Source: Candidatus Vogelbacteria bacterium RIFOXYD1_FULL_44_32
GTDB taxonomy: Bacteria; Patescibacteriota; Minisyncoccia; Phycocordibacterales; XYD1-FULL-46-19
DNA: 33,912 nt
Direction: 5' to 3'
NCBI GenBank assembly: GCA_001823065.1
Contig: MHTJ01000005.1
Location: forward strand, 1-33,912
Shown here: piece after piece, positions 1-33,912 of the stretch
How the letters are laid out: the number at the start of each line of letters is the position of its first letter
Position numbering within the stretch: the first letter of the stretch is position 1
Notes under the pieces: generated by a model
The model's database searches: none
What the model was told of the DNA's origin: nothing
The model's input: the letters and a program-made list of their open reading frames with translations, nothing else
Program-made: the position numbers and the translations under genes

Positions 1-2
1 TG

Positions 3-299
3 AGAGGTGCTTTCCTTACTGCATTTGGATTACCAAAAGAAAAATACATAGCAACTGCAGCCGCTATCGCTCTGGCTGTTGATATAACAAGATTGCCCAT
101 ATACCTCAAAGAAGGTTTCCTACAGCCCCAATTTTACTGGATGGTTCCAGTTCTCCTTGTTGTCGCTCTGTGTGGTTCTTTTGTAGGGAAACAGATTACA
201 GACAAGATTTCTCAATCGGTATTTAGACGTATTGTCCTTATCGCTATTTTTATAATCGGTATAAAGTTTATTTTTGACTGGTTGAATACGGGCTTATAG
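3..299 (+). CDS. TauE/SafE (TSUP) family membrane permease, C-terminal fragment (5' truncated by window edge)
   Basis: Open frame continues from base 3 (RGAFLTAFGLPKEKYIATAAAIALAVDITRLPIYL...); hydrophobic helices and GSFVGKQITDKIS...FRRIVLIAIFIIGIKFI typical of TSUP C-termini. Confidence 0.6.
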   Translation, partial: RGAFLTAFGLPKEKYIATAAAIALAVDITRLPIYLKEGFLQPQFYWMVPVLLVVALCGSFVGKQITDKISQSVFRRIVLIAIFIIGIKFIFDWLNTGL

Positions 300-383
300 T
301 TCAATTAGACCATTTGTAATATCCCTGAAAACTCAAGCTCCTGCTTTATGGCTTTCCAATCTACAGTTCTGAACCCGGACAAT

Positions 384-555
384 AGAGGGAGCAAAATTTA
401 GAACGCCGTCAGGCGTTTTAATTTTGCTCCCCCGAGTAAGGCAACTGCTTGCCTTGCGGGCAGGGATCGAAAAGCTTCTCCTATATTTTCGAGCCATAGG
501 CGAGAAAATGGGAAAGCTCTACTGTTCCTGTAAGGAAAGACCCCTGCCGAGGGAG
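384..555. other. Highly structured non-coding region (nested inverted repeats; ncRNA or palindromic repeat element)
   Basis: GGGAGCAAAATT/AATTTTGCTCCC with inner AACGCC-GTCA-GGCGTT; AAGGCAACTGCTTGCCTT; ATTTTCGAGCCATAGGCGAGAAAAT; TTCCTGTAAGGAA; GGCAGGG...CCCCTGCC. Confidence 0.5.
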
Positions 556-580
556 TTAAAAATTTTGGCTGACCCCATTA

Positions 581-617
581 CCTCGAGCTCGCAGGCCAGC
601 GTGTTAACAAATTAACA
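581..617 (+). repeat. Boundary repeat copy 1
   Basis: CCTCGAGCTCGCAGGCCAGCGTGTTAACAAATTAACA; 31/37 identical to 1857-1893, last 17 nt identical. Confidence 0.75.
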
Positions 618-655
618 AAAATGGTGCCAAGGTATTGAAACATTACGGGGGGGGG

Positions 656-684
656 TTGACATATAAACGAAAATAGTGTAAAAG
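656..684 (+). promoter_or_regulatory. Sigma70-like promoter (TTGACA-17-TAAAAG) preceded by G9 tract (647-655)
   Basis: TTGACA at 656-661, TAAAAG at 679-684. Confidence 0.6.
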
Positions 685-817
685 ATATTTAGATTTGATG
701 TAGTGGAAAACAGCGGGGTGTTCCTGGCACCACTGCATCAGCATAGGTATATTTGGCGTTTTATCCCAAAGACATCCTAGATGTTCTTCAAAACAAAACG
801 CATAAGGAGAAATCGCG

Positions 818-1777
818 ATGGTTGATGCATACATAGGCCATGGTATGGCCAACGAGCCTGTCTACGATGTCACCAGCTTGGGCAAAGGGCTCGAACTGGT
901 CAAGCGTCGCAAGGTCGAGTTCGACCGCAAAGAAGCGATGAAGCTGCTTGAGCTCGATGAGTTTCCCGGGGATCGGCGACTCAAGCAGAACCATGTTGAC
1001 CGCCTCATCAAGGCTATGTTGCGTGGGACATTTCACCCAGAGTGGGTGACTCTCATCGTGTGCGCACTTGACGGCAAGCACTACCGAATGAACGGCCAGC
1101 ATACGGCTTGGGCGCGTATCGAGATGCCCGAAGTTTGGCCGTGCTCCGTCGAATTGCTCGAATATCGGGCGGAAACGGATGAGGATCTGCGGTCTTTGTA
1201 CTCGTCGATCGACCGGTCAAGCCCCCGCACGCGGACCAATGTCATGGACAGCTATTTGGTGGGAACGCCGGAATTCGAGGGCATCAAGCGCCAGAGCTTG
1301 TCCCGCCTTCCCCAAGGGTTCGAACTGTGGTTTTGGCCGAGCGCACAGGATCGCAGGAAGCACGACGCGGATGATACCTCGTTTCTCCTGAAGACGGAAC
1401 AATACGACCTCGCGGTGAAGGTGGCGGCGTTCCTAGACAAATTGTCGGCCAGAGAGAACCGCCACATGTTCCGCAGCCCTGTGATCGCGGCCATGTTTGC
1501 CATCTTCAATAAGTCACCACAAGTGGCTGTGAAGTTCTGGCAACCCATCGCAGACGGCACCGGCATCGACAAAAAGGGTGATCCGCGTCTGAAGCTCCGT
1601 AACGAGCTAATGCGTACGGCCGTCGACTCCGGCGGAGGCTCGCGGAGCGACAAGAAGCGCGTCAGCCAGGAGTACATGTTTCGGCTCTGCATCAACGCGT
1701 GGAATGCCTACCGCGAGGAACGTAGCCTGTCGCAACTCAAGGCCTACGAGGGCGGCAAGCGTTGCTCTCTCAAGTGA
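818..1777 (+). CDS. ParB/DGQHR-like domain protein (orphan)
   Basis: SD AAGGAG before ATG; RLKQNHVDRLIKAMLRGTFHPEWVTLIVCALDGKHYRMNGQHTAWA resembles the ParB/DndB-type GQH motif; visibly GC-rich compared with neighbours. Confidence 0.65.
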   Translation: MVDAYIGHGMANEPVYDVTSLGKGLELVKRRKVEFDRKEAMKLLELDEFPGDRRLKQNHVDRLIKAMLRGTFHPEWVTLIVCALDGKHYRMNGQHTAWARIEMPEVWPCSVELLEYRAETDEDLRSLYSSIDRSSPRTRTNVMDSYLVGTPEFEGIKRQSLSRLPQGFELWFWPSAQDRRKHDADDTSFLLKTEQYDLAVKVAAFLDKLSARENRHMFRSPVIAAMFAIFNKSPQVAVKFWQPIADGTGIDKKGDPRLKLRNELMRTAVDSGGGSRSDKKRVSQEYMFRLCINAWNAYREERSLSQLKAYEGGKRCSLK

Positions 1778-1803
1778 GTGACTAGGTTCTCCTGCCGACT
1801 ATT

Positions 1804-1838
1804 AGCGCACGACCCTCGGGTACGGCGCTTTTTCTTTT
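1804..1838 (+). terminator. Intrinsic terminator after ParB-like gene
   Basis: AGCGC-ACGACCCTCGGGTACG-GCGCT followed by TTTTCTTTT. Confidence 0.75.
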
Positions 1839-1856
1839 ACCCCAACTTTCTCACTT
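1830..1856 (+). repeat. Unit-end motif TTTTCTTTTACCCCAACTTTCTCACTT
   Basis: 25/27 identical to 5413-5439. Confidence 0.7.
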
Positions 1857-1893
1857 CCTCGAGCCCGCGGAGCCGAGTGTTAACAAATTAACA
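1857..1893 (+). repeat. Boundary repeat copy 2
   Basis: CCTCGAGCCCGCGGAGCCGAGTGTTAACAAATTAACA; aligns gap-free with 581-617. Confidence 0.75.
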
Positions 1894-1944
1894 GAGGTGT
1901 GGTAGGAATGGACTTAGACTAAACCAGAAGGGAGGTGACTGATT

Positions 1945-2226
1945 TTGAATGAACAGCTTGCGGAAATCTCCCGCAAATACGGTTGGGACGAGGAGACCCT
2001 CTTGGCGAAGATCGCAAGGACGAAGGAAATACTCAGACTCGCCAGTGATGAAGCTGCGATAGATTTTCTCCTTGCCACCAAGGTGACCACCATTTGTGAC
2101 GGTTGCAATGTGAGACCGCTGTTTGAGCATCGTTGTCATGATGACTGCATTGTGGTGGCGGGAGTACAAACGGAAAGAAAGTGCGAGTGTCCATTCTGCT
2201 TTGTAAGCAGGAATCTTGTAACCTGA
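1945..2226 (+). CDS. Small Cys/His-rich hypothetical protein, probable zinc binder
   Basis: GGGAGGTGA upstream; CDGC...HRCHDDC...CECPFC. Confidence 0.6.
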   Translation: MNEQLAEISRKYGWDEETLLAKIARTKEILRLASDEAAIDFLLATKVTTICDGCNVRPLFEHRCHDDCIVVAGVQTERKCECPFCFVSRNLVT

Positions 2227-2228
2227 TC

Positions 2229-2266
2229 GCCCTCAACGAAGACCGTGGGAGGGCGGTTTTCTTTTA
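2229..2266 (+). terminator. Intrinsic terminator with TTTTCTTTTA tail
   Basis: GCCCTC...GAGGGC then GGTTTTCTTTTACCC. Confidence 0.7.
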
Positions 2267-2291
2267 CCCTTTAAATTGCTAAAGTTAATTT

Positions 2292-2885
2292 ATGAAACCC
2301 CAAATAGTCTTAATTCACGGTGGTACCACCTTCGAAACTTACGAGGAGTATATGAAGTACCTGAACTCATGCGAAATAACCCTAGAAAAGCTCAATCGTA
2401 AAGATTGGAAAGACAACCTAGGCGAAGTTTTACCTGATTTTGAAGTGATATACCCGAAAATGCCGAATGCCAAAAACGCTCACTATGAGGAGTGGAAAAT
2501 TTGGTTTGAAAAACTATTTCCGTTAATACGTGATGAGGTCATTCTAGTTGGCCACTCGCTCGGAGGGATATTTTTAGCTAAATACTTATCTGAGAACGAT
2601 TTTCCGAAGAAGATTAAATCTGCCCACTTGGTGGCTGCCCCTTACGATGATGTTGACTGCGATGAGTCACTAGCTGATTTTGCTTTAACTGAGAGCTTAG
2701 AGAAATTTAGAAAACAAACACCAGAGATATATTTATACCACAGCCAAGACGACACCTCGGTTCCGTATGCTGATGTGAACAAGTATAAAAAGGATTTACC
2801 TGACGCCATTCTTATTTCCTTTGAAGACAAGGGGCACTTTTTACAAAACGACTTCCCAAAATTAGTGGGGAATATCAAGGTGTAA
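2292..2885 (+). CDS. Alpha/beta hydrolase (RBBP9/YdeN-like serine hydrolase)
   Basis: QIVLIHGGTT, VGHSLGG nucleophile elbow, YHSQDDTSVPY and DKGHF acid/His motifs. Confidence 0.8.
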   Translation: MKPQIVLIHGGTTFETYEEYMKYLNSCEITLEKLNRKDWKDNLGEVLPDFEVIYPKMPNAKNAHYEEWKIWFEKLFPLIRDEVILVGHSLGGIFLAKYLSENDFPKKIKSAHLVAAPYDDVDCDESLADFALTESLEKFRKQTPEIYLYHSQDDTSVPYADVNKYKKDLPDAILISFEDKGHFLQNDFPKLVGNIKV

Positions 2886-2925
2886 TTATATGACCATTTA
2901 AGGAAGTTCGGATATTGTGGAGGGT

Positions 2926-2953
2926 GCAGAGCCGAGCGTTAACAAACTTACAG
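2926..2953 (+). repeat. Boundary repeat copy 3 (partial)
   Basis: GCAGAGCCGAGCGTTAACAAACTTACAG, 24/28 identical to the 3' part of copy 2 plus the following G. Confidence 0.65.
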
Positions 2954-2996
2954 GAATGACTTTTTGGTCGTGTACATCCTTAATCGATAAATATCA

Positions 2997-3509
2997 ATGA
3001 AGAAAAAAATCATAAAAGTGAATGATAAATTCCAGAAAGGTTACAGATATGAACTGACCGAACCAGTGGGCAGAAATTTTCATCCGGATTTTAAACCAGA
3101 GCTTACACCAAAAGAGATGCTTGTGCTCGGCGTCTTTGGTGGCAAGTATATGACCGATTGCAAGAAGGAGTTTCCTAAAAGTTGGTTTATTCGTGCCAAG
3201 ATTTCACCCGAACATCATGATGACACACTGAACTTTTTTCATAAGCATGCTAGCCAGCCGCTTAAAGTGTGGCAAGAAAAGGGATGGATCGATGAAGAGC
3301 ACGATCCTCGAGGTTGGTTCCAGTGGTACTGCCGATACTATATGGGCAGAAGGCTTCCTATCGAAGATGAACGGCAGATCAAGCGGTGGAAAGCAATCAG
3401 TCGTCATATATCGCAGATTAGAAAGAATTGCCGACCGAAAGATTTAACCTGCCGCCCCACTCAAAGACAGGCTGTTTTGCACTGGGCTTACGACAGTAGG
3501 AATATCTAA
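2997..3509 (+). CDS. Conserved hypothetical protein
   Basis: Long ORF with GVFGGKYMTDCKKEFPKSWF and GWIDEEHDPRGWFQWYCRYYMGRRLP blocks; terminator-like hairpin downstream. Confidence 0.6.
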   Translation: MKKKIIKVNDKFQKGYRYELTEPVGRNFHPDFKPELTPKEMLVLGVFGGKYMTDCKKEFPKSWFIRAKISPEHHDDTLNFFHKHASQPLKVWQEKGWIDEEHDPRGWFQWYCRYYMGRRLPIEDERQIKRWKAISRHISQIRKNCRPKDLTCRPTQRQAVLHWAYDSRNI

Positions 3510-3526
3510 TATTTTTACCGATGCTT

Positions 3527-3560
3527 GGCCATTCAGCTTTAGTTGGTCGATTTTCTTTTA
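3527..3560 (+). terminator. Weak intrinsic terminator with TTTTCTTTTA tail
   Basis: GGCCA...TGGTC then GATTTTCTTTTACC. Confidence 0.5.
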
Positions 3561-3589
3561 CCTTATTTCAATTTTGTTATACTTCATTT

Positions 3590-4063
3590 ATGTATGAAAT
3601 AAAAAATGTCGAGGAAAAAGATTTGTCTAAACTGGCTGAAATAATGGCAACAGTTTTTACTATTACTGATCCAGATAAACCTTGGGACAAAGAATTTGCT
3701 TATAAATATCTTGAGTATTGGTTCAAAAAACAACCCGACATGTTTTTGGTGTCTTTTGATAGTGAAGGCAATCCCGTTGGGGCTATGGCCGTAAATATAA
3801 AACCTTGGCGAACAGGTGTTAGGTGTAGTGATGGGGTTGTGTTTGTGGATACTAAATATCAAAAACAAGGAATTGCAAGAGCTTTATTCAAAAAAGTAAT
3901 AGGGGAGGCTATGGGTAAATATAATGCGATTGATTTTGAGGCCGTCACTTTTGCTGGCAGTGAGTTTCCATTATCTTGGTATAAGCAAATTGGTATTAAT
4001 CCAGATGAACATGTTGTGCTTATAAAAGGGAAGTGTGCGGACATTTTAGCTAACCTAGGGTAA
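3590..4063 (+). CDS. GNAT family N-acetyltransferase
   Basis: VVFVDTKYQKQGIARALFKKVIGEA acetyl-CoA-binding motif; start at ATG 3590 rather than ORF start 3521. Confidence 0.8.
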   Translation: MYEIKNVEEKDLSKLAEIMATVFTITDPDKPWDKEFAYKYLEYWFKKQPDMFLVSFDSEGNPVGAMAVNIKPWRTGVRCSDGVVFVDTKYQKQGIARALFKKVIGEAMGKYNAIDFEAVTFAGSEFPLSWYKQIGINPDEHVVLIKGKCADILANLG

Positions 4064-4187
4064 ATTTCTCACTTCATACAGTCGGCAGAGCAAAATTTTT
4101 TAGCCTTGTTTTGTCGTGGTTGCTGCTATTAGTGGGCCTTGAGTCCATAGAGTATAATTTAGGAATTAAAAATATAACCTAAAAACC

Positions 4188-4685
4188 ATGAGAGCATCAT
4201 TTCAAGTTTTAGCTTTTCCTTTTATTAAAGAGGGGGATAATTATTTATATGCAATTTTTAAGCGGAAAGATATGAGTGTTTGGCAAGCAATTTCGGGAGG
4301 AGGGGAAGATAATGAAAACCCTGTTGAGGCAATGAAAAGAGAGGTTTATGAAGAAGCTGCGCTGGCTAAAGATTTATCTTTTATTAGATTATCAGCTCTT
4401 TCGACAATACCAGCAGTAAATATTAGAGGTTTGATGTGGGGTGAAGAAATCGTGATGATCCCAGAATTTACTTTTGGTATCGAGTCACCTTCAAAAGAAT
4501 TTCAAATTAGTGATGAACATACTGAGTATGGTTGGTTTAGTTATGAAGAGGCGGTTGGTAAATTAAAATATGATAGTAATAAGTCGGCATTATGGGAGTT
4601 GAATTATCGGCTCAAAAATGGTGTTGGTGGTATAGATAAAAATATTGAAGTCATCGAAAAACTTTATGGTTCAAATAATGAATGA
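4188..4685 (+). CDS. NUDIX hydrolase
   Basis: GGGEDNENPVEAMKREVYEEAAL, close to the Nudix box GX5EX7REUXEEXGU. Confidence 0.85.
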   Translation: MRASFQVLAFPFIKEGDNYLYAIFKRKDMSVWQAISGGGEDNENPVEAMKREVYEEAALAKDLSFIRLSALSTIPAVNIRGLMWGEEIVMIPEFTFGIESPSKEFQISDEHTEYGWFSYEEAVGKLKYDSNKSALWELNYRLKNGVGGIDKNIEVIEKLYGSNNE

Positions 4686-4811
4686 AAGAAAATAATGGGA
4701 TTCTTTTAATATAGCGGAATAGCTAATATATTAAGAGAGCTAGTGTTTTACTTTCATTTCTCTATATGTTACCCTATAAACAGAGTCTGAACCTTGAAAG
4801 GAGGTGATGTT

Positions 4812-5033
4812 ATGACTCAAAAATGGTCAAAGATTGGCGATGGAAGCCAAAATCGAGTGACGATAAGTAACCCCGACGGGTCAACACGCACGGTTGATGA
4901 GCGTGCCGACGGTGGTATTACGGTTACTGACACCAATAAAGAAGGACACTCTGTTAGTGGCGAAGGTGCTCGTGGTGTGTGGAGTGGTCTTTCCGGTGCT
5001 TGTCGCTTGAATGATACGCCCGGTAAGCTTTAG
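4812..5033 (+). CDS. Small hypothetical protein
   Basis: AAAGGAGGTGATG strong SD directly upstream of ATG 4812. Confidence 0.55.
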   Translation: MTQKWSKIGDGSQNRVTISNPDGSTRTVDERADGGITVTDTNKEGHSVSGEGARGVWSGLSGACRLNDTPGKL

Positions 5034-5127
5034 TCGTTCTATTATAGTTCAGATTGTTTTGGGTGTTCCAAAATAAGCTGAACGAAATTAATTTGCCAGG
5101 CCGATCAACAAATAGGAGATCTAGGTC

Positions 5128-5319
5128 ATGGAAACAAACGATGAACAGCTCCAAGAGGCTCATAATCAGGGCGGAAGCGATTGCTCTGATTGGATAAATG
5201 GACCCGATTTTGGTTCTCTGTCTGGTATATTTAGTAGTCCGTGTAATCCGCCAAGTGACCCCGAACTGCATGAAGCTTACCTTGCTGGTTTCAAAAACAC
5301 CTGGGAAGATTCTTTCTAA
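5128..5319 (+). CDS. Small acidic hypothetical protein
   Basis: AGGAGATC SD upstream; EAHNQGGSDCS...PPSDPELHEAYLAGFKNTWE; terminator downstream. Confidence 0.5.
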   Translation: METNDEQLQEAHNQGGSDCSDWINGPDFGSLSGIFSSPCNPPSDPELHEAYLAGFKNTWEDSF

Positions 5320-5381
5320 GCAATTCGTTTGTATTTGATTTCTCTTTTTGATTAAAATAAAATCACCATGTTTCAACCATT

Positions 5382-5422
5382 CGGGTCCTTTGCCACATGA
5401 GCTAGGGGCCCGTTTTCTTTTA
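5382..5422 (+). terminator. Intrinsic terminator with TTTTCTTTTA tail
   Basis: GGGTCC...GGGCCC then GTTTTCTTTTACCC. Confidence 0.65.
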
Positions 5423-5439
5423 CCCTAACTTTCTCATTT
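5413..5439 (+). repeat. Unit-end motif TTTTCTTTTACCCTAACTTTCTCATTT
   Basis: 25/27 identical to 1830-1856. Confidence 0.7.
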
Positions 5440-5475
5440 TGCATCGAAGGTTCAAGTTCGTGCTACACTTATATT

Positions 5476-5673
5476 ATGCAAAAAATATCAACCCTTGTGT
5501 TTATGTATACCTCGATTGCCTTTGGTATTGTTGGTCTTGGACTAGTCCTTTTTGGCGGTCCCAACGACAACGACCCGACAAACCAGTTTTTTATGAAGTT
5601 AATAATGGCCTGTGTTTTCGTCATTTTACCGTCTTTTGCTCTTAGTGTGGCGGGTAAGTATCTTGGTCGGTAG
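5476..5673 (+). CDS. Small two-TM hypothetical membrane protein
   Basis: Two hydrophobic segments; TACACT -10-like element 6 nt before ATG. Confidence 0.5.
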   Translation: MQKISTLVFMYTSIAFGIVGLGLVLFGGPNDNDPTNQFFMKLIMACVFVILPSFALSVAGKYLGR

Positions 5674-5689
5674 TCGGTAGAGCTTATTA

Positions 5690-5718
5690 TTGACAGATGA
5701 CCATATATTCTTTAGATT
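5690..5718 (+). promoter_or_regulatory. Sigma70-like promoter
   Basis: TTGACA (5690-5695) - 17 nt - TAGATT (5713-5718). Confidence 0.55.
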
Positions 5719-5768
5719 AAAGAACGGAGTTTTTGATTGTATCTCAACGAAAAAAGGAAGGAAATACC

Positions 5769-6290
5769 ATGAAACTCAGGGTCCTAAAATTAGGCACGGA
5801 GTGTCGCGACAAGGCGACAAAATTGCGGGGGACACTAACCCACTGGTTGATGGATTTCGGCGGGAGTGTCACCTACCTGTTCCAGCCGAAAGGACTGGAT
5901 CAGGAGGGACAACCCCTCAAGAAAATCTATATTTGCGAAGCACGGGTCGAGGTCTCCGCTGGAGACTTCGAAGAGATTGATGTCCCTTTCGAAATCCTTG
6001 GCTCGGAAGTCGAGGACAAGGCCAGCGGTTTCAAGGGGATGGCCGTCGACTTTGTTCGACATATCAACGGGTGCTTCCACGTCGCAATCCAGCCGGCGGG
6101 GACAATCAAAGGCAAGAATATCCCGATCGAAAAATCGGAGTTTGACCTCCGCGGCTGCACCGGCAAAAAGATTATTCAGATGTCGGCAGAGGAGAAAAAG
6201 CAGAGCCAGGTAGAAAAGCCTTCTCCGGCGAGTCGCCCCCTTGATCGGGGACTGCAGGGTGCTGACACTACCATCAGCCGGCGTGGATAA
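5769..6290 (+). CDS. Hypothetical protein (orphan)
   Basis: GGAAGGAA SD before ATG 5769; GC-rich; flanked by its own promoter and terminator. Confidence 0.6.
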   Translation: MKLRVLKLGTECRDKATKLRGTLTHWLMDFGGSVTYLFQPKGLDQEGQPLKKIYICEARVEVSAGDFEEIDVPFEILGSEVEDKASGFKGMAVDFVRHINGCFHVAIQPAGTIKGKNIPIEKSEFDLRGCTGKKIIQMSAEEKKQSQVEKPSPASRPLDRGLQGADTTISRRG

Positions 6291-6320
6291 TATTTGTTTT
6301 TTGTCCGCTCCTCTCTGAAG

Positions 6321-6359
6321 ACCGCTCCATGCAGTCTCAGGTGGGGCGGTTTTCTTTTA
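6321..6359 (+). terminator. Intrinsic terminator with TTTTCTTTTA tail; island right edge
   Basis: ACCGCTCC...GGGGCGGT then TTTTCTTTTA; overlaps the stop of the convergent minus-strand gene. Confidence 0.65.
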
Positions 6360-6677
6360 GTTGGTGTTTTTAGATGGAATATCGGTCGAGTTGGGAGTAG
6401 CTTCACTTTCAGTTTTGGTCGCGGTGGTGGCTTGCTCGTTTAGTTTTCGGTTATCTTTTTTAAGTTTATAAATAGTGAAGGCATTTTGGATATCTCCGGG
6501 GATGGTCATTAGAATACTTATCAATATTCCCACAATTAGCGAGAGAATAATCAGAACTGCCAGTGGGGCCGTAATTTCCCAAGCTAGAAAGGTGACTGTC
6601 ACCGCAAAAGTATTTTGTAGGGCAAAGACGACGGCCCCTGCCCCAACCAGCAGACCTAAAATAAGTGAAATTATCAT
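6357..6677 (-). CDS. LapA-domain (DUF1049-like) membrane protein
   Basis: LLVGAGAVVFALQNTFAVTVTFLAWEITAPLAVLIILSLIVGILISIL pattern. Confidence 0.65.
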   Translation of the reverse strand: MIISLILGLLVGAGAVVFALQNTFAVTVTFLAWEITAPLAVLIILSLIVGILISILMTIPGDIQNAFTIYKLKKDNRKLNEQATTATKTESEATPNSTDIPSKNTN

Positions 6678-6689
6678 ATTATTTTTGTG

Positions 6690-7586
6690 TTAATTGCCAA
6701 TTGTCCAAGTGGCGCCAGGGATAGGGAAAGGGCCCTTGGGGGAGGCAGTCGTGTCAACCGAGGTGACAGCAATATTTAATTGTTTACCAAGGTGAGCAGA
6801 AACATTGCTACTCATGACGGCTTTAATAGTAAAGACGCGCATTTGACCTGGAGCAAAAATAGAGTCGGTTGGGACAAAAGCCAAACCATTTTTAAACGGG
6901 GTCGAGCCCTCGGTGCCACCGATAGCTCCCTTAGAGCCACCACTACCGTCGATGACAGTCAGACCGATAACCGACTGGGTAGAAGCCGAGCCATTTTGTT
7001 TGACCCAAAATCCTTTCAAATTGGCAGTCTCTTTACCAATATTAGTAATTTGGAGATACGACACTGGGACATTTGCGCCAGCACGGGCAGTACCGCCAAA
7101 GAGAAGTGGCACCGAGCCGATCGCGAGGGTAGTGGCGGATTTGGCACTGTTTTTACTTTCTTTGCTTTTTTTACCAACAACCAATTGGCCACTGGCTGTC
7201 ACCCGACGGGCCTCACCCTTGGTTCCAGTGACTTTAATGTCATAAACACCATCAGCTAGCTTTTTGGAGATTTTAACTCGCCAGCGGTCATTTTTAACTC
7301 TTATGTTTGTTTTTTTATAGTAGGTTTTTGTTGTTCCTTCTTTGAATAGAGTTAGTTTGACTGTTTTGGTCCCACAAGCTGTCCCGGTAATTGTTGGTTT
7401 GGCCGAATTAGAAGTGAGAGAAGAAGCATTAATTTGGATTGATATTTCCGTCGTGGTGGCAGTAGTTGGACAAATTGATTTAGTACTAGCAGTCACAGTC
7501 GAGAGTGGAACACAAACTGCCATGAAGATAATAATGGTCGCCACTAAGTGACTGGGCCGTCCCAAAAAGGTAAAGATTTTTTTCAT
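6690..7586 (-). CDS. Secreted hypothetical protein, Ig-like/fibronectin-like repeats
   Basis: N-terminal signal segment; KPTITGTACGTKTVKLTLFKEG...DGVYDIKVTGTKG pattern. Confidence 0.5.
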   Translation of the reverse strand: MKKIFTFLGRPSHLVATIIIFMAVCVPLSTVTASTKSICPTTATTTEISIQINASSLTSNSAKPTITGTACGTKTVKLTLFKEGTTKTYYKKTNIRVKNDRWRVKISKKLADGVYDIKVTGTKGEARRVTASGQLVVGKKSKESKNSAKSATTLAIGSVPLLFGGTARAGANVPVSYLQITNIGKETANLKGFWVKQNGSASTQSVIGLTVIDGSGGSKGAIGGTEGSTPFKNGLAFVPTDSIFAPGQMRVFTIKAVMSSNVSAHLGKQLNIAVTSVDTTASPKGPFPIPGATWTIGN

Positions 7587-7650
7587 AAAATATAGAAATT
7601 AAATTGTTAAGGTCTAGAATCTAAGCCACTTTCATTATCGCATACTATTC

Positions 7651-7690
7651 AAAAAAGGAAGACACCTATTTGCGGGTGTCTTCCTTTTTT
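7651..7690. terminator. Bidirectional hairpin terminator
   Basis: AAAAAAGGAAGACACC...GGGTGTCTTCCTTTTTT. Confidence 0.75.
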
Positions 7691-7705
7691 GCGCCACACC
7701 AGTGG

Positions 7706-7963
7706 CTAGATTCCAGACACACCATCACCGACAATTTCGTTATCAGCTTGGCTATTAAGCAAAATAACACCGCTATGAGTGGCAATATTTGGCGCAATAG
7801 CAATAGCCGTCATACCGTTGTCAGCGTTGACTGTGCTTACTTCACCGCTTTGGTTGACATAGGCATAAGTAGCGGCGTAGGCAAAACTGGTCACAGTAGG
7901 GACAACGACCGCAACGGCGATCAGGCCAGCTTTTATTAGCAAACGAGATATATTATTAGTCAT
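7706..7963 (-). CDS. Small secreted hypothetical protein
   Basis: MTNNISRLLIKAGLIAVAVVVPTVTSFAYAA signal peptide; start at ATG 7963. Confidence 0.5.
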   Translation of the reverse strand: MTNNISRLLIKAGLIAVAVVVPTVTSFAYAATYAYVNQSGEVSTVNADNGMTAIAIAPNIATHSGVILLNSQADNEIVGDGVSGI

Positions 7964-8229
7964 ATATTTTATGATTAGGTTTATAAGTGGGAGAGCCCCA
8001 CCGTCGACCCTTGGATTTAACAAGTCTGGTGGGCACTATCTATAGAGCCGTGGGAGGGGGCACAATCATACACCTGAGATGACGAAATATGACCAATATT
8101 GGGTTATGACACGTTTTTTGGCTTTATCCTAATTTAGGGGTAATTTAACTGATTTTTAATTGTAATATTTTTGTTTTGGCCACGACATATATATTAGTTG
8201 GTTTAAATTATCATTAATTAATAAAAAAT

Positions 8230-8448
8230 ATGACAACGATTATTAATACTCCCCCAACGGGGGAAAGTGCGGATTCAGGGGCGGGACTAGTGCTCGGTAT
8301 TCTCTTGGCTTTGATTTTAGTGATTCTTTTCTTTGTTTATGCTCTACCAGCTCTGCGTGACAATACTCCACCTAAGGCTGATAATATCGATATCAATGTT
8401 CAAGTGCCGGCAGATGAGACAGCCCCGATACCAGAGGTAACCCCTTAA
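8230..8448 (+). CDS. Small single-TM hypothetical protein
   Basis: GLVLGILLALILVILFFVYALPAL TM helix and polar tail. Confidence 0.5.
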   Translation: MTTIINTPPTGESADSGAGLVLGILLALILVILFFVYALPALRDNTPPKADNIDINVQVPADETAPIPEVTP

Positions 8449-8502
8449 CTTAAGTCACATTTCTGGCCTATTTGACCCCAGGAGCTAAGGGGAATATTTA
8501 GC

Positions 8503-8530
8503 TTGACAACCTGTGAAATTGGTATATAAT
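8503..8530 (+). promoter_or_regulatory. Sigma70-like promoter for DEAD-box helicase
   Basis: TTGACA (8503-8508) - 16 nt - TATAAT (8525-8530). Confidence 0.75.
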
Positions 8531-8604
8531 AGAGAGGTAAGTAATTCTCTCTAGTTTGGTTGGTGTAGATACTTCTACCGACATCATAAAGCTTTGGCTT
8601 TTGG

Positions 8605-8665
8605 AAACTTGCGAGATACCGGCCACCTTACCTTTAAACCTAAAGGCCGTAGGCGCAAGTTTTTT
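8605..8665 (+). promoter_or_regulatory. Terminator-like hairpin in the 5' leader of the helicase gene (putative attenuator)
   Basis: AAACTTGCG...CGCAAGTTT perfect 9 bp then T-run; inner GGCC/GGCC and CCTTTA-AACC-TAAAGG. Confidence 0.55.
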
Positions 8666-8711
8666 GCTATGTGCCAGTCCACATCTTATGCGGTGTGGCG
8701 ACAGAAAATAT

Positions 8712-9929
8712 ATGTATCAAGGAAATAGAAATTCCCGACCTCGTTTTGGTGGGGCACATCGTCCTAACCGAACAAGTAATTTCCGGGGTGGGCCTGGTGG
8801 TTTTAGACAGGGGAGAGGCGAAGCCAAATCGACCATCGATATCTCCAGGTTAATAAATAAAGTGGCGATTACGGAAGAGGTGGAAGTTTATGTTGCTGAA
8901 CATACTTTTGCCGATTTTCTCGTGGACGAACGGCTAAAGAAAAATATTATTGACAAGGGTTATCTCACGCCGACCCCGATTCAGGATAAAATTATTCCCC
9001 ATATTTTGCAGGGGCAAGACGTGGTGGGGATTGCCAACACGGGTACCGGTAAAACGGCGGCTTTTGTGGTCCCACTTTTGCACAAGGTGCTAAAAAATCC
9101 AAAGGAAAAAATATTAATTATGGCTCCGACCCGCGAGCTGGCGATTCAGATTGAAACCGAGTTAAAAAGTTTTGCGACTAGATTGGGTATTCACTCGGTG
9201 GTTTGCGTTGGTGGAGCACCGATCGGTCGGCAAATAGCTGACCTTCGTCACCCTAATCACTTTGTGATTGGGACCCCGGGGCGACTGAAAGATTTGATTG
9301 AACGGCGAGTGTTAAACTTGTCGAGTTTTGCTACGGTGGTATTAGATGAGGCCGACCGGATGCTCGACATGGGTTTTATTAATGACATGCGTTATATCAT
9401 TGGGCTGATGCAAAAAGAACGTCATACTCTTTTCTTTTCGGCGACTTTGTCACATGAGATTGAAAAGCTGATCCAAGATTTTCTTAAAGACCCAGTTCGG
9501 ATTTCAGTCAAAACTCAAGATACATCTAAAGATGTGTATCAGGATGTGGTGCGAATCAAGCCCGGGGAAAACAAAGTAGATGTTTTGCATAACCTATTAA
9601 AACAAGCGGATTTTTGTCGAGTGTTGGTTTTTGGTAAAACAAAACATGGAGTAGAACGTTTGGCCAAAACTTTGGCCGAGCGGGGGCTGAAGGCCGATTC
9701 AATTCATGGTAACAAGACTCACAACAATCGTCAGCGGGCCCTGTTGGCCTTTAAAACCAATCAAGTGCAGGTGTTGGTGGCCACCGATGTGGCGGCGCGG
9801 GGCCTGGATATTTCCGACATTTCACATGTGATTAATTTTGATTTGCCGACCACTTACGATGACTATGTGCACCGCATTGGTCGGACTGGACGGGCAGGGA
9901 AAAAAGGCAAAGCTCTGTCGTTTGTCTAA
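8712..9929 (+). CDS. DEAD-box ATP-dependent RNA helicase
   Basis: ANTGTGKTAAF, PTRELA, LDEADRMLD, SAT, HRIGRTGRAG; RG-rich N-terminus; ATG 8712 preferred over ORF start 8556, which lies in the structured leader. Confidence 0.9.
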   Translation: MYQGNRNSRPRFGGAHRPNRTSNFRGGPGGFRQGRGEAKSTIDISRLINKVAITEEVEVYVAEHTFADFLVDERLKKNIIDKGYLTPTPIQDKIIPHILQGQDVVGIANTGTGKTAAFVVPLLHKVLKNPKEKILIMAPTRELAIQIETELKSFATRLGIHSVVCVGGAPIGRQIADLRHPNHFVIGTPGRLKDLIERRVLNLSSFATVVLDEADRMLDMGFINDMRYIIGLMQKERHTLFFSATLSHEIEKLIQDFLKDPVRISVKTQDTSKDVYQDVVRIKPGENKVDVLHNLLKQADFCRVLVFGKTKHGVERLAKTLAERGLKADSIHGNKTHNNRQRALLAFKTNQVQVLVATDVAARGLDISDISHVINFDLPTTYDDYVHRIGRTGRAGKKGKALSFV

Positions 9930-9983
9930 TCAAGAAAATAAGTTATACTGTGGTAGTAAACAATTAATATATAAAAAATAATT

Positions 9984-10121
9984 ATGGCGAAAAGAGTAGC
10001 TCAAGATATAAAGAACAAGACCTCGCGGTCTAAAAAAACTAAAAAGCGATTAGCTGTCAAACAAGTGATGCTGACCGCAAAGCGAGCCAAGCAGGCAAAG
10101 AGAAAAGGAAAAAAAAGGTAA
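9984..10121 (+). CDS. Small Lys/Arg-rich basic protein (45 aa)
   Basis: MAKRVAQDIKNKTSRSKKTKKRLAVKQVMLTAKRAKQAKRKGKKR; not in the supplied ORF track. Confidence 0.55.
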   Translation: MAKRVAQDIKNKTSRSKKTKKRLAVKQVMLTAKRAKQAKRKGKKR

Positions 10122-10130
10122 AAAATTTAA

Positions 10131-10177
10131 AATAAGAAAAACCCCCGCGAGCTTCGCTCGCGGGGGTTTTTCTTATT
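10131..10177. terminator. Bidirectional terminator between convergent genes
   Basis: AATAAGAAAAACCCCCGCGAGC-TTC-GCTCGCGGGGGTTTTTCTTATT palindrome. Confidence 0.9.
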
Positions 10178-10580
10178 TTAGCTTTTTACACTTGGCGCAC
10201 CGGCAACCATGGGGTTTGATCCGGTCGTTCCAGTATTCTTTGCCGTAGTCATAGGTGAGCTCTTCACCGGCCTTGATATTTTTCTTGGCCATAATAAATA
10301 TTCTTTTTTGGTGGATGACGGGTTCGCAGTTGGGCCGGCAAGCGTGGTTGATATAGCGTGCAGTGTTGGTGCGGGCTTGGCCGTCGATAGTGATTTTAGA
10401 ATTGATTTCAAACAAATAGCGACTGCGACTAGTGTAAGCTTCTTTCTCGCCGATCACTCGCCCCACGTACTCAATAATGCAGGCGCCCTTAGGGATATCG
10501 CTATCAGTAAATAGACCTAGTCCAGCACTAGAGCGTTTGGCTTTTAATCTATAATCACCAGGAATATATTTACTTGGCAT
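10173..10580 (-). CDS. SET-domain protein (putative lysine methyltransferase)
   Basis: SSAGLGLFTDSDIPKGACIIEYVGRVI, NTARYINHACRPNC, GEELTYDYG, post-SET-like CRCAKC. Confidence 0.88.
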   Translation of the reverse strand: MPSKYIPGDYRLKAKRSSAGLGLFTDSDIPKGACIIEYVGRVIGEKEAYTSRSRYLFEINSKITIDGQARTNTARYINHACRPNCEPVIHQKRIFIMAKKNIKAGEELTYDYGKEYWNDRIKPHGCRCAKCKKLK

Positions 10581-10619
10581 AAACTAATATCCTACTGCCA
10601 ATGTTGTTTTTTGCCAAAT

Positions 10620-11801
10620 CTAAAACAACTTCCAAATATTTTTATCTTCTCCGCCGTCAATTTTGAAAATAGCAATACCGCGCAGGTCATATTTTTCTGC
10701 TAGTTTAATCTTTTCCTTTATAGCCTTGGCGTCGCTCCACGAAACATAATTAAATTTTACGGTTTCGCCAGTCTTGTTGGCGTGGGCCAGTGCTTTGGCG
10801 GCAATTTCCAACCCTCTGGGGGTATCTTTAGGAATAGTAAGTGATTTTAGTTTCACTGTCGATTCTTTGGGTAGGTAGGAAAAAGCTAGCTCGCCAGCCG
10901 AATTGGTAAAAGCTCTGGTCTTGTATTTTTTAGCGGTTTTTACCCCATACTCTGGATTTAAAGCCCAGAGTTTTTTATAGCCTTGATACCAATTGGGTGA
11001 GACAGTTACTTCATATTCAGCCCCATAGGTTGGCACGCCCAACATAATTTTATTTTTCGGAATATCCTCTAGGGCCAGTTTAATAACTTTTTCCACCCAG
11101 TCGGCATCGGCCGTGGGGGCATATGGTGAGCCTCTTTTCGAGTCATTTAATTTTATATCAGCTCGTTGCTGGTCATAGGTCATAATTTGAAAGACATCAC
11201 AGGCCTGACCGAGGCGGGCATAATCGTTGGCGTAAATTAACGGGTTGGGAATATTTCGGTAGAGTGAGTCGGGTGGGGTACGAGCTTCGATAGTGCACAC
11301 TAAAGTTTTATCATCGAGTTTGTCCTTCAATTCTTCAATAAATAGGGAAAAATAATCTTTAGTCGAAGCCATCTTCCCTTCATAGTCAATATCGACGCCC
11401 GCATAATTATCATCTTCAACCATCTCCACAATTTGCTCGATATGATTTTTACGAGTAGTTGGGTCGGAAAGAATTTCTTGCATTGAATTGGCATTACTCC
11501 ACATGACGGTGGGGATTATGTCGACTCGAGCTTTTTTAGCTTCGCGAAAAAGTTTAACCCAATTTCTGTTTTCCAAATCGCCCAAATCCTTTAAAGTGCC
11601 ATCATTTTTAACAGTAAAACTAAATGGGTAGATAGCGTCCAGTTTATCTAAATTGTTTTTAGCATCTTTGGTGCCCTCTGCCACCTTCCAGTACGGGATC
11701 CAGCCGGCAATTTTTAAATCGGTTTCAGTTTGGCCTGCGATTGGAAAAAATAGGATTGCTAAGGCCAAAGTAAGAAAGACAAAATATTTTTTATTTAGCA
11801 T
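10620..11801 (-). CDS. Glycoside hydrolase family 18 (chitinase/YaaH-like), secreted
   Basis: Signal peptide MLNKKYFVFLTLALAILFFP; catalytic GVDIDYEG (DxDxE-type); IMTYDQ. Confidence 0.8.
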   Translation of the reverse strand: MLNKKYFVFLTLALAILFFPIAGQTETDLKIAGWIPYWKVAEGTKDAKNNLDKLDAIYPFSFTVKNDGTLKDLGDLENRNWVKLFREAKKARVDIIPTVMWSNANSMQEILSDPTTRKNHIEQIVEMVEDDNYAGVDIDYEGKMASTKDYFSLFIEELKDKLDDKTLVCTIEARTPPDSLYRNIPNPLIYANDYARLGQACDVFQIMTYDQQRADIKLNDSKRGSPYAPTADADWVEKVIKLALEDIPKNKIMLGVPTYGAEYEVTVSPNWYQGYKKLWALNPEYGVKTAKKYKTRAFTNSAGELAFSYLPKESTVKLKSLTIPKDTPRGLEIAAKALAHANKTGETVKFNYVSWSDAKAIKEKIKLAEKYDLRGIAIFKIDGGEDKNIWKLF

Positions 11802-11920
11802 ATATAAAGTATAGCTAAAATTGGTGGATTTAAACAGATTTTTGGATATAGTGGACAAATCAATTCACACTGTATTTCATTTGTTATATAATTGAACAAA
11901 TTAGTAGTTAACTTAATTTC

Positions 11921-12310
11921 ATGGAATTATCGATTTTCTTATCGCAAGCATTGGGTATTTATTTGGTCCTGATTGGTCTTATTTGTATTACCCGTCGCAA
12001 AATGATGATGGCGGCGGTGGCTGATATGATAAATAATCGGGCCTTGATATATCTCGTCGGTATTTTAGAGCTTTTGGCGGGTATTGGTTTGGTGTTGGTT
12101 CACAATATTTGGGCGTGGAATGCAACTGTTATTATTACTATTACCGGTTGGGCGATGTTGATTGAAGCTATTGCCTATTTAGTCTTGCCTTATCGGGTGG
12201 TAGCCAAAATTTTCCGTCGTTTCAATACCAAAAATTGGTATGTAGGCGGGGGATTGGTAGCGGTCCTACTTGGGGCCTACCTGGCGGCGGTCGGTTTTGG
12301 TTTAATGTAG
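11921..12310 (+). CDS. Hypothetical integral membrane protein
   Basis: Four hydrophobic segments. Confidence 0.55.
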   Translation: MELSIFLSQALGIYLVLIGLICITRRKMMMAAVADMINNRALIYLVGILELLAGIGLVLVHNIWAWNATVIITITGWAMLIEAIAYLVLPYRVVAKIFRRFNTKNWYVGGGLVAVLLGAYLAAVGFGLM

Positions 12311-12325
12311 GGTTTTTCTTGTTTA

Positions 12326-12366
12326 AAACCAACCCCCAGCGCGCCGAGCGCGTTGGGGGTTGGTTT
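12326..12366. terminator. Hairpin terminator
   Basis: AAACCAACCCCCAGCGCGCCGAGCGCGTTGGGGGTTGGTTT. Confidence 0.75.
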
Positions 12367-12409
12367 GTGCTAGACTGGTTTATTATGAATATTTAGAAAT
12401 AGACATTTT

Positions 12410-13285
12410 ATGAGCCTAAAAAACAATGAAATTTGGTTTTGGTTTTGTTTAATGTTGGTTTTAGTCGGGGCAGCGAGCGGGGGTGGTTTTTTCTGGTTTT
12501 GGCAGGAGGTGCAAACTATTCGTCTCTCCCTGGCGTCTTCGACGGCCGCCCTTAAGACAAAAAATGAAGAAATAATTAAATTAACCACAGAAGCGTCTGA
12601 GTTAGCTGCAGTTTTAAATAAAGAAAAAAATAAAAACAATGAGTTTGAGGAACAAATTAATGAAATAAATGATACTGTTGGCACTTTAGAAAAATGGAGT
12701 AAGACTGACCCTGAGCTTTTGCAAAAATATTCTAAAATATTTTTTCTAAATGAAAATTATTCTCCAGCTGAGCTAAAGGATATCGATAGTGAATATTTAT
12801 ATGACAAAACTAAAACTTTGCAGATTCACGCCGAAGTCGAATCGTTTTTAGTAGATATGTTACAGGAGGCAAGTGAAGACGGGGTAGATTTACAGGTAGT
12901 TTCAGCTTTTCGCTCTTTTGGCTACCAATCACAGTTAAAAAATAGCTATGCCGTGGTATATGGCGCCGGGACCGCTAACCAGTTTTCGGCCGACCAAGGA
13001 TATTCGGAACATCAATTGGGGACAACCTTAGATTTTACAATTTTAGGTAAAGTGCCTTTTGTGGGTTTTGATACGACCGAAGGTTTTAAATGGCTTCAAG
13101 CCAATGCCTACAAATTTGGTTTTGTCTTATCGTACCCTAAAGGTAATGTTTATTACCAATACGAGCCTTGGCATTGGCGTTTTGTGGGTGAAAATTTAGC
13201 CCGAGATCTAAATCGCAGTGGTAAATTTTTCTATGACTTAGACCAGCGGGCACTTGACCCATATTTGGTAAAACTTTTTGATTAA
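12410..13285 (+). CDS. M15 family D-alanyl-D-alanine carboxypeptidase (VanY-like), membrane anchored
   Basis: VVSAFRSFGYQSQLK...GYSEHQLGTTLDF...EPWHWRFVG. Confidence 0.88.
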   Translation: MSLKNNEIWFWFCLMLVLVGAASGGGFFWFWQEVQTIRLSLASSTAALKTKNEEIIKLTTEASELAAVLNKEKNKNNEFEEQINEINDTVGTLEKWSKTDPELLQKYSKIFFLNENYSPAELKDIDSEYLYDKTKTLQIHAEVESFLVDMLQEASEDGVDLQVVSAFRSFGYQSQLKNSYAVVYGAGTANQFSADQGYSEHQLGTTLDFTILGKVPFVGFDTTEGFKWLQANAYKFGFVLSYPKGNVYYQYEPWHWRFVGENLARDLNRSGKFFYDLDQRALDPYLVKLFD

Positions 13286-13352
13286 TTAATGTAATGGAAA
13301 AGTGGTGGTTGCCGAAACAATGATTAAAATGATAAAGTAGTAACTTAATTAG

Positions 13353-14800
<1,448 letters not shown>

Positions 14801-14860
14801 CTCGCTAGGCTGGGAAAAACATCAAATACTCGGTGTTTGATAATTTTTGGTTTTAATATA

Positions 14861-14895
14861 AAAAAAGCGAGCCCTCGCGGTGAAGCGGGGGCTCG
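14861..14895 (-). terminator. Intrinsic terminator for minus-strand orphan gene
   Basis: Minus-strand GAGCCCCCGC...GCGAGGGCTCGC followed by T-run. Confidence 0.7.
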
Positions 14896-14903
14896 AGGAA
14901 ATT

Positions 14904-15479
14904 CTACACGCCGTAGAATGACTTAAGCGTGTTAGCGTCCGGCGTGGTGAAGATCATCACCTTGTCTTCACGTTCGATTCGGCCACTCAGCCTGATTGGA
15001 AACATGTGGTTGATTCTAACATCGTTTGTCGTCGCGTCGACGTAATCGATGCTCTTTGCACTGTCGACGGCTGGTAGGGGGATGTAGTGGTATCCCCGCA
15101 GAAGATGTTTAGACCCACAGACGGTCTCCAGGACGGCCCGAAGCTTATCTCCCTTGTATTCGTAGTGTGTCTCTAGGTTTAGGCCTGAGACAAAGTCGAA
15201 TAGTTCTTCCCAGGTGGCTGTAAGGCAAGGGTTTGCCAACTGGAAAAAGGTTACACTTACCAGATCGTCGCGTTGACCGGGTCGCTTGACGGCAAATGTC
15301 GTCTGCATCCCGACAAACTTTTCGATTTTCCACGCCTTGTCCTCCAAAATTAATTGGAGGCATCTTACCACCTGGTGAGGATCTCGTTTCCCGTCAACCA
15401 CTAGTTTGGATATGGTTCCCCACAGACGGAACAAGGTTTCGAATACGTTTTTGTCATTACTCATGACAGGCCCTTTCAA
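14904..15479 (-). CDS. Hypothetical protein (orphan, island-like)
   Basis: Intact ORF with its own promoter, structured leader and terminator; GC-richer than neighbours. Confidence 0.65.
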   Translation of the reverse strand: MKGPVMSNDKNVFETLFRLWGTISKLVVDGKRDPHQVVRCLQLILEDKAWKIEKFVGMQTTFAVKRPGQRDDLVSVTFFQLANPCLTATWEELFDFVSGLNLETHYEYKGDKLRAVLETVCGSKHLLRGYHYIPLPAVDSAKSIDYVDATTNDVRINHMFPIRLSGRIEREDKVMIFTTPDANTLKSFYGV

Positions 15480-15550
15480 GGTTCGATACTACCCGTTACT
15501 AGCGGGTGTTTCCGGGAACTGCCGGATCAGGTTTAATTTGCACTATTTAC

Positions 15551-15578
15551 ATTATAGCATATAGAACTTATATGTCAA
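15551..15578 (-). promoter_or_regulatory. Sigma70 promoter
   Basis: Minus strand TTGACA (15578-15573) - 16 nt - TATAAT (15556-15551). Confidence 0.8.
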
Positions 15579-15616
15579 GTCCTAGAAAAATGGGAAATAC
15601 TTTAGAATAAAGTCTT

Positions 15617-17137
15617 ATGGAAACAAATATAAATACTAAAAAACAGGCGATTTTAATTGTTTTAGACGGTTGGGGGTATCGGGAGGATGTGGAACACAAT
15701 GCGGTGGCGGTGGCGAAAACGCCGGTGTTTGATAAGTTGTGGGCAAAGTACCCGCATACGCTTTTAGAAGCGTCGGGGCTTGCCGTGGGCCTACCGGCAG
15801 GGCAGATGGGCAACTCGGAGATTGGGCACACGACCATCGGGGCGGGGAAAATTATTGATACCGACTTGGTGCGGATTGAAAAGGCAATTAAGGGTGGGGA
15901 GTTGCCGCTGAATAGTGCATTGTGTGCGGTGTTTGAGCATACGCGGAAAAACAATTCCACCCTCCATCTGATGGGCCTACTTTCTGACGGTGGGGTGCAT
16001 AGTCATGAAGACCATTTGCATGCGATCTTAAAAACCGCTAAAGAGGCGGGGATAGAAAAAATCGCTTTGCATATTTTTACTGACGGCCGCGACACCGCTC
16101 CGCAAAGTTCTGCCGGTTATTTGAAAAAGCTCGAAGATGTTTTAGAAGAAGTGGGGATAGGAACTATTGCCACTGTTGCGGGCCGGTTTTACGCCATGGA
16201 TCGCGACAACAATTGGGATCGAATGGAGCGCGCGGAGGCGGCGATGTTTAATTGTGTTGGTAAAACTTGCCAGCTGAAAAAGCCGTCGGAACTGGTGGCC
16301 GAACTTCATGCAGAGGGACTTTTGGACGAACATTTGGAACCGATTGTTTTTCTCGATGAAAGTGGTGAGGGTTATAAAGTACAAAATGGCGATGCTATTT
16401 TTGTTTTCAATTTTCGCTCGGATCGGGTGAAAATGCTAATGAAAAAGTTGCTAGAGAAAAAAGAGAATATGAACTTGGCGCTTTCGACTATGACCGAATA
16501 CGATAAAAGTTTTGCTTGCGCCGTCGCTTTTCCAGCAATACCGATTGAGACGACGCTCGCGGCTGAAGTGGCGCAGGCAGGGCTCACTCAGGCCCATATT
16601 GCGGAAACAGAAAAATTTCCGCATGCGACCTATTTTTTAAATGGTGGGCGTAAAGAGCCGCACGAGGGGGAAGAGCATATTCTCTTAGACAGCCGCAAAG
16701 ATGTGCCAACACACGACCTTGCTCCGAAGATGCGAGCCGAGAGTATTGCCGACAAAGCGGTGGAAGAAATAGAGAAAGGCACCAATTTTATTTTTATCAA
16801 CTTCGCCAACCCCGATATGGTGGGGCATACCGCCAATGTGCCGGCCATTGTCGAGGCGCTAGAGGAAGTAGATACCCAACTGGGGCGAGTGTATGAGGCG
16901 GCCCAGAAAACCGGGGCGGTGCTTTTTGTCACCGCCGACCACGGCAATGCCGAGGTAAATGTGGACAAGGAGACTGGCGAAAAGCACACCGCGCATACGA
17001 TAAACCCTGTGCCGGCGATTGTGACCGATAAAGAGGTTAAGGTGAAAGAAGGGACGCTGGCTGATATTGCACCGACTATTTTAACTCTACTTGATTTGCT
17101 CCAGCCCGAAAGTATGACCGGTCAGAAACTAATTTAG
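15617..17137 (+). CDS. gpmI: 2,3-bisphosphoglycerate-independent phosphoglycerate mutase
   Basis: LIVLDGWGYRED, GQMGNSEIGHTTIGAG, FTDGRDTAP, FNFRSDRVK, NFANPDMVGHT, VTADHGNAE. Confidence 0.97.
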   Translation: METNINTKKQAILIVLDGWGYREDVEHNAVAVAKTPVFDKLWAKYPHTLLEASGLAVGLPAGQMGNSEIGHTTIGAGKIIDTDLVRIEKAIKGGELPLNSALCAVFEHTRKNNSTLHLMGLLSDGGVHSHEDHLHAILKTAKEAGIEKIALHIFTDGRDTAPQSSAGYLKKLEDVLEEVGIGTIATVAGRFYAMDRDNNWDRMERAEAAMFNCVGKTCQLKKPSELVAELHAEGLLDEHLEPIVFLDESGEGYKVQNGDAIFVFNFRSDRVKMLMKKLLEKKENMNLALSTMTEYDKSFACAVAFPAIPIETTLAAEVAQAGLTQAHIAETEKFPHATYFLNGGRKEPHEGEEHILLDSRKDVPTHDLAPKMRAESIADKAVEEIEKGTNFIFINFANPDMVGHTANVPAIVEALEEVDTQLGRVYEAAQKTGAVLFVTADHGNAEVNVDKETGEKHTAHTINPVPAIVTDKEVKVKEGTLADIAPTILTLLDLLQPESMTGQKLI

Positions 17138-17357
17138 TTGTGATGATAATTTTCCTGGGCTACAATTTGGGTTAAATGTGCCACCAGCGTTACAAACAAG
17201 GATTTTCGGTCATATTGGCTATTTCTATTTAGATCAAAGAAAATGGGGTAAGTATTTGGTGGGGTTTTTTGACTAGGCAATTTGACATAAAGTCTCGTGA
17301 GTGCGAGAAATAGTATAGAAAAATCTGCCACTAAGTGGCGAGAAGGGAGGTGTTAAG

Positions 17358-17597
17358 ATGCTAACCAAAGAACAGCTACCACTGGCGGTAGTACTTAGGC
17401 CAAAAGCCCGAAACATGGAATTTCCGGCGGGGGTCAAGCAGTCAGACAATGGGGAACTGCACTTTTTTGACCCCCGCGTCGAATGCAATTTGGCCCCGGA
17501 AACAGTTTTAATCATTGTCTACGGCGTGCCGATTGTAGTCGCCAAGTCGGATATTTTCGAAATTTGGCGTGACGGAGAAAAAGTTTGGCCCAGCTAA
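17358..17597 (+). CDS. Small hypothetical protein (orphan)
   Basis: GGGAGGTG SD; hairpin GCCACTAAGTGGC upstream; terminator downstream. Confidence 0.55.
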   Translation: MLTKEQLPLAVVLRPKARNMEFPAGVKQSDNGELHFFDPRVECNLAPETVLIIVYGVPIVVAKSDIFEIWRDGEKVWPS

Positions 17598-17601
17598 GTA
17601 G

Positions 17602-17636
17602 TGCCCGGGAGAGTAAAAACTCCCGGGCTAATTTTT
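17602..17636 (+). terminator. Intrinsic terminator
   Basis: GCCCGGGAGAGTAAAAACTCCCGGGC then TAATTTTT. Confidence 0.7.
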
Positions 17637-17650
17637 AGACCTTGGTAAAA

Positions 17651-17690
17651 AATATAGCCCACCTGTCTAGAAGACAGGTGGGCTATATTT
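17651..17690. terminator. Bidirectional hairpin terminator
   Basis: AATATAGCCCACCTGTCTAGAAGACAGGTGGGCTATATTT. Confidence 0.8.
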
Positions 17691-17707
17691 TAAAATCCTC
17701 TGGCGAT

Positions 17708-17851
17708 TTATTCAGCCTCAACTGCTGGGGCAGCTTCTTCCGCCGGGGTATCTTTTTCAGCTTCTTCCTCAGCAATAACCGCTGGGGTATCTGTAACAGG
17801 AGCCGGTGTTAACACCGCATCATCTTGCGGAGTGTTGGTATTTTCGTCCAT
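17708..17851 (-). CDS. Small acidic protein (47 aa)
   Basis: MDENTNTPQDDAVLTPAPVTDTPAVIAEEEAEKDTPAEEAAPAVEAE; not in ORF track. Confidence 0.5.
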   Translation of the reverse strand: MDENTNTPQDDAVLTPAPVTDTPAVIAEEEAEKDTPAEEAAPAVEAE

Positions 17852-18004
17852 ATTTGTTCGTTTTAACCAGCTTCCCATGAAGCTAGAAAGCTAATAATGT
17901 TAATAGATTCTAACATGTATTGAGCTAAAAAGCTATTTTTGATTTACAATTCGTTCAAATTTTGACTTGGACACAAGGTAAGACAATAGGATACAATATT
18001 GGTC

Positions 18005-18559
18005 ATGTTTAAATATGACAATAAACCGAGTAATTTTTCACCAGTCCTAATAATTTCCAGTCTCGTATTTTTGTGGGTAGTCAGTATTATTTGGCATGAG
18101 GGTAGAATTAATTCTGATATTGAAAGTGAAATCACTTTAGTCCGGGGAGTAATAAATAAACAAAAAATTGTGCCCCACGAAAAAAATAATTTACTAGTAG
18201 CTTTGGCTAGCCCCACCGCTTCGACGACAGCGGTTGGAATTAAACAGCCAGGGTCTGGTGGGTATGAAGAATATGATCCCGAAAAACTGCCGACACCGGC
18301 CGACACCAGAATTTTATTTTTTTTCTTTGCAGGTTGGGATGAATTGTCGCGTGACTTCGATATGAATCTAATTACCTATATGGACAAAATACCAGCCGAA
18401 CTGGTTATTTTAAAGGTTGATTTTGATAAGCGAGCTTCGCTTAAAACAAAATATGGAGTGACAATAGCCAATACTTTTGTCCTAACTGACCGTAGTGGTA
18501 AATTTATTAAAAAATGGTCTGACAGTAAGACCCTGGAAGATATTTTAGCCACAATTTAA
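18005..18559 (+). CDS. Membrane-anchored thioredoxin-fold-like protein lacking the CxxC motif
   Basis: N-terminal TM; TRILFFFFAGWDELSRDF...LVILKVDFDKRASLKTKYGVTIANTFVLTDRSGKFIKKWSD. Confidence 0.6.
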   Translation: MFKYDNKPSNFSPVLIISSLVFLWVVSIIWHEGRINSDIESEITLVRGVINKQKIVPHEKNNLLVALASPTASTTAVGIKQPGSGGYEEYDPEKLPTPADTRILFFFFAGWDELSRDFDMNLITYMDKIPAELVILKVDFDKRASLKTKYGVTIANTFVLTDRSGKFIKKWSDSKTLEDILATI

Positions 18560-18574
18560 TTGACTCTAGCTGGG

Positions 18575-19162
18575 CTATCGTCGTTTTTTTAGTTCCTGGG
18601 CAACAGATAAAATAGTGCCCGAGAGACCAGTGGCTTCACCTTCAATATTGGTGGCATTGCCAGATAAATTTGAGACATTGCCCCGCAGGTTGGTTACATT
18701 GCCACTTAGATTTGTTATATTGCCGATCAAATTAGTAACATTGCCGGAAATATTTGTGGCATTGCCAACTAGATTGGAGATATTCCCCACTAGGTCGGTC
18801 ACGGTCCCACTAAGATTGGTAGTTGTGCCTCGAATATTTGATACATCACCTTTCAATTGGGTGACCTTGCCAACCAAACCAGACACATCGCCAGAAATAT
18901 TGGACACATCACCAAAAATACCAGATACCTCGCCACGGATATTAGACACATCACCAATCAGGCGAGACACGTCGCCAAAGACGCCACTAATATCACCTCT
19001 GATTTTTGAGGTGTCACCAGTAATGCGGTGTAAATCCACATCGCCATATATTTTAGATACATCACCACGGAGATTTATAAAATCACCCCAAATAGCGTCA
19101 TGATTAAAACGGATATTCTGAGTATTTTTTTTGGCTTTAATATTTAATTTAAGAAAGGCCAT
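18575..19162 (-). CDS. Heptapeptide-repeat protein (G-[DN]-V-[ST]-x-[IL]-x)n
   Basis: About 20 consecutive 7-aa repeats, e.g. GDVSNIS-GDVSGLV-GKVTQLK-GDVSNIR and GNVTNLI-GNITNLS-GNVTNLR. Confidence 0.85.
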   Translation of the reverse strand: MAFLKLNIKAKKNTQNIRFNHDAIWGDFINLRGDVSKIYGDVDLHRITGDTSKIRGDISGVFGDVSRLIGDVSNIRGEVSGIFGDVSNISGDVSGLVGKVTQLKGDVSNIRGTTTNLSGTVTDLVGNISNLVGNATNISGNVTNLIGNITNLSGNVTNLRGNVSNLSGNATNIEGEATGLSGTILSVAQELKKRR

Positions 19163-19220
19163 ATAAAATTATAAGAGAGTTATTGCTTTTTATAAGTATA
19201 ACAGAATTTTTTTAGGAGAT

Positions 19221-19269
19221 ACAAAAAATCCCCCGTAAGGGCCATGGGCCAGTACGGGGGATTTTTTGT
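19221..19269. terminator. Hairpin terminator
   Basis: ACAAAAAATCCCCCGTA...TACGGGGGATTTTTTGT. Confidence 0.8.
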
Positions 19270-19271
19270 AA

Positions 19272-19376
19272 CTACATAACTTCCTCCTCACCCTCTTCTG
19301 TTTCCTCATCTTCACCCATTTTTTCTTCATCTTCCTCTTCTTCCTCTTCTGGTTTCAAAATCTGGTCTTCGTCCAT
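19272..19376 (-). CDS. Very acidic small protein (34 aa)
   Basis: MDEDQILKPEEEEEEDEEKMGEDEETEEGEEEVM; not in ORF track. Confidence 0.4.
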   Translation of the reverse strand: MDEDQILKPEEEEEEDEEKMGEDEETEEGEEEVM

Positions 19377-19488
19377 TTTAAATTAATTATCTAGGGTAAC
19401 CTAGTCAGGCAAGCCCGACTAAGCGACGGCTAATAATGTTCGATATTCTAGCAAACCCTAAAAGTTTATACAACTACAAATGGGGATA

Positions 19489-20031
19489 TTATAATAATCC
19501 ATCATTTATTTTTTGCTGACCAGAATTTATCCGTTGGCATTCACTCATTATTAAATCCTTGGCTCGGTAAGGGCTATAGATATTATTTATTTCAAAAGGG
19601 TCGTCTTCACCGGCCGTACCAATCCGGATATGGCCAAAATCGAGCAGGGTTGAGAGGAAACTGGGTGTTTCGATGGTAATATTTTGGATTCGTTCTAGTC
19701 GAAAACTGGTAATTTCACGGTGAAATATTCCTTTTTGTTCAATATCAATTATTTTGCGATCAGTAATAATTAGGACGTCTAAATAATAATCAGTCCAAGC
19801 TATAAAAAAATATATCCAAGCCAAAAGAAGCCAAACAAGATAAATAAAAACAAATAATTCAGTCAAGGCACTTGGTAAGGGAAAAGTATAAGCATTTTTG
19901 GCCACACTAATTGCCAATAAGGGAAATAACACAAACAACACCGAAGCAATACTTTCGGCCAAAAAGAAAATCCAATGCCGTCTAACTTCCGCTAAAATCT
20001 TTTCACCGGGTTCGATAGCGTGGGCTTTCAT
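19489..20031 (-). CDS. Bacterial PH-domain membrane protein
   Basis: Two TM helices then DVLIITDRKIIDIEQKGIFHREITSFRLERIQNITIE...GHIRIGTAG. Confidence 0.75.
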   Translation of the reverse strand: MKAHAIEPGEKILAEVRRHWIFFLAESIASVLFVLFPLLAISVAKNAYTFPLPSALTELFVFIYLVWLLLAWIYFFIAWTDYYLDVLIITDRKIIDIEQKGIFHREITSFRLERIQNITIETPSFLSTLLDFGHIRIGTAGEDDPFEINNIYSPYRAKDLIMSECQRINSGQQKINDGLL

Positions 20032-20264
20032 ATTTGACTACTAAAAATAGTAATGACCACAGCCAGGCAAACTAGAATAATACCGGTTACTACACCAAAA
20101 ACCGTCTCCGCCAATTTGGCCGCTTCGTTGTTGGGAGCAAAGGTTTGCCAATGATAAATTAGGATCACACTCATAATCCCGGCGTAAATTATGATAATTA
20201 CAAATACCAACCAAAGGTGGATCGGTCTAGCAAGTGAGACATAAGTAAATATTGTCTCCAACAT
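20028..20264 (-). CDS. Small two-TM membrane protein
   Basis: Hydrophobic ORF overlapping the start of the downstream PH gene by 4 nt. Confidence 0.55.
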   Translation of the reverse strand: MLETIFTYVSLARPIHLWLVFVIIIIYAGIMSVILIYHWQTFAPNNEAAKLAETVFGVVTGIILVCLAVVITIFSSQI

Positions 20265-20327
20265 AAACTAATTATATCACGAGATGTATTTGGTAACAGT
20301 CTAAGTGGGGGTTATAATCTAAACATA

Positions 20328-20762
20328 ATGAAAATTAGAAAAAAATGGGCGGTTGGTTTGGGGGTCTTGGTTTTATTTATTGGGGGATATATTTTGGCAA
20401 ATTTAAATAATTCTTCCGAGGTTTTTTTAAGGCAAGAAGTTGTTTTTTTACGTTCAGTTTACAAAAGCGCTGGGAACTGGTATTTGGTGGTAGATAAAGC
20501 GGAAACCGAACCTTGCGCAAATAGTCTTGATTGTGACCAAGAGCGAGGCAGATCACTAGCTGGCCTCGTTACTTACACCTTGCCCCGCCACTTTGAGGCC
20601 AAACTATTTTTTAAGGCTAAAGCTAAAAAAGTTTTGTTGACCCCGACCCGTTTGGCCAGTATTATTGCCACTGACTCATTTTTACAAAATACGGCATTTG
20701 TATTAGTGTTAGATAAAGAACAGGTCGTATCACTGACTGAAGTCTACGACCCACTTTTTTAA
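20328..20762 (+). CDS. Membrane-anchored hypothetical protein
   Basis: N-terminal TM; TATAAT 9 nt before ATG. Confidence 0.6.
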   Translation: MKIRKKWAVGLGVLVLFIGGYILANLNNSSEVFLRQEVVFLRSVYKSAGNWYLVVDKAETEPCANSLDCDQERGRSLAGLVTYTLPRHFEAKLFFKAKAKKVLLTPTRLASIIATDSFLQNTAFVLVLDKEQVVSLTEVYDPLF

Positions 20763-20767
20763 ATTTT

Positions 20768-21709
20768 ATGTCAAGAAAACTTTTTCTCGCGGTTTTATTA
20801 ATCATTATAGTTTTACTAGCGGTGTTTATATTAGGACTTTTGGCCTATAACAATAGTTTAGGTGATAATCCTAATATTATTACTACTTCTCTTTGGCTTG
20901 GTAATAGGTCTAACAATAGTGAGCCGACAGAAAATATTACACCATTGTCTAGTCTAGCTATTGGATCAATTGAAAAAATGTTTAGTCGGATTATTACACC
21001 TAATCCGCTTAATCAATTGGCTGGTGGGGGCGCGGTGGGATTGACCAGACAACTAACAACAGCTGGTATAGTGGCCAATACCAACGAGGAAAGACTAAGG
21101 GAAAATTTGCCTCCACTCACGGAATCAACCAAATTAAACCAAGTGGCACGAGCGCGTTTAGATGATATGTTTAAAAATCAATATTTTGCCCACGCTTCGC
21201 CGGCTGGTGGCGGTGTTGCCGAAGTAGCTCAAACGGTTGGCTATAGTTATATTGTCGTGGGGGAAAATTTGGCCTTGGGACAATTTAAAGATGATGAAGC
21301 GGTGGTTAGTGCTTGGATGGCCAGCACCGGTCACAAAGCCAATATTTTAGCTCGGCGCTATTTAGACATTGGGGTGGCGGCCGGCGAAGGGGTGTATAAA
21401 GGACAACGCGCGAGAATGGCGGTTCAAATTTTTGGGACCCCGATTGATCTATGCCCAATTCCGAGTGATGAAATTAAAAAGGAAATTTATGCCAACAAGG
21501 CCAGGATAGACAAATTGGAACCACAGTTAGCTAAATTAAAAAATGAATTTAACACGACGACGTCACCCTGGTCGGCGGGAGCGAAAAAAATTAATGAATA
21601 TAATAAATTGGTAGTGGAATTTAATAATTTAATTAAGGCCACGCAAGCCGCTATTAGCCAGTACAATGTTTCTGTAGCGGTATTTAATAATTGTGCGCAA
21701 GATAAATAA
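20768..21709 (+). CDS. CAP/SCP-domain protein
   Basis: NEERLRENLPPL...FAHASPAGG...GENLALG...VSAWMASTGHKANIL. Confidence 0.85.
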   Translation: MSRKLFLAVLLIIIVLLAVFILGLLAYNNSLGDNPNIITTSLWLGNRSNNSEPTENITPLSSLAIGSIEKMFSRIITPNPLNQLAGGGAVGLTRQLTTAGIVANTNEERLRENLPPLTESTKLNQVARARLDDMFKNQYFAHASPAGGGVAEVAQTVGYSYIVVGENLALGQFKDDEAVVSAWMASTGHKANILARRYLDIGVAAGEGVYKGQRARMAVQIFGTPIDLCPIPSDEIKKEIYANKARIDKLEPQLAKLKNEFNTTTSPWSAGAKKINEYNKLVVEFNNLIKATQAAISQYNVSVAVFNNCAQDK

Positions 21710-21711
21710 AT

Positions 21712-22212
21712 ATGACTTTAGGAACACATGGCGCGGTGGGGGCAGCGGTGGTCGTCGGGTCGGGGTTACACCCGGTCCTAGGCCTTAGCTTGGCTTTTTT
21801 GAGTCATTTTGCCCTTGATGCTTTACCTCATTACGACTATAAAATTTTATCGCTCGATAAGACGGCTGAAAAAAATGGGGTAGTAAAAATGTTGAGGGGC
21901 AAACTTTTTGTGATTGATTTGATGCGCATTGGTCTGGATGGTTTGCTGGGTTTGATTTTTGCGTTGCTAATTTGGCAGATGGCGGGGGATACTGGTTCTA
22001 TTTATCTAGCTTTAGGTGGAGCCGGACTAGGGATGTTGCCAGACTTTTTGCAATTTTTATATGGCAAAATCGGCACCGGACCACTGGCCATTATTCAGTG
22101 GGTCCACAATCGCTTTCATACCCGTTATAAATTAGTTGATAAATTTGAGCTTGGTGTTTTGACTCAAGCCGTTTTAGTGGTGCTGGTTTTTATTTTGTTG
22201 GCCATGAAATAG
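21712..22212 (+). CDS. Hypothetical membrane protein, possible metal-dependent hydrolase-like
   Basis: THGAVGAAVVVG...LSHFALDALPHYDY; close spacing in operon. Confidence 0.5.
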   Translation: MTLGTHGAVGAAVVVGSGLHPVLGLSLAFLSHFALDALPHYDYKILSLDKTAEKNGVVKMLRGKLFVIDLMRIGLDGLLGLIFALLIWQMAGDTGSIYLALGGAGLGMLPDFLQFLYGKIGTGPLAIIQWVHNRFHTRYKLVDKFELGVLTQAVLVVLVFILLAMK

Positions 22213-22213
22213 T

Positions 22214-22990
22214 ATGAGTATCTGGCAGGTTATAATTTTAAGTATTGTTGAAGGTTTGACGGAATTTTTACCGATTTCCTCGACTGCTCATCTTATGGTC
22301 GGGGCGCATCTACTTGGCCTGCCAAACTCGGATTTTATTAAATCTTTTGAAATATTTATTCAATTAGGAGCAATTCTCGCTGTGGTAATGGTCTATTGGC
22401 GTCGGTTGGTGTCTAATTTTGGTTTAATTAAAAAAGTACTTTTAGCTTTTATCCCAACCGCTTTGATTGGTTTTTTGGCCTACCCATTTGTTAAAAATAT
22501 TTTGTTGGAAAGTTTATCAACTGTTGCCTGGGCCTTGTTTATTGGTGGTTTAATTTTGATTTTGTTTGAGTGGTGGTATGAAAAAACCCAAGGTAAAGAA
22601 GCCGGGCGTAGTCTAGACAGCCTAACCTATGGCGAGTGTTTAGTTCTTGGGCTAGTTCAATCTCTAGCGATCATTCCCGGTGTTTCTAGGGCCGGGGCGA
22701 CCATTGTGGGTGGACTAGGTCTTGGTTTTTCTCGTCGAGCAATAGTCGAGTTTTCTTTTTTGTTGGCTTTGCCAACTATGATTGCCGCGACGGGGTATGA
22801 TTTATTGAAGGGGGGACTAAATTTTGGTGGTAATGAGACTAGTGTTCTTTTTTCTGGCTTTTTATTGTCATTTTTATTTGCTTGGGTAGCTGTTAAGTGG
22901 CTTATTGGTTTTATTGAGCAACACAGTTTTGTTTGGTTTGGAGTCTATAGAATAGTTTTGGCAATTTTAATTGTCCTCCTTATTTTATAG
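22214..22990 (+). CDS. uppP: Undecaprenyl-diphosphatase
   Basis: SIVEGLTEFLPISSTAHL, IPGVSRAGATI. Confidence 0.95.
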   Translation: MSIWQVIILSIVEGLTEFLPISSTAHLMVGAHLLGLPNSDFIKSFEIFIQLGAILAVVMVYWRRLVSNFGLIKKVLLAFIPTALIGFLAYPFVKNILLESLSTVAWALFIGGLILILFEWWYEKTQGKEAGRSLDSLTYGECLVLGLVQSLAIIPGVSRAGATIVGGLGLGFSRRAIVEFSFLLALPTMIAATGYDLLKGGLNFGGNETSVLFSGFLLSFLFAWVAVKWLIGFIEQHSFVWFGVYRIVLAILIVLLIL

Positions 22991-23125
22991 TACTTACCAA
23001 AAGGGCTATTTTGTGCTAGTATATAAGGATACAAGGGTAACCAAATAGTACCTTTGTTTTGTGACTTGTCTAAATAGGAAGTAGATTTTTAACAAAAATT
23101 AATAGTTTTTAAATCATTATTATTT

Positions 23126-23899
23126 ATGGATACACAAATTAAAAACATTTTAGGGATTGTGGTTATTGTAGTGCTAGTGGTCGGGGCAGGGTCGGCCATG
23201 GTTTTTACTAGGGCGTTTTCTAAATCGGTCAATCCGGCATCGACCAGAAGTTTTACCGTGACGGGCGAGGGAGAAATTATGGCGACACCAGATATTGCTG
23301 ATTTTTCTTTCAGTGTTATTTCCCAAAGAGGGGCTGATTTGACTGCCCTTCAGGCGGACAATACCACCAAAGTTAACAAGGCTATTGAATATCTTAAAGC
23401 CCAAGGGATAGAGGCTAAGGACATTAAAACTTCTGGTTATAATATTAGTCCACAGTACGAATATTACCAATGTAAGGCGAGTGGTGTTTGCCCACCAGCG
23501 CGTATTACAGGCTATGAGGTAAGTCAGACGGTGGCCGTGAAGGTGCGTGATTTTACTAAAGTTGGGCCACTACTTTCAGGAGTAGTTAAAAATGGGGCCA
23601 ATTCAGTTTCTAGTTTAGAGTTCCGGCTGGAAGACCCGACTGGCGCTCAAAATGATGCTCGAACCGAGGCGATTGCTAAAGCTAAGGCCCAAGCCAAAGA
23701 AGTGGCCAAGGCTGGTGGTTTTCGTCTAGGGAAGCTTTTGTCGATTGAAGAGGTCAATGGTTATATGCCATTTGCTTATGGTCGAGGGGGTGGGGTAATG
23801 ATGGCGGAACAAGATAGCAAACAGGCTATAACGCCAACTGTCGAGCCGGGTAGTAATTCGGTCAAAATGCAGGTAATTTTGCATTACGAAATTAAGTAA
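23126..23899 (+). CDS. SIMPL-domain (DUF541) protein
   Basis: FTVTGEGEIMATPDIADFSFSV...AKAKAQAKEVAKAGGFRLGKLLSI. Confidence 0.88.
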   Translation: MDTQIKNILGIVVIVVLVVGAGSAMVFTRAFSKSVNPASTRSFTVTGEGEIMATPDIADFSFSVISQRGADLTALQADNTTKVNKAIEYLKAQGIEAKDIKTSGYNISPQYEYYQCKASGVCPPARITGYEVSQTVAVKVRDFTKVGPLLSGVVKNGANSVSSLEFRLEDPTGAQNDARTEAIAKAKAQAKEVAKAGGFRLGKLLSIEEVNGYMPFAYGRGGGVMMAEQDSKQAITPTVEPGSNSVKMQVILHYEIK

Positions 23900-23908
23900 A
23901 CAGGTAGC

Positions 23909-23948
23909 AAAAACCGGTCGGCACGCGTAGCGGGCCGACCGGTTTTTT
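23909..23948 (+). terminator. Intrinsic terminator
   Basis: AAAACCGGTCGG...CCGACCGGTTTTTT. Confidence 0.85.
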
Positions 23949-23950
23949 GA

Positions 23951-23978
23951 TTGAAAAAAAATTCAGGAATGCTATACT
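23951..23978 (+). promoter_or_regulatory. Sigma70-like promoter for pyk
   Basis: TTGAAA - 16 nt - TATACT. Confidence 0.65.
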
Positions 23979-24064
23979 AGTGCCAATTAAAAATGTTTAA
24001 AAATATCGAGTATTTGACTCGGAAGCCGTAGCTTTCCGAGTTTCTGTAATTTTAGCTAAACTAT

Positions 24065-25495
24065 ATGTATAGAAAGAAAACCAAGATCGTGGCCACTATT
24101 GGTCCCGCGACCCAGTCGGAAGTTATGCTTAGTAAACTATTGAAAGCTGGGCTAAACATTGTTCGCCTCAACTTTTCACATGGTGATTTTGCTGAACATC
24201 AAGCTAAAGTAGATAACCTTAAAAAGGCGATAGCAAAGACTGGTCTGCCAGCGGCGGTTATGCAGGACCTAGGTGGACCAAAAATTCGGATTGGTGACTT
24301 TTCGACCGAGACTATTACTCTTAAGCCCGGTCAAAAATTTACTATTACCACCGATAAAATTATTGGTGATGAGACAAGAGTTTCAGTCAACTATGCCCCC
24401 TTGCCCAAAGAGGTAAAAAAGGGAAGTTTTATTTTACTTCATGATGGCAAGAAAAAATTGGAGATTCTGGAAATAAAAGGCAACGATGTCATTTGTAAAG
24501 TAATTGTTGGCGGTGAAATGAAAGGTAGGCGAGGTATTAACCTGCCGGGGGCCCACCTTTCGATTAGCTCATTGACCGATAAAGATAAAAAAGATTTGGA
24601 GTTTGGTATAAAAAATAAAGTCGATTTCGTGGCTTTTTCTTTTGTTCGTCACCCTGAAGATATTCGAGAGTTGCGTCGGTTACTAGAAAAAGCTAAATCA
24701 AAGGCTAAAATTATTGCCAAACTGGAAGATGTGGAAGGTTTAGAGAACCTTGATGAAATTATTGATTTGGTGGACGGGGTAATGGTGGCCCGTGGAGATA
24801 TGGCTATTGAAATTGGTATTGAAAATGTACCAATGGTGCAAAAAATGATTATTAATAAGTGTAACCAGCAGGGTAAGTATGTGATTACCGCTACTCATAT
24901 GCTGGAATCCATGATTAAAAATCCGGTGCCGACTCGGGCGGAAGTTTCTGATATTGCCAATGCCATCTTTGATGGTACCGATGCTATTATGTTGTCGGAA
25001 GAAACCACTTTGGGTGACCACCCAGTAGAGGCGGTGGAGGTTATGACAAAGGTGGCTGAAAAAACTGAAAATCATGAGATGTATCGGCAAATGGTCGCTG
25101 ATATGCAGAAACTAAAACATGAAAGTATTGGTGAACGGGTGTCTGATGCGGTGACCAATGAGGCGGTGGACATTGCCAACGCCGTAAAGGCAAAAGCTAT
25201 TATTGCTTTAACCAACTCTGGTTTTACAGCTAAAATGATCTCTCGTTACAAGCCTTTCCAGCCGATTTTAGGTTTTACACCGAATGAGGTAACGGCTCGT
25301 CAGCTACTTTTGTCGTTTGGGGTGGTGCCGGTAGAAATTAAAAAATTTAAACATTTTCATGAAGTTTTGCCCCTTATTAGGAGCCACTGCCTCAAGGAGA
25401 AATTGGTAAAGAAAGGTGACAAAGTTGTAATTTCGGTTGGCTATCCCTTTGGACAGTCCATCGATACTAATATGATAATGGTGGAAACAATTTAG
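24065..25495 (+). CDS. pyk: Pyruvate kinase
   Basis: RKTKIVATIGPA, NFSHGD, QDLGGPKIRIG, VMVARGDMAIE, ATHMLESM, PTRAEVSDIANAIFDGTDAIMLSEET. Confidence 0.97.
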   Translation: MYRKKTKIVATIGPATQSEVMLSKLLKAGLNIVRLNFSHGDFAEHQAKVDNLKKAIAKTGLPAAVMQDLGGPKIRIGDFSTETITLKPGQKFTITTDKIIGDETRVSVNYAPLPKEVKKGSFILLHDGKKKLEILEIKGNDVICKVIVGGEMKGRRGINLPGAHLSISSLTDKDKKDLEFGIKNKVDFVAFSFVRHPEDIRELRRLLEKAKSKAKIIAKLEDVEGLENLDEIIDLVDGVMVARGDMAIEIGIENVPMVQKMIINKCNQQGKYVITATHMLESMIKNPVPTRAEVSDIANAIFDGTDAIMLSEETTLGDHPVEAVEVMTKVAEKTENHEMYRQMVADMQKLKHESIGERVSDAVTNEAVDIANAVKAKAIIALTNSGFTAKMISRYKPFQPILGFTPNEVTARQLLLSFGVVPVEIKKFKHFHEVLPLIRSHCLKEKLVKKGDKVVISVGYPFGQSIDTNMIMVETI

Positions 25496-25537
25496 GCCGA
25501 CTAGATTTGCAGTAGGGTATACGGTAACATTGGGTCA

Positions 25538-25759
25538 ATGTATATCTATGTCAAAGTTAAAACAAAGGCCAAAGTTGATGGAATATTAGAAACTGGCCCT
25601 AATAGATTTATGGTTAGTGTTCGGGCGGTTGCCGAAAGGGGAGAGGCCAATAAAAAAGTATTGGAATTAGTGGCTAGTCATTTGGGACGGCCTCTATCAG
25701 CAGTACGGATTTTTAGTGGTCATACAACGCCAAATAAGCTGTTGTCAATCAAGGACTAG
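25538..25759 (+). CDS. DUF167/YggU family protein
   Basis: VKVKTKAKVDGI...VSVRAVAERGEANKKVLELVASHLG...VRIFSGHTTPNKLL. Confidence 0.85.
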   Translation: MYIYVKVKTKAKVDGILETGPNRFMVSVRAVAERGEANKKVLELVASHLGRPLSAVRIFSGHTTPNKLLSIKD

Positions 25760-25831
25760 ATTTTTTGTTTTAGTCGGGTAGTAGTATAATTAGTTATAGA
25801 ACTGAGTATTAATAATCTTAACTTTTTTCCT

Positions 25832-26200
25832 ATGAAAACTAATGTTAAGACGACAAATATAGTGCTGACCCCAGCTATTGATCAGTACTTGCGGTTTAAA
25901 ATTGCTAAAATAAAGAAATATATCGATGAGTCCAGTGGCGAGGCCATGGTGGATATTGAAATAGGTAAAACCACTGAACATCATCGGCGGGGGCAGTTGT
26001 TTAAAGCCGAAATTAATTTGGTGGTACCCGGGCAGTCGCTTCGGCGGGCCGATATCGAGGACTATGACCTTTATTCAGCTATTGTGGAGGCGCGTGATGA
26101 AATAGTTTTGCAAATCAAGGCGACCCATGAAAAACAGACGACTTTATTGCGTCGTGGGGGAAGAAAAATCAAGGAAATGATTAGAGGTCAACGGGGGTAG
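25832..26200 (+). CDS. HPF/RaiA ribosome-associated protein
   Basis: TNIVLTPAIDQYLRFKIAKIKKYI...FKAEINLVVPGQSLRRADIEDYDLYSAIVEARDEIVLQI. Confidence 0.85.
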   Translation: MKTNVKTTNIVLTPAIDQYLRFKIAKIKKYIDESSGEAMVDIEIGKTTEHHRRGQLFKAEINLVVPGQSLRRADIEDYDLYSAIVEARDEIVLQIKATHEKQTTLLRRGGRKIKEMIRGQRG

Positions 26201-26211
26201 TTTACTCGTAT

Positions 26212-26298
26212 ATTGCCTCCACCAAACACACATAAAACTTTGCTAAGTTTTTGCTCTGCTCGGCCCGTCGGCCTGTGCAAGGTTTGGTAGAGGCAAAT
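26212..26298. repeat. Long imperfect inverted repeat/hairpin with flanking TACTCG direct repeats
   Basis: ATTGCCTCCACCAAAC ... GTTTGGTAGAGGCAAAT; inner GGCC-CGTC-GGCC; TACTCG at 26203-26208 and 26298-26303. Confidence 0.6.
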
Positions 26299-26336
26299 AC
26301 TCGCCCACTTTATAATGTAATTATTATTAGAATTGT

Positions 26337-26984
26337 ATGAATAAAAACGCTGTTTGGGCTGTCCTGGTGATAGCGGTTGTAGGGGCGCTTATTGTTATTG
26401 GTTTTCTTAATAAAAAAGATACTATAAATATTATGGACGAAAATACAAATGCGACGACGACGGTTGATGCTTACGATGCAAATCCGATTGCTGTCTTCGA
26501 AACAAACCAGGGAGCTTTTGAAGTTGAGCTTCAACTAGATAAAATGCCAATTACCGCTGGAAATTTTATTAAGTTAGCCAAAGCTGGTTTCTATGATGGT
26601 ACTCGTTTTCACCGCGTGATTAAAGATTTTATGATTCAGGGCGGTGACCCACTAACCAAAAGTCAGCCGGAAAATGTTGCAATTCATGGCACGGGCGGGC
26701 CGGGCTATGCGATAGAGGACGAGTTTGTGACGGGCCAGTCCAATGTTCGGGGGACTATTTCCATGGCTAATTCTGGGCCAAACTCGGGCGGTAGCCAGTT
26801 CTTCATCAACTTGGTGGACAACACCTTTCTTGATTTCGACAACCCAGTGTCGCAAGGTAAACACCCAGTTTTTGGTAAAGTCGTGAGCGGAATGGAAATA
26901 ATCGATAAAATTGGTACTTTGCCGACGGTGCCTGGTGACCGACCAGTGGAGGCGGTGATCGTAAATAAAGTGACAATCCGATAA
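26337..26984 (+). CDS. Cyclophilin-type peptidyl-prolyl cis-trans isomerase, membrane anchored
   Basis: GTRFHRVIKDFMIQGGDPL, SGGSQFFINL, HPVFGKVVSGMEIIDKI. Confidence 0.95.
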   Translation: MNKNAVWAVLVIAVVGALIVIGFLNKKDTINIMDENTNATTTVDAYDANPIAVFETNQGAFEVELQLDKMPITAGNFIKLAKAGFYDGTRFHRVIKDFMIQGGDPLTKSQPENVAIHGTGGPGYAIEDEFVTGQSNVRGTISMANSGPNSGGSQFFINLVDNTFLDFDNPVSQGKHPVFGKVVSGMEIIDKIGTLPTVPGDRPVEAVIVNKVTIR

Positions 26985-27075
26985 AGTTTTCAACAGCCAC
27001 TATTAAATGTTTAACGAGAATTGATTTATAATAAGGTAGTATTGGTAAAAATTTATAAATCTAAATTAAAAAATT

Positions 27076-27138
27076 ATGGCTAAAAGTGGTGACCGCGCCA
27101 AGCGCGAAGTAAAAAAACCGAAAAAGAACAAAAAATAA
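27076..27138 (+). CDS. Very small basic protein (20 aa)
   Basis: MAKSGDRAKREVKKPKKNKK; own upstream TATAAT and downstream terminator; not in ORF track. Confidence 0.45.
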   Translation: MAKSGDRAKREVKKPKKNKK

Positions 27139-27180
27139 CCTAAAACTCTCGCCAATTGGCGAGAGTTTTAGGTTATTTTT
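27135..27180. terminator. Bidirectional terminator
   Basis: AATAACCTAAAACTCTCGCC-AATT-GGCGAGAGTTTTAGGTTATTTTT. Confidence 0.85.
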
Positions 27181-28006
27181 GAAAATTTGACCAGCCCATT
27201 TCTTTTTTTCCTTCGGGCAAAACGCGGTCAAGAATTAGTTGTCCGTTCTCTAGATGAGCTTTTTTAATTAAGATTCTCATTTTTTTACTATCCTTTTCAA
27301 CAAAGAAATAAGTTCCCGGCCAGTCGGCATAGGCGCGGATTTTACGATAGTTTTGAATCGGGTCGCCGGTTAAATCTATCACGCCGTCGGTCTTCTTGAT
27401 TTTGGTAGTGAAGGTGGCCAGGGTGTGGTCTTGGGCGACGGCCCGGATTTTGCCGGCGACGAAGTCGGGTAAAATCCGGGCAAACATCTGGGCCCCCAAC
27501 ATGGCAGTCTGGTCACGCAGAGCAAAATAATCTTGATCGGTCAAAGGGAATTTTTCTTGGGCTAAAATAGGACCATGGTCCATTTCGGCATCAACTTGCA
27601 TCAAGGTGACACCGGTTTCGGTATCGCCTGATAAAATTGAGGCTTCAAGCGGGGTGGCTCCCCGGTATTTTGGTATTAAGGACGGGTGAATATTTACAAA
27701 ACCCAAGCGAGGAAGGTCCAGCAGGGCTTGGGGTAAAATCTTGCCATAAGAAGCAACAAGAGCTAGTTCATAGGCCGGCTCAGCCAAAAGGATTTCTGGC
27801 TCCGTTTTCAAACTCACTGGTTGGATAAAGGGGATATTTTTTGTTTTTGCCCACATCTTTACTGGCGGGGGAGTGAGTGTCATCTTTCGGCCTTGGGGTT
27901 TGTCGGGAGTGGTGACAATTAGGGTTGGCACAACGCCAAGGGAAAAAAGTTCATCTAAAACAGCAGTGGCAAATTGGTCCGTGCCAAAAAAAGCAAAATT
28001 AATCAT
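27173..28006 (-). CDS. fmt: Methionyl-tRNA formyltransferase
   Basis: MINFAFFGTDQFATAVLDEL, NIHPSLIPKYRGATPLEASILSGDTETGVTLMQVDAEMDHGPIL. Confidence 0.95.
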   Translation of the reverse strand: MINFAFFGTDQFATAVLDELFSLGVVPTLIVTTPDKPQGRKMTLTPPPVKMWAKTKNIPFIQPVSLKTEPEILLAEPAYELALVASYGKILPQALLDLPRLGFVNIHPSLIPKYRGATPLEASILSGDTETGVTLMQVDAEMDHGPILAQEKFPLTDQDYFALRDQTAMLGAQMFARILPDFVAGKIRAVAQDHTLATFTTKIKKTDGVIDLTGDPIQNYRKIRAYADWPGTYFFVEKDSKKMRILIKKAHLENGQLILDRVLPEGKKEMGWSNFQK

Positions 28007-28499
28007 GTTTGTCGCTGACGATCTTTTGTTCATGCAGGTTGGTGGCATGGTCAATAAATAAGATCCCATCTAGATGGTCTATTTCATGTTGAAAAATTTG
28101 AGCCATGAGGTCGGAAGCATTCCAAGTAAACCGATTGCCTAGCTCATCGTAGGCTTGGACTGTTACCTTGTCGGCTCTTTTAGTTTTGCCGTAGGTCCAG
28201 CGGACAGACAAACAACCCTCCTCCATGACCACTCTTTTTTTAGATAGTTTAGTAATGATAGGATTAATAAAAATGGCGTCGCCCTCACCAGCTTGGAATA
28301 GTCGTTTAGATACGACAAAAATACGGAGAGATATCCCGATTTGAGGCGCGGCGATGGCCACTCCATCTTCACAAGCCGCCAGGGCTTCGGACATATCCCG
28401 AATAATCCTTGTGAGGGCCGGTCGGCCGATTTCTTCTAGTGAAACTGGGGCTGATAGTTGGCGTAAAACTTTTTCTGGTTGCTGAACAATTTCCTTCAT
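27999..28499 (-). CDS. def: Peptide deformylase
   Basis: GVAIAAPQIG, EEGCLSVR, QHEIDHLDGILFID. Confidence 0.96.
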   Translation of the reverse strand: MKEIVQQPEKVLRQLSAPVSLEEIGRPALTRIIRDMSEALAACEDGVAIAAPQIGISLRIFVVSKRLFQAGEGDAIFINPIITKLSKKRVVMEEGCLSVRWTYGKTKRADKVTVQAYDELGNRFTWNASDLMAQIFQHEIDHLDGILFIDHATNLHEQKIVSDKHD

Positions 28500-28520
28500 T
28501 TAAACATTATATCACAGTAA

Positions 28521-30440
28521 TCAGAGAATGTCAGCTGGTTCAACATTGACGATAAAAACTGGAGGCAGACTGGTGAGGACGGCCGATAATTCTTGATTGG
28601 GCCAAGCGGTCGGCGCGATTTTGATTAGTAGATTTAAAGCTAATTGACCTGTGCGCGGTGGAGTAAATGTAGGGTAGATAAGTGGTTGAAATGGTTCCAG
28701 TAAACGAGCTAATTTTTTCATATCCTTGGTCACCGCCTGCTCTGGACCAGTGCGGGTGATTTTTATTAAGACGGAGAAAGGAGGCCAACCAGCCCCTTCC
28801 CGTTCTTTTATCTCGTCCCGATAATAGTCTAGAAGGTTGCCACTTTCAATATAGCGCCAAACGTTTTCTTCAATCAGCCGAGTTTGAATAATTATTTTTT
28901 TTAAAGCTAGTTCAGCTAGATTAGCAATAGTAAAAATTATTTTTTCTTTAACGCGAAAGCCGGGCAAAGCAAAGGTGTAGTCAAGTGAGACCAGACCAAT
29001 ATAGTCAACTGGTTCTAGTAAATAATGCCAAGCCATGTCGGTGCCGATTAGCACAGCACTGTCTTTAGTGGTGGTGAAATCAGCTATGATTTTATTGGCT
29101 TGATTATTGGTTTTAGCGTGTTCCGAATCTAAGACAAAGGTAGTAATTTTTTTATTAACACTGGCGACCGCTTTGGCCACCGTATCGGTGCCGATCCCCA
29201 GGGTGGTTAAACGCCAACTGCCACAGTTGGGGCAATGGTCGGTTGGTATTTCGTCGGTATGACAGTGGCGACAAGTATAAAGACGATTTTTATTTTTAGG
29301 GTGGAATAAAACAAGGGGGCGCTGGCATTTGGCACAAGTGAGGATAGCGTCGCAATCGTTGCAAACAGTGGTTGGGGCGAGTCCCAGCCGACCCACTAAT
29401 AAAAATATTTTTTTCTTTTTGGTTTCGGCTTCACGGAGGATTGTTTCAATTTCCTGACCCAATACCCTAAAAATATTTTTTTCACCCTCGCTCGTGGGGT
29501 GACACATATCAACCACTAGTCGTTCCACATTTGGGGTCAGGCGATATTTAAGTGGGGCCGCTGGAATAATCTCTCTTTTTTCAGTTCGGTATATTGTTTC
29601 GGGCCTTAAGGTGGTGCTACCAAAAATTAGTTTTAGGTGTCCAGCTCGGGCGATAAATTCAGCTAGACGACGTCCGTCAATATATGGTCTCGAGGCTGGC
29701 TCATAATCGCTACTGCCTTCGTTTTCGACAATAATCAGGCCCAAATTTTTCTTAGGCATAGACAAAAAGAGGGCGGTGGCAATATATAAAGTGGGGCGGT
29801 CATTTTCGAGGGCCGATTGCCATTCGGTAATCACAGTTTGGTCACTAATTTTATTATGTAAGACCTTGGTGTGGTTTTCTATTCCTTTGCCAAGATAAGG
29901 AAATAATTTGTTGGCATCAGCCGCAGTCGGTACTAGAACAAATACCGATTGATCACGGGCTAGAGCTTCCCGAATCAAACTGCGGTAAAAGCCGATTCGC
30001 TCGGCAGGACTTTCTTGGAGTGCTAAACAGTCGGGGCTGGTACTGGCTGGCTCGCTTGGTTTATTTTCATACTGAATTTTAATAGGGGGCCACTTTTTAT
30101 TAGTAAGTGAGTCGATAATCACCTTGGGCATAGTAAATTTGAGAGTCATACCGAGATTGACTCCAAAATATAAACTGGCCTCCTTTGCTGCTTTGAGAAA
30201 ATCTGGATTAAATATTCCCGAGTGGACAATGGTGATTATTTTTTTTAATGAAAAATCAGCTTTTTTAAGATCAGCTTTGATGACGCTGGCTGGCTTAACA
30301 GAAATAACTAATGACAAAATTTTACGTCCACGAATTGGGACCATCACCAAAGCGCCGGGCTCTAGGTTGATTTTAGAAAAATAAGTGAGTTCGTCCTTGA
30401 AAATACCCTTATCAAGTGGTGTGACGGAAATAATAAACAT
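28521..30440 (-). CDS. priA: PriA-like primosomal protein N' with degenerate helicase motifs
   Basis: PriA architecture and 8-Cys zinc region (CNDC..CAKC..CRHC..CPNC) retained; Walker A/B and motif VI not conserved. Confidence 0.85.
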   Translation of the reverse strand: MFIISVTPLDKGIFKDELTYFSKINLEPGALVMVPIRGRKILSLVISVKPASVIKADLKKADFSLKKIITIVHSGIFNPDFLKAAKEASLYFGVNLGMTLKFTMPKVIIDSLTNKKWPPIKIQYENKPSEPASTSPDCLALQESPAERIGFYRSLIREALARDQSVFVLVPTAADANKLFPYLGKGIENHTKVLHNKISDQTVITEWQSALENDRPTLYIATALFLSMPKKNLGLIIVENEGSSDYEPASRPYIDGRRLAEFIARAGHLKLIFGSTTLRPETIYRTEKREIIPAAPLKYRLTPNVERLVVDMCHPTSEGEKNIFRVLGQEIETILREAETKKKKIFLLVGRLGLAPTTVCNDCDAILTCAKCQRPLVLFHPKNKNRLYTCRHCHTDEIPTDHCPNCGSWRLTTLGIGTDTVAKAVASVNKKITTFVLDSEHAKTNNQANKIIADFTTTKDSAVLIGTDMAWHYLLEPVDYIGLVSLDYTFALPGFRVKEKIIFTIANLAELALKKIIIQTRLIEENVWRYIESGNLLDYYRDEIKEREGAGWPPFSVLIKITRTGPEQAVTKDMKKLARLLEPFQPLIYPTFTPPRTGQLALNLLIKIAPTAWPNQELSAVLTSLPPVFIVNVEPADIL

Positions 30441-30555
30441 CGTATTTTAGGATAGTATACTGCAAACTTTTAACTTATCCACTCACTAGTGATTTTAGGC
30501 CTAATTTTGGGTTTAAATTAGCATCAAAATAAAATATACTTATAGGTGAACCAAA

Positions 30556-32028
30556 GTGTCAGCACTTATGGATTTTTCATCTATATCATATCCAGAATCT
30601 AAAAAAGACGGCGACAGTGAGCGACCACTGGCTATCAGCGAGCGGGTGCCTGTTTTGTTACCGCGTAATTTAGATGATATAGGGCGTTATCCAGTTGTTG
30701 TCCAAGCTAAGCCAGGTTTACTGGTGCCGATTGCTGGTTTAGTGCTGGCTTTATTTATACTTAGTGCCGAAGAAAGATTGGCCGACCGGTTAGTAGTGGC
30801 TGATTGGCATTTACCCCAAACAAATCTTAGTGATTTTTTGGTAGAGCGTCAGATTGGTTTGTCTAAACTAAAAATTTTAGCCGAAGTATATAATTTAGAT
30901 TTGGCTCAAATCTCCGCCAGTACGAAAGAATTTACAACTACGACGATTAACGGGATTAAGGACAATTTGGTCAATTCCAAAAGTGGTTTAGAAAAAATTG
31001 CGCTTGAAATAAAAAATAACTGGCAAAATTTTAACCCGGCGGGGGATTTGTCGGCCAAGTGGGCCCAGTTAACATCAAAAATAGATTACTATTATGATCA
31101 GGCCAATCAAATAAAAAATGGAGTCACTTTTGTTCTCGATGAGGTAGAAATTCAAACCGCGGCGGTGGGGGTTGGTTCATTGCTGGATAAAAATAATGTC
31201 AACTTTGTGACCCAAACGATGGCCACTATTAGAGATACTCGACTGGCTTTTAAAACAATAGAAGCCAAGATTAATGAAAAAATTTCAGTTTCCAGTATGT
31301 TTTTGGCTGAGACTTTGGCCACTACCTATAACCTGTCGGAAACAGGGGTAATAAATATAAAGCTGGCTTCGGCTAAAACTTTAGTTGGGTTGCAGATTGC
31401 TAAGACTGGTTTGGCGTCGCTTGCCACCTTAGCAGATACTAATACGGGTGAAGTGGCCAAGCTTATCACAGTGGCCGACCGGCAACTAATGGCTTCGGCT
31501 GAATATAGCGCTTTTGGGCTACAGGCGGCCGCTATTTCCACTCGTGATGCCTTAAAGGCGGTTTGGTATGGGGTACCGACCGCTATTATCAATCGGTTAA
31601 TTGAAATTAAGATTTCCGCCGTTGATACCTTGGTTATCACTCTTGATAATTGGCGACATTTTCTTTTTGGAGCTTGGAATAGTGAAATTGAGACCGAGGT
31701 CAATCTTTCGCCAGCTGAATTACGGGAACAAATTAGGCAGGATGTTATTAATGAACTAGAAGGGCAAATGAAGGAGACCTTTAACCAATTGCGGGCTGGC
31801 AACCCAGCGGTGATAAAACAACCAAGCGCTGGGGAAAATGGCGTCGTCATCGTACCAGCCAATGCCAATAATAGTAGCGCTGATGTAAAAAGTCGTTTAC
31901 AAAATATGTTTTCCGACCCGGTCAGTGTTAGTTTTGATGCCGATGGTCAGTCGGGGGTTGTTACGCCAGAGTTTCGTAGTCGGACTGGTGAAAATTATAT
32001 TTTCCTTTTAACACCGATTAAAAAATAA
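30556..32028 (+). CDS. Large hypothetical protein with one TM segment
   Basis: Long ORF; hydrophobic PGLLVPIAGLVLALFIL; start of closely packed cluster. Confidence 0.65.
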   Translation: MSALMDFSSISYPESKKDGDSERPLAISERVPVLLPRNLDDIGRYPVVVQAKPGLLVPIAGLVLALFILSAEERLADRLVVADWHLPQTNLSDFLVERQIGLSKLKILAEVYNLDLAQISASTKEFTTTTINGIKDNLVNSKSGLEKIALEIKNNWQNFNPAGDLSAKWAQLTSKIDYYYDQANQIKNGVTFVLDEVEIQTAAVGVGSLLDKNNVNFVTQTMATIRDTRLAFKTIEAKINEKISVSSMFLAETLATTYNLSETGVINIKLASAKTLVGLQIAKTGLASLATLADTNTGEVAKLITVADRQLMASAEYSAFGLQAAAISTRDALKAVWYGVPTAIINRLIEIKISAVDTLVITLDNWRHFLFGAWNSEIETEVNLSPAELREQIRQDVINELEGQMKETFNQLRAGNPAVIKQPSAGENGVVIVPANANNSSADVKSRLQNMFSDPVSVSFDADGQSGVVTPEFRSRTGENYIFLLTPIKK

Positions 32029-32029
32029 T

Positions 32030-32917
32030 ATGACTAAGTATCTTTGGCTGATAATAATTATAGTTGGACTAAGCGCTCAAAGCGCCCAAGCCCAAAGCCG
32101 GCCTTTTTTTGGGGTGGCTCCGACTAAATTAGAAATATCAGTCAAGCCAGGACAAGCCGAAACCAAAAGTGTTAGAGTCGTCAATCATTTAGGGGCCCCC
32201 GCCCAATTTAGCCTGGCTTTAGAAAGTTTTGAACCAGAAAATAATGGACGCGGAGTGATTATTTCCAATAAAAATTTATACTATGTCGAAAAATATATTT
32301 CTACTCCATACCAGCAATTTACTTTAGCGGAGGGGGAAGCCGTGGATATTCCGGTCACAGTAACAGCTCCGGCTGGTGGGGGACCGAGTAGTATTTTTGG
32401 CGTACTCGCGATTGAGGGTCAGGTCATAGGCGAGGCGAAAGCGGCGGCGCGCTTAAGTTCTCGGTTGGGGGTTTTAATATTTATTAAGACGGCTGGCCTG
32501 CAAAAAGAGCAGGGCCAACTTACAGCTTTTGGGCTGGTGGGCGGACCAATTAATTTTAACACTGGGCGCGACCGCTCGACTTATATTTCCTACAAAAATA
32601 CCGGTAATGTTCATATTAATCCTTATGGTTATATTGAAGCCAAATATCTTGGGGTTTGGAAAACACAAAAAATAGCGGTTAATCCATGGTTTGTTTTACC
32701 GGATTCGACTAGGACCAATGAGATTGTTTATCTCAAGCCTTTGGCCTACGGTCCTTATCTATTTACCCTAAAACAAAACCGGGGTTATGGTGATATTATT
32801 GATAAGCAGTCTTTTTTCGGGATACTTCTACCTTCCAGATTGGTCACTTTTTTGTCGGGGTTGGGTTTAGTGCTATTTTTTATCCTGATTAGAAAAATGT
32901 TAAAACGACCAGAATAA
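32030..32917 (+). CDS. Envelope protein with DUF916-like/Ig-like domain and C-terminal TM
   Basis: Signal peptide; FFGVAPTKLEISVKPGQAETKSVRVVNHLGAPAQF; C-terminal TM plus basic tail. Confidence 0.65.
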   Translation: MTKYLWLIIIIVGLSAQSAQAQSRPFFGVAPTKLEISVKPGQAETKSVRVVNHLGAPAQFSLALESFEPENNGRGVIISNKNLYYVEKYISTPYQQFTLAEGEAVDIPVTVTAPAGGGPSSIFGVLAIEGQVIGEAKAAARLSSRLGVLIFIKTAGLQKEQGQLTAFGLVGGPINFNTGRDRSTYISYKNTGNVHINPYGYIEAKYLGVWKTQKIAVNPWFVLPDSTRTNEIVYLKPLAYGPYLFTLKQNRGYGDIIDKQSFFGILLPSRLVTFLSGLGLVLFFILIRKMLKRPE

Positions 32918-32918
32918 G

Positions 32919-33683
32919 ATGAAAATTTTTTTTACCATTGCTATTAGTAGTTGTCTCTTATTCGCTTCAGCAGGAGTGGGGCTCGCTTATGTGGCAGAAA
33001 GTACCAGCTATAAAATTGAAAGTGACAGCATCAACTTTGGCGGGACAGAAAATTCAACCTCGGCTTCATTTAACTTAAGTGATACTTTTGGTGAGCTCGC
33101 GACCGGTACCTCGACCAGTGCCTCATTTAATTTACATGCTGGTTATCGGGCGCTCGAAAGTGAAAGTGCTAGTGTTGTGGTCGTTTTAACTCTCAGCGCG
33201 CCGGATGATGTTCCTTTAGGTAATCTGGATAAAGGAGAGGAGATTTCAGGTCAGGCAGTCTGGAATGTGTCCACCAACAATCCTGCTGGCTATCGTTTGT
33301 CGGTAAAATCCAACACCGAGCCGGCTCTAAAATCGACCGAGGACAGCTTTACTGACTATAGCCCAACGGATGGGGTTAGTACTCCAGCCTATAGTTGGTC
33401 CCTAGGGGCCAGTAGCGCTTTGTTTGGGTTTACTCCCGAAGGGACCGATGTGGTCGCGCGGTTTAAGGACAATGGCTCCACCTGTGCGACGGGTAGTGGT
33501 AATACTACCAGTAGTTGCTGGGCCGGTTTTTCCACCACCAATCAAACCATTGCCGAAAAAACATCAGCTAATGCTCTTGGCACCGATACCACAGTCCGGC
33601 TTCAGGCTGGTATTGGTAATGATTCGGAAACAGAACCTGGCGATTATACCGCCAATATTATAGCCACGGCGATTACTTTATAA
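32919..33683 (+). CDS. Secreted surface protein, Ser/Thr/Gly-rich
   Basis: Signal peptide; repeated STSASFNLxxxxxEL/GYR motifs; tightly spaced in cluster. Confidence 0.6.
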   Translation: MKIFFTIAISSCLLFASAGVGLAYVAESTSYKIESDSINFGGTENSTSASFNLSDTFGELATGTSTSASFNLHAGYRALESESASVVVVLTLSAPDDVPLGNLDKGEEISGQAVWNVSTNNPAGYRLSVKSNTEPALKSTEDSFTDYSPTDGVSTPAYSWSLGASSALFGFTPEGTDVVARFKDNGSTCATGSGNTTSSCWAGFSTTNQTIAEKTSANALGTDTTVRLQAGIGNDSETEPGDYTANIIATAITL

Positions 33684-33685
33684 AT

Positions 33686-33912
33686 ATGTTTAGAACTAAA
33701 TTATTATTGCTGGCCAATATCATCCTTGGGTTAGCTTTGGCTGGTGTGGTCTGGGCCCAGTCTACTGATGGAGTGGGGGTAACTTTGTCGGTGCCTGATG
33801 ACACGATCATTATTCATACCACTTATGGCTGTAAGGACCCGACCGCCAAAAATTACAATCCTAAGGCTGATGTTGCTGACAACTCCTTATGTAAATATTA
33901 TATTTTAGGTTG
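33686..33912 (+). CDS. Secreted protein, 3' truncated by window edge
   Basis: MFRTKLLLLANIILGLALAGVVWAQ signal peptide; YGCKDPTAKNYNPKADVADNSLCKY motif. Confidence 0.6.
   Translation, partial: MFRTKLLLLANIILGLALAGVVWAQSTDGVGVTLSVPDDTIIIHTTYGCKDPTAKNYNPKADVADNSLCKYYILG

Follow-up and report, generated by a model that had tools for sequence, protein, structure and literature searches.

Small foreign genes apparently joined in series behind a tRNA-Asn gene in a very small bacterium

Additive genomic islands that are anchored at a tRNA gene and contain repeats of tRNA fragments have been described in Ca. Actinomarinales (PMC7771536), in Ca. Methylopumilus (fGI-2; PMC10872708) and in Alteromonas (fGI1; PMC4119200). 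The array described here shares with them a conserved tRNA target, variable content at a fixed locus, a streamlined host genome and the transfer of cassettes between genera. It differs from them in that its units are mostly single genes, several with their own promoter and terminator, its joint is a conserved 29-bp mimic instead of an exact copy of the tRNA end, its host belongs to the Patescibacteria, and its tRNA is tRNA-Asn. Integrons and integron arrays that lack an integrase (CALINs), archaeal integrons among them (PMC9668308), likewise line up small unrelated genes in tandem, each followed at its 3' end by a recombination site, whereas in the present array we found no IntI, no site folding into an attC-like palindrome and no attI-beside-intI anchor, the anchor being the tRNA-Asn gene. 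Tycheposons are also tRNA-associated cargo islands of streamlined genomes; as cited in PMC10872708, they are large (4-200 kb) and recombinase-associated, whereas the cassettes here measure ~0.5-2.7 kb, none of those scanned holds a recombinase, and in place of an island-associated tyrosine recombinase there is only a serine recombinase, in a separate neighbouring element. Finally, large serine recombinase elements (in genomes G000, G008 and G010) use the same target tRNA end, but they carry their own recombinase while the array carries none, and the ends of the G000 element differ from the cassette joints.

Patescibacteria have minimal genomes, and the ways in which they acquire genes are poorly understood. 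The DNA analysed here (the window) is an entire contig, C5, of 33,912 nucleotides from the genome of Ca. Vogelbacteria bacterium RIFOXYD1_FULL_44_32 (G000). We consider it likely that positions 412-6360 of the window are a tandem array of small acquired cassettes, which grew downstream of a single-copy tRNA-Asn(GTT) gene, with the repeat as the joint between cassettes. On the best reading, the array is a tRNA-Asn-anchored structure without an integrase that stands near the 'additive' tRNA islands; new relative to these are its mostly single-gene, partly self-expressing cassettes and its conserved tRNA-mimicking site. In the literature searched we found no report of such arrays in Patescibacteria, and a 2025 study of genetic exchange in the group reports genomic islands, with integrases and integrons unmentioned (PMC12455944). 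A tRNA-Asn locus with an integron-like stock of cassettes in several lineages of the phylum offers a signature short enough to search for, a defined target gene and a recombination site open to testing and, if confirmed, would represent a cassette system operating without an integron integrase.

The repeat and the layout of the window array

The original prediction was of a 37-bp element repeated between the genes of an island, and its copies were all recovered. Positions 581-617 and 1857-1893 align gap-free with 31 of 37 bases identical, the final 17 bp fully so, as against only 24-26 identities for the best 37-mer pair after shuffling (20 dinucleotide-preserving shuffles of the 6-kb region). 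A third copy (2926-2953) is identical to the second at 24 of 28 positions, and weaker relatives are present at 4081 (GTCGGCAGAGC) and 5673 (GTCGGTAGAGC). Elsewhere in the genome, exact GTCGGYAGAGC occurs only inside a tRNA-Thr, and a search of all 705 kb for GTGTTAACAAATTAACA with up to two mismatches returned only positions 601 and 1877. The likeness of GTCGGYAGAGC to a tRNA D-arm was an early lead, superseded by the tRNA acceptor-end reading.

The proposed left limit of the element had to be moved, as the conserved joint begins directly past the previous terminator (TTTTACCCCAACTTTCTCACTTCCTCGAGCCCGCGGAGCC, 1835-1874); the conserved unit reaches leftward into TTTTACCCCAACTTTCTCACTTC, directly 3' of the terminator of the upstream gene, and 4062-4091 is a joint having this longer left part. 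The repeat is two fused parts. On the left, CTTTCTCACTTCCTCGAGCCCGCGGAGCC forms the joint that separates cassettes, while the identical 17 bp, GTGTTAACAAATTAACA, which lie ahead of unrelated genes, are probably the -35 region of the promoter/leader of the following cassette. Since joints without GTTAAC are also found in a related genome, G007, the two parts are separable, and the joint/leader arrangement in G007 indicates that the 37-bp repeat joins the tail of one unit (CTCGAGCCCGCGGAGCC) to the head of the following one (GTGTTAACAAATTAACA). GTTAAC had been taken for a recombination core, which was wrong: it is dispensable, the site invariably ends in GGAGC, the end of tRNA-Asn, and GTTAAC itself, judging from the conserved leader, is most likely the -35 region of the next cassette's promoter. 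Conservation does not extend to the local CTCG/CGAG stem, and no covariation supports a hairpin drawn for the wider family of sites.

In the leader after copy 2, TTAACA (1880-1885) is followed after 17 bp by TAGGAAT (1903-1909), and then by the leader and a Shine-Dalgarno sequence; TTAACA-17-TAGGAAT would be a promoter. A promoter scan found 12 where 9.5 were expected, which is near chance, and promoter claims therefore rest on conservation between arrays. Several joints of the window are degenerate or half sites (Table 1). The composition of the array is foreign-looking, the GC3 of its genes spreading over 23-73% as against an ORF mean of 43% (SD 7). At the thresholds applied, no known RNA family was detected in the window or in the array stretch of G007, and neither NCBIfam nor PADLOC gave a confident assignment of cargo function.

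Table 1 Features of the window array and of the sequence on its left.
Feature	Position	Strand	Remarks
Probable right end of a separate, serine-recombinase integrative element	1-386	.	Between tRNA-Asn and older array; from C4/C5 synteny and recombinase beside tRNA-Asn
3' end of membrane-protein gene	3-299		Inside 1-386
GGGAGC, probable crossover core of that element	387-392	+	attR side; attL is GGGAGC at tRNA-Asn 3' end on C4
Terminator-like hairpin	393-434	+	
AATTTTGCTCCCCCG	420-434	+	Inverted copy of tRNA-Asn end plus bases after
Block common to sister array start	412-555	+	65% over 145 bp, E 8e-8 with G007; also G216
Inverted T-arm GGCAGGGATCGAA of own tRNA-Asn	459-471		Within block 412-555
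Degenerate direct copy GACCCCTGCCGAGGGAG of own tRNA-Asn	539-555		Within block 412-555
Joint copy 1 (originally 581-617)	576-617	+	Right-hand part best kept
Cassette 1 upstream region, TTGACA at 656	628-668	+	81% over 43 bp with G009 tRNA-Asn locus
Cassette ORF, 319 aa, no Pfam family, GC3 73%	818-1777	+	
Cassette 1 terminator-like stem and TTTTTCTTTTAC tail	1803-1840	+	Same tail in relatives
Joint copy 2, best preserved, CCAACTTTCTCACTTCCTCGAGCCCGCGGAGCC	1841-1874	+	Terminates in family tRNA-Asn 3' end CCCGCGGAGC
Putative promoter/leader of next cassette	1875-1944	+	Holds the 17-bp identity; conserved before unrelated G007 genes
Cassette ORF, 93 aa, Cys-rich C-terminus	1945-2226	+	
Terminator GGGAGGGCGGTTTTCTTTTAC	2228-2267	+	88% over 49 bp with G007 array terminator
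Cassette ORF, alpha/beta hydrolase	2292-2885	+	Pfam PF00561 1.8e-11
Joint copy 3, right half	2926-2953	+	24/28 to copy 2
Cassette ORF, 170 aa, no family	2997-3509	+	
Cassette ORF, GNAT acetyltransferase	3590-4063	+	Pfam PF00583 3.1e-9
Joint copy 4, AAATTTCTCACTTCATACAGTCGGCAGAGC	4062-4091	+	77% to copy 2; 88% over 26 bp to G007 joint
Cassette ORF, NUDIX hydrolase, GC3 23%	4188-4685	+	Pfam PF00293 5.4e-9
Two small cassette ORFs (4812-5033, 5128-5319)	4812-5319	+	First with strong Shine-Dalgarno
Terminator tail and joint left half (TTTTCTTTTACCCTAACTTTCTCATTT)	5407-5439	+	88% to 1824-1856
Cassette ORF, 65-aa membrane protein	5476-5673	+	Homologue at G009 tRNA-Asn locus
Joint copy 5, right half (GTCGGTAGAGC), then TTGACA-17-TAGATT promoter-like site (5690-5718)	5673-5718	+	
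Last cassette ORF, 173 aa, no family, GC3 65%	5769-6290	+	
Terminator GGGGCGGTTTTCTTTTA, array right end	6325-6359	+	

The tRNA-Asn locus in two genera

In its own genome the repeat is confined to this array, but it recurs among relatives, both in a sister genus and as a wider site family, which bears out the original prediction in part. A fuzzy pattern made from copies 2 and 3 matched 7 of 297 genomes of the order, and outside the window's own genome the matches were clustered, three within 2 kb, only in G007 (Ca. Vogelbacteria RIFOXYD1_FULL_46_19, MHTK01000006.1), a member of the same family and of a different genus. Real window-type joints were confined, in the order sample, to these two genomes, as was the window-type left arm, and the remaining pattern matches had unrelated flanks; among 85,000 genomes, the exact left-arm pattern was found only on the G007 contig and on one Leptolyngbya contig. 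In the G007 array joints of the same kind part unrelated genes, in agreement with the idea of a boundary element, and the layout between these small genes is [terminator ..GGGCGGTTTTCTTTTACC][YTAAYTTTCTCACTTC-variable-GCGGAGC][next promoter/leader]. The leader GTTAACAAATTTACAATGGTGTGGTAGGAATAGGGAAGAAACGAAACCGGAGAGGAGGTGAT stands before unrelated ORFs in G007, where the GTTAAC part is missing from two leaders, and a version of it also lies 3' of window copy 2. Window positions 1913-1944 and the G007 array leaders share a long leader that includes a complete AGGAGGTGA Shine-Dalgarno sequence, again before unrelated ORFs, as if the cassettes carry a common expression module.

The G007 array starts directly after tRNA-Asn(GTT), whose 3' end is GGTTCGAGTCCTGCCCGCGGAGC; CCCGCGGAGC is both the 3' end of tRNA-Asn, conserved in the family, and the final 10 bp of the joint. 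When open frames from 60 kb of G007 were searched against G000, the pepF side of the tRNA matched C4:99.6-115.3k and the other side C5:8.7-25k, so that the right end of C4 neighbours the left end of C5 and both arrays lie at one locus; the tRNA-Asn and the array of G000 are on separate contigs, and their adjacency rests on this synteny. No G007 array gene matched G000 in the same search, though both flanks did, and other members of the family differ again, giving a fixed tRNA-Asn locus with variable gene content, as in additive islands. Another genome, G004, has two pepF genes on short contigs (G004:C3 and G004:C39) whose identities to the protein of G000 are 84% and 68%, reflecting a mixed bin or a duplication.

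The anticodon loop of the G000 tRNA-Asn is split by an intron (C4:115401-115745), for which reason ARAGORN missed the gene. Among the tRNA-Asn loci of G000, G009, G011, G364 and G390, several have a group I intron in the anticodon loop; ARAGORN misses or misnames such genes, and Rfam confirms the intron in G364 and G390. The G000 genome has two other group I introns, one within the 23S rRNA region (C1:776-1119) and another near a tRNA-Met (C4:26501-26799).

The C-terminal part of a large serine recombinase (C4:115641-116329; tblastn 3e-12 to another such enzyme, with a weak zinc-ribbon match) adjoins the G000 tRNA-Asn and runs off the contig. When the tRNA sequence CGGGGGAGC on C4 is joined to the window from 393 onward, it pairs over 15 bp with 420-434, whereas the window sequence alone (AGAGGGAGC) pairs less well. 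Three genomes have a structured block close to tRNA-Asn (window 459-555; G007 C6 at ~180.7k and ~177.2k; G216 C28). It consists of an inverted tRNA T-arm, ~70 nt with hairpins and a direct T-arm/acceptor copy, and each copy of the block tracks the tRNA sequence of its own genome.

A 29-bp site resembling the tRNA-Asn end

The joints at the tRNA-Asn loci of G009 and G015 are AACARGTTCTAACTTCCTCTATCCATCGGAGCCRAG, and a related 29-bp site, AGGTTCTAACATCCTCTATCCAACGGAGC, which mimics a tRNA T-arm plus acceptor end, was found in 14 genomes of the phylum. In a comparison with one genome per species, the site pattern gave 13 matches in 10 of 397 genomes of the order (1 control match), and a variant of it gave 5 matches in 4 of 380 genomes of the phylum (0 control matches). 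In half of the site-bearing genomes (7/14; G009, G015, G216, G364, G390, G186 and, from outside the class, G406) tRNA-Asn lies ~0.3-2.5 kb upstream of the site in the same orientation, five of these cases being independent of the pattern, since G009 and G015 had supplied it. The site is on contigs ending nearby in G010, G031, G061 and G388, and no tRNA-Asn lies within the stretch read around it in G155, G423 and G477. Together with G007, the seven tRNA-Asn cases have the tRNA target at one end of the array, as is typical of additive islands; for the window this holds by synteny only.

An alignment of 28 sites is conserved from about AAC to GGAGC and drops to background level in the very next column; the columns within the site had been selected by the search, whereas the flanks had not. 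The site looks like the T-arm and acceptor of the tRNA (GTAGGTTCGA-ATCCTACCCGCGGAGC) apart from differences that its copies share, and the window-type joint fits its frame with an extra TTTCTCAC (AAC-TTTCTCAC-TTCCTCGAGCCCGCGGAGCC). A repeat of the tRNA end for each cassette, a further mark of additive islands, accordingly takes the form of CCCGCGGAGC in the window and G007, of an exact 18-bp copy of the tRNA 3' end in G011 (~440 bp downstream, flanking one small ORF), and of the mimic elsewhere. The site patterns were absent from the viral contigs searched for phage carriers. A full palindrome (site, terminator, inverted T-arm) was dropped as the general site, being significant in only 4 of 23 sites.

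The likeness to the tRNA end means that decayed tRNA fragments near tRNA-Asn could contribute to such sites, and the joints could even be nothing but displaced fragments, left as larger elements integrated successively at tRNA-Asn and decayed, with no dedicated cassette system. The large serine recombinases beside tRNA-Asn in G000, G008 and G010, the exact tRNA-end copy in G011 and the degenerate joints of the window would suit this account. We nevertheless regard it as rather unlikely, because the 29-bp site differs from the tRNA in the same way in many lineages (TTCTAAC, extra YA) and is therefore not just decayed tRNA, and because the units are mostly single genes with a terminator and a site, without integrase remnants.

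Mobilisation and cargo of the cassettes

Under the preferred reading of a cassette array grown behind tRNA-Asn, the joint would combine a tRNA-Asn-3'-end-like attachment site closing one cassette with the promoter/leader opening the next. We infer that cassettes pass through circular intermediates and are mobilised in trans: a cassette circle would be recombined by a site-specific recombinase from outside the array, with the crossover at ...GGAGC, where tRNA-Asn or an existing joint ends. Insertion would rebuild the tRNA end and leave a new joint, so that cassettes would stack with their sites in one orientation and, as each tends to come with a promoter, ORF and terminator of its own, would be expressible wherever inserted. 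Neither excision nor a circle was seen, nor any gain or loss of cassettes within a species.

No recombinase was found among the 39 cassette proteins scanned, and no tyrosine recombinase in the scanned cargo of the window, G007, G031, G216, G364 and G390. Candidates for the mobilising enzyme are the Xer-like one resident in the cell, a serine recombinase working in trans, and one encoded by elements since lost. A large serine recombinase as universal mobiliser is unsupported, PF07508 being absent from 6 of 12 array genomes, whose assemblies may be incomplete; three genomes of the family carry such an enzyme beside tRNA-Asn. The array genomes mostly have one tyrosine recombinase, and an Xer-like enzyme is their commonest recombinase; no dif site was located. 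If such a resident enzyme inserted self-expressing cassettes with a tRNA-Asn-mimicking site behind tRNA-Asn, no dedicated integrase would be needed, and this would be a distinct cassette-capture system of Patescibacteria; we think this specific version unlikely.

It is very unlikely that the array is an integron without its integrase, with joints that are attC sites and cassettes moved in trans by an integron integrase. Small tandem genes of mixed function, in one orientation in the window and with a repeated site at each 3' end, do recall such arrays, as does YYYAAC at the left of the site, which resembles the R'' box of attC. However, a variable middle between complementary ends is not what the sites show, their conserved stretch being one contiguous block up to GGAGC. 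An inverted partner arm reaches significance in only 4 of 23 sites, two-sided changes are absent from the hairpin pairs, and the target is a tRNA. The tyrosine recombinases scanned all fall below the curated IntI cut-off and match Xer/XerA models; the single enzyme of G000 scores 122 bits against a cut-off of 265 and matches these models best, and the nearest to IntI, a second enzyme in G009, reaches 210/265 bits. Least probable of all is a purely regulatory repeat, an operator or promoter of co-regulated genes spread by leader duplication, which would fit the perfect TGTTAA-N4-TTAACA palindrome in the 17-bp part, unique to the array genome-wide, and the conserved leader with -35/-10-like spacing before unrelated genes, but would leave unexplained the likeness to tRNA-Asn and the tRNA-Asn location in several lineages, as well as the joints that lack the 17-bp part.

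The clearest cassettes consist of promoter, ORF, terminator and site. In G186, tRNA-Asn is followed by three units, each ending in a terminator and GTTCGAACNTCCTCYAGCCAGYGGAGC, and TTGACA comes directly after GGAGC in the second. The units are mostly single genes, some of them in reverse direction in G031 and G390, and the cargo of the arrays includes GNAT, NUDIX, alpha/beta hydrolase, Fic, glyoxalase, methyltransferase, NYN, ABC transporter and carotenoid-synthesis-like proteins, together with many unknowns. Cargo is shared between lineages. The window gene at 5476-5673 and its homologue at the G009 tRNA-Asn locus are 66% identical over 212 bp of DNA and 62% over 71 aa of protein, and another gene, with 82% identity over 466 bp, is found immediately behind tRNA-Asn in G003:C11 and within the array of G031:C36 (7509-7971), a genome of another family. 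The homology of the latter pair begins ~15 bp upstream of the start codon and ends just past the stop codon, and the gene was apparently transferred between the two families. On contig C3 of G010, a LOOT RNA (RF03000) scores above the gathering threshold upstream of the cassette site.
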